A program made the position numbers and the translations under genes. The notes under the pieces are model-generated. The model saw only the letters and a list, made by a program, of their open reading frames with translations. It did no database searches and was not told the DNA's origin. Source: Phycisphaerae bacterium (GTDB taxonomy: Bacteria > Planctomycetota > Phycisphaerae > Sedimentisphaerales > Anaerobacaceae). Taken from it: a stretch of 64,000 bases of DNA. The DNA is taken from contig JAPLMX010000221.1 in the NCBI GenBank assembly GCA_026386805.1, forward strand, positions 1-64,000. The letters are read 5' to 3'. Shown here one piece after another: positions 1 through 64,000 of the stretch (position 1 is the stretch's first letter; every line of letters begins with the position of its first letter).

Positions 1-86
1 GAGACTCCACGTTAGCACCTCCAAGAGGAAAAGACCGCGAGAAGCGGGAGGACCAGGGTAGTTGAATGTTCGATTAGTCACGCGAT

Positions 87-132
87 GGCCCCTTTTAGGG
101 GCCTTCCTCATACCACCGGCTCTGCCGGTGGT
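87..132. repeat. Two back-to-back perfect hairpins
   Basis: GGCCCC/GGGGCC with a 5-base loop is followed by ACCACCGGC/GCCGGTGGT with a 3-base loop. They lie just past the stop of the leftward small membrane gene and could end its transcript, although there is no T run in that direction. The second palindrome looks like a REP-type element. Nothing else is seen before it in the window. Confidence 0.55.
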
Positions 133-149
133 TCTGATTCAACGGACGA

Positions 150-311
150 TCAGCTTAGGTAATCACGGTTGATACGCCAACCGACATAGACTCCCGCCAC
201 GCTGCCGATGCTACTAAGCACGAAACCAGTCATGAGTCCAACCTGGTCTCCTATCCACCATCCAATCCACCCCAGGACTGTCATGCCAAGAAAGATACAG
301 AGCTTGTTCAT
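150..311 (-). CDS. Small glycine-rich inner-membrane protein
   Basis: A 53-residue protein made almost wholly of two hydrophobic segments (about residues 3-18 and 25-45), with small-residue motifs such as GWIGWWIG and GSVAGVYVGW that favour helix packing, and a charged tail RINRD. The start is the internal ATG at 311 because an AGGAGG box lies 7 bases upstream; the frame stays open further upstream without a comparable box. Small proteins of this pattern are conserved hypotheticals in many bacteria; no function is known to me. It stands alone, with hairpins just past its stop. Confidence 0.7.
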   Translation of the reverse strand: MNKLCIFLGMTVLGWIGWWIGDQVGLMTGFVLSSIGSVAGVYVGWRINRDYLS

Positions 312-377
312 GTCGTATCCTCCTGATGCCCAACGCCGAGCGGCCAGGCCCCTAAGCCGAGGCAGGCCTCGTCTCAT

Positions 378-862
378 GTCTCGGCTATCGGGGGACGGAT
401 ATTCAATTCCAGGCCGAAATAAGTACCGTATCTCGAATGTCGGTCCGTTGAAGCCATTCTTCGCGTGCCAATCCGCACGTTCCAGTCAGCCGGCAGGGGG
501 TGCGCGGCACACCGGCTTTCTGCGCAATGGCGGATTCAACGCACGCGAAAAAAGTATGGTGTCGCCGGGATTCCCCCGGAATTCCCCGGCAATTGCGGGC
601 CGGGAACTGACAACTCCGCTTCGACTGCCTTCCGGACCACACAGGGATGAACACGGATTTCTTCCGGAAAATGTACCTGACACCGTCCCGTTCTCCTTCG
701 GGATCTGGCGGTTTTCCGTGCAGAGAGCATGACTCGGGGTCAGAGATGGTTCGCCCCGGAAGCGAGCGGGAACCGGATGAGCCGTTTTTCCTTTGTCGGA
801 GGGCGGGCACGCCGTTATGATGGGCAATATCGCCATATATTCACCGTTGGAGGTGATCCAGC
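378..862. other. Non-coding stretch with repeat remnants
   Basis: No convincing gene is seen; the open frames here overlap on both strands and have no recognisable product. Around 540-605 there are GGAATTCC-centred palindromes (CCCCCGGAATTCCCCGG). Around 656-700 lies, in reverse orientation, a copy of the dispersed GACGGTGTCAGGTAC repeat that recurs near 11770, 15610 and 16710. Confidence 0.5.
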
Positions 863-1042
863 ATGAAGACCAAGAAGACCTTTGACTGTGTCCGCATGAA
901 ACGACAGGGGGCCGAGCTCGTCATGAAGTAACTGGAGGGCAAGTCTCTCCAGAAGCAATTCGAATATTGGCAGAAGGGCGCGGAGGATCTCAGAAGGCTC
1001 CAGGAGAGACTGAGGCAAGACAGCAGGCGTCGAAATAAGTAA
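863..1042 (+). pseudogene. Small soluble protein split by a TAA codon
   Basis: A good ribosome binding site (TTGGAGGTG) precedes ATG, and the frame reads MKTKKTFDCVRMKRQGAELV then MK, a TAA at 929-931, and then continues coherently for 36 codons through LEGKSLQKQFEYWQKGAEDL to the end at 1042. Intact relatives that I recall are short proteins of about 55-60 residues starting 'MKTFDCVEMKR', of unknown function and sometimes near toxin-antitoxin genes. The continuity of the frame on both sides suggests a single substitution, probably of a tyrosine codon. Read-through is possible but less likely. Confidence 0.55.
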
Positions 1043-1087
1043 GACGTCCCCGTTTTCCCCGAATTCCTAGAACAGGAGGAATCGAGT

Positions 1088-2290
1088 ATGAGGTTGTTCG
1101 GAGCACGCGACATAGACGCGATGAAGGCCAAGAAACGCGCTGTGAAGCCGCTGATCGCCGCCCTCAACGGGAGGTACGACTCCGACCGCGCCGCTGCCGC
1201 TCGCGCATTGGGCGAGATCGGCGATGCACGGGCCGTAAAGCCGCTGATCACCGTCCTCAAGAAGGAGAGGCATGATAGCAGCGACGTCGCTTGGGCCGCT
1301 CGTAAGGCACTAAGCAAGATCGGTGCCCGGGCCGTAGAGCTACTGATCGCTGCCTTCAAGCGGTGGGATCCCGCCGCGCGCGCTGTTGCCGCGCGCGCAT
1401 TGGGCATGATCGGCGATGCACGGGCCGTAGAGCCGCTGATCACCGCCTTCAAGGATAACGATTACGGGGTGCGCGCTGATGCTGCTTGGGCGCTGGGCGA
1501 GATCGGCGACGCTCGGGCCGTAGAGCCGCTGATCCGCGTCCTCAACCCGTGCAACTGGGACCCCAACGTGAAACGTGCTGTCGCTGACGCGCTAGGCGCG
1601 ATCGGCGATGCACGGGCCGTAGAGCCGCTGATCGCTGCCGTCGAAGGGTATGACCAGGGTGCGGGCGCTGCTGCCGCTCACGCATTGGGCAAAATCGGCG
1701 ATGGCCGGGCCATAAAGCCGCTGGTCAACGCCCTCGGGCGCGCGAAGCATGGCTGCAACGATGATTACAGCGTGTCCGCTTGTGCTGCCGGGGCGCTACG
1801 CAGGATCGGTGCTCGGGCCGTAGAGCCACTGATCGCCGTCCTCAAGGATGAGAATCGCGACCGGCGTGCTGCTGCTGTTAAGACGCTTGACGAAATCGGT
1901 GATGCCCATGCCGTGGAGCCGCTTATCGCGACGCTCAACGATGAGGATCAGACAGTCCGACGTCATGCTGCTGACGCGCTGGGTAAGATCGGCGATGGCC
2001 GGGCCGTAAAGGCGCTGATCGGCACCCTCAAGGATGAGGATCACGAGGTGCGCACTTATGCTGCTATCGCGCTGGGTAAGATCGCCGACGGTCGGGCCGT
2101 AGAGCCCCTGATCGGCGCCCTCAAGGATGAGGATGAGACGGTCCGCTTTTGTACTGCTGACGCGCTGGACAAGATCGGCGCTCGGATCGCCGACCCGCGG
2201 ATCGCCGGTGTCGCAGATGAGATGAGGATGATTCAGCACGCACACAATGCCGACTTCATCCAATTCCTGCGCGAGGAGCTCGGCGAGTAA
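1088..2290 (+). CDS. HEAT-repeat (PBS lyase-like) scaffold protein
   Basis: The 400-residue product consists of about 11 tandem repeats of roughly 31 residues, each following [26 protein letters not shown], from about residue 17 to 365, with a non-repeated C-terminal helix rich in acidic residues. This is the HEAT/PBS-lyase repeat fold, a right-handed solenoid used for protein-protein binding. It has no signal peptide or catalytic motif, so a cytoplasmic scaffold is likely; the partner is unknown. Start ATG has AGGAGG 8 bases upstream. The high DNA similarity between repeats suggests recent expansion. It is not linked to phycobiliprotein genes, so a bilin-lyase role is unlikely. Confidence 0.85.
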
Positions 2291-2543
2291 GGCGAGCGAG
2301 ATTCCGGAGTCAGCTAGCATGTAAGCTTGACAGTTGATGCTGCTGTGATAGCATCGAATTCGGGAGCTTCGCAGGGTCCGCCCTCAAATTAACAATTAAC
2401 CAGGAGCCTTCTTCAGCTTCGTGACGATAGCGGCCATCTGTTTGTAGAGTTGGCTATCTGGGCACACCATACTCAATTCACGAGCGAAACAAGTAAGGTG
2501 CCCCCGGAATTCCGGGCACGACGGTCCCTAGCTGGTGCCGCCC
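2291..2543. other. Intergenic with promoter-like motif and gene remnant
   Basis: TTGACA (2327-2332), a 16-base spacer and TAGCAT point rightward, but no gene follows. On the minus strand the stretch 2470-2397 reads MVCPDSQLYKQMAAIVTKLK before a TAA, which looks like the C-terminal end of a lost protein. Around 2497-2520 a GGAATTCC palindrome recurs. Confidence 0.3.
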
Positions 2544-3380
2544 CTAATCCGTTTTGAATCTTTCCGCCGCATCGTCCACTTGGTCCAAGCTGTCATAGAG
2601 CTCGGCAATCTTCTGAGATGGAAATAAGTCCCGCCATCCGGACGAGAGCAACGCGTTCCTCACTTGGCTCGAGATTGCGTCGCCTGTGGCCAGTTCGTTG
2701 ACTAACACCTCGAACCTTGCGGCTAAGGCTATGAGAATACGCGCCATAACGTCTTGTGTTGTTCCGGAAGCCACATCGAGTCGTGATGGCCCGGCGTCGA
2801 GTGGGCACAGGACCACAATTTGCTTGTAGTATTCGTCGGAGCCTGTCCCATGGCGTGACCAATGGCAATCGCCTCCAAATCGCAACTCAAGGGGAGTCTC
2901 ATCGATACCCAGTCTTCTAAACGCAATAGGGCCAGGCCCGAGTAGACCACGCAATCTTGGAAACTGTTCTTTGGAGGCTTGAAGCAACGCCCGTCTGTCG
3001 ATCTTCCCCTGTGTGATGTACTCCTCGTAATCCAATACAGAGAACTCCATCCCGTTCAACTCGATGGAATCAAATGGGGGCAACTGATCGAGTTCTTCTG
3101 CGCTGAGCACATATGATGCCTCATCTCGTCCGGCCGTGATGTTCTGGGAGAGCATCCGAATCGTAGCCTCGTAACTTCGATTAGCAAATGGGTCATCAAC
3201 AGCAGCTCTAGCTTCTCGGATGAGGTCATCTACTGCCTTACGTTCTGTGGGCGTTCGTGTTCTAACGGTCACCTCCATACCGGCCAACGTCTTGCCAGAG
3301 AAAACACCCTCCCGCGATATGGGCTTGCCTAATGCAATGGGGATCGTGATTTGGTCAATGCGAATAAGCTTCCGCTCCAT
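2544..3380 (-). CDS. Hypothetical protein, unknown family
   Basis: A 278-residue soluble protein with no motif I recognise. It begins MERKLIRIDQITIPIALGKP and contains an acidic central part (SAEELDQLPPFDSIELNGME, about residues 97-116) and a C-terminal helical part. The start at 3380 is chosen because AAGGAGG ends 3-4 bases before it; an ATG one codon earlier sits too close to that box and a further one at 3440 has none. It is a lone gene between repeat-rich spacers. Base composition is more AT-rich than the core genes, which would fit horizontal acquisition, but this is only an impression. Confidence 0.65.
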   Translation of the reverse strand: MERKLIRIDQITIPIALGKPISREGVFSGKTLAGMEVTVRTRTPTERKAVDDLIREARAAVDDPFANRSYEATIRMLSQNITAGRDEASYVLSAEELDQLPPFDSIELNGMEFSVLDYEEYITQGKIDRRALLQASKEQFPRLRGLLGPGPIAFRRLGIDETPLELRFGGDCHWSRHGTGSDEYYKQIVVLCPLDAGPSRLDVASGTTQDVMARILIALAARFEVLVNELATGDAISSQVRNALLSSGWRDLFPSQKIAELYDSLDQVDDAAERFKTD

Positions 3381-4104
3381 CATGCCTCCTTGCTCTTTAT
3401 AGTTCTCCACTGGGCCCTCCAACTCCTGCACCCGGTGCACTCATTTCGACCTCCCATACCCACACAACCCGCCTCGGGCTCGAACTCATCCCTCGCAGGC
3501 TGATCCGGGGCATCTTCCTGAGAGTATTATGGCGGGGGCAGGAAGAGAGAACAAGTGAAAAATGACACAGAGAAAGGCACGGCGGGACGGTGCGTCGGTG
3601 TGTGGGAAAGTGCGGGAATTCCGGGGACCTCTATGAGCAAGCCGTTGTCAAGCCTGTCCCTTCACAGGGTTCAGGGCAAGCTCTGAGCCTGTCGAAGGGA
3701 CGGTCGCGGGATTTTTCGCGGGAATTCCACCCTCCGTCCCCAGCAGCCCAGTCCGGCCAGGTAATCCCGCCGCCCGGCCTTCGGCCGGAACCAAGATTGC
3801 CTCTCGCCAAGCCGCCAAGAGCGCTGAGAAAAACGAAACCAGATCTGTGTCTTCCCCTTGGCGATCTCTGCGTCTTGGCGCGAGACACAAATCTCTTTGT
3901 TACCCAACAGAGGGAGGAAGGAGGCCCGCGTTTACGCGCTCCTGAGCCGCCTGAAGGCGGTACTCCGAACGGTGTCCCCCGCCCTCTATCCCCGCTCCGT
4001 GGTCTCCGTGCCCTCCGTGGTGGAGAATAACGGGGTTCTTACAGGGCAAGGAGGCTTCTGTGCTCCGGCTCCTCCCCGACGGTCATTGGCGTCCTCCGGG
4101 TGCC
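3381..4104. other. Repeat-rich non-coding spacer
   Basis: No gene is supported. The stretch holds several dispersed repeats: at 3643-3700 two arms of CCCTGAGCCTGTCGAAGGGA type; at 3797-3885 an imperfect palindrome with CGCCAAGCCGCCAAGAG on the left and TTGGCGATCTCTGCGTCTTG on the right; at 3940-3970 CCGCCTGAAGGCGG; and at 3998-4023 three 9-base units of CTCCGTGGT type. Short open frames across these repeats are artefacts. Confidence 0.5.
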
Positions 4105-4133
4105 TTGACATCCCTGCGCCGACCCCCTATAGT
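4105..4133 (+). promoter_or_regulatory. Consensus-like promoter without a clear gene
   Basis: TTGACA (4105-4110), an exact 17-base spacer and TATAGT (4128-4133). The only open frame behind it starts at an ATG at 4174 and ends after 21 codons (MTARKPDRRRSQWEDTGLGF, then T), so the promoter may drive a small RNA or the leader of a lost gene. It points toward, and converges with, the AraC-type gene. Confidence 0.5.
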
Positions 4134-4304
4134 CGAGAGGGTCTGGTACTCGGCCAGCATCAGAATCGTGGAGATGACGGCGCGAAAGCCGGATCGGCGT
4201 CGGTCGCAGTGGGAAGACACGGGTCTTGGTTTTACATGAGGCATGTGGCAGCGTGGTGACTTTCATAACGATCCATGCGACCACACGCCGGCAGATCGCC
4301 CGGA

Positions 4305-5189
4305 TCAGCCACGCTTGAGCCTGGCATCTTGGCCGGGACTGACGCCGAACAGGCGCTTATACTCTCGGCTGAATTGGGGAGCACTCTCGTATCCAACGGC
4401 GAAGGCCGCGGCGCTGGCCGTGTAACCATCCTGAACCATCAGTAGACACGCCTTGCCCAGTCGAACGCCCTTGAGGTACTGAAGAGGCGACAGGGTGGTT
4501 ACCGCCTTGAATCTCTGATAGAAGATCGAAGGGCTCATCCTGGCCTGCCGTGCGAGCGATTCGACGTCAATCGGCTTGGCATAGTCTCGATGCAGGTGAT
4601 CCAGGACCCGGCTGATCTGGGCGAAGTGAGTGTTCCCCGCGGCCAAGGCGCGCAGTACCTCGCCTCGCTCACCTTGCAGCACACGGTAGACGATCTCTCG
4701 AACGAATTGCGGCCCCAGGACCTTGGAATCGGTTGGCGATTGCAGACAGTCGAGAAGACGGACCGCCGCGTCTCTCAGCGGTTGGGTGAGTGGGCTAGCG
4801 TACAGACCACGCGGAACCGACTGCGGGCTGGGAGACTCGCCGCCCATTTCCAGAAGCAACTCGCCGATCATCAGGGGATCGACTGCGATCGCAAGGAGCA
4901 GGATCGGATTCTGCGGACTGGCGTGCGGAGTCTCACACTCGACGGGCATCGGTACCGCCGTGACAAGATAGTTGTCGACATCATAGATGTAGACGTCCCC
5001 ACTGAAATAGACACGCTTGGAGCCCTGGGCAATGATGAGAATCCAGGGCTCATATACGGCGGCATGCCTCGGCAAAGGCCGCGAGATGCGATAGAGCTTG
5101 ACGCCTGACAGCGAGGTGGGATTGGGCCCTTCTCGGGTGGCCAGCGCACCCAGGAGCGCCACGAGTCGGTTTTCTGCCGGGGTTTTCAT
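4305..5189 (-). CDS. AraC-family transcriptional regulator
   Basis: A 294-residue regulator with two parts. Residues about 25-180 match the AraC_N cupin-like effector domain, with the phrase EPWILIIAQGSKRVYFSGD typical of the YqhC-like group. Residues about 195-290 carry a double helix-turn-helix: IDVESLARQARMSPSIFYQR and then the signature AAAFAVGYESAPQFSREYKR. Members of this group sense aldehydes or other small organic molecules and activate a nearby oxidoreductase, but no such gene is adjacent here, so the target is unknown. Upstream, a PQQ-propeller gene starts in the opposite direction about 150 bases away. Confidence 0.88.
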   Translation of the reverse strand: MKTPAENRLVALLGALATREGPNPTSLSGVKLYRISRPLPRHAAVYEPWILIIAQGSKRVYFSGDVYIYDVDNYLVTAVPMPVECETPHASPQNPILLLAIAVDPLMIGELLLEMGGESPSPQSVPRGLYASPLTQPLRDAAVRLLDCLQSPTDSKVLGPQFVREIVYRVLQGERGEVLRALAAGNTHFAQISRVLDHLHRDYAKPIDVESLARQARMSPSIFYQRFKAVTTLSPLQYLKGVRLGKACLLMVQDGYTASAAAFAVGYESAPQFSREYKRLFGVSPGQDARLKRG

Positions 5190-5337
5190 ATCGCGATCAT
5201 ACCTCGCGACGTAGGATTAGGCAAGACATTCGTAGATTCAGGCATTGATCCAATCGCAGCCTTCATCCATACTTGGAAGGGGTAAAGGCAGGTGGATTTG
5301 GCACGGTAACCCCCAAGTAAGAATACAGAGGAGTCCT

Positions 5338-6696
5338 ATGAGAACATCGACGAATCACCGCTGTTGTTGGCTGGCATTGGCTATCGTCGGCTGTTGCTGT
5401 CTGTTCCCGACCAGCGCCTGGGCGGCGGACTGGCCGCAGTATCTTGGACCGGCCAGAAACTCAACGTCACCGGAGAAAGGACTTTTGCGCTCTTGGCCCC
5501 AGAAGGGGCCGGAGGTGGTATGGACTGTTGCTGTTGGTATAGGCTATGGTGGGCCTGTCATCAAGGACGGCAAGGTGTACTTGCTCGACAGGGATGATAA
5601 GGTGGGTGATAAACTGCGGTGCTTGGACCTCTCCAATGGCAAGGAACTCTGGAATTTTGCCTATGATGCTCCCGGATCTGTGATGTTTCCTGGCTCGCGC
5701 AGCGTGCCGATCGTGGACGGCAATCACACTTATTCGTGTGGTCCCTATGGCGATCTCTATTGCATCAACATAAACACACACAAACCGGTCTGGAATAAGA
5801 ACGTCTGGAAGGATTTTGGCGGCGGCAGAATCCCGATATGGGCTATTACTCAGTGCCCTCTGGTTTACGGTGATCTACTGATTATAGCATCCCAAGCTCC
5901 TGAAGCTGGTGTGGTTGCCTATAATAAACTCACCGGCACTATTGCCTGGAAAACGCCCAATCTTGGCAATGAAACCTATGTCAGTCCGGCAGTGGTAAAG
6001 ATAGACGGAACAGACCATGTGGTCATGGTTACTTCATCCACTAATCGTATCGGACATCCAGAATTGGCAAATGCTTTGGGTAATGTGGTTGGAATAGAAC
6101 CCCTTACGAGGAAAATTCTCTGGAAATATGATAAGTGGCAGTGTCACATTTCGGTGCCGAGTGCCGCTGACGCCGGTGATAGCAGAGTCCTTGTTGTAGG
6201 CGGATATGAACTCGGTGCCGTTATGATAAAGGTCGAAAAGAAGGCAGACGGCAGCTACGGCGCAACAGAACTTTTCAAGACCGAAGAATTCGGCGATCAA
6301 ACAAAGCCGCCGATACTACACAACGGTTATTTCTATGCTCAGTACGGAACCAACAGCCGACACGACGGCCTGGCGTGTATGAGCATGGATGGCAAGATCA
6401 TGTGGAAGACAGGACGTTCACCCGATTTCAACAAAGGCAGTATGATTCTGGCCGACGGCCTGATTCTGGCTACGGACGGTAGGAAGACTCTGTATCTCAT
6501 CGAGCCTGATCCATCTGGATTCAAGGCACTGGCATCAGCAGAGGTGCTTGGAGAAGGAGGAACCGGATCAGAAAATGATCCTCTGGCTTCCAGAGTTGGA
6601 GGTTCGACCCAGAACTGGGCACCGTTGGCACTTTCCAATGGAAGGCTCCTCATCCGAGACCAGAGCCGGTTGAAGTGTGTCAAAGTCGCGGAGTGA
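5338..6696 (+). CDS. Exported PQQ-type beta-propeller protein
   Basis: The 452-residue product starts with a signal peptide (MRTSTNHRCC, a hydrophobic core, cleavage after TSAWA) followed by ADWPQYLGPARNSTSPE, a planctomycete-type opening of PQQ/WD-like propellers. Repeated 'blade' motifs follow: GKVYLLDRDD, GKELWNF, KPVWNKN, GTIAWKTPN, GKIMWKT. Such proteins are periplasmic or surface eight-bladed propellers; most bind no PQQ and have unknown ligands. I start at the ATG at 5338, which has GAGGAGT upstream and the signal peptide, not at the start of the longer open frame. It is the only intact member of a three-gene tandem family. Confidence 0.85.
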   Translation: MRTSTNHRCCWLALAIVGCCCLFPTSAWAADWPQYLGPARNSTSPEKGLLRSWPQKGPEVVWTVAVGIGYGGPVIKDGKVYLLDRDDKVGDKLRCLDLSNGKELWNFAYDAPGSVMFPGSRSVPIVDGNHTYSCGPYGDLYCININTHKPVWNKNVWKDFGGGRIPIWAITQCPLVYGDLLIIASQAPEAGVVAYNKLTGTIAWKTPNLGNETYVSPAVVKIDGTDHVVMVTSSTNRIGHPELANALGNVVGIEPLTRKILWKYDKWQCHISVPSAADAGDSRVLVVGGYELGAVMIKVEKKADGSYGATELFKTEEFGDQTKPPILHNGYFYAQYGTNSRHDGLACMSMDGKIMWKTGRSPDFNKGSMILADGLILATDGRKTLYLIEPDPSGFKALASAEVLGEGGTGSENDPLASRVGGSTQNWAPLALSNGRLLIRDQSRLKCVKVAE

Positions 6697-6890
6697 CGGC
6701 AATGACAAAGGCACGATTGATGCCTATCCTGGGGTTATAGGGACAGACCGCCGTCAGACCGATGGAGATGGGGCGCGAATAGTCTCATTATCTTGTCACC
6801 GCTCGGGTGATCGTGCCACTATATGGACAGGTGCCGTCGCTCGCAGTATAAGGCTATCAAAGATCAGAAACCGGAACGTAGAGGAGTCTT

Positions 6891-8184
6891 ATGAGAACAT
6901 CGTCGAATCGATCCTGTCGTTGGCTGGCGTTGGCTATCGCCGGCTGCTGCTGTCTGTTCACTACCAGCGCCTGGGCCGCGGACTGGCCGCAATGGCGCGG
7001 GACCAACCGGGACGGAACGTCCGCGGATACCGGGCCTGCTCAAGGAATGGCCGAAAGAGGGCCCACCGCTCGCCTGGAAGATCAAGGGACTCGGCGGCGG
7101 CTACAGCGGTCCTTCCATTGCCGCCGGCCGGATCTTCGGCATGAGCAATCGCGGCAACGACGAAGTAGTCTGGGCCCTGTCCGAGACGGATGGCAAGGAG
7201 CTTTGGGCGGCGCGCCTGGGGCCGGCCTTCAAACAGCCAGGGTGGCCGCAGGGAAAAGAGGGTCCGGGATGCACGCCGACGGTCGATGGGGAACTGCTCT
7301 ATGTTGAGGGCATGGGCGGCGCAGTGGCTTGCCTGCAGGTCAAAGACGGCAAGATCCTCTGGCAGCACAGTCTGACGCGCGATTTTGGCGGAAGCGTGCC
7401 ACCCTGGAGTTACCGCGAATCGCCACTCGTCGATGGTGATAAGGTCATCTGCACCCCCGGCGGCCAGGACGCGACTCTGGTCGCCCTCGACAAGCTGACC
7501 GGCAAGACGATCTGGAAGAGCCAGGTGCCCGATGGTCCCAAAGCGGCCTACACCTCGGCCATCGCCATCGACTGCGATGGGCAGCGCCAGTACGTGCAGT
7601 TCACCCAAAAGGCACTCGTCGGCGTCGCGGCGTCCGACGGCAAGTTCCTCTGGCGGTATAACCGGGCCGCCAATGGCAACGGTATCATCTGTTCCACGCC
7701 GCTCTACCACGAGGGCCTGGTGTTCGCCGCCTCGGCCTATGGTGCGGGCGGTGGGCTGGTGAAGCTGAGCAAGGATGCGAACGGTGGGGTCAAGGCCGAG
7801 GAAGTCTATTTCTCCAAGAAGATGCAAAACCACCACGGCGGCATGATCGTCTTCGACGGCTGCCTGTATGGCGCCAACGGCGGCAATGAGGGTGGCTCCC
7901 TCGTCTGTCTCGACTTCCAGACCGGCAACGTCCTGTGGGACGGGCGCGACAGCGGGGCGCCGAAAGGCTCGCTGGCCCTGGCGGAGGGCCGACTCTACTA
8001 TCGCGCCGAGAACGGCACCATGCTCCTGATTGAGCCGAACCGGAAGCAATGCGTCGAGCGGGGCCGCTTCGACCAGCCCGACCGCAGCAAGCAGCCGGCC
8101 TGGACGCACCCAGTCATTGCCAACGGCAAACTGTACCTCCGCGACCAGGATGTACTGCTCTGCTACGACGTCAAGGCGAAGTAA
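6891..8184 (+). pseudogene. PQQ-type propeller gene, frameshifted copy
   Basis: A paralogue of the preceding gene. The first frame gives a signal peptide (MRTSSNRSC..., TSAWA) and [18 protein letters not shown], then goes out of frame at a GGG run (7032-7034). Removing one G restores [20 protein letters not shown] and joins the second frame, which continues to 8184 with blade motifs [38 protein letters not shown]. The ribosome binding site GAGGAG is intact. Either a single-base insertion inactivated the gene or the G count is a sequencing error. The two signal peptides are nearly identical, indicating recent duplication. Confidence 0.8.
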
Positions 8185-8239
8185 CAGAACCCGTTCGCCG
8201 GGCCGCGCGACCCTCGCCCGGCGAGAAGCACTGGCACGG

Positions 8240-8530
8240 GGCAACGGCAACGACGGCCTCGTTTGCCTGGACTGGAAGACCGGCAAGGCCATGTGGAGCG
8301 CCCCGGAAATCGGGATGGGCGCGGTGATCGCTGCCGATGGGATGCTCTATGTCTACGCCCAGGATGGAAAGACATACCTGGTCAAGCCCAATCCGGCGGC
8401 GTTCGAGCCGGTGAGCCAGTTTGGCGTCTCGGAGGGCACGAACGAGCACTGGGCTCATCCGACGATTGCCAACGGACGGCTCTACATCCGCCACGGCGAT
8501 GCTCTGGTTGCGTACAACATCAAAGGCTGA
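8240..8530 (+). pseudogene. C-terminal fragment of a third PQQ-type propeller
   Basis: The last 96 codons read NGNDGLVCLDWKTGKAMW, then two further blades (GMLYVYAQDGKTYLVKPNP and HPTIANGRLYIRHGDALVAY) and stop at 8530. Everything upstream in this frame is out-of-frame sequence of the preceding copy, so the N-terminal three quarters are missing. The fragment follows the second propeller gene directly and probably records a deletion between tandem copies. Confidence 0.75.
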
Positions 8531-8581
8531 CAAGACCCTGGCGGTGGCCCGCAGCATCGGCTGCGACGAGTAGTACAGCTT

Positions 8582-8716
8582 CCCACGAATTTTCTTGCAA
8601 TACTGCCCGGTGGGATGTAGTGTGAGGGGGAGCTTGCGTGCCCGCCTTCCTGCGCCGCCGGTCGGTGCAGCATGGGGCTGGGCAGGAACTTGGGATCCTT
8701 GGGGCTGTTCGGTCAT
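8582..8716 (-). pseudogene. N-terminal remnant of a recombinase-associated protein
   Basis: A start ATG with TGGAGGT upstream opens a frame reading MTEQPQGSQVPAQPHAAPTG and then LPLTLHPTGQYCKKIRGKLY, which resembles the DNA-binding N-terminus of tyrosine recombinases common in planctomycetes ('PHPNGQWCKKIRGKVHYFG'). Similarity ends after about 50 residues, where the frame runs into unrelated sequence and the antisense of the propeller fragment. The recombinase body is absent. The identification is from memory of the family and is tentative. Confidence 0.4.
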
Positions 8717-8842
8717 GTTGACTACCTCCAATACCACTGCTTGTTGCGTTGCCCATATTCACAACGGCAGGCACCTTGTAATGGTTGTAGTAACGGTTGT
8801 ACAGCCCATTTTTGCACGGTAGGCAAGATTGATGTAAGTCGT

Positions 8843-8848
8843 TATAAT
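8843..8848 (+). promoter_or_regulatory. -10 box ahead of the tRNA pair
   Basis: TATAAT stands 10 bases before the first base of tRNA-Met, at the expected distance for a tRNA promoter. No good -35 element is visible 16-18 bases upstream (AGGCAA is the best candidate). Confidence 0.45.
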
Positions 8849-8858
8849 TCAGTTACTT

Positions 8859-8932
8859 GGCGGCGTAGCTCAGCTGGTTAGAGCATGGGATTCATAAGCC
8901 CAGGGTCGTCGGTTCGATTCCGACCGCCGCTA
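8859..8932 (+). tRNA. tRNA-Met (CAT)
   Basis: A complete cloverleaf: acceptor GGCGGCG with CGCCGCT, D arm GCTCAGCTGGTTAGAGC, anticodon loop TTCATAA giving CAT, T arm GTCGG-TTCGATT-CCGAC, discriminator A. CCA is not encoded. Overall it is like elongator tRNA-Met; the anticodon stem has one A-G mismatch at the loop-closing pair. A CAT anticodon could also be tRNA-Ile2, but the body fits Met better. Confidence 0.9.
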
Positions 8933-8961
8933 TGTTTATTTTTAGGCCGTTGGTTATTGGT

Positions 8962-9034
8962 GCCCCCATCGTCTAGTGGCCTAGGATATCAGGTTCTCAT
9001 CCTGGAGACAGGGGTTCGACTCCCCTTGGGGGTA
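8962..9034 (+). tRNA. tRNA-Glu (CTC)
   Basis: Acceptor GCCCCCA with TGGGGGT, anticodon stem TCAGG/CCTGG, loop TTCTCAT giving CTC, T arm AGGGG-TTCGACT-CCCCT, discriminator A and no encoded CCA. It lies 29 bases after tRNA-Met and is followed by a T6 run (9036-9041) that may help end transcription. Confidence 0.92.
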
Positions 9035-9101
9035 CTTTTTTGTTGGGCGAGGCGGCGGGCCGCAGGACGGCCCGCCGCTGCACCATTGCCTGTCGAAGAC
9101 C

Positions 9102-9591
9102 GTGGAAATCCACCTATCCCCCATCACATCGGCCGACCGTCCGGCCATGCTCGATCTGTTCAACCACTACGTCCAACACGGCTTCTGTGCCCTTGCCGAG
9201 CAGCCGATGCCGCCCGCCTTTATCGACCGGCTCCTTGACTTGGCCAAAGGCTACCCAGCCCTGACTGTCAAAGACCCCGCCGGAAGCCTGCTGGGTTTCG
9301 GCCTCCTCCGCCCACACAACCCGCTGTCCACCTTCGCCCACACCGCCGAAATCGCCTATTTTCTCACCCCCGACCGCACCCGCCAGGGCCTCGGCACGCG
9401 CCTCCTGCACGAGCTCGAGCGTGGAGCCAGGGAAGAGCATTCGCACGATTCTCGCCGGCATTTCCTCGCTCAACGAAGCCAGTCTTGCCTTCCACCGCAA
9501 GCACGGCTTCCTCGAAGCCGGCCGCTTCCGCCAAGTCTGCCTCAAAAAGGGCACCCTCTTCGACGTCATCTGGATGCAAAAGATGCTCTAA
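9102..9591 (+). pseudogene. GNAT N-acetyltransferase, frameshifted
   Basis: From a GTG start the frame reads like the start of a phosphinothricin-acetyltransferase-type GNAT enzyme: ITSADRPAMLDLFNHYVQHG and the acetyl-CoA loop TPDRTRQGLGTRLLHELE. Near 9420-9433 the frame changes. The other frame then gives the expected C-terminal half, SIRTILAGISSLNEASLAFH, RKHGFLEAGRFRQV and LFDVIWMQKML before TAA at 9589. The two halves together have normal family length (about 160 residues). A small indel in a GC-rich stretch is the simplest cause. Confidence 0.75.
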
Positions 9592-9739
9592 ACGCCCAAT
9601 TCTGCACGACAAAGGACTCGAAAGCCGCGGAGTTGGAACCGCAGATTAACGCCGATGGACGCAGATTTCTCCAACTGAAGAACTGGGAACGGACAACTGG
9701 CAACCGATCTTTGACCGCGAAATACGCCAACCACCCAGC
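9592..9739. repeat. Dispersed repeat remnants before the unknown 516-aa gene
   Basis: Contains the phrase CGCAGATTAACGCCGATGGA and the seven-base-phased run GAACTGG GAACGGA CAACTGG CAACCGA (about 9678-9706). No gene is seen. Confidence 0.4.
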
Positions 9740-9754
9740 GCGGCCTTTGGCCGC
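9740..9754. repeat. Perfect 6-bp hairpin
   Basis: GCGGCC and GGCCGC separated by TTT. It lies 17 bases before the larger hairpin that leads into the 516-aa gene and may mark the left boundary of the same unit. Confidence 0.5.
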
Positions 9755-9771
9755 AACCAAAGGGAGTGAAA

Positions 9772-9835
9772 GGCGTTGCCCTTTCGTGTACGGTATTGCT
9801 TTTGCCAAACAGTACCGTTCGAAAGGAGCAACGCC
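9772..9835 (+). promoter_or_regulatory. Long hairpin that buries a ribosome binding site
   Basis: Three paired blocks form one nearly continuous stem: GGCGTTGC with GCAACGCC, CTTTCG with CGAAAG, and ACGGTA with TACCGT, 20 base pairs around a 17-base loop. The stem ends exactly at the base before the ATG of the next gene, and the Shine-Dalgarno AAAGGAG (9822-9828) is inside its 3' arm. If formed in RNA it would block translation initiation. This resembles the 5' hairpin of IS200-type transposase mRNAs in logic, though not in sequence. Confidence 0.7.
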
Positions 9836-11386
9836 ATGGATGCCTTTATCCAGAAGTACCAGAAGAATGTCACGGGGGTTCTCAACGGATGGGATCGCGT
9901 TCGGATTCGGGGCATGCAGAAAATCCTGGCCAATGTCGGGGGCATGATGAGCTACCTGTCCCACATCGGCGTGCTGATGAAGGATTTCGGTGGCTTTGTC
10001 GAACGGACCTGTCTGCGGGTCCGACAGGCCTCCGAGCAGGCGGCCCGCCGGTTGGACCGACCGGTTCAGTACCTGTTCTCCTCGGCCCTGGACAAGTATC
10101 AAGAGGCTCAGAACATCGCCCGCCAGGACCAAGTGAAGGAAGGGCTCGTGTGCGTGTTCAGTTGTGTTGAGCCGTGCCTGGCTTACAAGGTGCAGCCGGA
10201 CCGTGCGACCAAGACGATCTCCTTGCAGATGGCGCCGCGCAAATGCGTGCCTCTGTACCACTACTGGATGAACAAGGACTTTGGCCTGATGCACGCGCGC
10301 TTGCAGACGTGGTTTCCCTTTACCCTCGAGGTCTGTTTCAACGGCCGTTCCTGGCTGGCCCGGCAGATGGATCAACAAGGGCTGGGCTACCAGCAGCGGG
10401 ACAACTGTTTCACCTGGCTCCAAGACGTTCAGGCCAGTCAGCAACTCATGGAGCAATTGCTCCGGTTTCGCTGGCCAGCCTTCCTGCAATCGCTCGCCGA
10501 TCAGGTTCACCCCCTGCAAAAGGACATTCTCCAGGGCTTCCGTACGGAATATTACTGGTCGATGACGGAGAGCGAATGGGCCACCGATGTGATGTTTGAT
10601 TCGCCCAGAGCTCTGGCCCGAGTGTACCCTTCCCTGGTCGAGGGGGCGATGACAACCTTCTCGAGCCGGGATGTGATGCGGTATTTGGGCAAGAAGCCCA
10701 GCGGTCCTTTTAAGGGCGAGGTCGTCAGCTCCTATCTGCATCGTCCCGAGGGTGTTCGCGTCAAGCACAGCGTCCAGAGCAACTCCGTGAAGAGGTACGA
10801 CAAGCAAGGCAATGTCCTGCGGATCGAGACTACGATGAACGATCCCTATCGCTTCAAGGCGTACCGTCCGAAAGAAAGCGATCCGAAGGGACCCCGGCAA
10901 TGGCGTTACCTACGCAAAGGCGTGGCCGATGCCCAGCGCCGGGCCGAGATCTGCCAGGGCGTCAATGACCGCTATCTGGAAGCCTTGGCCTCTTTGGAGA
11001 GTGAAATCCCCATCAAGCAACTGGTGGCTTCGGTCTGTCGCCCCACGCGTTGGAAACGCCGGCCCATGCGTGCGTTGCACCCTTGGTCTGCGGTCGATCA
11101 AGAGCTTCTGGCGGTCATCAGTCGGGGCGAGTACGTCCTGCAAGGATTCCGCAATCGGGATCTGGTGGCTCATCTTTATCCCAAGGTGTGCGGTGACCCC
11201 GAAGAACAACATCGCGCTTCCGCACGGGTCACGCGTCTCCTTCGGCTGTTGCGTGCCCACAGCTTGGTCCGCAAGATCTCCGGCACGCATCGCTACCGTC
11301 TGACCCCCAAAGGCCGTGAAATCACCACGGCCGTTCTGCGTTATCAAAGTGCCACCCTGCAACAACTTAGCAAAATATCCGCTTGA
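9836..11386 (+). CDS. Unrecognised 516-aa protein, possible mobile-element gene
   Basis: The product starts MDAFIQKYQKNVTGVLNGWD and contains LVCVFSCVEPCLAYKV, a tryptophan- and tyrosine-rich middle (LYHYWMNKDFGLMHARLQTW; EYYWSMTESEWATD) and MTTFSSRDVMRYLG. The last 90 residues, ending TRLLRLLRAHSLVRKISGTH then RYRLTPKGREI, look like a winged-helix DNA-binding domain. I recall similar proteins as multi-copy hypotheticals in planctomycete and related metagenome bins; no catalytic motif of a known transposase is visible. There is no signal peptide. Start ATG abuts the regulatory hairpin. It stands alone among repeats and broken genes, which fits a mobile origin, but no terminal repeats were found. 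Confidence 0.75.
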   Translation: MDAFIQKYQKNVTGVLNGWDRVRIRGMQKILANVGGMMSYLSHIGVLMKDFGGFVERTCLRVRQASEQAARRLDRPVQYLFSSALDKYQEAQNIARQDQVKEGLVCVFSCVEPCLAYKVQPDRATKTISLQMAPRKCVPLYHYWMNKDFGLMHARLQTWFPFTLEVCFNGRSWLARQMDQQGLGYQQRDNCFTWLQDVQASQQLMEQLLRFRWPAFLQSLADQVHPLQKDILQGFRTEYYWSMTESEWATDVMFDSPRALARVYPSLVEGAMTTFSSRDVMRYLGKKPSGPFKGEVVSSYLHRPEGVRVKHSVQSNSVKRYDKQGNVLRIETTMNDPYRFKAYRPKESDPKGPRQWRYLRKGVADAQRRAEICQGVNDRYLEALASLESEIPIKQLVASVCRPTRWKRRPMRALHPWSAVDQELLAVISRGEYVLQGFRNRDLVAHLYPKVCGDPEEQHRASARVTRLLRLLRAHSLVRKISGTHRYRLTPKGREITTAVLRYQSATLQQLSKISA

Positions 11387-11463
11387 TAAATCTGCGCAAG
11401 AAAACAAGATTCGGACAAGTAGCAATGCGAAAGACAAAGCACAAACCGACCACCGACTACTGA

Positions 11464-11709
11464 CTACCAACTGCCGCTTTTGAGACTCCCTTTCTTGGCC
11501 TTCTTGGCACGGGTCTGGGGTTCTTTCGCCTCTTTTCCCGCCTCCATCGCGGCGAGCAGCATCTTTCGCCAACCTTTGGCGTTGGGGTTGAGGATGAAGT
11601 CCGGAAAGCCGGTTTCCTTGGGCAGGTACTCTTGGGCCAAGGTCGTCTTGCCGGCCCCATTCGGGCCGGCGACGATGATTATCCTTGGAGATTCTGATGT
11701 CCAGTTCAT
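11464..11709 (-). pseudogene. Zeta-toxin-like kinase, internally deleted
   Basis: The N-terminus SPRIIIVAGPNGAGKTTLAQ with the P-loop GPNGAGKT, followed by EYLPKETGFPDFILNPNAKG, matches small zeta-toxin/uridine-kinase-like ATPases of about 200 residues. The usual central part, including the substrate-binding segment after 'FINAD', is missing; the frame jumps to a basic tail and stops after 81 residues. An expressed peptide would bind no substrate. No partner antitoxin is seen nearby. Confidence 0.6.
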
Positions 11710-11767
11710 GTACGCCCAGTATAGCCTTGGAGCGACCCACGAGACAGCGTCTCCGGGCCGACACCCT

Positions 11768-11800
11768 CGGGAAGAAGTACCTGACGCTCTCGGTTCTCTC
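11768..11800 (-). repeat. Copy of the GACGGTGTCAGGTAC dispersed repeat
   Basis: In reverse orientation this reads GAGAGCGTCAGGTACTTCTT, close to copies near 656-700, 15606-15640 and 16708-16745. Such sequences are commonly left by REP-associated tyrosine transposase elements; no transposase gene is present here. Confidence 0.35.
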
Positions 11801-11823
11801 GGTTTCCTCCCCAGTCCTCCGAA

Positions 11824-12561
11824 TCAGGCTGATTCTCCTCTCGCCATTTCATTGCCGAGCAGCATAATCCAAAGATGACGAATTTCTATCTCCGCGTTTG
11901 TCGCATTGGCGATCCGCTTGTGCACCGAGCGATAACTAAAGACGTCTTCCGACCCATCTTCCCCGATGCTCCTCAGAATCTCAGTCTCGTCCCAAACGCA
12001 CCCGTCTCCCAATGGATTATCCACGAGTTCCAGAATCCAGCCATTGACTTCGTCAAGCCAATGGCTGGCCGTGCCCGCCTGTACATAGCCAATCATGGCT
12101 GCCATGTCCAATCGTGCACCATGATGGCCCAACTTGAATCGCTGAATGCCGCCGGTTATCTTGGCCGGCTCCGTCCCTGTAACGTATTCCTTCTCACGAT
12201 CTTTTGATGGCGCCGGGAGCCGCTTGCATTCGATCACGAGAATGGGATCGTATTTGGTGTAAGATCGGGCTTCAATGACCATGCTCTTAACAGGCGACGC
12301 CGAGAGATCGGCGTATCGACCGCTTCCTTGCGGCTCCTCATGGCTGAACGCGACCATAGGGAATTCGCTGCGTGCTCGAGAGTCCAGGAACTTGCATAGC
12401 TGAGGATTCAGCATGGGCTCGGAAACCTCATTGGATCGGTCTGGGTCGTCCCTCCACGCGGACAGTTGTTGGCGCATGAAAGCAATTATTCTCAGGGGAG
12501 TCGTATGGGGTTCAATACCCGATGTGATTCTCCCTGAACTGCCTGATCCACTTCGCTTCAT
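11824..12561 (-). CDS. Putative PD-(D/E)XK nuclease subunit paired with a methylase
   Basis: A 245-residue protein starting 8 bases after the methylase stop, so the two are surely cotranscribed. The stretch RSYTKYDPILVIECKRLPAP (about residues 95-114) shows the D-(x)n-ExK pattern of PD-(D/E)XK nucleases, in the form DPILVIECK, with an acidic residue in the preceding helix. The C-terminal part is helical and unassigned. The adjacency suggests the cleavage half of a two-gene restriction-modification or related phage-defence system. The family itself is not recognised, so function is inferred from motif and context. Confidence 0.6.
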   Translation of the reverse strand: MKRSGSGSSGRITSGIEPHTTPLRIIAFMRQQLSAWRDDPDRSNEVSEPMLNPQLCKFLDSRARSEFPMVAFSHEEPQGSGRYADLSASPVKSMVIEARSYTKYDPILVIECKRLPAPSKDREKEYVTGTEPAKITGGIQRFKLGHHGARLDMAAMIGYVQAGTASHWLDEVNGWILELVDNPLGDGCVWDETEILRSIGEDGSEDVFSYRSVHKRIANATNAEIEIRHLWIMLLGNEMARGESA

Positions 12562-12569
12562 CGATGTAC

Positions 12570-15467
12570 TCAGTACCCTTGATCGCGTAAGTCGACAAGC
12601 GTTTCATCGGCGTCTCGTATCGCCGTAGAGCGAATCCAATAACGTAGCCGATCCGGCTTGACAACTAGTATCACGTTCTCTAAGTAATAGCGAAACACCC
12701 GGACTGCTTCGAGGTGTTGGTTGCTTCTATAGTATATGATCTCTCGCAGGTCATTCGCTGCATCTTCCTCGCTGAGCCAAGACAGATCCGGACTATCACC
12801 GAAATAGAACGGCTGACAGATCAATCCGTTAAGGAAAATTGGATCGCTTCTCCGCAGGCTACCATGAATACTTCTGAGCATTCTGAGAAATGTGTCGGAA
12901 TAGTCACGGACCGCCTCCGTGTCCGCCGCTTTTTGGAGCAATTCCGATTCCTGACCGAGACGGACATACTCTGCCACGTATTTCAGAACATCCTCACATA
13001 GAACCTGCTCCCAAAAGGAGAAAGACAAGTCGCTGTCGTTTTCCGGGAAGGGCAACAGATCGATATCTTGTTTGCGCACGGCCGTGGCTTTGTTCGTTAT
13101 CGATTCGGTGCCATGCAAAGCACAACAGAACTCATAGATACGTTGTCTTTGTAGAAAAGACTTATAGAAACTGCGGAGTTCAGAAGATTGTGATGGTGGG
13201 GAATGAATTCCAACAATTCTGTGCCGATATGCAAGAAAATGTCTGTCCCAGAAGACGACAGGGAGAGATGTCTTTTCTTTGATCAAAACCAGTGGGGGCG
13301 TGAATCGTGTTTCTTTTCTGGGAGACTCAAATAAGGCCTCCTTCACTGTGCCAATCTGGTTCTCATCGATTCCGGAGTCCGTGAGCGCTTTTGTCGGCAG
13401 GTATGGACTCCCCGTCAGAAATGCTGCTGGCTTTCGCGTCTCCTTCTTCTCGTTACCTGGCTTCTTTTCCCCTGCGATGAAACCTTCGCCGTAGTCCCAC
13501 CCTTTTTGGTTTATGTATTGCGCCAAGGTGCGCATTCCACGAAGATGTTGCGAGATGTTGAGCAATCGCCCGCCGCCAAGCAGATTTACGCGCCACAGAT
13601 ATGGGTCTGCCTTGACTTGCTTCAGCGAGACAGTGTGGCGGTCATAATAGTCCAGTTCAAAACAGATTCGTTCCTGAACGCTTTTTGTTCGTCGGAAGGT
13701 CCAGTGAGCAATCCTGTAATCACTCGAGGGGTCAGACATGTCAGCAAGAATTGCAACCGTTTTTGTATCTGCCTCGTAAAGCGCCCGAATCGAGGCAAAA
13801 TCCAAAACCGTGCTGACATGGCTTTTCTGGAATATGTTAGTACGAAAAAGACTGACATTGCGGTTGTAGAGAAAGCCCGCAGGCTGAATCAGACAGACGC
13901 GTCCAGTGGTCGGCCGCAAAATCGCCAGTGCCTGTTCAAGAAAAAGGTAGGCGACCTGTTTGTCTGGCAAAGAGCCTCGACTGCTCTCTTCTTGCTGTGC
14001 TGCTTGATCAATTTGCATCGCTGCGCCAGACAACTCGGACTCGAATGGCGGGTTTCCTATTACCAGGTCGAAATGCTTGGGATAAAGGGGGGATGAGTCT
14101 CCCTTGGCGTCGAGGCGAAAACGGAAGAAATCGGTTTCAAAGAGGTGAGAACTGCGTAGACGGTCGAATGTCAATTTCTCCCAGATCACTTCTGGTTTTA
14201 AGACATCGCAAATAGCCAGCGACAAGCTGAAAGCCGTTAGATCGATGGCACTCGTGTCCAAATCGATTCCGTAGATGCTGTTATCGAGAATCGCCTTTAG
14301 GTCTTCCACCGTGGGGCGTCTCCAATCATGGTGACTGCGCCAGACATTGACCAGCCTCCGGAAAGCGCCCACTAGGAAGATTCCGGATCCGCAGGCTGGA
14401 TCTAGGATGCGCTCGCGCCCCGTAAGGCTACCATATGGCATGGCATGATCCAGCAGTAAAGCAGCTAGGAACGGAGGCGTGTAGACCGCACCATGACCGC
14501 GCGCTACAAATCGTTGATAAAGGTGGCTAATTGTCTCGACCGGTAGATGGTTGAAAGAAAACTGCTCCCAGAGATATCGTTGTGCTTTCAGTGTCTTAGC
14601 CTCAACGAGATCAGCAAATCTCCTGAGGGCTCTCTCCGTAAGCTCTCCTGCAGGCAAGCGTGACAGGTCGAATATGTCGCCATTAAACTTGCCTTGAAGA
14701 AAGTCCAAGAGCCTGTATACCTCCTCAGGCTGAGCACCTTTCAGTACATCAAAGAAGCTCCTTGCTCCCTCATGGTAGCTGGCAAACCAGTCTTTGGGAA
14801 AGACCTTCCGATCTTCAAGATATTTGATGAGGACTGTCAGCAGAAGCAAGCGACGGAGAACCGGGTTTTTCTCTCCCCTAATATCTCTGTCCGCCTCGAC
14901 AACAGCTTGGACAAGCAATTGGTGGGCAGTGTTATCATGGTCCGCCAATTCAGCGTTGGCAGGATCTTCCCAAAATGTTCCATCGGCCAACCGCAGCGCG
15001 GAAAACCTGCGCATCTCGCGGCTGACCGCCGCGGCGCTTCTCAAAATGTCTAGTTCGAATCTCTTGGCGGGTTGATATTGGAGCTTATTCCGCCTTTTGT
15101 CCCAGAACTTGGGCCCACCCGCACACGCCAGCACATCCACCCGCCCAGGCCATGCCACATAGAGAAGCGGGGACTTTCCTTGAAGCCAGACCTGCAGGTG
15201 AAGCTCAATAAGTGACGCCTCATCCAATTGCCCGTCGGAATTGTCGACCACATATGCAGAGACTTGAGACGATCTCTCTCTCTCGAAACGCCGGAAGAAC
15301 ACGAAGTCAATACGTCTGAAGGACTCCGCTTCAAGGACCACTGCTTTCTCGTCAACCCTCAGCCTATTCTGTTTCCGTATGCTTTTATCGCGCACCGGGA
15401 TCAAACCTGGCGTGGACTTACCATCCGGGCGCACGAAGTCAAAAAGCTGAAGAGGTTTTGCCTGCAT
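12570..15467 (-). CDS. Eco57I/type IIG-like N-6 adenine DNA methylase
   Basis: A large (965-residue) protein with the N6-adenine methyltransferase core in the middle: VYTPPFLAALLLDHAM, then motif I ILDPACGSGIFLVGAF (SAM binding), YGIDLDTSAIDLTAF, and motif IV HFDLVIGNPPFE (catalytic NPPF). The C-terminal 400 residues look like a target-recognition region (EGFIAGEKK, LLPFPEND, as in TaqI-like specificity domains). The N-terminal 250 residues carry no nuclease motif that I see. I start at ATG 15467 (MQAKPLQLFDFVRPDG); an ATG at 15527 with a GGGGGA box is an alternative that would add 20 residues. Together with the next gene it forms a probable restriction-modification unit. Confidence 0.85.
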   Translation of the reverse strand: MQAKPLQLFDFVRPDGKSTPGLIPVRDKSIRKQNRLRVDEKAVVLEAESFRRIDFVFFRRFERERSSQVSAYVVDNSDGQLDEASLIELHLQVWLQGKSPLLYVAWPGRVDVLACAGGPKFWDKRRNKLQYQPAKRFELDILRSAAAVSREMRRFSALRLADGTFWEDPANAELADHDNTAHQLLVQAVVEADRDIRGEKNPVLRRLLLLTVLIKYLEDRKVFPKDWFASYHEGARSFFDVLKGAQPEEVYRLLDFLQGKFNGDIFDLSRLPAGELTERALRRFADLVEAKTLKAQRYLWEQFSFNHLPVETISHLYQRFVARGHGAVYTPPFLAALLLDHAMPYGSLTGRERILDPACGSGIFLVGAFRRLVNVWRSHHDWRRPTVEDLKAILDNSIYGIDLDTSAIDLTAFSLSLAICDVLKPEVIWEKLTFDRLRSSHLFETDFFRFRLDAKGDSSPLYPKHFDLVIGNPPFESELSGAAMQIDQAAQQEESSRGSLPDKQVAYLFLEQALAILRPTTGRVCLIQPAGFLYNRNVSLFRTNIFQKSHVSTVLDFASIRALYEADTKTVAILADMSDPSSDYRIAHWTFRRTKSVQERICFELDYYDRHTVSLKQVKADPYLWRVNLLGGGRLLNISQHLRGMRTLAQYINQKGWDYGEGFIAGEKKPGNEKKETRKPAAFLTGSPYLPTKALTDSGIDENQIGTVKEALFESPRKETRFTPPLVLIKEKTSLPVVFWDRHFLAYRHRIVGIHSPPSQSSELRSFYKSFLQRQRIYEFCCALHGTESITNKATAVRKQDIDLLPFPENDSDLSFSFWEQVLCEDVLKYVAEYVRLGQESELLQKAADTEAVRDYSDTFLRMLRSIHGSLRRSDPIFLNGLICQPFYFGDSPDLSWLSEEDAANDLREIIYYRSNQHLEAVRVFRYYLENVILVVKPDRLRYWIRSTAIRDADETLVDLRDQGY

Positions 15468-15762
15468 GCCAACTGATCCTGTCGCACCTGATCTTTTCAA
15501 CCAATGGCAATGCAGCATCTTTATCATGTCTCCCCCTCGTGAGGTCAAGAGAATTCCTATCCTTGGGGGATTGAGGGCACGCGGTGCCCTCTCCGGAGGA
15601 ACGAGGCGGTGTCGGGTACTTCTTCCGGAGAAGCCGGCGCAACTCCACTCGAGCAACGGACTTATCAGCGTGCATCGGCAGGGGAAGGACAGTACTCGGC
15701 AGCCAGTAGCCAGTAGTCGGTTCTCAGTTCCCGCGCCGGATCGGAGTCCGGGGTGGCGAGGT
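15468..15762. repeat. Spacer with dispersed repeats upstream of the methylase
   Basis: At 15606-15680 lies a segment (GGTGTCGGGTACTTC, GGAGAAGCCGGCGCAACTCC) that recurs in diverged form at 16708-16795. At 15700-15735 there is a seven-base-phased run CAGTAGC CAGTAGT CGGTTCT CAGTTCC. The last 45 bases match 17410-17465, downstream of the second dinD copy. Confidence 0.5.
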
Positions 15763-16653
15763 TCACTTCTTCTGTTCTGGACCGGTGAGGCCCTGGGCGG
15801 CGGGGCCGTCGAGTTCGAGGTGCGGCGCGGAGTCTTTCAATCTCTTCTGGACCTGCTTGATGTCCTCGGCGGGCGGCAGCTTCTCCGGCATGGTGCCGTC
15901 GATCCGCCGGATCGCCTCGCGCACTTCCTTGCCCACTTGCCGATGCGTGTCGATGGCCCGCTTTTGGCCTTGGATGCCCTCTTTAGCCAGCTTTTCGCGG
16001 GTCTGGGTCATGCGAAACTGGTTGGCCGCCAGTTCGGTTGTTCCCATGCGGTCGAGGAGGTTCTCGCCTCCGGCGATGCGTTTGCGGGCCTTGATCTCGT
16101 CGCTGCCCAGACCGCCGTACAAGCCTTTGTAGCCCGCGTCGTGGAAGACGCCGAACATTGTGCTGTGCACGCCGGCGTTGCGTGCCGCACCCGACAGGGC
16201 CTTGAACTCCTCCGTCGTCTGCTTGCGCAGCTCCAGTCGCTCCATGTCCCGCTGGCGAGCGTCGCTGAGCTCCTGCCGGCGGGTCTGGATCGCGAAGTAC
16301 TTCTGAGCCAGGGCGATCTCCGACTTGCGGGGATCGCCGTTCTGGGCAATCAGGTAGCAGGCGAAACGGGAGAGATGGAAATCGGCAACTTCCTGCACCG
16401 CGCCCTTACCTCCGACGATCGGTTTGCGCGCGCGCGCAAAGTGATGGTCCGGCTCGTTACCCGATTGTTGGCAAGAGGTTATGGCCTTGGCGACTGCTTT
16501 CTCGAAGTTGCGCCAGTGGTTGTAGCCCAGAAGCGGCTGGAGGTCGCGAGCGCTCCAATACTCCGCGCCATGCTCGTTGACAGACTTCAATTGCTCGAAG
16601 CTCTTGTCTTCGGAGGGCGGGCCAGCAAGCACGGGGAGATTCTCTTCAACCAT
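15763..16653 (-). CDS. dinD: DNA damage-inducible protein D
   Basis: The 296-residue product has the DinD/BRO-N-like core: EYWSARDLQPLLGYNHWRNF (residues about 31-50), the 'FHLSRFACYLIAQNGDPRKS' block and a conserved helical second half (FGVFHDAGYKGLYGGLGSDE). DinD is an SOS-induced protein in Escherichia coli; it inhibits RecA strand exchange there. The C-terminus ends LDGPAAQGLTGPEQKK. No LexA-type operator was identified upstream. A collapsed second copy of this gene and its flanks lies about 1.7 kb away on the same strand. Confidence 0.88.
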   Translation of the reverse strand: MVEENLPVLAGPPSEDKSFEQLKSVNEHGAEYWSARDLQPLLGYNHWRNFEKAVAKAITSCQQSGNEPDHHFARARKPIVGGKGAVQEVADFHLSRFACYLIAQNGDPRKSEIALAQKYFAIQTRRQELSDARQRDMERLELRKQTTEEFKALSGAARNAGVHSTMFGVFHDAGYKGLYGGLGSDEIKARKRIAGGENLLDRMGTTELAANQFRMTQTREKLAKEGIQGQKRAIDTHRQVGKEVREAIRRIDGTMPEKLPPAEDIKQVQKRLKDSAPHLELDGPAAQGLTGPEQKK

Positions 16654-16851
16654 GAAAGCGACTTATCGCCCACGCCGCAGGGGAAGTCAAGGGAAAAGCC
16701 TGGGAACGGGACGGTGTCAGGTACTTTTTGCGGAGAAGCCGGCGTAACTCCAGGTAGGCAACAGGTTTATCTGCGTCCATCGGCGATGCCCCTTCGCGAG
16801 AATGACAAAGGAGAAGTCTGTATCACCTGTCACCTGTCGCTGTATCGCCTT
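16654..16851. repeat. Spacer with duplicated and phased repeats
   Basis: The first 40 bases (upstream of dinD, CTTATCGCCCACGCCGCAGG) are repeated at 17629-17660. Positions 16708-16795 are a diverged copy of 15606-15690. Positions 16818-16850 show seven-base phasing: TGTATCA CCTGTCA CCTGTCG CTGTATC. Confidence 0.5.
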
Positions 16852-17418
16852 CTACTCTTTTCCTTTCGCCTTCTTTCTCCGGCTGGTCGGCTGTGGCTCG
16901 GCGGCGACCGCTTTTCGCCGTTCCGGAGACCATTCTTGGGGGAAGTTCAGGCGGGCGTATTCGCCGAAGAACTCGACCGCCTTGCGGTCGTAGGCGCGGG
17001 CGGCTTCGGCCTCGTCTTCGAAGGTGCCGAGCCAGTAGCGGTCGCTCTGATGACAGATTTTGGCGGCCCATTTGTCGGTTCCCTTGATCCGAAAGACGCC
17101 TTTGTAGAGGGAACTGCCGTGGGCGGCCTTCGAGAGGTTGTGGACGTTGTCCGCGCGGGTGCAGTTGCGCAGGTTGGCGCAGAGGTTGTTCACGCCGTTG
17201 CCGTCGATGTGATCGCAGACCATGCCCTCCGGCGTGTGCATGATCTCGCGGTGCATCCAGACGATCTTGCCCTTTTCGAAGCGGGCGGCGTAGGGGTTGC
17301 CGCCGCCCCGGCAGGACCAGCGGAATTGCTTGAGCCACTCGTAGTTGGCCGCGTCCACCAAGGCGAACTTGCCCCGCGTCAGCGGGATGCGACGGATCGA
17401 AGTCCGGGGTGGCGACAT
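16852..17418 (-). CDS. HNH endonuclease with AP2 DNA-binding domain
   Basis: A 188-residue protein of homing-endonuclease type. Residues about 10-100 include MHREIMHTPEGMVCDHIDGN and NLRNCTRADNVHN, which is the HNH_3 nuclease core (conserved DHID..N). Residues about 105-165 (YKGVFRIKGTDKWAAKI, then YWLGTFEDEAEAARAYDRKA) form an AP2/ERF domain that binds DNA. The C-terminus is basic (RRKKAKGKE). Relatives often carry an extra Cys-rich N-terminal part; a fragment of such a part lies at 18995-19135. The gene sits between the full and the collapsed dinD copies, so it may have been involved in that duplication. Confidence 0.88.
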   Translation of the reverse strand: MSPPRTSIRRIPLTRGKFALVDAANYEWLKQFRWSCRGGGNPYAARFEKGKIVWMHREIMHTPEGMVCDHIDGNGVNNLCANLRNCTRADNVHNLSKAAHGSSLYKGVFRIKGTDKWAAKICHQSDRYWLGTFEDEAEAARAYDRKAVEFFGEYARLNFPQEWSPERRKAVAAEPQPTSRRKKAKGKE

Positions 17419-17447
17419 TGACGATCCGATGGTCTTTGCTGCGAGGC

Positions 17448-17660
17448 TTACTTCTTCTGTTCCGGACCGGTGAGGCCCTGGGCGTCGGGTCCGTCGAGTT
17501 CGAGGTGCGGCGCGGAGTCTTTCAATCTCTTCTGGACCTGCTTGATGTCCTCGGCGGGCGGCAGCTTCTCCGGCATGGTGCCGCCGATCCGCCGGATCGC
17601 CTCACGCACTTCCTGGCCGACATGAAGGCGACTTATCGCCCACGCCGCAGGGGAAGTCAA
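17448..17660 (-). pseudogene. Collapsed second copy of dinD
   Basis: Positions 17448-17613 reproduce the last 55 codons of dinD almost exactly (from VREAIRRI.GTMPEKLPPAE to GLTGPEQKK), and 17621-17660 reproduce the bases just upstream of the dinD start. The roughly 700 bases between are missing, and the ATG inherited from dinD is now out of frame with the C-terminal codons. The downstream flank also matches that of dinD. This is a duplicate with an internal deletion. Confidence 0.85.
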
Positions 17661-17720
17661 AATAGAGCAGGCTCATCCGGTCCTTGCGTACTTCCTTCGC
17701 TTATCGCGTCGAAATGGCAC

Positions 17721-17749
17721 TTGACAGCCCATCCCGATGGGTGTATGAT
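17721..17749 (+). promoter_or_regulatory. Consensus promoter with palindrome in the spacer
   Basis: TTGACA (17721-17726), exactly 17 bases, then TATGAT (17744-17749). The spacer contains the palindrome CCCATC-CC-GATGGG (17728-17741), placed where a repressor could sit between the two boxes. No open frame follows; transcription would run into the tandem repeat array. Confidence 0.65.
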
Positions 17750-17834
17750 AAACAATGAACTATTGAGCTGAAGTGGCAATTGAAAAGTGAATAGCGAATT
17801 GGGTCAGACTGGTCGCGATCGGCAAGACGCCGAC

Positions 17835-18275
17835 TCTTGGCCACCACCGGCGTACGCAGGAACCCCGGAGTCCGCACGGGGCGATCGTGCAAAACAAAGC
17901 CAATTCCTCCCGAGCGGCATGAAGGGCAAGTATTTTGTGAGAAAAGAGTTATGACGAATTGGACACGCGAAAGGCCTCGGCAGAACAAAGCCAATTCCCG
18001 CAAGGACAAGGGTGGGCAAGGGCCGCCAAAGCTGCCAGTGCCGTCGATGAGCCAAGCGTGCGAAACAAAGCCAATTTCTCCCGATGGGAGTACTGGATCG
18101 GCCACTTGGCCGACGACGACGTACACAAGGACCCCGGAACCCGCACAGGGCGATGATGCAAAACAAAGCCAATTCCCGCCGGTCGCCATAAGCGGTAAGT
18201 GCGCCGGAGAACAAGAGTTATGAGGAATCGACCCCCAGAGGGGCTCGGAGAAACAAAGCCAATTCTCCCGACGGC
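17835..18275 (+). repeat. Nested tandem repeat with AACAAAGCCAATT boxes
   Basis: Five copies of AACAAAGCCAATT occur at 17893, 17984, 18064, 18162 and 18252, all in the same orientation, at intervals of 91, 80, 98 and 90 bases. Copies 1 and 4, and 2 and 5, also share their flanks (for example CCCCGGA.(G/C)CCGCAC.GGGCGAT and GAGTTATGA.GAAT.GAC), giving a higher-order period of about 268 bases repeated 1.6 times. The boxes are AT-rich in GC-rich surroundings. The irregular spacing and similar, rather than unique, spacers argue against CRISPR. Its role is unknown. Confidence 0.75.
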
Positions 18276-18683
18276 ACGCCCGTAGCGGGTGCCCCGGATC
18301 GGGGGCCAGATGCCGCCTGCGGCCTTGGGTTCTTTCGCATCTTTGGCGTGTTTCGCGGTTGGTGGTCTGTGGCTGGAACCGCCGTTTGGCCTTATGGCGG
18401 ATCGTTGAAAATAAAAGTCGCTGCGGGAAATTCGTGTCTGAGGTTGGTCTTCCGCGTTTTCGGGGGCGACAAGGCGGATTCGGAGGGCCGCCTTGGTACG
18501 TTTTTCGGTGGGACCCGCCGGGAAAGGGTGATTTTGGACCTACGCGTTCGAAATTCACGGTTGACGCGGGGCGGTTGGGAGCTTATGATGGATACTGAAC
18601 GTACAGGGATTCAGGCGAGCAGCCCTGATGGAAGCTCACCGTAGCTCTCTGAGAGGACTGCGCCGCCCGTTCTGAGGTGAACT
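18276..18683. other. Non-coding spacer
   Basis: No gene or clear repeat is supported, apart from a short hairpin GGCACGCCCGTAGCGGGTGCC near 18280. Open frames here lack ribosome binding sites and recognisable products. Confidence 0.4.
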
Positions 18684-18860
18684 ATGTCTAAAGTAACGAC
18701 GAATACTGCATACCGTAAGTTGCGAGGCACGGATAAGCCGTTCAGCGGCTCCGAGGAGCAAGCCAAGGCGATCTGGAATGAGCTGATGCGAAAGGAAAAG
18801 TGGCGACCCGCAGCAAAAGCAGCCCCCACGGCCACGGCTGCGCCCAAATCCCAAGGGTGA
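18684..18860 (+). CDS. Small basic hypothetical protein
   Basis: A 58-residue protein, MSKVTTNTAYRKLRGTDKPF continuing SGSEEQAKAIWNELMRKEKW and an Ala/Pro/Lys-rich tail ending KSQG. A GAGGTGA box lies 5 bases before the ATG. The amphipathic segment EEQAKAIWNELMRKEKW suggests one helix. I do not recognise the family. It could be a small accessory factor of a lost mobile gene, since the neighbours are mobile-element remnants. Confidence 0.5.
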   Translation: MSKVTTNTAYRKLRGTDKPFSGSEEQAKAIWNELMRKEKWRPAAKAAPTATAAPKSQG

Positions 18861-18994
18861 GGCGACGGCAGGCGCCCGGCACCGTTGCGTGCTCGGCGCA
18901 TTTCGCAGCCGAAGAGCAGTTGTCGGTAGTCCGTAGCCGGTAACCGGTGTGCCCCGGTGCTTTTCCCTATTTCCCCTTTTACCCTTTGCCTTTT

Positions 18995-19135
18995 GCCTTC
19001 TTCCCTCCACTTGCCGGCGGCATCGGGGTGGTTGATGCAGGTCAGGCCGCACGGCCAGCCGCCCACGAGACTCATCAGGTGTCGGCCCGCACTCCAGTGG
19101 GCGTAAATGCAGTCGTAACAACTTCGCTTCTCCAT
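18995..19135 (-). pseudogene. Cys-rich N-terminal fragment of an HNH-AP2 protein
   Basis: From ATG 19135, preceded by a GGAGG box, the frame reads MEKRSCYDCIYAHWSAGRHL, then GGWPCGLTCINHPDAAGKW. The CxxC...C...C pattern is typical, as I recall, of the N-terminal extension of planctomycete HNH-AP2 proteins. After about 47 codons it runs into low-complexity repeat sequence (18958-19010) and the nuclease and AP2 parts are missing. Confidence 0.45.
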
Positions 19136-19543
19136 AGGTCCTCCGCTTTCACGTGGTCCGTTCTCCGTTGCTGGTCACACACTCACGGCCGTGGGCCGCC
19201 CCACGACACTGAGTCTATGGTAAAACAAGGTGATTGTTGTGCAGGAAAAACACATACAAAATTCGTGCCAACAGTCCGAGGCCGCCAATCCGAAGCACGA
19301 AACGCTGAATCCGAAACAAATCCACCATCCCAGGCACCAAACGCTGTCGCCCGCCTTGTCCTGTTTCGAATTGTGGGCTTTCGTCCTTCATGCTTGTTTC
19401 GAGTTTCCGGAACAACACCGGGCAACAGGCATCCGCCTGCGGCGGAGTTGTCGAGATTCGGATTTCGAATTTCCGCCCGCAGGGTGGCTTCGTGGTGAAA
19501 AAGGCATTGACTCCGCCGACGGCAGCGGTTTTGATGGTCCGCC
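19136..19543. repeat. Spacer with seven-base-phased repeats before tadA
   Basis: Short phased runs occur: GTGGTCC GTTCTCC GTTGCTG (19154-19174) and AATCCGA AGCACGA AACGCTG AATCCGA (19288-19316), with a partly complementary arm GATTCGGATTTCGAATTTCC near 19455. No gene is seen; two longer open frames crossing tadA antisense have no product. Confidence 0.45.
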
Positions 19544-20047
19544 ATGATGGAGCTAAGCCAACAAGAGATCGACGAGCGGTACATGCGAATGGCCATCGAC
19601 GCGGCGCTGGTGGCCGAGGAAAACGGCGACGTGCCCATCGGGGCCGTGATCGTGCACGAGGGCCGCGTCATCGGCAAGACGTACAACCAGCGCGAGCAGC
19701 TCAAGGACCCGACCGCCCACGCGGAGATCATCGCCCTCACGCAGGCGGCGACCGCCCTGGGGATGTGGCGGCTCCACGGCGGCACGATCTACGTGACACT
19801 GGAGCCTTGCCCGATGTGTGCCGGGGCGCTTGTCCTGGCCCGGCTCGACCGGCTCGTCTACGGCTGTCCCGACCCCAAAGCCGGCGCCTGCGGCAGTCTC
19901 TACGACATCGTCCGCGACGGCCGGCTCAACCACCGGCTCGAAGTCACCTCCGGCGTCTTGGCCGACGACTGCACCGGCCTGCTCCAGGACTTCTTCCGCC
20001 GGCGCCGCCGGGGCAACGACGCCGAGGCCGGCGACTTGGGGCAATGA
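19544..20047 (+). CDS. tadA: tRNA adenosine(34) deaminase TadA
   Basis: The 167-residue enzyme converts adenosine to inosine at the wobble position of tRNA-Arg(ACG). The zinc and catalytic signature is complete: TAHAEIIAL (His59, Glu61) and PCPMCAGAL (Cys89, Cys92). Length is normal for the bacterial family. Two ATG codons stand side by side at 19544 and 19547; either may start. It is followed 64 bases later by the convergent purC gene. It is an essential housekeeping gene inside an otherwise accessory stretch. Confidence 0.95.
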
Positions 20048-20111
20048 TGTGCGACGACGCCAATGCCGGCTTCTCTCACACAATGGCTGTCGCCCGTCGA
20101 TTCTGCACGGG

Positions 20112-21011
20112 CTACGCCCGCCAGGCGAAGGGTTTGCCGGTCAGGCGCTCGTAGGCTTCGATGTACTTCTCGCTCGTTTTCTCGACGATGTCGGGCGGCA
20201 GCTCGACGCCGGGGCCGGATTTGTTGAAGTGGATCTCTTCGAGCCAGTTGCGGACGAACTGTTTGTCGAAGCTCTCCTGGTCGCGGCCGGGCGCGTACTT
20301 GTCGGCCGGCCAGAATCGCGACGAGTCCGGCGTGAGGACCTCGTCGATGAGGATGATCTTGCCGGCCTCCGTCACGCCCCACTCGAATTTCGTATCGGCC
20401 AAGATCAGGCCCTTACTCTCGGCGTACCGGCCTGCCTTCTGGAAGACCTCGATGCTCTTGTCGCGGACGTAGGTCGCCTGGTCGACGCCGACGATTTTGG
20501 CGGCCTCGGCGAAGCCGATGTTCTCGTCGTGGGTGCCACGTTCGGCTTTCGTGGCGGGCGTGAAGATTGGCTCGGGCAGTTTCTGGCACTGTTTCAATCC
20601 CGCCGACAGCTTGACGCCGCAGACGGTGCCGCTCTGCTGGTACTCTTTCCAGCCGGAGCCGGCCAGATAGCCGCGAACGACACACTCGATGGGCAGCACT
20701 TGGACCTTGCGAACCAGCATGCTGCGGCCCTTGAGCTGCTTGGCGTAGTTCGAGAACGGCTTGGGAAGATCGGCCAAGCGGTCGGAGAGCAGGTGGTGCT
20801 CGACCTGGCCGCTTAGGAAGTCAAACCAGAATTTGGAGATCTGCGTCAGGACGATGCCTTTGTAGGGAATCCCGTTGGTCATGACGACGTCGAACGCACT
20901 GATCCGGTCGGTGGCGACGATCAGCAGCTTGTCGCCGAGGTCGTAGATATCGCGGACTTTGCCCCGCACCGGCTCTTGGCCAGGAATCTTTGTCTGTAGG
21001 ATGGTCTGCAT
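20112..21011 (-). CDS. purC: SAICAR synthetase (purine synthesis)
   Basis: The 299-residue enzyme makes phosphoribosylaminoimidazole-succinocarboxamide from CAIR, aspartate and ATP. Recognisable blocks are GKVRDIYDLGDKLLIVATDR, RISAFDVVM, the family signature LPIECVVRGYLAGSGWKEY and DTKFEWG. The length fits the longer single-domain form. The start at 21011 has AAGGAG 5 bases upstream; the frame remains open further up into a palindromic repeat but has no starting signal there. It converges with tadA. Confidence 0.96.
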   Translation of the reverse strand: MQTILQTKIPGQEPVRGKVRDIYDLGDKLLIVATDRISAFDVVMTNGIPYKGIVLTQISKFWFDFLSGQVEHHLLSDRLADLPKPFSNYAKQLKGRSMLVRKVQVLPIECVVRGYLAGSGWKEYQQSGTVCGVKLSAGLKQCQKLPEPIFTPATKAERGTHDENIGFAEAAKIVGVDQATYVRDKSIEVFQKAGRYAESKGLILADTKFEWGVTEAGKIILIDEVLTPDSSRFWPADKYAPGRDQESFDKQFVRNWLEEIHFNKSGPGVELPPDIVEKTSEKYIEAYERLTGKPFAWRA

Positions 21012-21025
21012 GCCAACTCCTTCAT

Positions 21026-21110
21026 AGCACGGGCTTGGGTTCCCAAACGCGATAGGTCGCGTTGGGGGGCCCCTTTCAGCCCGTGATTCTGGACCCATGC
21101 CCATGCTACT
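21026..21110. repeat. Composite palindromic repeat (copy 1)
   Basis: The outer part (TAGCACGGGCT...AGCCCGTGATTCTGGA...CCCATGCTAC) recurs at 44446-44502. Between its two halves this copy has an extra CCAAACGCGA-TAGG-TCGCGTTGGG palindrome (21043-21066), a member of the family also found at 37264-37333, 40119-40140 and 50770-50795. The insertion of one palindrome family into another shows that the inner one has moved. Confidence 0.7.
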
Positions 21111-21245
21111 CAATCACCATTGAGCTAACGTGTATAGTAGATTCCCGAGCGCCGATAGTCAACCCAAAGCACGAACCGGCGTGCCATGAGGAAGAAGTAG
21201 AATGTCCCCCTTTCCAGGCCCTTCGTTCTTGGGCGGAAGAAGACG

Positions 21246-21328
21246 TGGCCGAGATGGGATTTGAACCCATACGCCCTTGCGGGCAGGGGATTTTAAGTCC
21301 CCAGCGTCTGCCTTTCCGCCACTCGGCC
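21246..21328 (-). tRNA. tRNA-Leu (TAA)
   Basis: A class II tRNA of 83 bases: acceptor GGCCGAG/CTCGGCC, anticodon stem GGGGA/TCCCC with loop CTTAAAA giving TAA, a variable arm GCCCGCAAGGGC, T arm ATGGG-TTCAAAT-CCCAT, discriminator A. CCA is not encoded. Confidence 0.93.
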
Positions 21329-21469
21329 AGCAGTCAGTCTATACCCTACCAACTCCGCCCCGGCGATTCAACAGCGCACCCGGTGTGATCTCACGAGGAC
21401 GAAACGACCCAACCCACGCGGACATTGAGTCGCTGTTGCGGCTTCTGGAATCTGCGCCGTCGTTATCCG

Positions 21470-22339
21470 TCAGATCATCCACCAGTGCTCCGGGCCGATC
21501 GCGGGGAGCTTGAAGGCCCTCTGGTCCTGCGGGAGGGATTCGAGAAGCTCTTTGGCCTTTTTGCCTATCGCCTGCGAGGCGAGCTCGACGTTCCGCCGAC
21601 CGACCTCGGCGGAGGCGTACTTGCGGGGGTCCTGGCCGCCGATGCCGTCCGGCGGCTTCATGTTCGGGGCCAGCGGGCCGTCGCCGAGCGTGGACATATC
21701 CACGAGGTCCGGATAGAAGAACATCATGTTGGAGGTCTCCCACTTGGCGGCGTGGTCGGTGCCGGATTCGGGGCCGCCGCTGAGCGTGACCTTCCACAGT
21801 CCCATGCCGGCCACCGTGCCATCCGCCACGACTGGGGCCAGGGCCTTGTTGACCATGTCGATCTGGCCCTGCACGTTGTGGCCGGAAACGCCGAGAATGA
21901 CGCGAACGCCGGTCTTCTTCAACCGCTCGAACAGCGAGGTCAAGACCGGCACGAGGGACTCCTTGGGAAAGCCGTCATGGAAGTACACGGGCGGGTACAC
22001 AACGCCGCCGAACTGCTCGGCCGTCTTGACGAGAATGCCGTGGGCCTTGAGGGCGTCGTTGCCGAGCGGCAGATGGCGCCCGTGCCACTCGATCAATCCA
22101 AACGGCACGTAGACCGCCGGGAACGCACGGAGGGCCTTCTCCAACTGCCCCGGCCGCAGGAATTGCATCTGGACGGCGGCGGACAGATCTCGCTTGAGGC
22201 TCTGCGGCTCGTTGCCCGCGGCAGCCGTAGATGCGCCCTCGGCAAGACAGACGGTTGCGGCGGTGGTCCCCATGAAATCCCGACGAGAGATCCGAGTGTG
22301 TGCTGAGGTCCCCATTGATTCATCCCTTCGCATGTTCAT
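21470..22339 (-). CDS. Exported creatininase-family amidohydrolase
   Basis: A 289-residue protein with a twin-arginine signal (ISRRDFMGTTAATVCLAEGA), so it is folded with its metal before export. The metal-binding blocks of creatininase-like amidohydrolases follow: VPFGLIEWHGRHLPLGND (about residues 78-95) and VILGVSGHNVQGQ. The substrate is unknown; the family hydrolyses cyclic or linear amides, for example creatinine or pyrroloquinoline precursors. Start ATG has AAGGAG upstream. It stands alone between tRNA-Leu and a broken insertion element. Confidence 0.85.
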   Translation of the reverse strand: MNMRRDESMGTSAHTRISRRDFMGTTAATVCLAEGASTAAAGNEPQSLKRDLSAAVQMQFLRPGQLEKALRAFPAVYVPFGLIEWHGRHLPLGNDALKAHGILVKTAEQFGGVVYPPVYFHDGFPKESLVPVLTSLFERLKKTGVRVILGVSGHNVQGQIDMVNKALAPVVADGTVAGMGLWKVTLSGGPESGTDHAAKWETSNMMFFYPDLVDMSTLGDGPLAPNMKPPDGIGGQDPRKYASAEVGRRNVELASQAIGKKAKELLESLPQDQRAFKLPAIGPEHWWMI

Positions 22340-22538
22340 TCTCCTTGACGGGCAAGATGTTCGCTGCCTTCGCGGCTGAACTTATCCCGGCTTCGCCGGG
22401 GGCTTTGCTTCGCTGCTTCAGAGATTGTGGTTTCATCGGTCGGCCCCAGTAGATCCGGGGTGACCTGACTTCGGGATCCCCCTGGAACGGTTGTCCCCGA
22501 TACGTTATGGTGGTCCGTGACGGTGTCTGCGGATCGCC

Positions 22539-23810
22539 ATGGAAGGGATTGATAAGGCTACCTTCAAGAAGATCCTTCGGGATCACTGGCCCCGATTCAA
22601 AGAGGCCTATCCACGCTATGACTCGGAGTATTATGACCAGGTCATCCAGAAGATGCTCGATGGCGGCGATCCCGAGAAAATGGGATTTGTCCAGTATCGC
22701 TGCTGCTCCTGTGGAGAATCCCGCCGAATCGCCTTCCCCTGCAAGTCTTGCTTCTGCCTGTCCTGCGCCAAGGTGTATACGGACCGCTGGGCGGATTTCA
22801 TCGGCCGACGACTGATCCCGCCAGTCACCTATCGACATGAAGTCTTCCCCGTGCCGGATTTCCTCCGGGGCTACTTCTACCGAAACCCCGATCTGCTCAA
22901 CTGCCTCCTGCAAACCGGGAACAACTGCCTCCGCGACATCCTCCAGACCTGTACCCGGACCTCACTCATCATCGGGACCATTATCGTCCTGCAGACCAGT
23001 GGCCGATCCGGTCGATACAACCCCCATCTGCCCATCTTGTTCACCGCCGGGGGCGTGGACCCGCAAGGCCGATGGAAACCGGTCTCCTACATCCCCTACG
23101 AACTCCTGCACCGCAAAGGGCAGTACCATTTGTTGACCCTGCTCGCCCAAGAGGTGGACCAAGCAACGATCCACGCGGATCTCGACCACGGCTGGAACGA
23201 CTATCCGAAGGGCTTCGTCGCTTTCCTGCAGGAGGGAGACGTTCCGGCCGGGGGGAAAGGACTCGCCGAGTATCTCGCCAAGTACGTCACCTCCCCGCCG
23301 ATCTCCGTCCGACGCATCGAACGCTAGGACGACCAGACCGTCCGCTCCTGGTATCGAGACCACAAGACCGCGACCATCCAACAGGAGACCGTACCGGTCT
23401 TGACCTTCCTCGGACGCAGGGTCCAGCATCTCCTGCCCAAAGGATTCCAGCGAATCCGGTATTGCGGGCTGCACGCCAAGGCCTGTTATGCCAGGAACCG
23501 AGAAGCTCTGGCCGCTCTCGGGAAGACCCGCACACCCCCTGCCGATCCCCGGGGCTTCCGAGTGCTTCCCCGATCGCCGTTGGCACAACGGTTCGAGAAA
23601 TCCTTTGGCAAGGACCCGCGGACCTGCCCCAAGTGCGGCGACACCATGCAACGGGAATTGATCTATCATCCCCAATACGGTATCCTCCAGGAGTTCAGGC
23701 TCTTCACGGAGATGCCCCATGACGAACCCTTCCCAGAACCGACAAGACCCGAGGGACGGGCCGTGGACCGGACCCAGCGAATGGTACAGCTACCGCTGTC
23801 CTTCCTGTAA
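22539..23810 (+). pseudogene. IS91-family transposase with an amber codon
   Basis: The frame shows an N-terminal zinc-finger part (CCSCGESRR, CKSCFCLSCAK) and the IS91 core: YRHEVFPVPDFLR, GTIIVLQTSGRSGRYNPH, AEYLAKYVTSPPISVRRIER. A TAG at 23325-23327, where relatives have Tyr, interrupts it; the same frame then continues with DDQTVRSWYRDHKT and RVQHLLPKGFQRIRYCG to 23810. The HUH motif reads NPHLPIL instead of NPHxHxL, so a catalytic histidine is lost as well. No terminal sequences were identified. This is a dead rolling-circle-type element. Confidence 0.8.
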
Positions 23811-23874
23811 CCACACCGACTGGGTGGAAGAGATCATTGTCGATGCCTTCCCGCCGGACAACTGGGTTCTTTGA
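23719..23874 (+). CDS. Small zinc-ribbon-like protein overlapping the transposase
   Basis: In another frame, overlapping the transposase end by about 90 bases, a 51-residue protein reads MTNPSQNRQDPRDGPWTG, PSEWYSYRCPSCNHTDWVEE and IIVDAFPPDNWVL. One CxxC knuckle and a tryptophan-rich end suggest a rubredoxin- or zinc-ribbon-like fold with only half of the metal site. Its position suggests an accessory gene of the IS91-type element. Expression is unproven; no strong ribosome binding site is seen. Confidence 0.45.
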   Translation: MTNPSQNRQDPRDGPWTGPSEWYSYRCPSCNHTDWVEEIIVDAFPPDNWVL

Positions 23875-23879
23875 TGCCT

Positions 23880-24150
23880 CATTGCGCTTTTGTTGCTCCC
23901 GTGAGATCGGATCGGATTCACACGCCGGGATCGGCGTTCCGATGACCTCCACCTGCACCGGCTCCAGCTCAATCACCACTCGGCCGTTCTCGTCCGAGTA
24001 CCACTCGATGTACGGGTAATTGACGTAATCCACCGGCGGCAGTCCTGCCGTGATATCACCGACCTTGCCGGTCTGCTGTGGAGCAATGCCGTCCATGTAG
24101 TCTTCCGCATCGGCCGGCGGGTCCATCTCGGACCCATCTCCTGCGAAATG
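23880..24150 (-). pseudogene. Orphan coding fragment
   Basis: On the minus strand an open frame reads EMDPPADAEDYMDGIAPQQT, then GLPPVDYVNYPYIEWYSDEN and GRVVIELEPVQVEVIGTPIP, which looks like real protein sequence. It has no start or stop of its own: upstream it runs into the antisense of the truncated lipoprotein copy and downstream into the insertion element. Family unknown. The junction near 24150 marks a rearrangement. Confidence 0.3.
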
Positions 24151-24168
24151 AATCTGCGCTCCACGAAT

Positions 24169-24651
24169 GATCTGTCGAAGCGAACGCAGCCGTATCAGGT
24201 GGTGCTCGCGCGCATGCCACGAAGCGAGACGCTGGGCGAGACCGCCAAAACGCTCCAGGAGAAGATAGGAGCATTCAAAAATGATCCGGACTACGAGGCT
24301 CTTCGCAAGCTCCGGCCCCCTGACACCCTGATCGTGCCGGACGTGCTCTACAAGCTGACGCATCACTTTGACGAATTGCTCAACAAGCATCTCGGCAACC
24401 AAAAGTGGCTGGACTACTTCTTCTTCGAGGCTCTGCAGAAGATCGACTTTTCTCTGAGCCGGACCGGCGTGGTCCTGAAGTCCGAGGCCCGTCTCCGCGC
24501 CACGCTTGGCGGGCCTGCCACCGTAGAGAAGCCGCGGCATCTGCACTTCGACCGGCCCTTCCTGATTTGCGTCCAGAAGCGCGAGCCCGACGCCACGCCC
24601 TTCTTCCTCATGTGGGTGGACAATGCGGAACTCATGACAAAGTACCAATAG
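24169..24651 (+). pseudogene. 5'-truncated copy of the neighbouring lipoprotein gene
   Basis: From DLSKRTQPYQVVLARM to the stop this frame is a close homologue of the last 160 residues of the lipoprotein gene that follows, including an almost identical end (RHLHFDRPFLICVQKREPDA; LMWVDNAELMTKY). The first 240 residues and the signal are missing. It lies about 140 bases upstream of the intact copy in the same direction. Confidence 0.8.
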
Positions 24652-24793
24652 GGCGGCTACACGCCGGGCAGGCGACAGGCGCGCCGGACTCTTGCTTGCA
24701 TGAACACGCTTGGCGGGGTAGAAAGAACATGCCTACGCGAGCGTAGGCATGGCACCCAGAGATAGATACTATGGGCTTTGAAGGGAGAAACAG

Positions 24794-25990
24794 ATGGCGA
24801 GGCTGTGCAACTCGCAGAGGTTGATGCGGATCGGGGTTCTGGTTGGTGTGCTCGTTGGCGTCTTGGCGTTGTCGCTGCTGCCGGTGGCGTGCCGGCCGAC
24901 GAAATCCAGGCCGGACGTTGACCCGAAGAGTCTCGCGCAAACGGCCGTGGTGGCCACGCTGGATTGTCCGCTGCCAGAGCATAGGAACGCAATCTGGTGT
25001 AGCACGTTCCAGATGGCCTGGGACAAGTTCAGGCAGGATATCATTGGCGAGCCTGTCCAAGTTCTTGGGGCGGAGGAACTGGCGAATCGCTTGAATGGAG
25101 CGCCGTTTCCGGCCGGGAATATCGAAGAAAAGTCGTACTATGCGGCCGCGGGCTTCGTGAAGAGCGGCATCATCGAACAAATCCAGAAGGACATGAGGCA
25201 GCGCTTCCCCTCGGAACCAGTGCCGACCTTTGACAGCCGGTACACAACGCTGCCCGACGTAGCACTGGCGTATGCGTACCTGAACGTCGATGTCGGGTTC
25301 GACTATCCCTATTACGCCTACCTGAGGCAGTTCGACTTCCAGGACTCCGGCGGCTCGCGGACGGGTGTCACGGCATTCTGCGCCCAGACCAGTGTGTCCA
25401 GCGGGGACTATGCGCGCGTGCGGGACCAAGTGGAGGTGCTGTACTACGACTACGGCTCGTCGCCGGAGACCGTGCAGTTCGCCGTCGATCTGTCCAAGCA
25501 GACGCAGCCGTACCAGGTGATCTTGGCCCGCATGACGCGCTGCAACACGCTCGGCGAGGCGGCCAAGGCGCTCCGGGAGAAGATCGCCGGATTCAAGAAT
25601 GATCCGAACTATGAACTTCTGCGTAAGCTCCGGCCCATCGACACACTAATGGTGCCTGATGTCGCCTATAAAGTGACACATCGCTTTGAGGACTTGCTCG
25701 GCAAGCACCTTGGCAATCCCAAGTGGCGGGACACCTTCATCTTTGAAGCCCTGCAGCAGATCGACTTCACTCTCAGCCGAAAAGGCGTCGTCGTGAAGTC
25801 CAGCGCCCGGGTCGCTGCTGCCTTGAGCGCGGTCCCGATTTCTAAATTGGAGGAACCCCGGCATCTGCACTTCGACCGGCCCTTCCTGATCTGCGTCCAG
25901 AAGCGCGAGCCGGACGCCACGCCCTTTTTCCTCATGTGGGTGGACAACGCCGAGCTGATGACGAAGTATAGCGGCCAGAACAGCCCGTAG
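24794..25990 (+). CDS. Lipoprotein with a serpin-like C-terminus
   Basis: A 398-residue protein with a lipoprotein signal: hydrophobic core LVGVLVGVLALSLLPVAC, lipid-attachment Cys33, then a charged linker. The mature part has segments AWDKFRQDIIGEPVQVLGAE and LRPIDTLMVPDVAYKVTHRF. The end, RHLHFDRPFLICVQKREPDA with FLMWVDNAELM, resembles the serpin C-terminal signature (F.ADRPFLF.I......FMG.V..P). Serpin membership is a suggestion from this pattern only. Start ATG is preceded by AAGGGAGAAACAG. A truncated paralogue sits directly upstream. Confidence 0.65.
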   Translation: MARLCNSQRLMRIGVLVGVLVGVLALSLLPVACRPTKSRPDVDPKSLAQTAVVATLDCPLPEHRNAIWCSTFQMAWDKFRQDIIGEPVQVLGAEELANRLNGAPFPAGNIEEKSYYAAAGFVKSGIIEQIQKDMRQRFPSEPVPTFDSRYTTLPDVALAYAYLNVDVGFDYPYYAYLRQFDFQDSGGSRTGVTAFCAQTSVSSGDYARVRDQVEVLYYDYGSSPETVQFAVDLSKQTQPYQVILARMTRCNTLGEAAKALREKIAGFKNDPNYELLRKLRPIDTLMVPDVAYKVTHRFEDLLGKHLGNPKWRDTFIFEALQQIDFTLSRKGVVVKSSARVAAALSAVPISKLEEPRHLHFDRPFLICVQKREPDATPFFLMWVDNAELMTKYSGQNSP

Positions 25991-26103
25991 CCTGGAATCT
26001 GTGGGAAAGGCTGAATCCGCGTGAGTACTCGGCACCTGCGTAGGACCGCCTCGGTCGTGCGTCTTCGCACGGCATCTCCGACGAGCATGAGTCTCCAAAA
26101 CAG

Positions 26104-26121
26104 GCGAGCGGGGACGCTCGC
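26104..26121. repeat. Hairpin GCGAGCG/CGCTCGC
   Basis: GCGAGCG-GGGA-CGCTCGC forms a stem of 7 base pairs about 115 bases after the lipoprotein gene. It may end that transcript, but there is no T run. Confidence 0.35.
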
Positions 26122-26191
26122 CCCACGAAGCGCCGCGGATCCGCCACCGGATGTTGACCGCACCCCGCCCCGCCGGCCACGAATTTCAGTA

Positions 26192-26220
26192 TTCGCATTC
26201 GAGACACGAGACTGTATACT
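26192..26220 (+). promoter_or_regulatory. Probable promoter of the 280-aa gene
   Basis: A weak -35 (TTCGCA), a 17-base spacer and TATACT lie about 90 bases before the start of the following gene and point toward it. Confidence 0.4.
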
Positions 26221-26307
26221 GCACCCGCCCGTTAGGCGGCGAACAGGCTTCCGAGGCGGGCGTATGAAGCGTGGATAGGCCATTCTCATGGTGCGGCAAA
26301 AGGGCGA

Positions 26308-27150
26308 TTGAAGGTGGACGAAGAGAAATATCATCTCACCGATGACAAGTACGATATTCTGAGCCATGCGCGGCGGCGCAGCCAAATCCACATTCTGACC
26401 ATCGATCCCGTGCTCGCGACGGACCTGTGCGCGAGAATCACGTGCGACCAGCGGCTGCAGCGGTATTCGCTGATCTGCCCGCATGCGACCACGATCCGCA
26501 GCGCGCTCGAAGAAATCGAGTTGATGACCCAGGAAACGACCTCGTCGCGTCTGATCATTTTCGACGTGCGGCGTGTAACGCTGCCACGGCTGCGCAAGTA
26601 CTATAACGCCATCGTCGGCTACAACCGCCGGGATTTCAATAAGCTCTGCTACAGCATCTGCATCGGCGACGGCCCCGTGAACCTGTTCCAGGGCGGCCAC
26701 GTGGTGGACCTGTTCGTCCCCTACCTGGCCTCGCACCGCGTGGATTTCCAGCCGGCGGTCTTCTTCTTCGACCCCTTCCTCCACTACGAGCCCAGCGAGA
26801 TCCAGCGACAGGCACTCGATGACGAGTTCGTGATCGCGGACGCCATTCCCACGAGGCTGGTCCCCTATTTCCGAAGCGACGCGACGAAGGTCGGCCCGAT
26901 CCGGCGCTTCTTCCGCGCCGTGGACAAGGACGAGGAAACCCGCAAGAGACGCCGGCGGACGCTGCGGCACCTGTACAAGAAGAGGCTCGCCGAGTTGTTC
27001 CCGGGCCACGAGGACCAGTTCAAAGACCTGCTCTCCCGCCGGGGCATCCAATTAGCCAGCGAGAAGATGAACCTCTACCCGATCCACTTCGAAGACTGGG
27101 TCTACGACCTGATGCGTAAGGCCCGCCGAAACGCCAGCCTCAAGAATTGA
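26308..27150 (+). CDS. Conserved hypothetical protein
   Basis: A 280-residue soluble protein starting at TTG 26308 or GTG 26314 (VDEEKYHLTDDKYDILSHAR). The first 130 residues alternate hydrophobic strands and helices (IHILTIDPVLATDLCARI; SRLIIFDVRRVTLPRLRKYY) in a Rossmann- or receiver-like pattern. A very basic part follows (DEETRKRRRRTLRHLYKK), then a helical end. The family has no name that I know; I recall close relatives only from Phycisphaerae-like genomes. The basic stretch could contact nucleic acid. It is a single gene with its own promoter. Confidence 0.7.
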   Translation: MKVDEEKYHLTDDKYDILSHARRRSQIHILTIDPVLATDLCARITCDQRLQRYSLICPHATTIRSALEEIELMTQETTSSRLIIFDVRRVTLPRLRKYYNAIVGYNRRDFNKLCYSICIGDGPVNLFQGGHVVDLFVPYLASHRVDFQPAVFFFDPFLHYEPSEIQRQALDDEFVIADAIPTRLVPYFRSDATKVGPIRRFFRAVDKDEETRKRRRRTLRHLYKKRLAELFPGHEDQFKDLLSRRGIQLASEKMNLYPIHFEDWVYDLMRKARRNASLKN

Positions 27151-27442
27151 CGATTTGCGATTGTCCGTAGCGGGAATGAAACACCCATGCACAGCAAGCC
27201 TCTCGCCCCCGTGTCATCCTGAGCGCAGCGAAGGATCTCTGGCCATCGTATGGGAAGAATCGTATATTTGCAGCCTCACCTCTCGGCCGGAGTAGGTGAC
27301 AGCGGGAAGACCGCAGGTCTCGTTCGTAGTGACGCCGTCAGGCGTTTCTTTCGATGCCCTTACGGGCACACTACAAACAAGCGGCGGTTGCCGCTGCCAC
27401 CCACTGCGCGTCAGACGTCGAGCAGTACGCTGAGGATCACGG
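27151..27442. repeat. Spacer with TCATCCTGAGC repeat
   Basis: TCATCCTGAGCGCAGCGAAG at 27217-27236 is one arm of a dispersed palindrome also present at 28567-28595, 41893-41930 and 41965-41997. The remaining bases hold no supported gene. Confidence 0.5.
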
Positions 27443-28303
27443 TCAGATTACTCTGCGTCTTCTCAGACGACTGACCACGCCTACTCCTATTGCGCCCAGC
27501 ACAAGTGCGCCAGGGGCGGGGATCACTGGGGTCTCTGAACTCTGGAAATCGTATAGATTAAACCATGCATCACCGGCCGGGAAGCCGGCACTCGTACCAT
27601 CGCGAAGCATGAAACGGATGTGCCATTCGCTGCTGGGATCTAGGGTGCCCTGGTGTAGAATCGAGCCGGCAGCGTCAGGACTGTCGTAAAGCCGCGCAAC
27701 CCCTGATGAGTCGATGCCCAGAGACCAACTCACTTTGCCAATACTTGGCATATTCTCGAAGTGGAGACCCGGCGCGGATGGATTCCAAAGGAGGTCAGTC
27801 GTTCCCGCCAGACCTGGATCGGGGAAGTACATCCAATGAAAGCCCCCGGGATTGGCGATGTACCCATCGGTCACTTGGATGAAGTAGCCATTCACGTGAG
27901 GATCGAGGAATCCTGGCTCCCACGTGAAGTTTACTACATAGTTCCTGCCATCATTGTAGTTCTGAACAGTCCGAACCCAAGCTTCTGCCCCATAGGTAAC
28001 GCCGGACGCTGGACCCCACACGTGTGCCTGCAAATAGCCATCCGGGGCTACAATCTCCTGGTGCGAGTATTGCCATGGACCAGTGCCAATCGGTTGGCTC
28101 TGGTCCCAGCCACGTGCTGCGCCGCCGACGACCCCAAGGCTCGAATCGATTACTCCATCGTCAAATGCGTCTGAGAAGCTTGTTGCAGCGGCTCCGTTTG
28201 TCAAAAACAGGGTCAGCCAACATATAGAAACTAGATAGTACCTTGTTCTCCTAGCAGCGTCTCCGTTAAAATTACATTGTACGTCTGTTTTTGCGCAGAA
28301 CAC
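27443..28303 (-). CDS. PEP-CTERM sorting-signal protein
   Basis: A 286-residue secreted protein. The N-terminus has a signal peptide (YYLVSICWLTLFLTNGAAA). The body (YGAEAWVRTVQNYNDGRNYV; GLHFENMPSIGKVSWSLGID) looks like a beta-sandwich of lectin/concanavalin type. The end, VIPAPGALVLGAIGVGVVSR followed by LRRRRVI, is the planctomycete form of the PEP-CTERM tripartite signal: a Pro-rich motif, a membrane span and an Arg cluster. Such proteins are processed by exosortase and often end up in extracellular polymer. No exosortase gene is present in the window. Confidence 0.85.
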   Translation of the reverse strand: MFCAKTDVQCNFNGDAARRTRYYLVSICWLTLFLTNGAAATSFSDAFDDGVIDSSLGVVGGAARGWDQSQPIGTGPWQYSHQEIVAPDGYLQAHVWGPASGVTYGAEAWVRTVQNYNDGRNYVVNFTWEPGFLDPHVNGYFIQVTDGYIANPGGFHWMYFPDPGLAGTTDLLWNPSAPGLHFENMPSIGKVSWSLGIDSSGVARLYDSPDAAGSILHQGTLDPSSEWHIRFMLRDGTSAGFPAGDAWFNLYDFQSSETPVIPAPGALVLGAIGVGVVSRLRRRRVI

Positions 28304-28436
28304 TCACCCAGACCTCTGCTGTGGCCTCCGCTGCGCACTGACGCGAGGCACAGCAACAACTCAAACATCCTGTGGACAGATTGTAACCCTGCCTCCTGAC
28401 GCCAAGTGGGACTCGCCTCTTCCATGAAGCATCTGT

Positions 28437-28465
28437 ATTATAGGGCGCACCTCGCGGCGCGTCAA
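28437..28465 (-). promoter_or_regulatory. Strong promoter for the PEP-CTERM gene
   Basis: Read on the minus strand: TTGACG, 17 bases, TATAAT. Transcription would start near 28430, leaving a leader of about 125 bases before the PEP-CTERM start. Confidence 0.65.
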
Positions 28466-28666
28466 GAAAAAAGTAGTTTTTTTATCCAGAATAGGAGGGT
28501 AGAAAACCCGGCCTGTGGTCAGGTGCGGCACGATCATGAATGGTGGGCACAGCCCACCCTACGCGGAATCAGATCCTTCGCTTCGCTCAGGATGACAAGA
28601 CGGCCGAAGACGATCGCTCCTTGGAATCCACAATCCGCAATCATCAATCCGAAATCCGCAACCGCC
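28466..28666. repeat. Spacer with inverted-repeat arms
   Basis: GATCCTTCGCTTCGCTCAGG (28567-28586) is the reverse arm of the TCATCCTGAGC repeat, and 28628-28662 shows seven-base phasing AATCCGC AATCATC AATCCGA AATCCGC. No gene. Confidence 0.45.
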
Positions 28667-29680
28667 TTAGTCCCACTTGTGCTTCTTGATGGCGCGAAGG
28701 ATTTGTTGGGCGCAGCGCAGGGCTGCGAGGCCCTCTTCCGCGCTGACTTCCGGACGGAAGGACCGGTCCTGGATGGCCCGCAGGAAGGCTTCCTGCTCGA
28801 GACGAATGGGCTCCTTGTCGTCGATTTCGAGGGGCTCGATGTGCAGCAGGTCGAGCCAGTTGACGCTGGCCGGGTTGAAGTCGCTACGGCCCTGCTGCTG
28901 GCGAATCCATTCGACGACGTCCTTGTTGGGGTCGGTTTTGATGATAATGCCGGATTTCTTAAGGTAGTCGACGCTGAGGTAGGCCTGGCGGGTGAAGACG
29001 TGGACCCGCCGCTCGGTCTTGAGGGCGAGGCGCGAGGCGGTGAGGTTCGCGATACAACCGTTGTCGAACGCGATCCGGGCGTTGCAGATGTCCTCGCTGT
29101 TGCCGATGACGTTGACGCCGACGGCATCCACCCGCCGGATCTTGCTGTGCGCCAGCGACAGGACAATGTCGATATCGTGGATCATCATGTCGAGGACGAC
29201 GCCCACGTCGGTCGAGCGGAACGGGTACGGGCTGACGCGGTGGGCCTCGATGAACTTCGGCTCGATGCTGAACCGCTTCATCGCCTGGACGACCGGGTTG
29301 CACCGCTCCGAGTGACCCACGGCGACCACGGTGTCGTAGCGCCGGGCCAGGGAGACGATCTTGCGGCCCTCGCGCACGCTGGACGCCAGCGGCTTTTCGA
29401 TCAGGACCGGAATCCGGTGGCGCAGGAAGGGCTTGGCCAATTCCAGGTGCGTGGTCGTGGGCGTGGCGATCGTGACGGCATCGACCTTGTCCAGGATCTC
29501 GGCGGGGTCCGTCACGGCGGGGCAATGATACTTTTCGGCAAGCTGGGCCGCCTTGGCCGGATCCACGTCCACCACCGCGACCAGCTCGCTCTGGGGCAAC
29601 GTGCTGTACACCTTGGCGTGGATGGCGCCCATCTTGCCGGCACCGACCACCGCCGTTCGAATCTTGCCATTGTCTGTCAT
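28667..29680 (-). CDS. Gfo/Idh/MocA-family sugar oxidoreductase
   Basis: A 337-residue NAD(P)-dependent dehydrogenase. The Rossmann signature VVGAGKMGAIHAKVY begins at about residue 10, the family motif EKPLASSVREG is near 94-104, and the catalytic-region block GVVLDMMIHDIDIVLSLAHS lies near 160-180. It is the last gene of the leftward envelope cluster, about 100 bases after lpxA. A known neighbour of lpxA in some bacteria is GnnA, which oxidises UDP-GlcNAc at C3 for amide-linked lipid A; this gene is a candidate for that role, but the aminotransferase GnnB is not seen in the window. A general sugar-nucleotide oxidoreductase remains possible. Confidence 0.88.
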   Translation of the reverse strand: MTDNGKIRTAVVGAGKMGAIHAKVYSTLPQSELVAVVDVDPAKAAQLAEKYHCPAVTDPAEILDKVDAVTIATPTTTHLELAKPFLRHRIPVLIEKPLASSVREGRKIVSLARRYDTVVAVGHSERCNPVVQAMKRFSIEPKFIEAHRVSPYPFRSTDVGVVLDMMIHDIDIVLSLAHSKIRRVDAVGVNVIGNSEDICNARIAFDNGCIANLTASRLALKTERRVHVFTRQAYLSVDYLKKSGIIIKTDPNKDVVEWIRQQQGRSDFNPASVNWLDLLHIEPLEIDDKEPIRLEQEAFLRAIQDRSFRPEVSAEEGLAALRCAQQILRAIKKHKWD

Positions 29681-29779
29681 AAGAACGACTGTGCCAAAAG
29701 AATCCGTGTTAATCGATGTTCATCCGTGTCTAACCTCTTTCCGTATGAATCTGTGTCTCAGCCCACATCTTCATTCTTC

Positions 29780-30586
29780 TCAGGCGCGCTGGCTCTCCTG
29801 GTAACGGCCGAATTTGTGCTGACTGCTTTTGCAGATGGAATCGATCATCGCCCGCACGTTCTCATCCAGCCCGTCGCGCCGGGCCAACTCCTGGGCGTTG
29901 CCCAGCAGGGCGCCGCCCTGACGATAGAGCTTCCGGTAGGCCTCGTGGATGTGCTCCTGCTGCGACTCATTCAACCCGGCGCGCAACATGCCCCGCTTGT
30001 TCACGCCGCGCACGCGGGGCGGATAGTGCCCGCTGACGATCAGGAAAGGCGGCACGTCGCGGTTGAGGCCGGCCAAGCCGGCGATGTACGACCAACGCCC
30101 GATCGTGACGAACTGGTGGGAGGCCGCCAGCCCGCTGAACCAGGCACCGGTCTCGATTTTGACGTGCCCGGCGATCTGCACGTAATTGCTCAGGACGATC
30201 TTATCCTCGACGATGCAATCGTGGCCGATATGCACGCCGACCATCAGGAGGCTGTCGCTGCCGATCCGGGTGAGGTGGCCCTCATGCCGGCTCGGGTGGA
30301 TCGTGACGTTCTCCCGAATGGCGTTGCGGTCGCCGATCACGATGCCTCCCATTTTCGAACTCTGGTCCATCCCGAGGACCTGCGGACAGCAGCCGATCAC
30401 GGAGTTCGGATACAGACGGTTCTCCCGGCCGATCTGGACCTCTCCCGTAATCACGACCCGGGAATCGAGGAGGGTCCCGGCGCCGATCGAGGCGCCCTTG
30501 CCGACCACGCAATACGGCCCGATGACCACGTCCTCGGCCAATTGCACGTCTTTATCGATTACTGCCGTCGGGTGTATAATCGTCAT
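29780..30586 (-). CDS. lpxA: UDP-N-acetylglucosamine acyltransferase LpxA
   Basis: The 268-residue enzyme catalyses the first step of lipid A synthesis, acylating the 3-position of UDP-GlcNAc (or UDP-GlcNAc3N). A left-handed parallel beta-helix of hexapeptide repeats fills residues 1-190 (for example IHPTAVIDKDVQLAEDVVIG). The catalytic histidine is His122 in GVHIGHDCIVED. A helical C-terminal part follows. It starts 36 bases after the LpxC-FabZ stop, so they are cotranscribed. Length matches the family (about 262). Confidence 0.96.
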   Translation of the reverse strand: MTIIHPTAVIDKDVQLAEDVVIGPYCVVGKGASIGAGTLLDSRVVITGEVQIGRENRLYPNSVIGCCPQVLGMDQSSKMGGIVIGDRNAIRENVTIHPSRHEGHLTRIGSDSLLMVGVHIGHDCIVEDKIVLSNYVQIAGHVKIETGAWFSGLAASHQFVTIGRWSYIAGLAGLNRDVPPFLIVSGHYPPRVRGVNKRGMLRAGLNESQQEHIHEAYRKLYRQGGALLGNAQELARRDGLDENVRAMIDSICKSSQHKFGRYQESQRA

Positions 30587-30621
30587 GTCAGTGGTTCCTG
30601 CCTTTCAGCCGCAATACCCAC

Positions 30622-31932
30622 TTAAACTTTTTCATCGTCGACGAGCATAAACTTGATTTCCGCCTCGGCCACGACGACGTCGCCGACCAGCGCCTGGCAC
30701 CGGCAATGGGCGGTCCGCCTCCGCAGCCGGACCGTCTCGGCGATCAACACGAGCTGATCGCCCGGCACGACGGCCCTTCGAAACCTCACATTATCCATGC
30801 TCAGGAGCATCGCCAGCTTGCCGGTGTGCTCGAGCCTCTGCGCAAACAGCAATCCCGAGACCTGGGCCATCGCCTCGACGATCAGCACGCCCGGCATGAT
30901 CGGCGTCGAGGGGAAATGGCCCTGGAAAAACTGCTCGTTGAACGTCACGTTCTTGATGCCTTTGATCCGCGTGTCGCCTTCGACCTCGATGATCTTGTCC
31001 ACGAGGAGCATGGGGTAGCGGTGCGGCAGGATCTTCTGAATCCGCCGGATGTCGAGGACGGCGTCGGTCCCGAACCGCTCGATGCGGTCCTGCTGCTGGG
31101 CCGCGTCATAGAGCTTGCGGACGAGCTGCTGGTTCAGGCCATGGCCGCTCTTGTAGGCGACGATCCGCCCGATCACCGGCCGGCCGACCAGCGCCAGGTC
31201 GCCGATCAGGTCCACGATCTTGTGCCGGACGCACTCGTTGGGCCAGCGGTAGGCGTTCTTGATCGGCCCCTGTGAATCGATCACGAGGATGTCGTTCGGA
31301 CCGATATGGGTACCGATACCCCGCGCCTGGAATTGCTTGGCCTCGACCTCCAGCAGAAAGCTCCGCGCGGGGGCCATGCCCGTCTCGAAACTGTCCGGCG
31401 TGAGCTGGTAGCTGTAGATTTGCCGGCCGATCCCTGCATAGCTGCTGTAGTCCAGATCATAGGTGATGTTGAGGCTGCCGTCGGAGTGGGGCAGGGCGTA
31501 GATCGTCGCGTCGCCAGCACTGACGCACAGGGGCTTGCGGATGACGAACTCCTTTCGCGGGTTCGTCTGCTCGACGAGTCCGGCCTGCTTGAGGACGTTG
31601 ACGTACTCCGCGCTGCTGCAATCGGGCGCCGGTAATTCGGGTCCCTCCACCTCCACGACGATATTGTCGATTTCCAGTGCGTGGATCGCCGCCAGGCAAT
31701 GCTCGACGGTCTCGATGCTGATCTCGCCCTTTTTGATGCTCGTGCGCCGGCTTCGCTCGGCGATATTCGGGGCAAGGGCGGGGATACGGACCGCGCTGGC
31801 GATATCGGTTCGCACAAAAACGATGCCCGTCTCTTCGGGCGCCGGGTGGAAGGTCACGGTGGCGTCCTGGCCGCCGAACAGGCCCTTGCCGGCCAGCTTA
31901 ACCGTGTCCTTTATCGTCTTTTGCAGCTTCAA
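30622..31932 (-). CDS. lpxC: LpxC-FabZ fusion: lipid A deacetylase and acyl-ACP dehydratase
   Basis: A 436-residue two-domain enzyme. Residues 1-280 are LpxC, the zinc deacetylase that commits UDP-3-O-acyl-GlcNAc to lipid A; zinc ligands His78 ([11 protein letters not shown]), His237 and Asp241 ([10 protein letters not shown]) and general acid His264 (KSGHGLN) are all present. Residues about 295-436 are FabZ, which dehydrates 3-hydroxyacyl-ACP, with catalytic His339 ([12 protein letters not shown]) and Glu353. Both enzymes compete for 3-hydroxyacyl-ACP, so fusion couples lipid A and fatty acid synthesis. The fusion is known from Bacteroidetes and some planctomycetes. Its start overlaps the lpxD end by 35 bases. 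Confidence 0.96.
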
Positions 31933-32953
31933 GTCGATCCACCTTCGCCGTCAGGCGTTTCAATTCTTGTGCCAGCTTCGGCAGGCGAAGGACATGCGCC
32001 ACCACCCTCGCCGCTTCCCTGACATTCAAGGCGGGCGACCAAGCCAGCCTCTCTCCCGGCGCCACGTCGCTCATGACCCCGGCTTGGGCACCCACCATCG
32101 TGCCGGCGCCGATCTCAATATTGTCGGCCAAGCCCACTTGGCCGGCCAATACGACCCCGTCGCCGATCCGGCAACTGCCCGCCACGCCCACCTGGGCGGC
32201 GATCAGGCAGCACTTGCCGATCACCACGTTATGCGCGATCTGCACGAGGTTGTCGATCTTCGTGCCGGCCCCAATTATCGTATTGCCAAATTTCGCCCTG
32301 TCAACGCATGTGTTGGCCCCGATTTCGACGAAGTCCTCGATGATGACGCCACCGTAGTGGGGGATGAGCCTGTGGGCTCCATCGATGAAGGCGTATCCGA
32401 AGCCGACAGCCCCGATGGTGCTGTTGGCCTGAATGACGACGTGGTCGCCCACCGTGCAATCGTGGTAAACGACGACATTGCCGTCCAGGCGGCAGTGCGC
32501 GCCGATTTTGGTGTTGCGGCCGATCTGGCAGCCGCCGCCGATCGCCGTCCCGGCCCCGACCTGGGCGTTGTCCTCGAGGACGGCGTGCGGCCCGACGCTC
32601 ACCCCTTCGGCCAACTGCACGTTCGTCCCGACCCGGGCCCAAGGGTCCACGCCCTCGCTAACAGGCCCCGGCTCGGGGGCAAAGACGTTCAAGGTCTCGA
32701 TCAGGGCCGCATTGACGTCTTTGACCACCAATTGAGGCTTGGGCAGCCCGTCGATAGGCTTGGCCACAATCACGGCCACCGCACACGAGCGCCCGGCGGC
32801 CGCCGCATACCGGGCGTCCGCGACGAACGTCACGTCGCCCCCGCCGGCCGTGCCCACCGGCTGAATCCCGGTGATCTCCTCGTGCCGGACGGCGTCGGCA
32901 CCGAGCATTTCGGCCCCCAGCTTCTTCGCCAATTCTTCGATCGTCACATTCAT
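31898..32953 (-). CDS. lpxD: UDP-3-O-acylglucosamine N-acyltransferase LpxD
   Basis: A 351-residue enzyme that adds the second, N-linked acyl chain in lipid A synthesis. The N-terminal uridine-binding domain (residues 1-100, [20 protein letters not shown]) is followed by hexapeptide beta-helix coils; catalytic His241 is in [16 protein letters not shown]-terminal helix ([20 protein letters not shown]) resembles the coiled ACP-binding helix. It lies 25 bases after the OmpH-like gene and overlaps lpxC-fabZ, so translational coupling is likely. Confidence 0.95.
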
Positions 32954-32977
32954 CTGGATTTCACGTCCGACAGCCGT

Positions 32978-33577
32978 CTATGGTTTCAGGGTCGCGCTGG
33001 CGTCGATGCGGGCGATCACGTCGTTGGTCAGATCGGGGCATCCTCCGCCATACAGCACTTTGTTCGTGCTGACGGTCGACCACACTTCCTCGCTGGCAAT
33101 CGGAAACTTCGGCTCGGTCCTCTCCAGCACGAGGTCCAGCCCTCGTTCCTTCGCGGCGGCCTCGGTGGCCTTGAGGGTCTCCTGGTAGAGGTCCTCGAAC
33201 CATTTCTTGTCTTCCGCCATCCGTTGCTGCTTGAAAAGCTCCTGCCGGTTTTGCAGCTTGGAGCGGGTATCAAGAACCACCTGGAACTGCTTGACGTACT
33301 CGGCGGTCCCCTGCTTGAGCGTCTTGAGATCACCCTCTTCCGTGTCCAACTGCTTGGTCAGGTCGTCGATTTTGATCCGGGCCTGGGCCACGCGCTTGGC
33401 CGTCTGGTCCTGATAGAGGGCGTGTTTCTTGGACCCGCCGAACACGTCGCGAACGCTGACTAAGCCGATCTTGGACACTGGGGTCGCCGGTTGAGACGCG
33501 GCGTGGCCGTACTGCATCGCCGCCCACAAGGCCGCGACACACACCAGGATGCTGGCGGTTACCGTTTTACCGTTCAT
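32978..33577 (-). CDS. OmpH/Skp-family periplasmic chaperone
   Basis: A 199-residue exported protein: signal peptide MNGKTVTASILVCVAALWAA then YGHA. The mature part begins KIGLVSVRDVFGGSKKHALY, the conserved Skp opening strand, followed by a long coiled coil (residues about 60-140, KIDDLTKQLDTEEGDLKTLK) that forms the tentacles of the Skp trimer. It holds unfolded outer-membrane proteins for BamA, the gene just upstream. I start at ATG 33577, which has AAGGAAAGG upstream and gives a clean signal peptide. Confidence 0.9.
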   Translation of the reverse strand: MNGKTVTASILVCVAALWAAMQYGHAASQPATPVSKIGLVSVRDVFGGSKKHALYQDQTAKRVAQARIKIDDLTKQLDTEEGDLKTLKQGTAEYVKQFQVVLDTRSKLQNRQELFKQQRMAEDKKWFEDLYQETLKATEAAAKERGLDLVLERTEPKFPIASEEVWSTVSTNKVLYGGGCPDLTNDVIARIDASATLKP

Positions 33578-33637
33578 AAGAAGCCTTTCCTTTTCATTTC
33601 TGCTTTGTTGTAGTTCCACCACCGATGGTCTGAGCCT

Positions 33638-35857
33638 TTAGAACAGACCGCCGCCCGAGAAGCTGAAGACCTGCGTCTGGTCCCCGTCGGACTTGAGCAG
33701 GGGGAAGCCCAGTTCGAACCGCATGGGCACGTTCCCAAAGATCTGCGGCACCTTGATCTCGATGCCGGTGCCGATCGACAATCGATAGCTGCCCGAATCG
33801 ACCGTGCCGCTGTCGACAAAGAACAGGCCATTGAAGTTCTGGCCGATCAGCGGGACGACCACCTCCGACTTGGCCAGGAAGATCCAATCGCTCCCGATCG
33901 GGTCCTTTCTCTCGGGGTTCACCACGTTGGTTTGCAGGCCCCGCCGGCTGACGCCCCGATACTCGAAGCCACGAATTCCATAGCGGCCCGAGCCGCCGGC
34001 GTAGTATTTCTCGAACGGCGGCGCCTCCCCGACGGTGGTTCCCGCCTGCACCTTGCCCGACAGGACCGTCCTGCGGCCGAGCACGTCCTCATGGAGGGAG
34101 ATGTAGCGGACGGCGGTGGCTTCGAGTAGGCCAAACGTGAAATCGCCCGTCACCTGCTCGTAGGAAGCATCGGCCCGCCAGCCTTTGGTCGGATCGTAGA
34201 GATCATCCACGGCGGTCTTGCCGACGCCGAATTTGACGCCGAACAGGTCACTGTTGCCTTTCACGTCGCGGATCTCCTGAGGAGCATCGAAGTCCAGCTC
34301 GCCGATCCTGACGTGCTCCGCGCGAAAACCGATGCTGCGCCGCCAGTAGTCGGCCATGCGCTGCTCGAACTCGAAGGCACCCTTGAGGCGATTCTCGTCG
34401 TAGCTTTCGCGGAACCATTTCCAGCTTCGGCCCAGAACGTCGAGCGTGACCGGCTGATCGTTCCAGTAGGGATCGACGAAGTTGACGGAATAGGCGCTGT
34501 AGCGCGTGCCGGGTTCGAGCCGGACGGAGAAGCGCTCGCCGCCACCGCGCCAGGCCTTCCACGGGAAGAGGACTTCGTCCCAACTCTTGGGCACGTCGCC
34601 GATATCGAAGTTCCGCTGCTCGTAGATCAACTGGCCGATGACGCCGCTGTCGCTGCTGAAGCCGACGCCCGGCCGAATCATCCCCGTCATGCCTTCCTTG
34701 ATGTCCACGCGGGCATCCCGGCTGTTCGGGTCGCTGCCGGGGGCAGGATTGACCGGCCGAATCATGGTCTGGTCGGCGATGACGCCTCGCTGAATGTACT
34801 TTTCGAGCAATCCGCCGCCCTCCTTCGGGGCGATTTTGGCGTTATACAGTGCCCCGGGCGTGAAGCCGTACTCGTCGAGGATGCGCCGGATGGCCTTGTC
34901 CTTCGTCGTATCGTTGCCCGTGACGTCCAACTGCCCGATGCGAAATTGCTTGCCTTCGCGGATCGTGAACGTCACCGCGACGAGAAAATCCTCGGTTTGG
35001 GCCGTGAACTTGGGGCCTTGCCGAACCTCGGCGTCCACATAGCCCTGCTCCCGATAGAGATTCGCTACCTCTTTGGCGTCCTTCTCGACCTTGGGCTTCT
35101 TGTAGACGTCGCCTTCCTTGACCTTGATTTTCGCCCGCAACTGCTCGTCGGTATATTTCGTCTGGCCGGTGAAGACGATGTCCGACACGTGGTAGACCGG
35201 TCCCTCCTCAATGATGAAGATCACGTGCACTCTGTCTCCCTCATCGGTGAATTCCGTCTGCGAGGTGATCTTGTAGTCCAGGTAGCCCTGGCCGTAGTAG
35301 AAATCGCGGAGCCGGTCCGTGTCTTCCTTGACGGCCTCTTCGGTGTAATAGGTCGACCAGAGCAGCCATTTGCGCTGCTTGAGCTTGATGACCTGCCGGA
35401 GTGTCCGGGCACGGAACGAGTCGTTGCCGGCGAACTCGATGGAGGCGACCTGGACCCGCGGGCCTTCCTCAATGACATACAACAGGTGGCCGTCGGCCAG
35501 TTTGTCCCGGTCCAGCGTCACCTTGACCGACGGATAGCCGACCTTGCGGTAGACCTCCATGATCGTCACCCGGCCCCCCTCGGCCAGGAACGGGTCCAGC
35601 CGGTCGCCCAACTGGAATCCCAGCCGCTCGCGCAGCACGTGGGCCTTGAACTTGCGGTTGCCCTCGAACTCGATCGACTTGACGATCTCGGCTTTGCCGA
35701 TCGGGGCTGGGACGGCGGCAGCGCTCTCCGACGGGGGCTGGGGGGCCTCGGACGCAGCGCCGGGCGCCGCCGCTTCCTTTTCCGCCGCCGCGGCAGGCCC
35801 GGAGAGCGAGCCGGTCAAGACCAGCGACACAAAGAGAACAAAAATCGCATCCTGCAT
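33638..35857 (-). CDS. bamA: Outer-membrane assembly factor BamA (Omp85)
   Basis: A 739-residue outer-membrane protein. A signal peptide (VLFVSLVLTGSLSGPAAAA) and a Pro/Ala linker precede at least four POTRA domains, each opening with a pattern like VKSIEFEGNRKFKAHVLRER, VASIEFAGNDSFRARTL, VSDIVFTGQTKYTDEQL or IGQLDVTGNDTTKDKAI. The beta-barrel fills the second half, with the loop-6 motif YGIRGFEYRG and an aromatic C-terminal residue (FSFSGGGLF). BamA folds and inserts outer-membrane barrels. The gene opens the envelope cluster; ompH, lpxD, lpxC-fabZ and lpxA follow in order, the classic gamma-proteobacterial arrangement. Confidence 0.96.
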   Translation of the reverse strand: MQDAIFVLFVSLVLTGSLSGPAAAAEKEAAAPGAASEAPQPPSESAAAVPAPIGKAEIVKSIEFEGNRKFKAHVLRERLGFQLGDRLDPFLAEGGRVTIMEVYRKVGYPSVKVTLDRDKLADGHLLYVIEEGPRVQVASIEFAGNDSFRARTLRQVIKLKQRKWLLWSTYYTEEAVKEDTDRLRDFYYGQGYLDYKITSQTEFTDEGDRVHVIFIIEEGPVYHVSDIVFTGQTKYTDEQLRAKIKVKEGDVYKKPKVEKDAKEVANLYREQGYVDAEVRQGPKFTAQTEDFLVAVTFTIREGKQFRIGQLDVTGNDTTKDKAIRRILDEYGFTPGALYNAKIAPKEGGGLLEKYIQRGVIADQTMIRPVNPAPGSDPNSRDARVDIKEGMTGMIRPGVGFSSDSGVIGQLIYEQRNFDIGDVPKSWDEVLFPWKAWRGGGERFSVRLEPGTRYSAYSVNFVDPYWNDQPVTLDVLGRSWKWFRESYDENRLKGAFEFEQRMADYWRRSIGFRAEHVRIGELDFDAPQEIRDVKGNSDLFGVKFGVGKTAVDDLYDPTKGWRADASYEQVTGDFTFGLLEATAVRYISLHEDVLGRRTVLSGKVQAGTTVGEAPPFEKYYAGGSGRYGIRGFEYRGVSRRGLQTNVVNPERKDPIGSDWIFLAKSEVVVPLIGQNFNGLFFVDSGTVDSGSYRLSIGTGIEIKVPQIFGNVPMRFELGFPLLKSDGDQTQVFSFSGGGLF

Positions 35858-35898
35858 CGGCTACCTCGCTATGTCCTAAGTCCCTGATCCTTCATAAC

Positions 35899-37407
35899 TC
35901 AAAACGGGACCGCTTCCTGCTCGATCTGCGACAGATTCTCGAAGCGTGTGCATTTTTCCCGGAACATCAGCTTGACGGCCCCCGTCGGGCCGTTGCGCTG
36001 CTTGGCGATGATGACTTCCGCCGTATTGTCCGGCTCGTACCCCTCCTCCCCGCGATGATAATAGTCCTCGCGGTGCAACAGCATGACCACGTCCGCATCC
36101 TGTTCGATACTCCCGCTTTCGCGGAGATCGCTCATGCGCGGGCGGTGGTCCTCCCGGCCCTCAGGCGACCGGTTCAACTGGCTGAGCACCACCACCGGAA
36201 CATCGAGCTCGCGCGCCAGGGACTTGAGGTACCGCGAGATCGTCGTGATTTCCTGCTGGCGGGACTCGATCTTCTTGGAGTCGATGTGCATCAACTGGAG
36301 ATAGTCCACGAGGAGGCACCGGATGCCGTGGGCGCTGCGGAGCCGGCGGGCCTTGGCCCGGAGCTCCAGGGGGGTCAGGGCCGACGTGTCATCGATGTAG
36401 ATCGGGGCCTCGGACGTGACCCCGCACGCCTCCACCAGCTTCTGATAGTGCTCCGTGCCGAGCATGCCTTTGCGAACAAGCTGGGCATCGACGCCGCTGT
36501 AGCTGCACAGGAACCGCTCCGCCAACTGCTGTCGGCCCATCTCCAGCGAAAAGATCGCCAGCGGGATTTTCTCGACGATCCCCAGGTGCTCGGCGATGTT
36601 CAGCGCCAGGGCGGTTTTGCCCATGCTGGGCCGGCCGGCGATGATGATCATCTCCCCTTTCTGCAGGCCGCACGTTTTGTCGTCCAGCTCGTAATACCCT
36701 GTCCCCAGCCCGGTGACGTGGGTCCCGTCGCGCTTCTCGATCAGCTCGAAGGTCTTCGTGACGAGATCTTTCAAGGCCACCGCCGAGTTGGTGATCCGCT
36801 TGTCCGTGATGGCGAAGATCTTCCGCTCGGCGTCATCGAGCTTCTCGCCGGCGTCACTGCTCTCGTCGTAAGCGTCTCTCAAGATCTCGGTGGCCGCCGC
36901 GATGGTCTCGCGCAGCAGCATTTTCTCCTTGACGATCTCGGCATAGTATTGGACGTTCGCCGACGAGGGGACGGTCTCGACGATGCGCTGGAGGTACTCC
37001 GAACCGCCGATGGCCTCCATCTGGTTGCCGCGTTCCAGCTCGCTGCGCACCAGGAGGCCATCGATCCCTTCCCCCCGGTTCTTCTCAAACAAGGCGACGA
37101 TGGCGTCAAAGATCAATTGATGCTCGGTATGGTAAAACGCATCGCGCTTGAGCAGCTCGACGACGTCGCCGATGCACCGCGGGTCCACGATCATCGAGCC
37201 GAGCACGGCCGCCTCGGCCCCCAGATCCTGCGGCATGCTGCGCGTCACGGCCAAGTCAGGGACCCGGGACCCCAATCGCGAATCGTCGCGGTTGGGAGCC
37301 CCAACAAACGCGGCAGATCGCGTTTGGGAACCCTCGCCGTTGGTGCTCGAACGAATTGTCCCGGTACCCGCCGGATCCATCGGTTTCTTGCTCTTTCTTT
37401 CTGCCAC
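35899..37407 (-). CDS. dnaB: Replicative DNA helicase DnaB, with repeat-derived insertion
   Basis: A 502-residue hexameric helicase that unwinds DNA at the fork. After a variable start come the N-terminal domain (PQDLGAEAAVLGSMIVDPRC, about residues 59-78), the linker, and the RecA-like motor with Walker A AGRPSMGKT (257-265), Walker B in the CLLVDYLQLM segment and the arginine-finger block SDLRESGSIEQDADVV. Residues about 25-48 are encoded by two palindromes of the CAAACGCGAT repeat family and have no counterpart in normal DnaB; they fall in the flexible N-terminal tail. The start is GTG. bamA follows 41 bases downstream. Confidence 0.96.
   Translation of the reverse strand: MAERKSKKPMDPAGTGTIRSSTNGEGSQTRSAAFVGAPNRDDSRLGSRVPDLAVTRSMPQDLGAEAAVLGSMIVDPRCIGDVVELLKRDAFYHTEHQLIFDAIVALFEKNRGEGIDGLLVRSELERGNQMEAIGGSEYLQRIVETVPSSANVQYYAEIVKEKMLLRETIAAATEILRDAYDESSDAGEKLDDAERKIFAITDKRITNSAVALKDLVTKTFELIEKRDGTHVTGLGTGYYELDDKTCGLQKGEMIIIAGRPSMGKTALALNIAEHLGIVEKIPLAIFSLEMGRQQLAERFLCSYSGVDAQLVRKGMLGTEHYQKLVEACGVTSEAPIYIDDTSALTPLELRAKARRLRSAHGIRCLLVDYLQLMHIDSKKIESRQQEITTISRYLKSLARELDVPVVVLSQLNRSPEGREDHRPRMSDLRESGSIEQDADVVMLLHREDYYHRGEEGYEPDNTAEVIIAKQRNGPTGAVKLMFREKCTRFENLSQIEQEAVPF
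37264..37333. repeat. Double REP-like palindrome inside dnaB
   Basis: CCCAATCGCG-AATCGT-CGCGGTTGGG (37271-37296, one mismatch) is followed by AAACGCG-GCAGAT-CGCGTTT (37306-37325), bounded by GGGACCCC and GGGAACCC. On the coding strand the first palindrome reads PNRDDSRLG, matching the peptide made by the related palindrome in the histidine kinase gene (LKRDGSRLA) in the same frame. Confidence 0.75.
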
Positions 37408-37476
37408 TACAGGCCGCGTAGTAACGAACCTTCCTTATTCAACACGGAGCATACTCACCAGTGCTGATAGGCGGGC

Positions 37477-37505
37477 ATTTTACCGAATGAAACGCTCAGC
37501 GTCAA
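37477..37505 (-). promoter_or_regulatory. Promoter of dnaB
   Basis: On the minus strand TTGACG, 17 bases, TAAAAT. The expected start is about 60 bases before the dnaB GTG. Confidence 0.6.
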
Positions 37506-37710
37506 TTTTTGCGTATTGGGGTAAGGAGACCGGGGACGAGGCACCGGCTTCATGCGTCCCGCGCGGCGAGCCGCTCACCGGCCCGGTGGGCGCGGCGACG
37601 GGCCTTTTCGCTCAGCGCCGATCCCGAGGTCTCGGCGAGACAGTCGAAGTGCAGCGATTGGACCATCCGGGCCCCCAGGGTCTTGGCCATGGCAATCGTC
37701 TCCTATGGGA

Positions 37711-37748
37711 GGATTGCGGATTTGCACAGCGACTGAAATCCGCAATCC
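37711..37748. repeat. Perfect 13-bp inverted repeat
   Basis: GGATTGCGGATTT and AAATCCGCAATCC enclose a 12-base loop. It lies just past the stop of the S9 peptidase gene and could act as its terminator. The right arm runs on into seven-base-phased units (AATCCCA AATCCGC AATCCGC AATCATT), linking it to the heptad hairpins at 51-57 kb. No gene occupies 37506-37766. Confidence 0.65.
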
Positions 37749-37766
37749 CAAATCCGCAATCCGCAA

Positions 37767-39830
37767 TCATTTCAGCCACTGGTCCAGCCAGGCGATTACG
37801 GTTTCGTGCCAGAGGATCGAGTTTTGCGGCTTGAGGACCCAGTGGTTCTCGTCCGGGAAGTACAGCAGCTTACTGGGAATGCCGCGACGCTGCAAGGCGT
37901 TGAAGGTGCCCAGGCCCTGCGTCAGGGCGACGCGGAAATCCTGCCCCCCGTGGACGACCAGCATGGGCGTCTTCCACCGGCCGACAAACCGCAGCGGATT
38001 CTGCTCCTCGTAGGCGGACGGATTGTCCCAGGGAGTCCCCTGGTGGTCCCACTCGGGGAACCACAGCTCCTCGGTATCGAAATAGGCCATTCGCTCGTCG
38101 AGATTGCCGTCATGGTTGACTAAGCAGCGGAACCGCTCGGGCCACTGGCCGGCGATCCAGTTGATCATGTAACCGCCGAACGATGCCCCCAGCGCCCCGA
38201 CCCGGTCGCCATCCATCCAGGGATATCGGGCCAAGGCGGCCGCCAAGCCCTTTTGCAGGTCCACGAGGGGCTTGCCGCCCCAGTCGCCGCGGATCGAGTC
38301 GCAGAACACCTGCCCGTAGCCCGTGGAGCCGTGGAAGTCCACCATCACAACGGCGTACCCCGCCCCGGCGTAGGCCTGCGGGTTCCACCGGTAATGAAAG
38401 ACGTTGTTGAACGAGCCCTGCGGCCCGCCGTGGATCAGAAACGCCACCGGGTACTTCTTGCCGGCGGCGAAATCCACCGGCTTGACGACGTAGACATACA
38501 CCGTCTCATCGTTCCAGCCAAGGAAACTGAACTGCTCGCAGTCCCCCAGGCGGGCGGCGGCGATTTTCTCCTTATTGATGTCCGTCAGCTTCATCACGCC
38601 CGTGCCATCGTCCCGCACGCAGTACAACTCCGCCGGCGCACGCAGGTCACTGAGGCTGTAGACAAGTCGGCCGCTGGTGGTGCTGAAGGAGTGGACGGTC
38701 CCATCCTTGACCATCGTTTGAGTGTAGCCGCTCTTGATATCGATGCAGAACAAAGACTCCTGCCCCGTATTGGCGGCGATGGCGTAGAGGCTCTTGCCGT
38801 CGGCGGACCAGCCAATCGCCGAGGCACTGCGATCCCAGGTCAGCGCCGGGACGCGACTGGCGCCCTCGGGCCAGTCTCGCAGAACGACCTTGAACTGATC
38901 GGACTCGTAGCCCGGCCGGCTCATCGCCAGGTACGCCAGCGTCTTGCCGTCGGGCGAAAAAGCGGGATAGCTATCCCAGGCCTTGTTCTCCTCGGTCAGA
39001 TTTCTCGGTGCGGCCGAGTCATCCACCGGGACATAATAGAGGTCGAAATTCGTGGACCATGCCTCCTCACGGCCGACGTTTTTCGCGCTGAAAACAATCC
39101 CCTTGCCGTCAGGCGTAAAGGCAATCTCCTCTGGGCCGCCAAACGGCTGCGACGGCGTGTCGGCGTCCATGCCCTTGGTCACATCGACGGCCTCGCCGCC
39201 GGCGACCGGCCGCACAAACAGATGCGAGCGGCGGCCGTCCTCCCACGTATCCCAGTGGCGCACGAACAGCGACTCGTAGACCCGCCCGGTAGCCTTGCTC
39301 TTTTCCCGCTCATCAAGCCTGTTCTTGGTGTCCGCAGCGGTCTTGGCGTCGGGAAAGACCTCCATCGTGTAGGCGATGTACTTGCCGTCGCGACAGACCA
39401 GAAGGTTGCCAACGTCCAGCGGTTCCTTCGTCACCTGCCCGGCCTCGCCGCCATCGACGGCGATCTTCCAGACTTGGGACGATCCCGAGCGGTCCGACAC
39501 GAACCAGATCGTCCGGCCGTCGGGACTCCAGCGCGGGTTCGAGTCGGACTGGGGGCTCGACGTGAGCCGGCGCAGCCCCGTGCCGTCCGTGGAGACGATC
39601 CAGAGGTGCGTCCGTCCGCAGTTGGCATCGAGATCGGTCCGGCGCACGGCGAAAACGACGGATTTGCCGTCCGGCGCGACCTGCGGGTCCGTGATCCGGT
39701 CCATCGCCAGCATGTCATGCACCGAGAACGGATGCGTCGAACCGGCGACAGGCTGGGCCATGCCCCGATCCGCGACGCCACAGACACCCATGAAGAAACA
39801 GACAAGAGCCTCGAACAGAACAAGCCGCAC
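37767..39830 (-). CDS. Exported S9-family (dipeptidyl/acylaminoacyl) peptidase
   Basis: A serine peptidase of about 687 residues. A signal peptide (LVLFEALVCFFMGVCGVADR) precedes FSVHDMLAMDRITDPQVAPD, an N-terminal seven-bladed propeller with TolB-like repeats (SPDGKTLAYL, TPDGKGIVFSAKN), and a C-terminal alpha/beta-hydrolase: the Ser in GASFGGYMINW, the Asp in VVHGGQDFRV, the His in PDENHWVLKP. It cleaves short peptides in the periplasm. The open frame extends further up, but that part is encoded by a dispersed palindrome, so I start at GTG 39830, which has AAAGGTG in front. Confidence 0.9.
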   Translation of the reverse strand: MRLVLFEALVCFFMGVCGVADRGMAQPVAGSTHPFSVHDMLAMDRITDPQVAPDGKSVVFAVRRTDLDANCGRTHLWIVSTDGTGLRRLTSSPQSDSNPRWSPDGRTIWFVSDRSGSSQVWKIAVDGGEAGQVTKEPLDVGNLLVCRDGKYIAYTMEVFPDAKTAADTKNRLDEREKSKATGRVYESLFVRHWDTWEDGRRSHLFVRPVAGGEAVDVTKGMDADTPSQPFGGPEEIAFTPDGKGIVFSAKNVGREEAWSTNFDLYYVPVDDSAAPRNLTEENKAWDSYPAFSPDGKTLAYLAMSRPGYESDQFKVVLRDWPEGASRVPALTWDRSASAIGWSADGKSLYAIAANTGQESLFCIDIKSGYTQTMVKDGTVHSFSTTSGRLVYSLSDLRAPAELYCVRDDGTGVMKLTDINKEKIAAARLGDCEQFSFLGWNDETVYVYVVKPVDFAAGKKYPVAFLIHGGPQGSFNNVFHYRWNPQAYAGAGYAVVMVDFHGSTGYGQVFCDSIRGDWGGKPLVDLQKGLAAALARYPWMDGDRVGALGASFGGYMINWIAGQWPERFRCLVNHDGNLDERMAYFDTEELWFPEWDHQGTPWDNPSAYEEQNPLRFVGRWKTPMLVVHGGQDFRVALTQGLGTFNALQRRGIPSKLLYFPDENHWVLKPQNSILWHETVIAWLDQWLK

Positions 39831-39837
39831 GTGTTGC

Positions 39838-39912
39838 ACCTTTGTCACCCCTGCGAAGGCAGGGGTCCAGGAACGCCGAGGCGCAGGCGGATTCGTGCTT
39901 TCGCAGGAATGA
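39838..39912. repeat. Dispersed palindrome (CACCCCTGCGAAGGCAGGGG type)
   Basis: GTCACCCCTGCGAAGGCAGG continues into GTCCAGGAACGCC and is answered by TTTCGCAGGAATGAC. Repeats of this wording are widespread in environmental genomes. Here one overlaps the apparent 5' end of the S9 peptidase frame, giving a false N-terminal extension (TPAFAGVT). Confidence 0.65.
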
Positions 39913-39989
39913 CGTGGTGCAGCAGCCCTCCGCCAGACCATCATCGTGGCAGAAGGTGTAGACACGCCAGGAATGGTGCCGCGCATGAA

Positions 39990-41756
39990 TTAGTCCTTTA
40001 ATTCGGGGTTGGCGATTTCCGACGTGAGCGGAGCCGCCGCGGGTGCCCGGCGGGACCGGAAATCCTCGATTCGCGAAGACGCCGCCCCGCTCTTCGATCC
40101 GGGGCCGGACTGGGCTGCCAAACGCGATCCATCGCGTTTGAGGTCCCCCTCCGCCGGCCGAAACGTGATCGGCAGATCGAGCCAGAAGGTCGAGCCGACA
40201 CCGACCTCGCTCCGCAACCCGACGGACCCGGCCAGCATCCCCGCCAGCTCCCGGCTGATGGCCAAGCCCAGGCCGCTGCCGGGCGCCTCACGCGTCAGCG
40301 AGCCGTCCGCCTGCCGGAACTGCTCGAAGATCAATTCCTGGTCCTCTTTCGCGATGCCGCAGCCGGTGTCCGTGACGGCGATCCGCACCGTTTTGTCGTC
40401 CGGCATCGAGGCGCGAACGTCGATCCGGCCCCTGAGGGGCGTGAATTTCACGGCGTTGCTCAGGAAATTGTACAGAACCTGCTGCACCTTGCCGGCATCG
40501 GTCGAGATCAGAGGCACCGTCGGGCTGACGTCCAGGTAGATCCTGATCTTCTTCTTTCGCGCCAGCAGAGAGAACGACGAGACGGCGGACTCGCAAATCT
40601 GCAAGATCGACGCCTGCTCGACGTGCAGCCCCATCTTGCCGGCCTGCGTCTTGGCCAAATCCAGCAGGTCGTTGATCATGGTCAGCAGGCGATTGCCGCT
40701 GGTAATGATGTTCTCCGCGTAGCGCTGCCCCTTCTCCCGCTTGAGCAGGCCGGGCTTCTCGCGGAGCACCTGGGCGAATCCGAGGATCGCGTTGAGGGGC
40801 GTGCGGAACTCGTGGGACATGTTCGCCAGAAACTCGCTCTTGAGCTTGTTGGCCTTGAATAGCTCGATGTTGCTCTTGGACAGCTCGATGATCTTGGCGT
40901 CGAGCCGGTGGTTGGCCTCGCGCAGATCCTCCTGGGCCGCTTGGAGGTGGTCGAGCATGTGGTTGAAGGCCTCGGCCAGTTTCTCGTATTCATCGCCCGT
41001 GGCGATGGAGCTGCGAACATCCAGAGTTCCCTCGGCGACGTTGTTGGCCAGTGCCCGCAACTGGCGAATCGGCCGCAGAATCACCCGCTGCGTGATCCAG
41101 TAGAACGCCACGACCGCGCCGGCAAGACCGATAATCCCAGCCATGACGGTCCAGATGCGGTTCATGAACATCATCTTGCGAAGCTCACCGCCGACGCCGC
41201 GCGACCGGACGAACGCCGCCCCCACGGCCTCCTGCAGGGAAAACGCCCCCGCGGAGCCCTGCGGGTTGTGGCAGCTTACGCAGCCTTCCGTCGCACGAAA
41301 CAGCCGGACGTAGTCGCTTTGCAGGACGCCATTGACCCGGGTCAGCGACAAGGCCTCATCCCGATTGCCGCTGGCCCGAACCGTATCCAGCAGCTTTGCC
41401 CGCACGCCGGTCAGATCCGCCAACTCGTTTTTGGGCTGGTCCTTGCGAAAGCGGATCCACACGAAGCTGTGCTCGTTGGGGTCCTTCGCCGTCCCTCGGT
41501 CGCTCAGCTCGGGCAGCTTGATACCGCCGGAAGGCCCCGGCTGGAAATGGGAGCGGAGCATGGAATCGGCTTTGGCCTTGTTCGTGTCCAGCAGCACTTT
41601 ATAGGTCAGTTGCCGCATCCAGATGTAGGGGATGAGCAAGGCAATCGCGAGGCTGAACAGCACCGCCGAGCCGAACATGAGCCGGCACTTTGCCGCCAAA
41701 GACAGCGGCGTCAGGTGCAGCAGCCGCAGAACTCGTTGAACTATCGCGCCAATCAT
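39990..41756 (-). CDS. Sensor histidine kinase with c-type haem motif
   Basis: A 588-residue membrane kinase. Transmembrane segments are near residues 28-48 and 201-222. The periplasmic part between them is DUF3365/Tll0287-like and holds a haem-c attachment motif CVSCH (Cys159, Cys162, His163). A HAMP domain follows, then HisKA with phospho-acceptor His315 (NMSHEFRTPLNAI) and a HATPase with N box NFLSNAVKF, G1 DTGCGIA and G2 GSGLGLA. It probably senses redox state or a gas. No response regulator is adjacent. Residues 539-546 (LKRDGSRL) in the C-terminal tail come from a CAAACGCGAT palindrome; the tail itself looks disordered. Confidence 0.92.
   Translation of the reverse strand: MIGAIVQRVLRLLHLTPLSLAAKCRLMFGSAVLFSLAIALLIPYIWMRQLTYKVLLDTNKAKADSMLRSHFQPGPSGGIKLPELSDRGTAKDPNEHSFVWIRFRKDQPKNELADLTGVRAKLLDTVRASGNRDEALSLTRVNGVLQSDYVRLFRATEGCVSCHNPQGSAGAFSLQEAVGAAFVRSRGVGGELRKMMFMNRIWTVMAGIIGLAGAVVAFYWITQRVILRPIRQLRALANNVAEGTLDVRSSIATGDEYEKLAEAFNHMLDHLQAAQEDLREANHRLDAKIIELSKSNIELFKANKLKSEFLANMSHEFRTPLNAILGFAQVLREKPGLLKREKGQRYAENIITSGNRLLTMINDLLDLAKTQAGKMGLHVEQASILQICESAVSSFSLLARKKKIRIYLDVSPTVPLISTDAGKVQQVLYNFLSNAVKFTPLRGRIDVRASMPDDKTVRIAVTDTGCGIAKEDQELIFEQFRQADGSLTREAPGSGLGLAISRELAGMLAGSVGLRSEVGVGSTFWLDLPITFRPAEGDLKRDGSRLAAQSGPGSKSGAASSRIEDFRSRRAPAAAPLTSEIANPELKD
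40119..40140. repeat. Perfect REP-like palindrome inside the kinase gene
   Basis: CAAACGCGAT-CC-ATCGCGTTTG, 10-bp perfect arms, lies in the coding region for the C-terminal tail. It is the cleanest member of the family also found at 21043, 37271/37306 and 50770. Confidence 0.75.
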
Positions 41757-42025
41757 CGATCATCCGTCATCCGGTGTGGGCCATACTTTGTTCAGCCTCT
41801 CTATTGTCGCACAGATGACAGATTTTTTCAACCGCAAGATGCAGACGGCGTCGCCGCACAGTTACCACACTGGTCTCGATTCTCGCAAGGTTGTCATCCT
41901 GAACGGAGCGAAGCGGAGTGAAAAATCTGGGCCGCGACCTTGAGAGACCTCTCATTCGGTGGCCAGATTCCTTCGCCTTCGGCTCAGGATGACAGACTAC
42001 TTTCGCATGGCTGTCCCCAACCGTG
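41757..42025. repeat. Spacer with opposed TCATCCTGA repeats
   Basis: TCATCCTGAACGGAGCGAAG (41893-41912) and the reverse arm TTCGCCTTCGGCTCAGGATG (41971-41990) face each other about 60 bases apart. No gene is seen between the kinase and aspS. Confidence 0.55.
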
Positions 42026-43837
42026 TCAGGCCTGCTCGGGCGGCTGCTCCACGGCGTGCAGGTGCTTTCGGACCCGCAGGTTCAACTCGTCGAGCTGCTT
42101 TTGATCGACGTCGCTGGGTGCCCCCGTCATCAGGCACTGGCCCTTTTGCGTCTTGGGGAATGCGATCACGTCGCGGATGTTGTCGGTGCCGGTCAGCAGC
42201 ATGGTGAGCCGGTCCAGGCCGAAGGCAATGCCGCCGTGCGGCGGGGTGCCGTAGTCCAGGGCCTTGAGGAAGAAGCCGAACCGCGACTGGGCCTGCTCGC
42301 GCGTGATCTTGAGCAGGTCGAAGACCTTCTGCTGCACCTCGGGCCGGTGGATACGAATACTGCCGCCGCCGATCTCGTTGCCGTTGAGGACGATATCGTA
42401 GGCCTGGGACCGGATGTGCAGAGGATCGGTCTCCAGCTTGGGCAGGTCTTCCGGCACCGGGGCCGTAAACGGATGATGTACGGAATCGCACCGCTTCTCG
42501 TCCTCGTTCCACTCGAACAGCGGGAAATCGACGACCCAGACGAATTCGAACCGGCTCGGATCGTACATTTTCAGGTCCCGGCCCAGCCGGCTGCGGAGCG
42601 GTGCCAGGGCCTTGTTGACCTGCGACTCCTTGTCGGCCACGAGCAGGATCACGTCGCCGTCCTTGGCGTCAAATCGCTGCACCAGCTCTTTTTGCTGTTC
42701 GGGGGTGAAGAACTTGCCGAGGCCGCCGACAAACGTGGGGGTCTGGCCGTCCATTTTGATCTTGCCCCAGGACAGGCCCTTGGCGCCGTAGTCCATGACG
42801 AGCCCCGTGAGGGACTTGTCAATATCGGCCCGTGAAAGCATGTCCCCGGCCGGGGCGCAGAGCCCCTTGACCACTCCGCCGCTCTCGACGGTGGAGGTGA
42901 ACACCTTGAACGTGCTCTGGCGGGCCAGGTCGGAGACATCTTTGAGCTTCATGCCGAACCGCAGGTCCGGGCGGTCGATGCCGTAATCCGCCACGGCCTC
43001 CGGGTACGGCATCCTCCGCATCGGCAGTTTCACGTCAACCCCGAGGATTTCCCTCCAGATCAGGGCGACCAGCTTCTCGCTGATGCTGATCACGTCGTCC
43101 GTGTTGACGAAGCTCATCTCGACGTCGATCTGGGTAAACTCGGCTTGCCGGTCGGCCCGCGGGTCCTCATCGCGGAAGCACCGGACAATCTGAAAATACC
43201 TGTCCAGGCCGCTCATCATCAGGATTTGCTTGAACAACTGCGGCGACTGCGGCAGGGCGTAGAACGTGTTCTTGACCAGTCGGCAGGGCACAAGGAAGTC
43301 CCGCGCCCCTTCGGGCGTGCTCTTGCCGAGCATGGGGGTCTCGATCTCCCAGAACCCGTTGTCATCGAAGTACTTGCGGACGAGAGTCGTCACGCGATGG
43401 CGGGTCTTGAGCCGCTGCTGCATCTCCGGCCGGCGAAGATCGATATAGCGGTAGACGAGTCGGGTCTCTTCGTTGGTCTTGCTCTCGCCGTCGGTCTCGA
43501 ACGGCGGGGTCTTGGCCATGTTCAGGACGTCGAACTGGTCCACGATCACTTCGATCTGCCCGGTGGCCAGCTTGGGGTTTTCCAATCCTTCGCCCCTGGG
43601 GCGAACGGTGCCGCTGGCGACGACGACCCACTCGCACCGCACCGTTCGGGCCAGCCGGTGTGCCTCCGGCCGCACCTCCGGGTCAAACACCAACTGCGTC
43701 AGCCCCTCGCGGTCGCGCAGATCGAAGAACACCAGGTTCCCGTGGTCCCGATACGACTGGACCCAGCCGGACAGAACGACCTTCTTGCCGGCATCTTCCA
43801 GCCGGAGCTCGCCGCAATTGTTTGTTCTCTTGAGCAT
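42026..43837 (-). CDS. aspS: Aspartyl-tRNA synthetase
   Basis: A 603-residue bacterial-type class II synthetase that charges tRNA-Asp (and possibly tRNA-Asn). The N-terminal OB fold binds the anticodon ([20 protein letters not shown]). The catalytic core has motif 2 [20 protein letters not shown] and motif 3 GIAFGLDRL. The bacterial GAD insertion sits between them (about residues 290-410). Length matches the family (about 590). Whether it is discriminating cannot be told; no gatCAB genes are in the window. Confidence 0.97.
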
Positions 43838-44125
43838 AGTGATTTCTCTCGCGAGTATTAACCCAAGTAATCACTGGGGATAATCTGTCAAAAAACGAGA
43901 TCCGTGAGGATAATCGAACCAGTCCGGCGCGTCAATATGGCTGTTCCTAATACTTCAATTCAGGTAAAGCCCCAAGCCCGCCCGGCGCGAAGCCGGGTAG
44001 GAGTTTCGCCGGCTCACACTATCGGCAGCTTTCCCCACCGCCTCTACTATTATCGTTGCTGCATGGCAGCGTCCCCAAAAGCCATGCAACCGGGCCGCGT
44101 GACCACTTTTTTCCCCGAATTCTGC
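43838..44125. other. Non-coding spacer
   Basis: A short hairpin-like GCCCGGCGCGAAGCCGGG occurs near 43980. No gene is supported. The last bases lead into the yezD promoter. Confidence 0.4.
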
Positions 44126-44165
44126 TTGACAACAGAACCTGGACCTAATATCATAGTATGACTAT
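44126..44165 (+). promoter_or_regulatory. Promoter and palindromic operator before the sulfur cluster
   Basis: TTGACA (44126-44131), 17 bases, TATCAT (44149-44154). The palindrome ATAGT-ATG-ACTAT (44153-44165) overlaps the end of the -10 box and the expected start point, where a repressor would block transcription. It lies 75 bases before the small YezD-like gene. Confidence 0.65.
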
Positions 44166-44239
44166 AGGAATGATATGATATCGTCTCGTGCAATCGGGCC
44201 GTAGAGGTCAATGGCTCACGGGCCGAAGGCTCCTGAGAA

Positions 44240-44443
44240 ATGACGGGAACAATGGTCAACAAGCAAGAATCCCGGAACGTGCCGACGGACGCCGTGATAC
44301 AGGGGCTCAAGAAGGCCATTGAGGCGTTGAAGTATGGGATGATCATCATCAAGGTGCATAACGGCAAGATCGCCCAGGTGGAAATAACGGAGAAAAGACG
44401 GTTCAACGAACCACTGGAGTTCGAGAAAGGGGATGGTATCTAA
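44240..44443 (+). CDS. YezD-family (DUF2292) small protein
   Basis: A 67-residue protein: after a variable start, the conserved part is AIEALKYGMIIIKVHNGKIA then QVEITEKRRF. This matches DUF2292/YezD, which in other bacteria is often next to sulfate or sulfonate assimilation genes. The molecular function is unknown; the size and predicted helix-strand-strand fold suggest a small regulator. Here it precedes a cysteine-methionine cluster, which fits that association. A second ATG at 44252 is also possible. Confidence 0.75.
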   Translation: MTGTMVNKQESRNVPTDAVIQGLKKAIEALKYGMIIIKVHNGKIAQVEITEKRRFNEPLEFEKGDGI

Positions 44444-44445
44444 AG

Positions 44446-44502
44446 TAGCACGGGCTTCCAGCCCGTGATTCCGGATCCATGGGCAGGATGCCCATGCTAC
44501 GG
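44446..44502. repeat. Composite palindromic repeat (copy 2)
   Basis: AGCACGGGCTTCCAGCCCGT is followed by GATTCCGGATCCATGGGC and GCCCATGCTAC. It is the same element as at 21026-21110 but without the inner CAAACGCGA palindrome. It sits between yezD and the DUF3034 gene and could form two hairpins in the transcript. Confidence 0.65.
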
Positions 44503-44632
44503 GAGGAAACGAAGCATACGTTCACCAGGCCGACTGGACAACGTGTCAGAGAATTCACTTATCAACGGTCAATTACGGGGGTTTGACCAGTTCACTGGAA
44601 AGCCCGGACTATTATAGAGAAGGGGATTTCCT

Positions 44633-45466
44633 ATGAACAAGGTATTGGTTGGAGTTCTGGTCGGCGGGATCGTAGCTGTGCATGGGGTGGTTGGACTGGG
44701 TGGCGTGCCCTTGAACAACCTGGAGGGTGTCGGAGGGATTGCGTTCAACCCGTTGGCGTACCCCGCCGGCAATGGGACGCCGGAGACTAAGAACGAGGAT
44801 GCTGCAACGAAAGAGCATATCTTCGGCCTGCCGCAAATCGGGGCCTGGTACGTCCATCTGGGTGATACCTCGATCGACTGGACGGCCCTGGGCGCCGCCG
44901 AGACACTCTTTCAGCGGGTGGAGGTCTCCTATGGGCACGAGATCATCGGCCTGGAAGGGACCGACACGATCTACAAGGACAATGCCGGCGCAAAACTGCT
45001 CGTGATCAAGGAAGGCAAGGTCGTGCCCGCCGTGTCCGTGGGAGGCGTCTGGAAACACACGACCTTCGATGTACCGGCTAACGTCGATGAGTCGGGGATC
45101 GACCTCTACTTGGTCGCTACAAAGCTGATCAAGGAGCTGCCAAAGCCTGTGCTATTGTCCGGCGGCCTGATCTCCACGACGGGCCGAACCCTCGGAGTCC
45201 TCGGATTCGATGGGGACAGAGCCGAGGCGTTCTTCGGGAACGTCGATGTGCTCCCACTGGAATATATCGCCCTGGGGTTCGAGTACCGGCAGGGCGCGCA
45301 CTTCGATGACTTCAAGAACGCGGACTACTGGAACGCCCATTTGGCATGGTTCGCGAACAAGAACCTGACCCTGGTGGGAGCGTATGTGAACGCCGGTGAC
45401 GAGAAATCATCGTCCCAAGTCGGTCTCGGCGACGGCTTCGTCCTGAGTGCGCAGTACACATTCTAA
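44633..45466 (+). CDS. DUF3034-like outer-membrane beta-barrel protein
   Basis: A 277-residue exported protein. A short signal peptide (MNKVLVGVLVGGIVAVHGVV) precedes alternating amphipathic strands such as IGAWYVHLGDTSIDWTALGA, ETLFQRVEVSYGHEIIG and LGVLGFDGDRAEAFFGNVDV, ending in VLSAQYTF with a C-terminal Phe as in outer-membrane barrels. The order of motifs fits DUF3034. It might be a porin for a sulfur compound, an inference from its place between yezD and metY. Start ATG has GAAGGGG upstream. Confidence 0.7.
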   Translation: MNKVLVGVLVGGIVAVHGVVGLGGVPLNNLEGVGGIAFNPLAYPAGNGTPETKNEDAATKEHIFGLPQIGAWYVHLGDTSIDWTALGAAETLFQRVEVSYGHEIIGLEGTDTIYKDNAGAKLLVIKEGKVVPAVSVGGVWKHTTFDVPANVDESGIDLYLVATKLIKELPKPVLLSGGLISTTGRTLGVLGFDGDRAEAFFGNVDVLPLEYIALGFEYRQGAHFDDFKNADYWNAHLAWFANKNLTLVGAYVNAGDEKSSSQVGLGDGFVLSAQYTF

Positions 45467-45483
45467 GAACAACAGAAGGGACA

Positions 45484-46821
<1,338 letters not shown>

Positions 46822-46848
46822 GAGGATATGTGAAAGGACAGGTACTAT

Positions 46849-47778
46849 ATGAGCAGAATCTTTCATGATATTACCGAGACGATTGGCAATACGCCGCTGG
46901 TGCAGCTCAACAAGATCGCCGAGGGGGCCGGCGCCACGGTGTTGGCCAAACTCGAATCGTTCAATCCGCTTTCCAGTGTGAAGGACCGCATCGCTCTGGC
47001 GATGATCGAAGATGCCGAGAAACGCGGCGTTCTGCAAAAGGACTCCGTGCTCATCGAGCCGACGAGCGGTAATACGGGGATCGCCCTGGCGTTCGTGGCG
47101 GCGGCCAAGGGATACCGGCTGATCCTCACCATGCCGGAAACCATGAGCATCGAGCGACGACAGCTTCTACAGATTCTCGGGGCTGACCTGGTTCTCACGC
47201 CGGGCACCGAGGGAATGAAAGGGGCGATCAAGAAGGCCGAAGAACTCGCGGCCGGCACGCCCAACGCCGTCCTCCTGCAGCAGTTTGCCAATCCGGCCAA
47301 TCCCGAAATCCACCGCCAGACCACTGCGGAAGAAATCTGGAAGGATACCGACGGCAAGGTCGATATCCTGGTGGCCGGAGTCGGCACCGGCGGAACGATC
47401 ACGGGGGTCGCGGAGGTCATTAAGAAAAGAAAGAAGACGTTCCGCGCCATCGCCGTAGAGCCGGATAGTTCCCCCGTCTTGTCCGGGGGCCAGCCGGGAC
47501 CTCATAAGATCCAAGGGATCGGCGCGGGTTTCGTGCCCCAGGTGCTCAATACCGGGATCATCGACGAAATCATCCGGGTCCGAGACGACGATGCGGGTCA
47601 CACGGCTCGAAAACTGGCGAAACTCGAGGGAATCCTCGTCGGCATCTCCAGCGGCGCTGCCTGTTGGACCGCGCTGGAGGTGGCCAAAAAGCCGGAAAAC
47701 AAAGGAAAATTGATCGTCGTCGTGCTCCCGGACACAGGCGAGCGGTATCTTTCCACGTGGTTGTTCAAAGGTGGGTAA
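46849..47778 (+). CDS. cysK: Cysteine synthase (O-acetylserine sulfhydrylase)
   Basis: A 309-residue PLP enzyme that makes cysteine from O-acetylserine and sulfide. PLP lysine Lys45 in SSVKDRIAL, the substrate loop [13 protein letters not shown], the phosphate-binding [10 protein letters not shown] and the C-terminal [15 protein letters not shown] are all present. It starts 27 bases after metY with its own GAAAGGA box. The conserved ending distinguishes it from CysM. A fragment of a second cysK-like end lies downstream of the cluster. Confidence 0.95.
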
Positions 47779-47827
47779 CCCTCGCCTGTTCGCAATACGC
47801 AGGTGAGAGGAAGAACAGAGGTAAGAT

Positions 47828-49204
47828 ATGGGAAAGGAACTGGACAACATCCTCCAAGCCGTGGGAGGCACGCCGCTGGTAAGGCTTACCAAGATGGCGC
47901 GAGGGATCAAATCGGCTGTGTACGTCAAACCTGAGATGCTGAACCCCGGCGGGAGCGTGAAGGATCGCATCGCGATTGCCATGATCGCCGCCGCCGAGCG
48001 GGAAGGAAAGCTGAGGCCCGGCGGGACGATCGTCGAGGCGACCGCCGGCAATACGGGCGCAGGACTGGCCCTGGTGGCGGCGCTCAAGGGGTACCGTTGC
48101 ATTTTCGTCCTGCCCGATAAGATGAGCCAGGAGAAGATCAACCTACTCAGGGCCTACGGCGCCGAGATCGTGATTACGCCGACGTCGGTGCCGCCGGACT
48201 CGCCCGAAAGCTATAACGGGACGGCGGACCGTCTGGCGCGGGAGATCCCGAATTCGTTCCGGCCCAACCAGTTCGAGAACCCGAACAATCCCCGGGCGCA
48301 TTACCTGACGACCGGGCCGGAGATCTGGGAGGATTCCGGCGGCAAGGTGGAGGTGTTTGTCGCGGGGATGGGGACCGGCGGGACCATCTCCGGCACGGGA
48401 CGGTTCCTCAAGGAAAAGAACCCGAACCTCATCATTGTAGGCGCCGATCCGCAAGGCTCGATTCTTTCAGGAGATGCACCCCAGTCGTACCAAGTCGAAG
48501 GGATTGGAGAGGATTTCATCCCCAAGACCTTCCATCGCCAGCTTGTCGACGAGATGGTGCGGGTGACCGATGAGGAATCGTTTCTGACGGCCCGCCGGCT
48601 CGCGCGGGAAGAGGGTATTCTGGCGGGAGGCTCCTCCGGCACGGCCCTCACGGCCGCGCTCCAATTCGCCCAACGGTTGGAGGAACCAAAGTACATCGCC
48701 GTTCTTCTGCCGGATACGGGAAGGAACTACCTCAACAAGATCTACTCCGACCAATGGATGATGGAGAACGGCTTCTTGCGGGAGAACCGCTCCACCGTGG
48801 CGCACGTGCAGGATGCCCTGCTCACAAAGAAGGCGTTTCCGCCGCTGATCTACGTTTCACCAAGAGACAATTTGATTTGCGCCATTGCGCGGATGCAGGA
48901 GTACAATATCTCCCAGTTGCCCGTGATCGAGGCCAATAAGACCGTCGGGAGCATCAATGAAGAGTCCGTCATGAGACTGCTTCACGACGGACTGAATTTC
49001 GAGGAACAGCAGATTGGGGCCGTCATGGGCAAACCCCTGCCGGCACTGGACAGCGAAACGGACATCTCCGAAGCGTTTCGATTGCTTCTTTCCGGGGCTT
49101 CCGGCATCGTTGTCGTGCAGGACGGCACGCCGCGGGGAGTCATTACCAAGTCGGATCTGGTGAGCTTCTGGACACAGAGGAAGGAGGAGCCGGATGCGGT
49201 TTGA
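47828..49204 (+). CDS. cbs: Cystathionine beta-synthase with CBS domains
   Basis: A 458-residue protein. Residues 1-310 are the PLP fold (Lys45 in GGSVKDRIAI; EATAGNTGAGLAL; GMGTGGTISGTG), making cystathionine from serine (or O-acetylserine) and homocysteine. Residues about 325-455 are two CBS domains (PLIYVSPRDNLICAIARMQE; LLLSGASGIVVVQDGTPRGV) that usually bind adenosyl ligands and tune activity. No N-terminal haem domain is present. The stop overlaps the next gene by 11 bases. It provides the first half of reverse trans-sulfuration. Confidence 0.93.
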   Translation: MGKELDNILQAVGGTPLVRLTKMARGIKSAVYVKPEMLNPGGSVKDRIAIAMIAAAEREGKLRPGGTIVEATAGNTGAGLALVAALKGYRCIFVLPDKMSQEKINLLRAYGAEIVITPTSVPPDSPESYNGTADRLAREIPNSFRPNQFENPNNPRAHYLTTGPEIWEDSGGKVEVFVAGMGTGGTISGTGRFLKEKNPNLIIVGADPQGSILSGDAPQSYQVEGIGEDFIPKTFHRQLVDEMVRVTDEESFLTARRLAREEGILAGGSSGTALTAALQFAQRLEEPKYIAVLLPDTGRNYLNKIYSDQWMMENGFLRENRSTVAHVQDALLTKKAFPPLIYVSPRDNLICAIARMQEYNISQLPVIEANKTVGSINEESVMRLLHDGLNFEEQQIGAVMGKPLPALDSETDISEAFRLLLSGASGIVVVQDGTPRGVITKSDLVSFWTQRKEEPDAV

Positions 49205-50336
49205 GACGAAGGCGATTCACACGGGGCAACAGTCCGATCTTTCCACCGGTGCAGTGATTGTGCCGGTATTCCAGACCTCGACGTACCAACAGGAAGCGTT
49301 AGGAAAACACAAAGGCTACGAGTATTCGAGGACCGGCAATCCTACCCGCACCGCGCTGGAGACGTGTCTGGCCGAGCTGGAAGGAGGCAAGTACGGACTG
49401 GCGTTCTCTTCCGGACTGGCGGCGACCACGGCGGTCTTCTCCCTGTTCGGCCAGGGAACCCACATCGTATTGGGCGACGACCTGTACGGCGGGACCTATC
49501 GCCTGATGGAGAAAGTGTTCCGAAAGTGGGGAATCTCGGCGACCTACGCCGACGTGGACGATCCCGAGTCTTTCGAGCGGTCCATCACCGCGCAGACCCG
49601 GCTGATCTGGATCGAGTCGCCGACCAATCCGCTTCTCAAGGTCATCGACATTAAGCGTCTGGCCGGCGTTGCCCAAGCCGCGAAGGTGCCCCTGGCCGTG
49701 GACAACACGTTTGCCAGTCCCTATTTCCAGAACCCGCTTGCCCTGGGCGCCGATCTCGTGGTGCACAGCACAACCAAGTACATCAACGGCCACAGCGACG
49801 TCGTGGGCGGGGCCCTGGTGGTGAATGATGAGGCCCTCTACAACGAGCTCAAGTTTCATCAAAACGCGGCCGGGGCGGTACCAGGGCCCTGGGATTGCTG
49901 GCTCACGTTGCGCGGCCTCAAGACGCTGGCCCTCAGGATGAGGGAGCACGAGAAGAACGCGAAGTACCTCGCCGAATTCCTCTCCCGGCACGAGAAAGTC
50001 GTCCGAACTTACTACCCGGGTCTGGAGGGCACGAGAGACTACGAGATCGCCTCAAAGCAGATGCGGGGTTTCGGGGGGATGCTCAGTTTCGAGATCAAGG
50101 GAGGCGTTCCCGCCGTCGAGAGGTTCCTGTCCGGTCTGAAGATCTTTCTGCTGGCTGAGAGTCTGGGCGGGGTGGAGTCCTTGGTCAGCTACCCGGCCAA
50201 GATGACCCACGCATCCATGCCCGAGCAGGAGCGTCTCAAGAGAGGGATCACGGACACTCTGATCCGACTGTCGGTTGGTATTGAAAACTGCGAGGACCTG
50301 AAAACGGACTTGGAAAACGCCCTGTTGGATTCATAA
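49194..50336 (+). CDS. metB: Cystathionine gamma-synthase or gamma-lyase
   Basis: A 380-residue PLP enzyme with the cystathionine-enzyme core: AIHTGQQSDLSTGAVIVPVF, YSRTGNPTRTALE, the PLP lysine Lys195 in VVHSTTKYINGHSD, and the end [20 protein letters not shown]. Sequence alone does not decide between gamma-synthase (metB) and gamma-lyase. Because it overlaps cbs, a lyase completing reverse trans-sulfuration (cystathionine to cysteine) is the more likely job. The ribosome binding site AGGAGG lies inside the end of cbs, so translation is coupled. Confidence 0.9.
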   Translation: MRFETKAIHTGQQSDLSTGAVIVPVFQTSTYQQEALGKHKGYEYSRTGNPTRTALETCLAELEGGKYGLAFSSGLAATTAVFSLFGQGTHIVLGDDLYGGTYRLMEKVFRKWGISATYADVDDPESFERSITAQTRLIWIESPTNPLLKVIDIKRLAGVAQAAKVPLAVDNTFASPYFQNPLALGADLVVHSTTKYINGHSDVVGGALVVNDEALYNELKFHQNAAGAVPGPWDCWLTLRGLKTLALRMREHEKNAKYLAEFLSRHEKVVRTYYPGLEGTRDYEIASKQMRGFGGMLSFEIKGGVPAVERFLSGLKIFLLAESLGGVESLVSYPAKMTHASMPEQERLKRGITDTLIRLSVGIENCEDLKTDLENALLDS

Positions 50337-50347
50337 AGCAAAGGTGG

Positions 50348-50470
50348 ATGCCCGACACAGGGGAGCGGTATCACTCTACATGGCTGTTTCAAGATCCGGG
50401 TCTGGTGTATCTGCCGGAATCGACACGCGTCGAAAGACATGCATACGCCGCGTCTTCTGCGGTCGAGTAA
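50348..50470 (+). pseudogene. C-terminal fragment of a cysteine synthase-like gene
   Basis: Eleven bases after the metB stop a frame reads MPDTGERYHSTWLFQDPGLV, nearly the same as the end of cysK ([16 protein letters not shown]), then a short tail to TAA. The rest of the gene is missing. It shows that another cysK-like copy once ended this cluster, perhaps lost by recombination with the cbs or metB gene. Confidence 0.6.
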
Positions 50471-50743
50471 TCCCTTTGAGCCTGGAGATGGCTGGAGTTG
50501 CCATCCTGCCAAATCAGGATTTACGTCCGGCTGTCAAGAACGAGCCGGCAGGCGTGCGGACCTGCAGATCGACAACTCGATGGCAGGGCACGATCCGTCG
50601 TGGGACAGGACTCTACCGCGATTCCCAGCGGCAATTGCGCCGCGAACAGGCGTCAGAAAGGAAGGGGTGGGAATGTTGTGAAAGGCCCGTGGGTGAAATG
50701 AGGCAGCGACCAGAGCGATAGGCCTCCTCCCTTACCAGCCGCC
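50471..50743. other. Non-coding spacer
   Basis: No supported gene; short open frames here have no recognisable product. Confidence 0.4.
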
Positions 50744-50834
50744 ACGGAGGACCGAGGACGGGAAGGGCCCCCAAACGCGATTCTTTACGTTTGGGAACCC
50801 AGAGCAGCGGACGCGGCCGTCCTCTGTCCTCCGT
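50744..50834. repeat. Heptad-phased inverted repeat enclosing a REP palindrome
   Basis: The arms ACGGAGGACCGAGGACGG and CCGTCCTCTGTCCTCCGT pair at 17 of 18 positions; each is built of seven-base steps (ACGGAGG ACCGAGG). Inside lies CCCAAACG...CGTTTGGG (50770-50795), a member of the palindrome family found in dnaB. It sits past the stop of rplI and may end the ribosomal operon. Confidence 0.7.
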
Positions 50835-50854
50835 CCTCCGTCTTCGATCTTGAC

Positions 50855-51352
50855 TTAGGCTTCCTGCTCTTGTTTCTCTTGCTTCTGGTCGCCCGGCTGC
50901 TCCTCGACCTGCTCGGCGACGACCACCACGCGAACGGTCGCCGTCAGATCGTCGGCGAAGCGAAGAGTCACGTTGTGCGTGCCGAGCTGTTTGATATGCT
51001 CAGGCAGCTTGACGATCTCGTCGGCGACCTCGAAGCCCTGGGTCCGCAGGTTGGCGGCGATCAGGGCCTCCGTAATCGAGCCGAACAGCACGCCCTGCTC
51101 GTTGGCGCGAGCCGCCAGGACCGCTTCGGCCCCGTTGACCGCCTCGACCGCCTTTTCGATCCGCCGGCGCTCGCGCAGCCGCTGCTCCGACCGCTTGGCC
51201 TTCTCCTTCGCCAAAGCTCGGACGTTTCCTTCCGTCGCCACCTTGGCCAGCCCCTGCGGTAGGAGATAATTCCGCGCGTAGCCGGTGTTGACTTCGACGA
51301 TGTCGCCGAGCCAGCCTAATTTCTGGATATCTTCACAAAGCAATACTTTCAT
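50855..51352 (-). CDS. rplI: 50S ribosomal protein L9
   Basis: A 165-residue protein binding 23S rRNA near the L1 stalk. The N-terminal domain MKVLLCEDIQKLGWLGDIVE and NTGYARNYLLPQGLA is the L9 signature; a long helix and a C-terminal domain follow, with a charged Glu/Gln/Lys tail (GDQKQEKQEQEA). It is the last gene of glmU-prs-rplY-pth-rpsF-ssb-rpsR-rplI. AAGGA precedes the ATG. Confidence 0.96.
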   Translation of the reverse strand: MKVLLCEDIQKLGWLGDIVEVNTGYARNYLLPQGLAKVATEGNVRALAKEKAKRSEQRLRERRRIEKAVEAVNGAEAVLAARANEQGVLFGSITEALIAANLRTQGFEVADEIVKLPEHIKQLGTHNVTLRFADDLTATVRVVVVAEQVEEQPGDQKQEKQEQEA

Positions 51353-51370
51353 AGTCCTTACCCCTTGGGA

Positions 51371-51479
51371 ATTTATGATTTATGATTTACGACTTTTGAT
51401 TTTAAGACGGGGCACTCGGGACTGATCTCACCGCCGCGCAACCCCAAATCATCAATCAAAAATCATCAATCATAAATCC
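51371..51479. repeat. Heptad-phased inverted repeat, rpsR-rplI spacer
   Basis: The left arm runs ATTTATG ATTTATG ATTTACG ACTTTTG ATTTT and the right arm AAATCATCAATCAAAAATCA continues TCAATCATAAATCC, complementary with mismatches around a GC-rich middle. It fills the whole gap between rpsR and rplI. Confidence 0.7.
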
Positions 51480-51482
51480 GAT

Positions 51483-51764
51483 TTACGTCGAGTAGGGCAG
51501 CAGCGCCATGAACCGGGCCCGCTTGATGGCCGTTTTGGCCTTTCTCTGACAGCCGGCGCAGTTGCCGCTGCGTTTGCGGGAGTAGATCTTGCCTCGATTG
51601 GTCAGCAGCTTCTGCAGGGTATCGATATCCTTGTAATCGATGTACTTGATGCTGCCCCGGCAAAACCGGCACTGCGTCTGGTCGCGGGCGCCGGCAAATC
51701 CCGTCCTTCGTCTCGTCGTCGTCGTCCGCTGCGTTCGTTGCGTGTTTTCTTGTCGAAATGCCAT
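51483..51764 (-). CDS. rpsR: 30S ribosomal protein S18
   Basis: A 93-residue small-subunit protein. The conserved block CRFCRGSIKYIDYKDIDTLQ and the C-terminal GNCAGCQRKAKTAIKRARFM identify S18; the CxxC pairs (CRFC, CAGC) show the zinc-binding form. I start at the internal ATG (MAFRQENTQRTQ), which has GAGGT upstream. It lies in the usual order rpsF-ssb-rpsR-rplI. Confidence 0.95.
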   Translation of the reverse strand: MAFRQENTQRTQRTTTTRRRTGFAGARDQTQCRFCRGSIKYIDYKDIDTLQKLLTNRGKIYSRKRSGNCAGCQRKAKTAIKRARFMALLPYST

Positions 51765-51786
51765 AGAAACCTCATGTATCAATTCT

Positions 51787-51846
51787 GAGTTCCAAGTTTG
51801 AAGTGTGAAGTCTCAAGATGCCTCCCGCTTCAAACTTCCAACGGGA
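51787..51846. repeat. Phased inverted repeat, ssb-rpsR spacer
   Basis: AAGTTTGAAGTGTGAAG on the left and CTTCAAACTT on the right can pair (AAGTTTGAAG/CTTCAAACTT). The steps AAGTTTG AAGTGTG AAGTCTC are seven bases long. Confidence 0.55.
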
Positions 51847-51848
51847 AA

Positions 51849-52301
51849 CTAAAACGGTATATCCGAATCGGGGATCGGCTCGTTCGCACGGCCCCGTGCG
51901 GGCGGTCCAGACTCGTCGTACCCCGGCTCGGACGGATCGGCTCCGGCTCCGGGGCCAGGGCCAGGGCCGCCGGTGCCGGGCAGGAACTGGAAATTCTCGA
52001 CCGTCACCCGGAGCTTGCTCTTCTTGGATCCATCCTGGGCCGTCCAGGAATCAAAGGTCAGTCTCCCCTCGAGGAAAATCGGCTTGCCCTTGCTGAAGAA
52101 CTTGTTGATGTTCTCCGCCGTGCGCCCGAACGCGCGGCAATCCACAAAACAAGTGTCTTCCCGCTGACTTCCGTCCTGGCCGGTCCACTTGCGATTGGTC
52201 GCGACGCCGAAGTCCACCACCGCGGTCTGATTCGGCGTGTACGAAAGCTGCGGGTCCCTGGTCAGGTTCCCCAGCAGCAGGACTTTGTTGAAACCAGCCA
52301 T
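51849..52301 (-). CDS. ssb: Single-stranded DNA-binding protein
   Basis: A 150-residue protein with the OB fold in residues 1-108 (FNKVLLLGNLTRDPQLSYTP; FVDCRAFGRTAENINKFFSK), a Gly/Pro-rich linker, and the acidic tip DSDIPF that binds replication partners. It covers single-stranded DNA at the fork. Its place between rpsF and rpsR is conserved across bacteria. GAGGTAAG precedes the ATG. Confidence 0.96.
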   Translation of the reverse strand: MAGFNKVLLLGNLTRDPQLSYTPNQTAVVDFGVATNRKWTGQDGSQREDTCFVDCRAFGRTAENINKFFSKGKPIFLEGRLTFDSWTAQDGSKKSKLRVTVENFQFLPGTGGPGPGPGAGADPSEPGYDESGPPARGRANEPIPDSDIPF

Positions 52302-52418
52302 ATCTTACCTCGTGCCCGTCGGGCGCACTGCCTCGCGCACGACGCAATTCCTTTCGTAATGGCAGCGGTGGGGCAAATCCCCCGTTGCCGACCGAACACC
52401 TGCCCCGCGCGAACGGGT

Positions 52419-52880
52419 CTACCGCTCGGCACCGTCGCCGGCATACCGGCCTCCCGACGGCTCGTAGTTCCGGCCCGTGTCCCGCCGGTCCCGGCGCCGA
52501 TCGGAGTCGTCGGCCTCGGGGGGCCCTTCGACCGGCTCGACCCGCGGCAGGCCCTTGATGTCCGCCTCAATCATCTCGGGCGGCCGCTTCTCCGTGCCCA
52601 GGATCAGAACGCGCATGATCTTCTCCGACAGCAGCACGTCCTTCTCGATTCCCGTGATGCGCGGGCCTTCGGCCTTGAAGTAGGCCAAAATGTACGTTCC
52701 GCGGGTCTTGCGGGCGATGTCGTAGGCGAGCTTGCGTTCGCCCCATTTCCGGATCGCGACCACCTCGGCGTCCGCTCGTTTGAGGATGTTCTCGACCACG
52801 GCCAGCGTGCCTTCCCAATCGGCGGTCGCCAGGGCCGAATCGACCAGGAACATCCCTTCATACAATCGCTTTGCAGCCAT
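52419..52880 (-). CDS. rpsF: 30S ribosomal protein S6
   Basis: A 153-residue protein, longer than the usual 95-130 because of a charged C-terminal extension (DDSDRRRDRRDTGRNYEPSG). The core KRLYEGMFLVDSALATADWE and RKTRGTYILAYFKAEGPRIT matches S6, which pairs with S18 on the small-subunit platform. S18 is encoded two genes downstream. Confidence 0.93.
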   Translation of the reverse strand: MAAKRLYEGMFLVDSALATADWEGTLAVVENILKRADAEVVAIRKWGERKLAYDIARKTRGTYILAYFKAEGPRITGIEKDVLLSEKIMRVLILGTEKRPPEMIEADIKGLPRVEPVEGPPEADDSDRRRDRRDTGRNYEPSGGRYAGDGAER

Positions 52881-52960
52881 CTGTGAACCTATTACCTCCC
52901 GATTATGAGTAAACTCTTCACGTCAACATTCCATCGGACAGGGTGCAGGCGACGCACGCG

Positions 52961-53539
52961 TTACTGGTCCTGCATCCTGTTGAACTCGTTCATCGTCCTA
53001 TCCACACCAAATTCGAGCCAGTACAGCACGGCGTCCCGCGCCCGCAGAATCGCCCGATTCAGGAGCGGCTTCTCCTCGGACTCGGGCCGGCCCAGCACGT
53101 GCCCGACCGCCTCGTCGCCCAGCCGCGCGCCGATCCCAACGCGGCAGCGGGCGAACTCATCCGTTCCGAGCTTCTGGATGATGTCGGCCAGGCCGTTGTG
53201 CCCGCCCGCCGAGCCCTCGGCCCGGATGCGAAGCACCCCGGTCTCGAGAGCCATGTCATCCACCACGACCATCAGATCGTGAAGGTCCATCTTGTAGAAC
53301 CCGACCGCCGTGGCCACCGACTGGCCGCTACGATTCATGAACGTCCACGGCTTCATCAGGATCACTTTCCTGCCTGCGCGCCAGCCTTCGCCGATCCGGG
53401 CGTTGAACTTTCGCTGCTTGACCTCAATCCCCAGTGCGTCTTCGAGGGTCTCGATCACTTTGAAGCCCAAGTTATGCCGCGTCTCGGCATATTCCGGACC
53501 GGGATTGCCAAGACCAACCACAAGCCTGATCTCCGCCAT
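52961..53539 (-). CDS. pth: Peptidyl-tRNA hydrolase
   Basis: A 192-residue enzyme that releases peptides from drop-off peptidyl-tRNA. The signature LVVGLGNPGPEYAETRHNLG carries the catalytic His, and VVVDDMALETGVLRIRAEGS with GGHNGLADIIQKLG completes the active site. Length and order of motifs are standard. It starts 33 bases after rplY, the common rplY-pth pair. Confidence 0.96.
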   Translation of the reverse strand: MAEIRLVVGLGNPGPEYAETRHNLGFKVIETLEDALGIEVKQRKFNARIGEGWRAGRKVILMKPWTFMNRSGQSVATAVGFYKMDLHDLMVVVDDMALETGVLRIRAEGSAGGHNGLADIIQKLGTDEFARCRVGIGARLGDEAVGHVLGRPESEEKPLLNRAILRARDAVLYWLEFGVDRTMNEFNRMQDQ

Positions 53540-53572
53540 CGGATCCTCAGCACGGGGCCATCAACTCCTGCA

Positions 53573-54220
53573 CTACTGGGCCACTTCGCCTTCTTCGGCC
53601 GTCGGGGCTTTCTCCCGGATCACTTCGGGCGCGATCGGCGTCTCCGCCTCGATCTGCTCGGTGGTCTTGGCCTCCGCGAGCACGCGGCAGGTCACCACCA
53701 TGATGTCGGGCAGGCTCATTAGCTTCACGCCTTCCGGCAGCTTCACGTCCCGGGCGTAGATGGACTGGCCCACGTCGAGGTCCTTCACCGGCACGACGAT
53801 CGACTCCGGAATATCGACGGCCAAGCACTCCACGTCCAGGTGGTCCATGTGCGATTCGAGCACGCCACCTTCTTGAGTCCCTTTGGGCACGCCCTTGAGC
53901 TCCAGCGCGACTTCCACTTTGATTCTCTCGGTTACGTCCACGCGAATCAGATCGGCGTGGAGAATCGTGCGGCCGAGATGATCGTACTGCAGATCCTTGA
54001 TGATCATCTTCTCGGCATTCCCGGCAATCACCACATCCAGTAGCCGGTGGCCATGACGAAGGCCCTCCACGAAATCATGGGCGTCCAGCGAGATCGCCAC
54101 GGGCTCCTGCTTGTGCCCGTACACAATGGCCGGGATTCGGCCTTTGCGGCGCACGGCGGCCGCCGCTTTCGAGCCCATCTGTTCCCGCGGTTCGGCCTGC
54201 AATGACAACATTTCAATCAT
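53573..54220 (-). CDS. rplY: 50S ribosomal protein L25 (long CTC form)
   Basis: A 215-residue 5S-rRNA-binding protein. The N-terminal L25 domain (KAAAAVRRKGRIPAIVYGHK; LQYDHLGRTILHADLIRVDV) is joined to the TL5/CTC C-terminal beta domain (GVLESHMDHLDVECLAVDIP) and an acidic tail. GGAAGG precedes the ATG. Confidence 0.94.
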   Translation of the reverse strand: MIEMLSLQAEPREQMGSKAAAAVRRKGRIPAIVYGHKQEPVAISLDAHDFVEGLRHGHRLLDVVIAGNAEKMIIKDLQYDHLGRTILHADLIRVDVTERIKVEVALELKGVPKGTQEGGVLESHMDHLDVECLAVDIPESIVVPVKDLDVGQSIYARDVKLPEGVKLMSLPDIMVVTCRVLAEAKTTEQIEAETPIAPEVIREKAPTAEEGEVAQ

Positions 54221-54239
54221 AACTGTCCTTCCAAGAGAG

Positions 54240-54300
54240 TCTTAAGTCTGAAGTCGGAAGTTTGAAGCACTTCACACGGTAGACTTCACACTTCAAACCC
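54240..54300. repeat. Phased inverted repeat, prs-rplY spacer
   Basis: AAGTCTG AAGTCGG AAGTTTG AAGC on the left faces CTTCACACTTCAAACC on the right. It has the same seven-base design as the other spacers of this cluster but a different heptamer. Confidence 0.6.
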
Positions 54301-54304
54301 GTTT

Positions 54305-55264
54305 CTAATATGCTTCCTGCCCGAACAGGGCGCTGATGGATTCATCTCTGTGAATCCGCTTGATCGCCTCTCCCAGCATCACCGCCACGCTGAGCACTTT
54401 GATTTTTTTGATCTGTTTGGCTTCTTCGGTCAGGGGGATCGTGTTGGTCACGACGATCTCATCAATGGGGGCCTTCGCCAGCCGCTCCAGTGCCGGCGGC
54501 GCAAACACGCCGTGAGTGACCCCCACGTAAACCTTCTTGGCACCGCGCTCCTTGACCAGCTCGGCCGCCGTACAGATCGTGCCGGCGGTGGCGATGATGT
54601 CGTCGCACATCAGGACGTTGCACCCCTCGACCGAGCCGATCAGCTCGCCGGCCTGGACCTGCGAGCCGCTGATCCGCTTCTTGTGAACAATCGCCAGATC
54701 GCCGTTCAAGTGGCCGGCATAGCGGGCCGCCGTCTTGAGGTTGCCCACGTCCGGCGAGACCACCGACAGGTCCGGAATCTTTTTATCCCTGAAGTACCGG
54801 CTCAGCACCAGCTCCCCGGTCAGATGATCCACCGGGATATCGAAGAACCCCTGCAACTGGTGTGCGTGCAGGTCGATCGCGAGGACCCGGTCGGCCCCGG
54901 CGGTCGTAATAAGATTGGCCACCAGCTTGGCCGTGATGGGCACGCGGCCCTCATCCTTGCGGTCCTGACGAGCGTACCCGAAGTAGGGCATCACCGCCGT
55001 GATCCGCTTGGCGCTGGCCCGGCGCAGGCAATCGAGATAGATCAGCAGCTCCATCAGGTGCTCATCCTGCGGCCGGCACGTGGACTGGACGACGAAGCAA
55101 TCCCGGCCCCGCACATCATCCTCGATCCGGATCAGCTTCTCGCCGTCCGGGAACGTGCTGATTTTTGAACCCCCGATAGGCAGACCCAAGTACTTGCAGA
55201 CCTCGATAGCCAGACTCGGATTGCTGCTTCCGGAGAAGATCTTAAGATTGTCGTTCAGAAACAT
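54305..55264 (-). CDS. prs: Ribose-phosphate pyrophosphokinase
   Basis: A 319-residue enzyme making PRPP from ribose 5-phosphate and ATP. Conserved blocks are IFSGSSNPSLAIEVCKYLGL, YFGYARQDRKDEGRVPITAK with the flexible loop, VLAIDLHAHQLQGFFDIPVD and the PRPP-binding VLMCDDIIATAGTICTAAEL. The length is that of class I enzymes. It lies between glmU and rplY, a common arrangement. Confidence 0.96.
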   Translation of the reverse strand: MFLNDNLKIFSGSSNPSLAIEVCKYLGLPIGGSKISTFPDGEKLIRIEDDVRGRDCFVVQSTCRPQDEHLMELLIYLDCLRRASAKRITAVMPYFGYARQDRKDEGRVPITAKLVANLITTAGADRVLAIDLHAHQLQGFFDIPVDHLTGELVLSRYFRDKKIPDLSVVSPDVGNLKTAARYAGHLNGDLAIVHKKRISGSQVQAGELIGSVEGCNVLMCDDIIATAGTICTAAELVKERGAKKVYVGVTHGVFAPPALERLAKAPIDEIVVTNTIPLTEEAKQIKKIKVLSVAVMLGEAIKRIHRDESISALFGQEAY

Positions 55265-55282
55265 TCCAATCAGCCCCTTGTC

Positions 55283-55393
55283 ATTTATGATTTACGATTT
55301 TTGATTTATGATTTGGCGTCGCTTGCGGAGCAGAAAAGACTCTCGGTGCTCTCTCCTCAAATCAACAATCAAAAATCTACAATCAAAAATCCG
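55283..55393. repeat. Heptad-phased inverted repeat, glmU-prs spacer
   Basis: The left arm ATTTATG ATTTACG ATTTTTG ATTTATG ATTTGGC and the right arm AAATCAACAATCAAAAATCT continuing ACAATCAAAAATCC pair imperfectly. The middle begins GGCGTCGCTTGCGGAG, shared with the copy at 56838-56933. Confidence 0.7.
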
Positions 55394-55407
55394 TCGTGTG
55401 CTCACTC

Positions 55408-56643
55408 CTACGGCTCTGATTTTCCATTGACCTGACTGACATTTTGCTGCGAGACGACCAGGCCCGCGCCGACGTTCGCTCCCGCCGGCAAGACCAACGG
55501 GGCGATCAAGACGGTGCCGGACCCGATGTAGCAGCCGTCACCGACCGTAGTCTGATTCACGTTCTCGCCGTCGAAGTTGGCGGTGATCGATCCGGCCCCG
55601 ACGTTCACATCGCGTCCGATAATGGCGTCGCCCAAGTAGCTGTGGTGCCGCGCCCGGACCCCATCGGCCAGGCTCGCGTTCTTGAGCTCCGTGAAGACGC
55701 CCAGCACGACGTCGTTGCCGATCACGGTCCCGTGCCGGAGAAAAGCGAACGGGCCGATCCGGCAGTCGCGGCCGATCTTGACCTCGCCATGGATATAGAC
55801 GAACGGCTCGATCACCGTGTCTTGCCCGATTTTCGCGCGGGCGTCGATCCAGGTGTTTTCCGGGTCCACGATCGTTACGCCGTTTTCCATCAACTCCTGC
55901 TGGACACGGTGCTGCATGATCTTGCTGGCAACGCACAACTGCGCCCGGCTGTTGACGCCGACGGCCTCTTCCGGCCGGACCGCCGTCACAGCCACTACCT
56001 TGTTGCCCGCCGCGATGATCACCGACAAGGCATCTGTCAGGTAGTACTCCTGCTTGACGTTGTCCGGCTTGACCTTCTCCGCCGCCCGGAACAGAACCTG
56101 GTTGTTGAACAGGTAGTAGCTCGGATTCACCTCTTGCACGGCCCGCTGCGCCGGCGTGCAATCGCTGTCCTCGACGATGCCCTGGATATTGCCATAGGCG
56201 TCGCGGACGATCCGTCCGTAGCCCGTGGGGTCCTCCAGGACCGCCGTAGCCAGCGTCGCCGCCGACTGCTCGGCCTCGTGCTTCTCGATCAGGGTCTGGA
56301 GCGTCTTGGCCCGGATCAGGGGCCCATCGCCGCAGAGCACGAGCGTCTGGCCCGCGAAGCTGGTCAGATGCTCCTTGCAACACATGACCGCGTGGGCCGT
56401 TCCCTTCTGCTGGGGCTGCTGGACCCAGACGATATCCGACGACTCCTCGGCAAACCGCTCTTTCACCTGCTCGGCGCCGAAGCCGACGACGACGTAAATC
56501 TTGTCCACGCCGACAGTTCGGCACGCATCGAGGACGTACGCCAGCATCGGCCGGCCGGACACCTCGTGCAGCACCTTCGGCAGGTGGGTGTTCATCCGGC
56601 TGCTCACGCCCGCCGCCAGCAAAATCGCCACTCGATCAGCCAT
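55408..56643 (-). CDS. glmU: Bifunctional GlmU-like uridylyltransferase/acetyltransferase, short form
   Basis: A 411-residue protein. Residues 1-225 are the nucleotidyltransferase (ILLAAGVSSRMNTHLPKVLH; VQQPQQKGTAHAV; GDGPLI). The C-terminal beta-helix corresponds to GlmU's acetyltransferase, with FAFLRHGT, ELKNASL, RHHSYLGD and GAGSITANFDG matching conserved residues. Compared with E. coli GlmU (456) it is about 45 residues shorter, and the lysine-rich loop after NFDG reads ENVNQTT, so acetylation may be altered. It supplies UDP-GlcNAc for peptidoglycan and for the lipid A genes in this window. Confidence 0.9.
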   Translation of the reverse strand: MADRVAILLAAGVSSRMNTHLPKVLHEVSGRPMLAYVLDACRTVGVDKIYVVVGFGAEQVKERFAEESSDIVWVQQPQQKGTAHAVMCCKEHLTSFAGQTLVLCGDGPLIRAKTLQTLIEKHEAEQSAATLATAVLEDPTGYGRIVRDAYGNIQGIVEDSDCTPAQRAVQEVNPSYYLFNNQVLFRAAEKVKPDNVKQEYYLTDALSVIIAAGNKVVAVTAVRPEEAVGVNSRAQLCVASKIMQHRVQQELMENGVTIVDPENTWIDARAKIGQDTVIEPFVYIHGEVKIGRDCRIGPFAFLRHGTVIGNDVVLGVFTELKNASLADGVRARHHSYLGDAIIGRDVNVGAGSITANFDGENVNQTTVGDGCYIGSGTVLIAPLVLPAGANVGAGLVVSQQNVSQVNGKSEP

Positions 56644-56660
56644 GAAACGATCCTGACAGT

Positions 56661-56757
56661 TTACAACTTGTGATTTTTGATTTCGAGAGAGGACAGCAAG
56701 ACCTGTCCTGCCACGAGCACCGCCAAATCAAAAATCGTCAGTCAAGAATAGTAAATC
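56661..56757. repeat. Heptad-phased inverted repeat left of tRNA-Gln
   Basis: GATTTTTGATTT and AAATCAAAAATC form a perfect 12-bp stem around a GC-rich loop; the right arm extends as GTCAGTCAAGAATAGTAAATCC. It fills the gap between tRNA-Gln and glmU. Confidence 0.7.
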
Positions 56758-56764
56758 CAAACAC

Positions 56765-56836
56765 CTACCCGGCCAGGACTCGAACCTGGAATAGGAGGAC
56801 CAAAACCTCCTGTGTTGCCGATTACACCACCGGGTA
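56765..56836 (-). tRNA. tRNA-Gln (TTG)
   Basis: Acceptor TACCCGG/CCGGGTA, anticodon stem GGAGG/CCTCC with loop TTTTGGT giving TTG, T arm CCAGG-TTCGAGT-CCTGG and discriminator G, as usual for Gln. CCA is not encoded. It is flanked on both sides by heptad hairpins. Confidence 0.92.
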
Positions 56837-56837
56837 A

Positions 56838-56933
56838 TCAAATTGATGATTTGGCGTCGCTCGCGAGACAGGACGAGTCCCGCCAGCTTGCTGCAAATCA
56901 ACAATCAAAAATCTAGAATCACAAATTCTTCCA
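56838..56933. repeat. Heptad-phased inverted repeat right of tRNA-Gln
   Basis: AATTGATGATTTGGCGTCGC opens the left arm, and AAATCAACAATCAAAAATCT forms the right arm. The first 13 bases of the middle match the copy at 55283. Two hairpins so placed would bracket the tRNA transcript. Confidence 0.6.
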
Positions 56934-57171
56934 ACGCTGTCACGGAGACCGCCCTAAAGCGGTCCGGTAGGACCTTGTCGGAGGCTTGAGTCAGCCACGC
57001 CGTGATCCTGCTGACCCCTACGGCCGCCCACGCGGCCACATCTACCCCTTGCGACAAAGGTAGTCCTAACGCCCGGACTATATCCTGCCCGAGGCACGCA
57101 GTCAACTATTTTGCACGATATGGAGAAAAAAGGTCAAAGCGCAGCCGCTCCACACCCCGTGCTTGTGCCGT

Positions 57172-58137
57172 CTACTTGACGGCAGGCTCCCACATTTTCT
57201 CACTCATTTCGACTTTGGAGGTCGTGTCGAAGGTGCTCGGAATGGCCATCATGGGCTGCCCCTGGGCCGAGTCGCCCACCTTGATTTCCCCCTTGAGCTG
57301 CTGGTGGCCCTGCTCCATCTGGATCAGACCGGTCGCCTCCACGATCCGGATCGTGGCTTCCTGGCTGCCGGACACGTCAAACCTCAGTTTCATTCCCTGG
57401 GCATCCAGCGGCGGGGCGGCGGGATTGGACCGGATGGTCGAGGTCTGCCCGATCGTCGCAACGCCGGCTTCTTGCTTCTGCAAGGTCCACTTGGACTCCT
57501 CGATCCTCCCGAATCCCGTTGTCATGACCTTCTTTTCGCTCCAGGACTGACCCTGTTCCACGGGTTTGTCGGGATAGACGCTCATCAGGTTTTCTGTCAT
57601 TTCTTTCACACCCTGCTTGTCAAGGAACGCAGCCGCGACGTTCCCCATCGGACCGGCCTCCGCACCCGGAGGCAGCTTCTTCTGAACCGCCGCCTTCATC
57701 TGCTCGACGCCGTTGACATCGAGGACCCGGCCTTTCGGGCTGACCTTGACAACGTAGCTTTGACTCACAAGGGCGGCGACAGGCTCGGTCCCGGCGGGTG
57801 GGGTCGCCTGCTGCGCCGAATCGTAACTCAGGGTCCCCATCGCGCCGGTCTGTTTGGCCATGCACCAGGTGAAGGTATATCGAATCCGTGTATTGCCCGT
57901 AGCGTCCACGTCGAGAACATCCAGCTTCATGCCCATCCCAATGGCGATGTCGATCACCTGCTGCTGGTTCATGACGGTCTGGGTGATGTGCTGATCGACC
58001 GTGGTCTTTTGGTAGTAGGTCTTGCCCTTGGCAAGCTTCAACTGCAATGAGACGGCAGCTCCGCCGTTGCTGCACAGAGCGCCAGATGTAATGCCGGCCA
58101 CGACAAACAGGAACAGCCCAAACCTTCGCTTTTCCAT
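57172..58137 (-). CDS. Exported DUF6263-like protein
   Basis: A 321-residue protein with a signal peptide (MEKRRFGLFLFVVAGITSGA). The mature part begins VSLQLKLAKGKTYYQKTTVD, followed by a repeated beta-strand pattern (DVDATGNTRIRYTFTWCMAK; VVKVSPKGRVLDVNG; EATIRIVEATGLIQMEQGHQ). This is the architecture of DUF6263 family proteins, periplasmic or surface-exposed with no known activity. I start at ATG 58137, which gives a clean signal; GGAGG lies close in front. It is preceded upstream, on the same strand, by a sugar kinase gene. Confidence 0.75.
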   Translation of the reverse strand: MEKRRFGLFLFVVAGITSGALCSNGGAAVSLQLKLAKGKTYYQKTTVDQHITQTVMNQQQVIDIAIGMGMKLDVLDVDATGNTRIRYTFTWCMAKQTGAMGTLSYDSAQQATPPAGTEPVAALVSQSYVVKVSPKGRVLDVNGVEQMKAAVQKKLPPGAEAGPMGNVAAAFLDKQGVKEMTENLMSVYPDKPVEQGQSWSEKKVMTTGFGRIEESKWTLQKQEAGVATIGQTSTIRSNPAAPPLDAQGMKLRFDVSGSQEATIRIVEATGLIQMEQGHQQLKGEIKVGDSAQGQPMMAIPSTFDTTSKVEMSEKMWEPAVK

Positions 58138-58236
58138 GACCTCCACACCTCTTAAAAGAACGACACCCAACCCGACCGAACAACGTGCCCAACGGCGCGA
58201 CGGCCGCCGAAGGGCCCACGTACTACGACCGGGATT

Positions 58237-59187
58237 CTACACAATCTCGACCGCCACCGCTATCTCTTTGTTCATCCACGCCGACGGCTCGCTCTCCGTC
58301 CAGCCCCACGCGTGAGCGGCGGCCGCCTTCAGGCCCTTGGCCAGTGCGTCTTGAGGACAAGCCGTCTCCCGAATGCCGGCCAGGAAACCCGCCAGCAGGT
58401 AATCGCCACAGCCCACGGTTGACAGCACTTTCCCCTGGGTTTCGCAGCGGCCGGTCCAAGCGGCCTCTTTCATGACGATCAGGGCGCCCTTCTCACCCCG
58501 GCTGATCAAGACCATGTCCATCCCGTCCAGCAAGCGTCGGCCCGCCTCGGCAAGCCTCTCGGGTGTGTCTTCCACGGGGAAACCGAGCAACTCGCGCAGT
58601 TCCTCGACGTTGGGAGCGATCAGCCGGGGCAGACCGGTCTCGACGATGCTCTTGAGAGCAGGGCCGTGCGTATCGACCACGATCTGCGCCCCCAAGCGAT
58701 GGCAAGTCCGCACCAGATGGACCGTCGGCTCCAGCAACCCGCCGACAGGCATTGCGCCTGCGAAGACGCAGACATCGCCTTCGTGGACGAGCTTGCCCAG
58801 ATCGGTGTTGAGCCGCTCGATGCTGAGCGAAGAGGCGAGTTCGCTCTTCAGTCGAAGATGCATCTCGCGATGGTAGAGCGTGTCGACAACGGTGATATTC
58901 TGGCGAGTCCTGCCTTCGGCCGCCGTCATTTGGACGTCGATCCGCCCATCCAGCCGTGCGACGGCCTTTTCCATCTCGCCGTAGTCGTCCCGCCCCCACA
59001 ACCCTGCGGCGACGCTCCCCCATCCCATCCACGCCAAGGCATACGAGACGTTCAGGGCCTTGCCCGCCGGCCGGACGACCTGGTCGTCGATCTGGGCGTG
59101 GCGGCCCCAATCCAAGTCCCGGCCCCGGCAACGGATGTCCCACGCCGGCGATAAGCCAATTGTGATAATTCGTCTGCATTCTTTCAC
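58237..59187 (-). CDS. PfkB-family sugar kinase (1-phosphofructokinase-like)
   Basis: A kinase of about 316 residues. It begins VKECRRIITIGLSPAWDIRC, close to the LacC/FruK opening 'ITVTLNPAID', and has the sugar-binding GKALNVSYALAWMGWGSVAA, the nucleotide-binding ISRGEKGALIVM and the catalytic VGCGDYLLAGFLAG, where GCGD replaces the usual GAGD. The substrate is probably a phosphorylated hexose such as fructose 1-phosphate or tagatose 6-phosphate; no transporter gene is adjacent. The GTG at 59187 is chosen over a TTG at 59235 because homology begins there. Confidence 0.82.
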   Translation of the reverse strand: MKECRRIITIGLSPAWDIRCRGRDLDWGRHAQIDDQVVRPAGKALNVSYALAWMGWGSVAAGLWGRDDYGEMEKAVARLDGRIDVQMTAAEGRTRQNITVVDTLYHREMHLRLKSELASSLSIERLNTDLGKLVHEGDVCVFAGAMPVGGLLEPTVHLVRTCHRLGAQIVVDTHGPALKSIVETGLPRLIAPNVEELRELLGFPVEDTPERLAEAGRRLLDGMDMVLISRGEKGALIVMKEAAWTGRCETQGKVLSTVGCGDYLLAGFLAGIRETACPQDALAKGLKAAAAHAWGWTESEPSAWMNKEIAVAVEIV

Positions 59188-59245
59188 GTAGCCACCGAAG
59201 TCATGATCACAAAGCCTTCTCTTCCCCCTTCCCAAGGGGAGATGG

Positions 59246-59258
59246 TATAATCGATACT
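59246..59258 (+). promoter_or_regulatory. -10 box placing the start point at an ATG
   Basis: TATAATcgatactATG: the -10 box ends 7 bases before the ATG at 59259, so transcription would begin at or next to the start codon, giving a leaderless mRNA. No good -35 box is seen. Confidence 0.5.
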
Positions 59259-59456
59259 ATGAAATCGCTGCTCGAGAGCAATCCTTACTTAGCCGACCCG
59301 GTGACTCGCAGGATGATCTTGCGCCACAACGCACGAGAGTCCTCTATCTTCGAGGGGGCACGTGGCATTCCTGCTCAGCCCCTCGGACGTGTGCGCAAGC
59401 GGCGTTCCAGGGCTTCCACGAAAAGAGCCGTCAAGACTTCGTGGTCTTGCACGTAG
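59259..59456 (+). CDS. Fic-antitoxin-like small protein
   Basis: A 65-residue protein, MKSLLESNPYLADPVTRRMI then LRHNARESSIFEGARG and a basic tail. The stretch SSIFEG fits the (S/T)xxxE(G/N) inhibitory-helix motif that blocks ATP binding in Fic AMP-transferases. The Fic gene is next to it but convergent, and the last third of this frame is antisense to the Fic C-terminus, which is unusual for a toxin-antitoxin pair. Tail residues may therefore be fortuitous. There is no Shine-Dalgarno, in line with leaderless translation. Confidence 0.5.
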   Translation: MKSLLESNPYLADPVTRRMILRHNARESSIFEGARGIPAQPLGRVRKRRSRASTKRAVKTSWSCT

Positions 59457-60072
59457 CCTCTTCTCACGGCCTCCAGATACGCCGCACGCGCCTTCCCGGC
59501 ACCTCGGCCAACAAAGCCATAATCGGGACCGGGGAGACCCGCCTGAAAAACCATCAGGTCGGATACCCATCTTGCCAGTCGTCCGTTCCCTTCACGGAAT
59601 GGATCAGCAGCAACTCCGCGTGCACCTCGGCGATGCATCTTGCGATCTGAGCCAAGGGGCCGGGGCGGCACGGGGTACATTGCGCGAGCACGCCCTTCTC
59701 AAAGGCACCCATATTCTGGCCAACGCGGAACGCCGGCGGCCAGCGAAAGTCGCCCTTGGCCAGTTCCACCGTCCAATATCGCCCAGCCCACTCGTAGATT
59801 CCACCCAACCAGTCCCGATGCATCCGACATAGCATCCCAGCGGTCAGACGAGTATGTGGCCCGATGCGGCCCAGATACTTCTCCTGCACCCTTACCAAAG
59901 CCTCGAACTCCACACGGTCCATCTCCAACTTGCACCGGATGCCGAGTCGGTTCTTCAGCACCCGCATACGCGAGCCAGGTTCGTATTCTGCTTCCATGCC
60001 TTTCGGCGTGACGTAGCGGCCCGGCATACGGTTCCGATTCGTCCGACGATTCGGCTCGCCTTCGCTCGCCAT
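59375..60072 (-). pseudogene. Fic-domain AMP-transferase, frameshifted in its active site
   Basis: Frame one gives GRYVTPKGMEAEYEPGSR, GGIYEWAGRYWTVELAKGDF, RWPPAFRVGQNM and IAEVHAELLLIH; frame two continues FREGNGRLARWVSDLMVFQA to GLPGPDYGFVGRGAGK and the stop at 59375. Together they make a Fic protein of about 230 residues with the motif HPFREGNGR. At the junction (about 59599-59604) the bases read ATCCATTCCGTGAAGGG where ATCCATCCATTCCGTGAAGG would be expected: loss of one CCAT unit by slippage. The toxin is thus inactive, or phase-variable. Confidence 0.8.
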
Positions 60073-60082
60073 AAGAAAGGTC

Positions 60083-61129
60083 CTACATTTCTTTCGCCTG
60101 TTTGCGGGGGTGGTAGCCGGCTTGGAGCTGGCCGCAGGCGGCTTTGATCCGCCGGCCCATGCGGAAGCGGATTGTCGTCTCCACGCCCGCCTCTTTCAGA
60201 GCCGAGGCAAACCGCTGGATGCGCTCCCGGCTGCTGCCGGTGAATTCGCAGCCGGTGAACGGGTTGTGCTCGATCAGGTTCACGTTGTACATCAGGCCGC
60301 GCAGGAGCTTGACCAGCAGGTGCGCGTGCGTGATGGTGTCGTTGATCTTGTCGATCAGGACGTACTCGAACGTCACGCGCTGGCCGGTCGCGGCTTGATA
60401 CGTGCGCACGGCTTCCAGCAGTTCGGCGATCGGGTACTTGTCGGTGACCGGCATGAGTCTGCTTCGCAAGGTGTCCGTCGGTGCGCTAAGCGAGATTGCC
60501 AGGCGAGGTCGAATCTCCTCATCGGCCAGCTTCTTGATCCCCGGGACGATGCCGGAGGTGCTGATCGTGATGTGCCGGATGCCGATGTTCTTACCGGCCG
60601 AATGGTTCAGGATGCGAATGGACTTCAGCGCGGCATCATAGTTCAAGAACGGTTCGCCCATTCCCATGTAGACGAGGTTCGTGATCCGTCCGGCGTGTTC
60701 CTCGACCGTGTTGACCTGATCGACGATCTCGCCCGCCGTCAGGTTCCGCCGCAACGGAATGCGCCCCGTCGCGCAGAATGCGCAGCCCATCGGGCAACCC
60801 ACTTGGGTCGAGACGCACAAGGTCATCCGCTCCTCCTCCGGTAAGAGCACTGTCTCGATCCGCTCCCCATCGGCCAACTCGAACAGGTACTTTGCCGAGC
60901 CGTCCCGGTCGGTTAGAGCATCCACGACCTTGAGCTGCGAGATGAAGTACTCCTGCTCGGCAAGCTGTGTGCGGAACGCCTTGCTCAGCGTGCTGATCCC
61001 CGCGATCTCCCGGCCGTTCTGAACATGGATGAACTTGAAGAGGTAGCCGGCCAGATACGGCTTCTGTCCCAGCGCGACCACGACCTTCTCCAGGTCCTGT
61101 AGCGTCTTGTCTTTCAGATCTTTGTTCAT
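60083..61129 (-). CDS. rlmN: Dual-specificity rRNA/tRNA methyltransferase RlmN
   Basis: A 348-residue radical-SAM enzyme that methylates C2 of A2503 in 23S rRNA and A37 in some tRNAs. The iron-sulfur cluster motif is Cys112/Cys116/Cys119 (QVGCPMGCAFCATG). The methyl-carrying cysteines are Cys105 (TLCVSTQ) and a C-terminal Cys in IKAACGQL. N-terminal helices bind RNA. It is a housekeeping gene of normal length; the broken fic gene starts 10 bases downstream. Confidence 0.96.
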   Translation of the reverse strand: MNKDLKDKTLQDLEKVVVALGQKPYLAGYLFKFIHVQNGREIAGISTLSKAFRTQLAEQEYFISQLKVVDALTDRDGSAKYLFELADGERIETVLLPEEERMTLCVSTQVGCPMGCAFCATGRIPLRRNLTAGEIVDQVNTVEEHAGRITNLVYMGMGEPFLNYDAALKSIRILNHSAGKNIGIRHITISTSGIVPGIKKLADEEIRPRLAISLSAPTDTLRSRLMPVTDKYPIAELLEAVRTYQAATGQRVTFEYVLIDKINDTITHAHLLVKLLRGLMYNVNLIEHNPFTGCEFTGSSRERIQRFASALKEAGVETTIRFRMGRRIKAACGQLQAGYHPRKQAKEM

Positions 61130-61183
61130 TCGGTCATTCTATCAGATCTTGCGCCGTCAGTCGAATTCAGGCAAAAACCGCTA

Positions 61184-61212
61184 TTGTCCGGACCGGCAGA
61201 CCGGTCTATCAT
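61184..61212 (+). promoter_or_regulatory. Promoter of the ABC exporter operon
   Basis: TTGTCC, 17 bases, TATCAT. Only 6 bases separate the -10 box from the ATG at 61219, so the mRNA is probably leaderless. The spacer contains GACCGGCAGACCGG, a direct repeat that could be a binding site. Confidence 0.55.
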
Positions 61213-61218
61213 CTGCGG

Positions 61219-62007
61219 ATGATGACAGAGCAGTCCGGGCCCTTGCGGGTGCCTTCGGCGATGAAGGTGCTTTCGCTCGTGAATCTGTGCAAACGCTACG
61301 GCGCTCCCGTGGCGGTCGATGGCGTTTCGTTCGACGTCGGCCGCAATGAGATCGTCGGGCTGCTCGGTCCCAACGGGGCAGGAAAGACCACGATCATCAA
61401 CATGGTGCTCGGCATTCTCGAACCGACGGCGGGAACGATCCAGATCGAGGGCGTGGATATCGCGCTGCACCGCGGCCAAGCCCTGGAGCGGACGAATTTT
61501 ACCGCCGTCTACGCGCCGCTGCCGGGGAACCTGACGGTCTACCAGAATCTGCGGTTCTTCGGCCTCCTCTATGGAGTGCGCGGCCTCGCCACTCGCATCG
61601 AAGAGCTGCTCAAGCAGTTCGACATCGAGAGGTTTCGCGACACCAAGTGCGGCGTCCTCTCCTCCGGCGAGCAGACCCGCGCGGGCCTGGCCAAAGCGAT
61701 GCTCAACCAACCACACCTGCTGCTGCTCGATGAGCCGACGGCGTCGCTCGACCCCGCCTCGGCGCGGGACATTCGCGCCAAGATCTGCGAATTTGCCGGC
61801 CGGGAGGGCGTCGGCGTACTATGGACCTCACACAACATGGTCGAGGTCGAGAAGGTGTGCGACCGCGTGCTGTTTCTCTCGCATGGCAAGATCCTGCTCG
61901 AAGGCGATCCGAAGACCCTGCCCCACGAGTACGGCAAAGAGACGCTCGAAGACCTGTTCATCACCGTGGCAAACGAGCCGCTCACGCTGGGGGGCAACGG
62001 AGCATGA
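61219..62007 (+). CDS. ABC-2 type transporter, ATP-binding subunit
   Basis: A 262-residue ATPase: Walker A LLGPNGAGKTT (48-58), signature LSSGEQ (147-152), Walker B HLLLLDEPTASLD (166-178) and the H loop in TSHNM. The usual Q loop position is weakly marked. It powers export through the membrane subunit that follows with an ATGA overlap. The group (CcmA/NodI/Nod-like) exports polysaccharides, antibiotics or lipids; the substrate here is unknown. Confidence 0.93.
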   Translation: MMTEQSGPLRVPSAMKVLSLVNLCKRYGAPVAVDGVSFDVGRNEIVGLLGPNGAGKTTIINMVLGILEPTAGTIQIEGVDIALHRGQALERTNFTAVYAPLPGNLTVYQNLRFFGLLYGVRGLATRIEELLKQFDIERFRDTKCGVLSSGEQTRAGLAKAMLNQPHLLLLDEPTASLDPASARDIRAKICEFAGREGVGVLWTSHNMVEVEKVCDRVLFLSHGKILLEGDPKTLPHEYGKETLEDLFITVANEPLTLGGNGA

Positions 62008-62810
62008 GGCACCTGAGCCGGATTGCCGCCATTCTGCTTCGCCAATTCTACCTCATCCGCGGCAGCCCTGCGCGGCTGTTGCCTTTGTTCGTGTGGGCGG
62101 GGGTCGATATCGTGCTGTGGGGGTTCATCACCCGGTACCTGAACGCCATCAATCCATCCGGGCACAATTTCATCCCGGCGCTGCTTGGGGCCGTCCTGCT
62201 CTGGGACTTCTTCACCCGCGTCATGTTCGGCGTGACAACGACGTTCCTCGAAGACGTCTGGTCGCGCAACTTCCTGAACCTGTTCGCGACGCCGCTGTCG
62301 ATCTCGGAATACCTCGGTGGCCTCGTGATCTCGAGCATCGTGACGAGCTCGATCGGCCTTGCCGTAATGCTCATCTTGGCAACTGTGGTCTTCGGCCTGT
62401 CTTTCTTCGTTTACGGCCTCATGCTCATCCCGTTTCTTCTGGTGCTGTTTCTCTTCGGCATCGCGCTGGGCATCCTTGCCTGTGCCCTGGTGCTCCGTTA
62501 CGGTCCGGCGGCCGAGTGGTTCGTCTGGCCCATCCCGGCGGTCCTCTCGCCCTTCGCGGCGGTCTTCTACCCGCTCTCCACGCTGCCAAAATGGATGCAA
62601 TACGTCGCGCATCTGCTGCCGCCGTCCTATGTCTTCGAGTCCATGCGGTCGATCCTCGCCGGCAGCCCCGCGTCGGGAATCGACCTGTTCTGGGGCGTAT
62701 TGCTGGCCCTGTCGTACATTCTGCTCACCGGCCGGTACTTCACGCGGATCTACCGCTACGCCGTCCGCACGGGTCTCATCGCCCGCTACAGCGCCGAAAC
62801 GGCGAGTTAG
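62004..62810 (+). CDS. ABC-2 type transporter, permease subunit
   Basis: A 268-residue membrane protein of the ABC-2 family with six hydrophobic segments: LLPLFVWAGVDIVLWGF, FIPALLGAVLLWDFF, LVISSIVTSSIGLAVMLILA, LMLIPFLLVLFLFGIAL, PAVLSPFAAVFYPLSTLP and LFWGVLLALSYILLTG. The conserved PLSTLPKWMQYVAHLLPPSY stretch is the ABC-2 signature near the C-terminus. The start overlaps the ATPase stop (ATGA), so the two subunits are translationally coupled. Confidence 0.92.
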   Translation: MRHLSRIAAILLRQFYLIRGSPARLLPLFVWAGVDIVLWGFITRYLNAINPSGHNFIPALLGAVLLWDFFTRVMFGVTTTFLEDVWSRNFLNLFATPLSISEYLGGLVISSIVTSSIGLAVMLILATVVFGLSFFVYGLMLIPFLLVLFLFGIALGILACALVLRYGPAAEWFVWPIPAVLSPFAAVFYPLSTLPKWMQYVAHLLPPSYVFESMRSILAGSPASGIDLFWGVLLALSYILLTGRYFTRIYRYAVRTGLIARYSAETAS

Positions 62811-62835
62811 CCAACCTGCTCCTGGCGCCTGGGTT

Positions 62836-62864
62836 TGATTTGCCTGACCTGCTGTGCTATAATC
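62836..62864 (+). promoter_or_regulatory. Promoter of the first toxin-antitoxin module
   Basis: TTGATT, 17 bases, TATAAT; the expected start is about 70 bases before the DUF4258 gene. Confidence 0.6.
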
Positions 62865-62938
62865 CTTGGTGCGGGTGACGGAAAACCCAACGCTGGCAGT
62901 GTCCAGGACACTTGCGGCAAGGAGAACTGGACTAGTAT

Positions 62939-63262
62939 ATGAATGAGACGTTCCGGCAAATCCTCCGGTTGGTTGAACAGGGCGAAGTCAAGATATCCGA
63001 CCACGGTTACGACGAAATGGCGGCAGATGGCCTCCGTGCGAGGGAAGTGGTGGAATCAGTCGCCGCCGCCGCCGTAGTTGAGGAGTACCCCGACTATCCA
63101 AAGGGACCCTGTGTCCTTGTGCTCCAGAAAGATCGAGGAGGCGCACCGATACATGTCGTCTGGGGTATCCCGAAAAACGAGTTGTCCCCGGCCGTTCTCG
63201 TGACCGCATACAGACCGGACCCAAGTCGTTGGGAGCCGGATTTCCTAAGGAGAAAGAAATGA
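62939..63262 (+). CDS. DUF4258 (RelE-like) toxin-type protein
   Basis: A 107-residue protein: RQILRLVEQGEVKISDHGYD is the DUF4258 opening with the conserved SxHa motif, followed by VVEEYPDYPKGPCVLVLQKD and GGAPIHVVWGIPKNELSPAV then LVTAYRPDPSRWEPDF. DUF4258 proteins resemble RelE/ParE ribonuclease folds and often form toxin-antitoxin pairs. The AAGGAG ribosome binding site is good. The start of the next gene overlaps its stop (ATGA), as in TA operons. Toxicity is unproven. Confidence 0.8.
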   Translation: MNETFRQILRLVEQGEVKISDHGYDEMAADGLRAREVVESVAAAAVVEEYPDYPKGPCVLVLQKDRGGAPIHVVWGIPKNELSPAVLVTAYRPDPSRWEPDFLRRKK

Positions 63263-63474
63263 GTACAAAGCGACACACGAAGATCGTCCAGGAAGGGAAC
63301 TACGTGGCGCAAATCGATGTGGAACTGATCTACTCTGATGAAGGGTGGTCCCCCTATCTTTCCCTGGAGGACGCCTATAAGCTCGATGATGTTCGAGAGG
63401 CCCTGAGGCAAGGCAACTTGAAGGCGGCCTCCAAACTGGGACGGGTCTACAAGTTGACTCGTGTGGCCGGGTAG
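63259..63474 (+). CDS. Probable antitoxin partner of DUF4258 protein
   Basis: A 71-residue protein, MSTKRHTKIVQEGNYVAQID, VELIYSDEGWSPYLSLEDAY and a helical end. The start overlaps the preceding stop codon and has AAGGAGAAAGAA in front. Partners of DUF4258 proteins often have this beta-rich layout ('GWSPYLS.EDA.KLD'). Function as antitoxin is inferred from position. Confidence 0.7.
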   Translation: MSTKRHTKIVQEGNYVAQIDVELIYSDEGWSPYLSLEDAYKLDDVREALRQGNLKAASKLGRVYKLTRVAG

Positions 63475-63483
63475 AGCGATGCA

Positions 63484-63630
63484 ATGAGTACGTCACGCGA
63501 ATCTACCGCCACATCGCCCGCTTGGCATCGGACCATTCTCGAAGACCGAGAGAAAGCCCTCAAGGCGGGAAAAGTGACCGTGTCGGATTGGGAACAAGTC
63601 AAGAAAAGGGTCAAAAAGAAGGTCTCGTGA
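63484..63630 (+). CDS. Addiction-module antitoxin (ParD-like, short)
   Basis: A 48-residue protein, SPAWHRTILEDREKALKAGK then VTVSDWEQVKKRVKKKVS. The pattern 'WH...L..R..AL..G......W.....R' is that of the TIGR02574-type 'putative addiction module component'. Its stop overlaps the GTG of the ParE-like frame that follows (GTGA). It lies 9 bases after the first module. Confidence 0.65.
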   Translation: MSTSRESTATSPAWHRTILEDREKALKAGKVTVSDWEQVKKRVKKKVS

Positions 63631-63923
63631 AAATCAGGATTCTCAGCCCGGCGGAAGAGGACCTTAAAGAGGGGTATCGGTTCTACGACTCATAGGCGCC
63701 GGGTCTTGGCTCGTACTTCCTCGATTATCTCTATTCGGACATCGATTCGTTGACCTACTTCGGAGGGATTCACCCTATAGCCTTCGGGCACCATCGCTTA
63801 CTGTCCAAGCGGTTTCCCTTCGCGGTCTACGATCGCGTCACAAATGACGTGGTTGTGCTCTTCGCCGTTCTGGACTGCCGTCGGAATCCGAATTGGGTAA
63901 GAAAGAGGCTGATGGAGAACTGA
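63627..63923 (+). pseudogene. ParE/RelE-type toxin with an amber codon
   Basis: From GTG the frame reads KIRILSPAEEDLKEGYRFYD and S, then TAG (63693-63695), then APGLGSYFLDYLYSDIDSLT, YFGGIHPIAFGHHRLLSKRF, PFAVYDRVTNDVVVLFAVLD and CRRNPNWVRKRL. Relatives have Gln at the TAG position (YDSQAPGLG), so a single C-to-T change explains it. The rest is complete (98 codons), which indicates a recent loss. Without toxin the antitoxin upstream would be an orphan. Confidence 0.8.
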
Positions 63924-63960
63924 TATCAGAACCAAGATATCCATTCAAAGGGAGAACGCG

Positions 63961-64000
63961 ATGACCAGCCGTACTGCTTTTCATCTGGACTGTACTGCCA
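63961..64000 (+). CDS. Start of an unidentified gene, cut by the window end
   Basis: An ATG preceded by AGGGAGAACGCG opens MTSRTAFHLDCTA and then leaves the window. Too little remains to name it. Confidence 0.35.
   Translation, partial: MTSRTAFHLDCTA

Follow-up and report, generated by a model that had tools for sequence, protein, structure and literature searches.

A Single-Gene Insertion Sequence With a Hairpin Leader and a Putative Rep_trans-Type Transposase in a Phycisphaerae Bacterium

Introduction

To our knowledge, the transposases of bacteria fall into only a few catalytic classes, namely the DDE, HUH, serine and tyrosine recombinase enzymes. IS200/IS605 elements rely on an HUH enzyme of about 150 aa, and IS200 possesses a leader hairpin; the muting of read-through expression by such hairpins is known from both IS10 and IS200. 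Rolling-circle replication initiators of the Rep_trans type have an active site in which Tyr191 lies between Arg189 and Lys193 on one strand, Arg212-x-Glu214 lies on another and D46, D142 and E214 are the metal ligands (PMC4797284). The motif names used here for this site (N', I, II, III, and IV) are taken from PMC5714925. 

Here, we describe a locus in the window, that is, the whole 64,000-nucleotide stretch of DNA from a Phycisphaerae bacterium that was analyzed. As a whole, it is likely to be an autonomous insertion sequence that encodes a TBP-like, Rep_trans-type tyrosine nuclease with a winged-helix tail and that carries a hairpin as a brake, this being the best explanation we can offer. 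Its parts are as follows.

9735..11426, + strand: whole element, 1,692 bp, with left end, hairpin leader, single gene and right end
Flanks of the element in the window: ..CCAC^ on the left, ^GCGAAAG on the right
9735..9761, + strand: left end, CCAGC + GCGGCC-TTT-GGCCGC hairpin + AACCAAA
9772..9835, + strand: predicted leader hairpin of the mRNA, pairing the ribosome binding site
9824..9828, + strand: AGGAG, putative ribosome binding site in the 3' arm of the hairpin, identified by sequence
9836..11386, + strand: transposase gene (activity inferred), 516 aa plus stop, with a predicted TBP-like catalytic domain and a C-terminal winged helix
11382..11426, + strand: right end, ..AAATCTGCGCAAGAAAACAAGATTCGGACAAGTAGCAAT^, from a profile of 10 gene-bearing right ends

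Extent and Distribution of the Element

The ends of the window element were set by comparison with three 1,700-bp copies in a one-contig planctomycete genome (G147) and with the close relatives L003 and L014, together with left- and right-end profile matches in the window. The three G147 copies show 0-2 differences and have unrelated flanks, and their ends are defined because identity breaks off at identical bases in all three, giving boundaries that read C^CTAGCGCGGCCTTTGGCCGCAACC.. on the left and ..GATGGATAGTAGT^AC on the right. In L003 and L014, similarity to the window is lost at the same points as the element ends. The left boundary at 9735 is ~37 bp upstream of the leader hairpin, a point on which the first-pass annotation (whose piece began at 9740) is corrected. 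The left-end sequence is common to copies from other orders, and in a second subfamily it is replaced by CTAACCCGGCATAGCCGGAACCAAA, unlike the GC hairpin and AACCAAA of the window's subfamily. The right end is conserved over ~45 nt, and its profile matches the window at 11383-11426 with an E of 5e-7, the window itself being one training row. As single-stranded DNA, the left end folds with a z of only -1.3, and the right end has no stable fold as DNA. The idea that the right end repeats a hairpin arm was dropped, having been seen only in G147/L058-like copies. As far as sequence comparison can establish it, the unit is mobile as a whole and its ends are fixed, and there is very little doubt that window positions 9735-11426 are a mobile element, an autonomous insertion sequence with one gene.

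The host genome (5.55 Mb in 279 contigs) holds two copies of the gene, with proteins that are 41% identical. When relatives are included, matches are found in 12 of 61 genomes, where they are scattered, several being only pieces and others containing stops; the G002 copy has an internal deletion that joins aa 11-263 to 460-516. Phylum-wide presence is likewise patchy (24 of 392 genomes). A first contig search with a single protein as the query returned no relative, and a query with the family alignment succeeded, retrieving 79 loci from many phyla. The first-pass annotation had suspected an undescribed single-gene mobile element with multi-copy relatives in planctomycetes; both suspicions are supported by the scattered and often broken matches and by the near-identical G147 copies at unrelated sites, and the single-copy, syntenic distribution that would have refuted them was not seen. 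The conserved ends that it expected from a comparison of copies with their flanks were found, and the target duplications were not.

Several loci in other organisms deserve description in their own right. On plasmid pOLGA1 (L174, 6001-7515), a family member annotated as an ‘ArsR family transcriptional regulator’ lies between two cytochrome c genes. At four loci from several phyla (L072, L120, L106, and L128), the gene is followed by a divergent paralogue of ~545 aa, which retains the Tyr and acidic residues. The interval of ~110-200 bp contains a right-end-like GGTACTACG (in three of the four) and a hairpin of the CTTTTTCGGAG..CTCCGAAAAAG type before the paralogue, and it is possible that these pairs are compound or two-transposase elements. 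At L062 (about 2828-2860), a right end abuts a left end head-to-tail, an arrangement that a circular or tandem product would give.

Gene-Less Derivatives

The host genome contains 28 exact occurrences of the left-end pattern, versus two gene copies. Among the 21 genomes scanned, it is also present in G003 (30 occurrences), G005 (18), G008 (7), G006 (6), G002 (5), G001 (2), G004 (2), and G038 (1), with none in the other 12 and none for a reversed-pattern control in any genome. G001, G004, and G038 have the pattern without the gene, and G037 has the gene without the pattern. For further analysis, 26 stretches of the host genome (holding 27 sites besides that of the window) and 14 stretches from other genomes were retrieved, and 40 of the 43 listed left-end places were tested, those with fewer than 100 bases to the right being excluded. 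The right-end profile was built solely from the 10 gene-bearing copies, with training rows chosen by eye before counting. A right end on the same strand and within 600 bases follows 27 of these 40 gene-less left ends, as opposed to 0/40 in the reverse-complement control, and on this ground we conclude that short gene-less derivatives exist. These 27 units measure 185-311 bp and belong to a few sequence families, with 18 in loci of the host genome. Having both ends in common with an autonomous element, they meet the criterion for MITE/REPIN-like derivatives.

The interior of the gene-less loci L241-L280 is often a long palindrome of intergenic repeat words that are also used as targets (CGCCAAGACGC, CACGAAGACACGAAG). 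Because of this shared use, the repeats may be cargo and target together. Elsewhere in the window, on the + strand at 3775-3794, a left-end-like GGCCTTCGGCCGGAACC is followed by a CTCGCCAAG..TTGGCGCGAG palindrome; this is probably a related gene-less element, for which no right end was found.

Target Sites

Neither inverted ends nor a target duplication is present in the three G147 copies. When joined, the flanks of these copies and those of the window element read C^AC or C^GC. This preference extends to a set of 31 elements, composed of six gene-bearing copies and the 27 gene-less units minus two (one nested, one with a misplaced end), in which the left flank ends in C in 30/31 and the right flank starts with RC in 28/31. 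Several of these elements have families and targets in common, so the 31 do not count as independent. The comparison of flanks places insertion at C^RC, and the AC or GC after the right end looks like target sequence, given that two relatives without G147 copy c have CCCAC(C/A)GA at the corresponding point.

In eight of the 31 elements, joining the flanks yields a stem of at least 6 pairs that spans the insertion junction and closes a loop of 3-6 bases, and the insertion point is where the loop ends on its 3' side, as in CCCCTGC-CTTC^-GCAGGGG. Permuted flanks gave a mean of 1.2 such hairpins and a maximum of 6, the observed 8 being reached in 0/2000 permutations. Insertions also occur in intergenic repeats, for example CACGGAGACC^ACGGAG. 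The direct-repeat score of the flanks is barely higher than that of permuted flanks (mean 5.0 versus 4.5, reached in 1/2000), and the count measure gave 0/31. It appears that the element has seeded hairpins and repeats of its host genome with many short copies that lack the gene.

A full empty site was sought for G147 copies a and c and for a subfamily-2 copy in G272, and none of these was clean. For copy a, a reading frame is restored to which relatives can be aligned, with a DNA match that crosses the junction only in G329 (73%, by 5 nt). At the G272 copy, three of four sister genomes already have the CTAA of the right flank at the corresponding position, and the remaining one reads CAAG. 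At copy c and at the G272 copy, orthology with relatives is confined to the right flank and does not extend to the left one, so an adjacent deletion or rearrangement, or a more complicated insertion event, may have taken place.

The Leader Hairpin

A hairpin of three matched blocks at 9772-9835, abutting the start codon of a 516-aa reading frame and holding the Shine-Dalgarno sequence in its 3' arm, had been reported by the first-pass annotation, and each of these details is present. The blocks are GGCGTTGC/GCAACGCC, CCTTTCG/CGAAAGG, and ACGGTATTG/CAGTACCGT, with 24 predicted pairs, and the 3' arm ends at 9835, adjoining the ATG at 9836. The RNA of 9760-9850 folds at -41.9 kcal/mol, which none of 200 dinucleotide shuffles equaled (z -7.2). 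With subfamily labels assigned by eye before the leaders were counted, 13 of the 19 subfamily-1 leaders (93 nt) have z<-2 and 7/19 have z<-3. The 24 leaders of subfamily 2 are about at background (3/24 and 0/24, respectively), as judged from 33 other long reading frames of the window (2/33 and 1/33).

In 13 chosen members of subfamily 1, the arm sequences are unrelated and the stem still pairs the region just upstream of the start. Compensatory variation of the arms, which had been proposed as a check, is also seen among close copies: between the window and three decayed copies, two pairs have changed on both sides. The same comparison contains four pairs with cells that are unpaired in the register of the window, each copy folding well alone, and with only 3 distinct rows this evidence is weak. 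Neither a terminator nor a sigma-70 promoter was found around the leader by consensus search. In our estimation, it is plausible, and moderately likely, that the hairpin is a translational brake, a function that is inferred.

It is also conceivable that the hairpin is mainly a DNA signal, an origin-like cruciform bound by the enzyme, with masking of the ribosome binding site as a by-product. The leader lies inside the element and close to its left end, and initiators of the pT181 type act on hairpins beside their binding site (PMC4797284). This possibility is rather unlikely, however, as no leader hairpin was seen in the gene-less units even though they keep both ends, an observation that favors a role in gene expression. 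Furthermore, the arms of subfamily-1 hairpins have no common sequence, and their 3' arm stops no more than 3 nt from the start codon.

The Encoded Protein

The residues and domains to which we refer are listed below.

aa 1-390 of the 516-aa protein: predicted TBP-like catalytic domain
9893..9895, + strand: codon of D20, invariant (45/45), proposed equivalent of the Rep_trans metal ligand D46 (motif N')
10574..10576, + strand: codon of E247 (44/45), proposed metal ligand in place of Rep_trans D142 (motif I)
10790..10804, + strand: codons of K319-x-Y321-x-K323, with Y321 (45/45) as proposed nucleophile on a beta strand (motif III)
10820..10828, + strand: codons of R329-x-E331 (each 45/45), motif IV, with the proposed third metal ligand
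11090..11350, + strand: predicted winged-helix domain (MarR/ArsR-like), aa 419-505, from VIA-align to 2qww, with weak HTH matches in some members

In Pfam, NCBIfam, and PHROGs, no family covers the catalytic part, and these libraries, like a PDB sequence search, returned winged-helix or chance matches only. PF02486 (Rep_trans) matched neither the window protein nor the 45 family members, and hhalign against a Rep_trans profile of five phage members found no link (E 0.67). The initial impression of a protein without a known catalytic motif therefore holds for sequence searches; it does not hold for the predicted structure and residue pattern, which are Rep_trans-like. An AlphaFold2 model made with the 45 members (pLDDT 91) suggests a TBP-like fold that resembles Rep_trans initiators, with a recognizable active-site pattern. 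For the whole protein, the top Foldseek match in the PDB is the Rep_trans rolling-circle initiator 4cij (probability 0.97, E 4e-3), and VIA-align gives Z 8.3 to TBP and 6.3-6.6 to Rep_trans over 204-211 residues. The anticipated winged-helix-like end appears in the model as a C-terminal winged helix, with Z 8.2 to the MarR-type 2qww over 94 residues.

The residue pattern points to the same group. Among the 45 members, D20, Y321, R329, and E331 are invariant, E247 and K319 are each conserved in 44 and K323 in 42. Y321, the sole invariant tyrosine, lies on strand 316-323, and R329 and E331 lie on the consecutive strand 327-334; the first long strand contains D20, and strand 239-254 contains E247. 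The order D20, E247, K-x-Y321-x-K, R-x-E331 is that of the published Rep_trans active site, and Rep_trans proteins of phages and plasmids that were retrieved as references have the same order of RxD, YxK, and RxE. Motif I reads QxE in place of RxD, and RxKH stands at the position of motif II (T/SxY/ExG), without a clear match. Because the profile comparison finds no homology, Rep_trans is used here for a likeness of fold and site, with membership unproven. From the model and the residue pattern, we infer with good confidence that the enzyme is a Rep_trans-type transposase, for which no intermediate or activity is known.

Alternatively, the element may be real and its enzyme of another nuclease class, whether DDE, HUH, or new, the TBP and Rep_trans likeness being a common fold arrangement. 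The catalytic domain alone reaches only middling values (over 179-188 residues, Z is 8.7 with TBP and 7.0 with 4cij/4cwe), and common fold arrangements also score in the range of Z 7-8.7. In addition, the first Foldseek match of this domain is the unrelated 4xrw (E 1.3e-4, TM 0.2), and hhalign found nothing. The absence of RNase H-fold DDE or HUH chains among the fold matches listed excludes nothing and is not counted as proof. We nonetheless regard another nuclease class as unlikely: there is no conserved HxH, the most conserved histidine being present in 34/45, and the only invariant tyrosine sits on a strand in K-x-Y-x-K, followed by R-x-E and accompanied by an N-terminal D, as in Rep_trans.

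Discussion

The excess of 28 left ends over two gene copies in the host genome could suggest a domesticated host gene that spreads only short repeats, as RAYT-like genes do, with occasional duplication. This is very unlikely. Conserved synteny of the gene was not seen, and the near-identical whole copies in G147, together with the broken, patchy copies in sister species, indicate self-mobility and loss. Weakest of all is the highly improbable proposal that the protein is the replication initiator of an integrated rolling-circle plasmid or a phage remnant, since, despite its initiator-like fold and the occurrence of Rep_trans proteins in plasmids, phages, and conjugative elements (PMC5714925), the repeated unit is this gene alone between fixed ends, with a target preference and gene-less derivatives, and a search of one family member against 50,697 phage records gave no match.

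For the favored reading, that of an insertion sequence with a Rep_trans-type transposase, a mechanism can be proposed. Block movement, the ends, the C^RC target, and the gene-less derivatives are read from sequence, while the chemistry of transposition and the function of the hairpin are inferred. The enzyme may bind the element ends through its winged helix, with the left-end hairpin in single-stranded form. Y321 would then nick one strand, with the metal held by D20, E247, and E331. After nicking, the ends would be joined and the strand would reinsert at C^RC, often where the loop of a small hairpin meets its 3' arm. In transcripts with the whole leader, including read-through from outside, the hairpin at 9772-9835 would keep translation low and would open only rarely.

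No report of a Rep_trans transposase was found in the open-licence PMC literature. The parts consulted of PMC4797284, PMC13107129, PMC5714925, PMC3733652, and PMC6006769 describe none. ISfinder and subscription papers were outside the search, and ‘undescribed’ is therefore limited to open-licence PMC. With somewhat less assurance than for the element itself, we propose that it represents an additional catalytic class of transposase in bacteria. Its enzyme would be a tyrosine nuclease of the Rep_trans rather than the HUH type and would transpose single strands into C^RC sites and hairpin loops. Enzymes of this class would be present across many phyla, bearing labels such as ‘ArsR regulator’, and would account for part of the dispersed intergenic palindromes in planctomycete genomes. 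If true, a Rep_trans-like transposase would add one more catalytic class and would link plasmid and phage initiators with transposition along a second path, independent of the HUH one. The element family is also a testable source for some of the abundant palindromic repeats of planctomycetes, the annotation of a family labeled as regulators or hypothetical proteins is corrected, and insertion into hairpin loops could serve as a DNA-targeting property.

Comparison With Known Systems

Among described elements, IS91/ISCR and Helitrons are transposons of the rolling-circle style that also lack duplications (PMC5714925). They use HUH enzymes with two tyrosines and have other ends and targets, whereas the window protein has one invariant tyrosine and no HUH. 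IS200/IS605 and REP/RAYT systems (TnpA-Y1) are similar in outline, with a hairpin end, no inverted ends, no duplication, and short gene-less palindromic derivatives (PMC6006769). They differ in having an HUH enzyme, compared with a 516-aa protein without HUH. Of the hairpins at both ends that mark IS200/IS605, the window element has the left one, its right end being without a stable fold. The Rep-Arvir initiators of archaeal viruses likewise combine a winged helix with a Rep_trans-like TBP fold, the latter being invisible from sequence and apparent only in structure; they are archaeal and drive virus or plasmid replication, not transposition (PMC13107129). The Rep_trans initiators themselves (PF02486; pT181 RepC/RepD, RepSTK1, phage and ICE members) are similar in active-site pattern and predicted fold. 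The transposase is unlike them in having no sequence match, QxE for RxD, an unrecognizable motif II, and ~130 extra residues between the first two motifs, and in being alone in its transposing unit. What the two have in common, beyond the predicted TBP-like fold, is a tyrosine in [KR]xYxK on a strand, RxE on a later strand, an N-terminal Asp, and a C-terminal DNA-binding domain.

Follow-up and report, generated by a model that had tools for sequence, protein, structure and literature searches.

What is a consensus promoter doing in front of five short repeats and no evident gene? This question was raised by a stretch of 64,000 nucleotides (the window; contig JAPLMX010000221.1 of a Phycisphaerae bacterium) from a Planctomycetota genome of 5.55 Mb in 279 contigs, here called G000. 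The preliminary description had reported a TTGACA-N17-TATGAT promoter with no gene behind it, leading into five boxes arranged in a 268-bp higher-order repeat. The promoter was present at 17721-17749, with the -35 TTGACA at 17721-17726 and the -10 TATGAT at 17744-17749, and is one of 52 such sites genome-wide; like all the array features given here, it lies on the forward strand. A palindrome that had been remarked between its -35 and -10 boxes (CCCATC/GATGGG) was not kept in other copies. The promoter is followed by a leader of class II, AACTATTGAGCTG..CAATTGAAAAGTGAATAGCGAATTGGGTCAG..GACGCC..GGCGTACGCAGG.. (17750-17892), which matches leaders at many other arrays, for example those at L130, L139, L165, L168, L178, L179, and L185. 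Five copies of the box AACAAAGCCAATT, all of them exact, were located at 17893-17905, 17984-17996, 18064-18076, 18162-18174, and 18252-18264, with a spacing of 91, 80, 98, and 90 bp, and there was no further exact copy in the window.

The segments between these boxes are of several kinds. Boxes 1 and 2 enclose an A module (17906-17983, core AAAAGAGTTATGACGAATTGG) that can be aligned to the other A modules of the genome, and boxes 2 and 3 enclose a B1 module of the 80-bp box-to-box type (17997-18063) that resembles the 80-81-bp module family. The spacer between boxes 3 and 4 (18077-18161) repeats the end of the leader in its second half, as a direct repeat of 17836-17892, which marks the start of the higher-order repeat; the period of 268/269 bp was confirmed, with 77% identity over 96 nt and 72% over 174 aligned positions. 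A second A module (18175-18251, core CAAGAGTTATGAGGAATC), recognised from the A-module family and the repeat families of the window, fills the interval between boxes 4 and 5. The terminal module CTCCCGACGGCA..GGTGCCCCGGATCGGGGGCC, from 18265 to approximately 18310, is similar to what follows the last box in other class II arrays (L168 and L178). Beyond the array, a separate TTGACG-N17-TATGAT at 18561-18589 is, from its sequence, a putative promoter, and for a 58-aa ORF at 18684-18860 no counterpart was found at the orthologous place in genus mates. The statement that no gene lies behind the array has to be softened, since arrays elsewhere precede host genes.

The box is abundant in the genome. 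In G000, 249 exact copies were found, against none for a reversed-pattern control, and 397 copies when one mismatch was allowed. A lack of further boxes had been named in advance as a finding that would speak against the preliminary description, and the genome search decisively gave the opposite. Nearly all of the exact positions were listed for grouping, and they cluster into about 75 scattered arrays. The array-centred stretches that were read in G000, about 0.5 Mb, gave 2-15 boxes per array (counted with at most two mismatches in the 68 arrays examined closely) and an extended box consensus of TGCRAAACAAAGCCAATT. The box is not palindromic, and all copies within an array are on one strand. 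In a sample of 392 genomes of the phylum, those other than G000 had 0-5 exact copies, most of them 0-2. Within the order, the box was strongly enriched in many genomes of the window's own family (up to 409 copies with one mismatch), and the counts outside that family were mostly near the control level. Clustered boxes were also found on named contigs of Planctomycetota and Phycisphaerae. The repeat in the window is one of about 75 related arrays, and these look like a new kind of dispersed repeat family, not a one-off.

A promoter common to the arrays emerged from the alignment of their upstream regions. The pattern TTGACN16-19TATGATA occurred at 52 sites in the genome and at none in the control, and 45 of these promoters, the window's included, were followed at 140-638 bp by an exact box in the same orientation (P about 1e-84; the 1-kb stretches that precede boxes make up only 0.9% of strand positions). 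The link between promoter and array that had been drawn from the single locus was right. When the arrays were taken as the starting point, the strict promoter was present within 800 bp upstream in 41 of 71 and absent from the remaining 30, some of which are cut by contig ends. The promoter is lineage-specific, because the arrays of the genomes G396, G469, and G460 are without the exact promoter of G000 and carry 5' modules of their own. Those of G396 are of the TTGACGCCGAA..TGTATTCT types. In the genus mate G469 (e.g., L245-L251), the sigma70-type promoter is replaced by GGCACGATTCGTGCAACACGG before the first box, which has the near-palindromic form GGCACG-N4-GTGCA with a sigma54-like spacing. 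The box itself, read on its reverse strand, was rejected as a sigma54 site, its GG-to-GC spacing being one base short as judged by eye.

The spacers range from about 30 to 300 bp and are homologous between arrays, and their families comprise A (about 90-93 bp box to box, core AAAGAGTTATGA), B1 (80-81 bp), B2 (86-88 bp), and C (about 52 bp). A CRISPR array was rejected on account of this homology and the inconstant spacer length. The modules are intermixed with other intergenic repeats, and unrelated repeats stand between some boxes. Arrays at separate loci can be colinear, the longest such match reaching 781 bp with 81% identity. Their copies diverge by 10-30%, and no near-identical recent copies were found among the compared G000 arrays, the best match between loci being about 92.5% over 280 bp. 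As had been claimed, the boxes are better conserved than their spacers, with a mean pairwise identity of 96% vs 52% in the A-type modules of this genome, a figure inflated by the box-based selection of the arrays. Box copies linked to a gene were not chosen by box, so their conservation is free of that selection.

Two of the seven promoters without an exact box led into a real gene. An intact copy (L286:3144-3848, reverse strand) encodes 234 aa with the N-terminus MTSAAQVLANRSNAQKSTGPRTAQGKAVVSQNAVKHGLLAQ, and the intact gene has the same promoter as the arrays; the copy at L285 has an early in-frame stop. The protein motif is ANRxNAxKSTGPRTxxGK..NAVKHGL..LsWRLkRA..LDRLLmYERRiE.SLYKT, the part up to NAVKHGL being N-terminal, and 28 residues were invariant across twenty family members. 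No HuH motif was present among the invariant columns of these 20 members. The protein received no Pfam, NCBIfam, PHROG, or PADLOC assignment and had no sequence relative in PDB; no recognisable transposase motif or relative was found, and neither the box nor the STGPRT motif was found in the literature searched. Phages and viral contigs gave no protein match to the family, and plasmids gave two weak protein matches, no others, and no DNA match. A plasmid or phage origin was rejected on these searches.

Matches to the parent gene numbered 21 in G000, fragments included, and 60 genomes sampled from the family gave matches in 34. A box on the same strand, 5-309 nt past the conserved domain and with up to two mismatches, followed 28 of 31 gene copies from many genera, compared to 2 of 31 in the reverse-strand control. 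In G000, 16 of 17 gene copies had 3' boxes. The gene-linked boxes usually form a pair about 90 nt apart, and in the 3' module seen across genera, two boxes enclose about 77 bp in which an A core is loosely conserved. The first A module of the window (17906-17983) is the counterpart of this 3' module. Fragments of the parent gene that resemble one another (codons 1-91 and 135-182) were numerous in a further genome, G474; several of them lay at contig ends, and they suggest a recently amplified internally deleted form.

The 5' side also connects the arrays to the gene. Eleven arrays align directly to its 5' end, the best at 85% over 99 nt, and the leaders of class I retain its ribosome site and the opening codons from the start codon onward (M[TA]GEAQVLANR). 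The class II leader of the window has the promoter and the AATAGCGAAT segment in common with class I but no start codon, and it connects to the gene only via intermediates such as L184. Many class I leaders (L140, L167, L169, L181, and L191) contain a nested long hairpin repeat, ACCACAGAGGCACAGAG..CTCTGTGTCTCTGTGGTG, that gives rise to spurious peptide frames. At L061 (Phycisphaerae CSMAG_1316), the promoter is followed by 53 codons, a stop, and then box-A-box; judged by this arrangement, the locus is a deletion intermediate between the gene unit and the array. At L028, the unit of box-A-box plus spacer is duplicated in tandem. Our inference is that the gene gave rise to the arrays, not the arrays to the gene.

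The full unit would be a transcription unit consisting of a sigma70-type promoter, a ribosome site, the uncharacterised ORF, and a 3' box - A module - box. Most of the ORF would be lost by internal deletion, and the 3' box modules would then multiply in tandem and mix with other intergenic repeats, yielding arrays of 2-15 boxes that often retain the parental promoter in G000. The copies, presumably mobile and transcribed, would settle or be tolerated between genes, upstream of host genes and reading toward them. The box would most likely be the recognition site of whatever copies or maintains the family, with the orphan protein as the first candidate. The feature in the window is probably a copy of such dispersed, non-autonomous, box-amplified derivatives of an undescribed promoter-bearing gene unit. 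A decaying non-autonomous element, one of the options in the preliminary description, came closest to this, but what was found is a genome-wide family with a parent gene rather than a single relic. A more far-reaching idea can be put forward tentatively, namely that the family may be a new class of bacterial mobile element, in which the STGPRT/KHGL protein, as a hitherto unknown recombinase or DNA/RNA-binding mobiliser, would recognise the 18-bp TGCRAAACAAASCCAATT box, insert units upstream of host promoters in a single orientation, and spread promoter-carrying box arrays that rewire expression across the bacterial family.

The genomic niche of the arrays was defined with gene calls from a home-made codon-usage method, so the distances are approximate. 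The arrays are nearly all intergenic, except in G460, where half of them overlap predicted ORFs. Over four genomes, the next gene in the array direction was co-oriented in 98 of 125 cases, and 56 of the 60 arrays between divergent genes pointed to the nearer gene (P 9e-13). In tandem gene contexts the orientation bias was weaker, and G396 alone had none. The gene units share this intergenic niche, with the next gene co-oriented in 15 of 17. A -10-like TATAAT was seen by eye between the array and the gene start in many downstream regions. The presence of arrays varied between genus mates at two loci. The nadE gene was located in seven genus mates, and none of them has the ten-box array, though some of the seven offer only fragments or little upstream sequence; the core promoter just after the array persisted in two genus mates without it. 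In the tadA-side region, genus mates had neither the boxes nor the 58-aa ORF. No clean empty/filled pair was obtained, the flanks being too diverged, and no terminal inverted repeats were found end to end in L169, L181, L061, and L286. Moreover, 33 of 75 arrays lay within 1.5 kb of a contig end vs 15% expected, an excess that fits assembly-breaking repeats.

In G396, boxes were found on both strands along one 6.5-Mb contig, and no replichore or origin pattern of boxes was seen. Replichore-polarised sites (KOPS- or Chi-like) were rejected on this mixture of strands. An array of protein-binding sites had also been proposed, iteron- or parS-like in kind. The box may still be bound by a protein; the iteron- or parS-like form was rejected, given the non-palindromic box, the dispersal over about 75 arrays, the irregular spacing, and the lack of an origin or replichore pattern.

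The consistent direction of the arrays could also mean that they are upstream regulatory elements, in which the box is the site of a widespread regulator that tunes the host gene pointed at. Their strong orientation and closeness to host gene starts in four genomes agree with this explanation, and so do the retention of the box, beside diverging spacers, in genera that differ widely in base composition and the position of the nadE array just upstream of a conserved core promoter. Housekeeping genes, for example GAPDH, dxr, carB, and transketolase, were moreover met downstream when translations were read. However, no common function was seen among the downstream genes, the presence of an array is not kept at nadE or tadA in genus mates, the spacing is irregular, and the box doubles as the 3' module of a multi-copy gene. 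We consider a regulatory role of this kind unlikely, and exaptation of some array copies is possible. It is quite improbable that the array works as RNA, with the promoter driving a repeat-containing leader or small RNA to whose boxes a protein or another RNA would bind. The arrays do have a conserved promoter and leader before them on the same strand, and the non-palindromic box is strand-specific, as such an RNA would have it; nevertheless, promoter and leader vary between genera. Conserved RNA folding, which the preliminary description had proposed as a check, was tested on four module classes, and no convincing conserved fold was obtained. The RNAalifold consensus energy was 0 for modules A, B0, and B1, and the signal for B2 (11 sequences) was weak, at -7.9 vs -5.2 for shuffles (sd 2.2, about 1.2 sd off). 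Rfam gave no match in the array region of the window or in ten array loci. The structured form of the repeat-containing regulatory RNA that had been suggested is unsupported by these results. Coding arrays were rejected as well, the box spacing not being a multiple of three and the frames through the box differing between copies.

We also doubt that the arrays are inert debris, i.e., old tandem-expanded copies in which recombination accounts for the box identity and the loss of harmful insertions for the orientation. The mosaics that the modules form with other intergenic repeats, the unrelated repeats between boxes, and the divergence between array copies would be expected of debris. The near-identical boxes beside drifting spacers, gene-linked copies of many genera included, and the recurrence of the same orientation in several genera argue against it.

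Compared with known systems, the derivatives of the gene unit most resemble REPIN/RAYT in logic. REPINs, too, are short repeats between genes that number in the hundreds and are often paired, and their dispersed copies lack the gene (PMC3116915, PMC8266576). In both systems the same repeat flanks a dedicated gene (here 28/31 across genera and 16/17 in G000). However, REPs are palindromic and their doublets are inverted hairpins, whereas the present box is non-palindromic and directly repeated up to 15 times; the RAYT is an HuH tyrosine transposase, whereas the parent gene here has no HuH among its invariant residues; and the present copies bear a promoter and point at genes. The best reading is an element family of RAYT/REPIN-like logic with an unrelated protein and non-palindromic boxes. 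The BOX elements of Streptococcus pneumoniae are intergenic and modular, a few types of cassette being combined in varying number, and they are sometimes transcribed; they carry target-site duplications as well as terminal inverted repeats, and like the IS elements of pneumococcus they are over-represented where genes converge (PMC3049150). The families A, B1, B2, and C are comparable modular cassettes, but here no terminal inverted repeat was found, the arrays show the opposite preference and lie upstream of genes, a parent gene exists, and the modules tested have no stable conserved RNA fold. As with MITEs, which arise from insertion sequences by internal deletion, internally deleted derivatives outnumber the coding parent, L061 being half-deleted and array leaders keeping N-terminal codons; unlike MITEs, the family showed no terminal inverted repeats in the four units examined, its parent protein has no transposase homology, and it expands internally. 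The Correia elements of Neisseria are likewise small, dispersed, and promoter-bearing, and their promoter can read into neighbours. To our knowledge, they are of an inverted-repeat type and have neither box arrays nor a comparable known parent ORF.

Unannotated intergenic repeats of a planctomycete family would in this way be tied to an orphan gene family, and the tie, which rests on the shared 3' box pair, the shared promoter, and the shared niche, is directly testable. If the protein does mobilise the boxes, it would be a mobilising protein without a recognised transposase relative. Even without such a role, the arrays put ready-made consensus promoters before many host genes and differ within the genus at the two loci examined, and could thus contribute to changes in expression. 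In practice they are a nuisance as well, through their excess at contig ends and their spurious ORFs.

The window has other features besides the array. A BRO-N (DinD-like) gene has its 3' end (15756-15939) repeated, with 95% identity, at 17441-17624, and an AP2/HNH_3 homing-endonuclease-like gene (16852-17418, reverse strand) separates the two copies. The truncated BRO-N copy is joined to a 40-bp piece of the gene's 5' flank at 98%. A large Eco57I/MmeI-type restriction-methylase gene and a 245-aa ORF occupy 11824-15656, close to the array. At 1094-2290, coding tandem repeats of 93 bp (TRF 1146-2180) were found, HEAT/PBS-lyase-like by eye.
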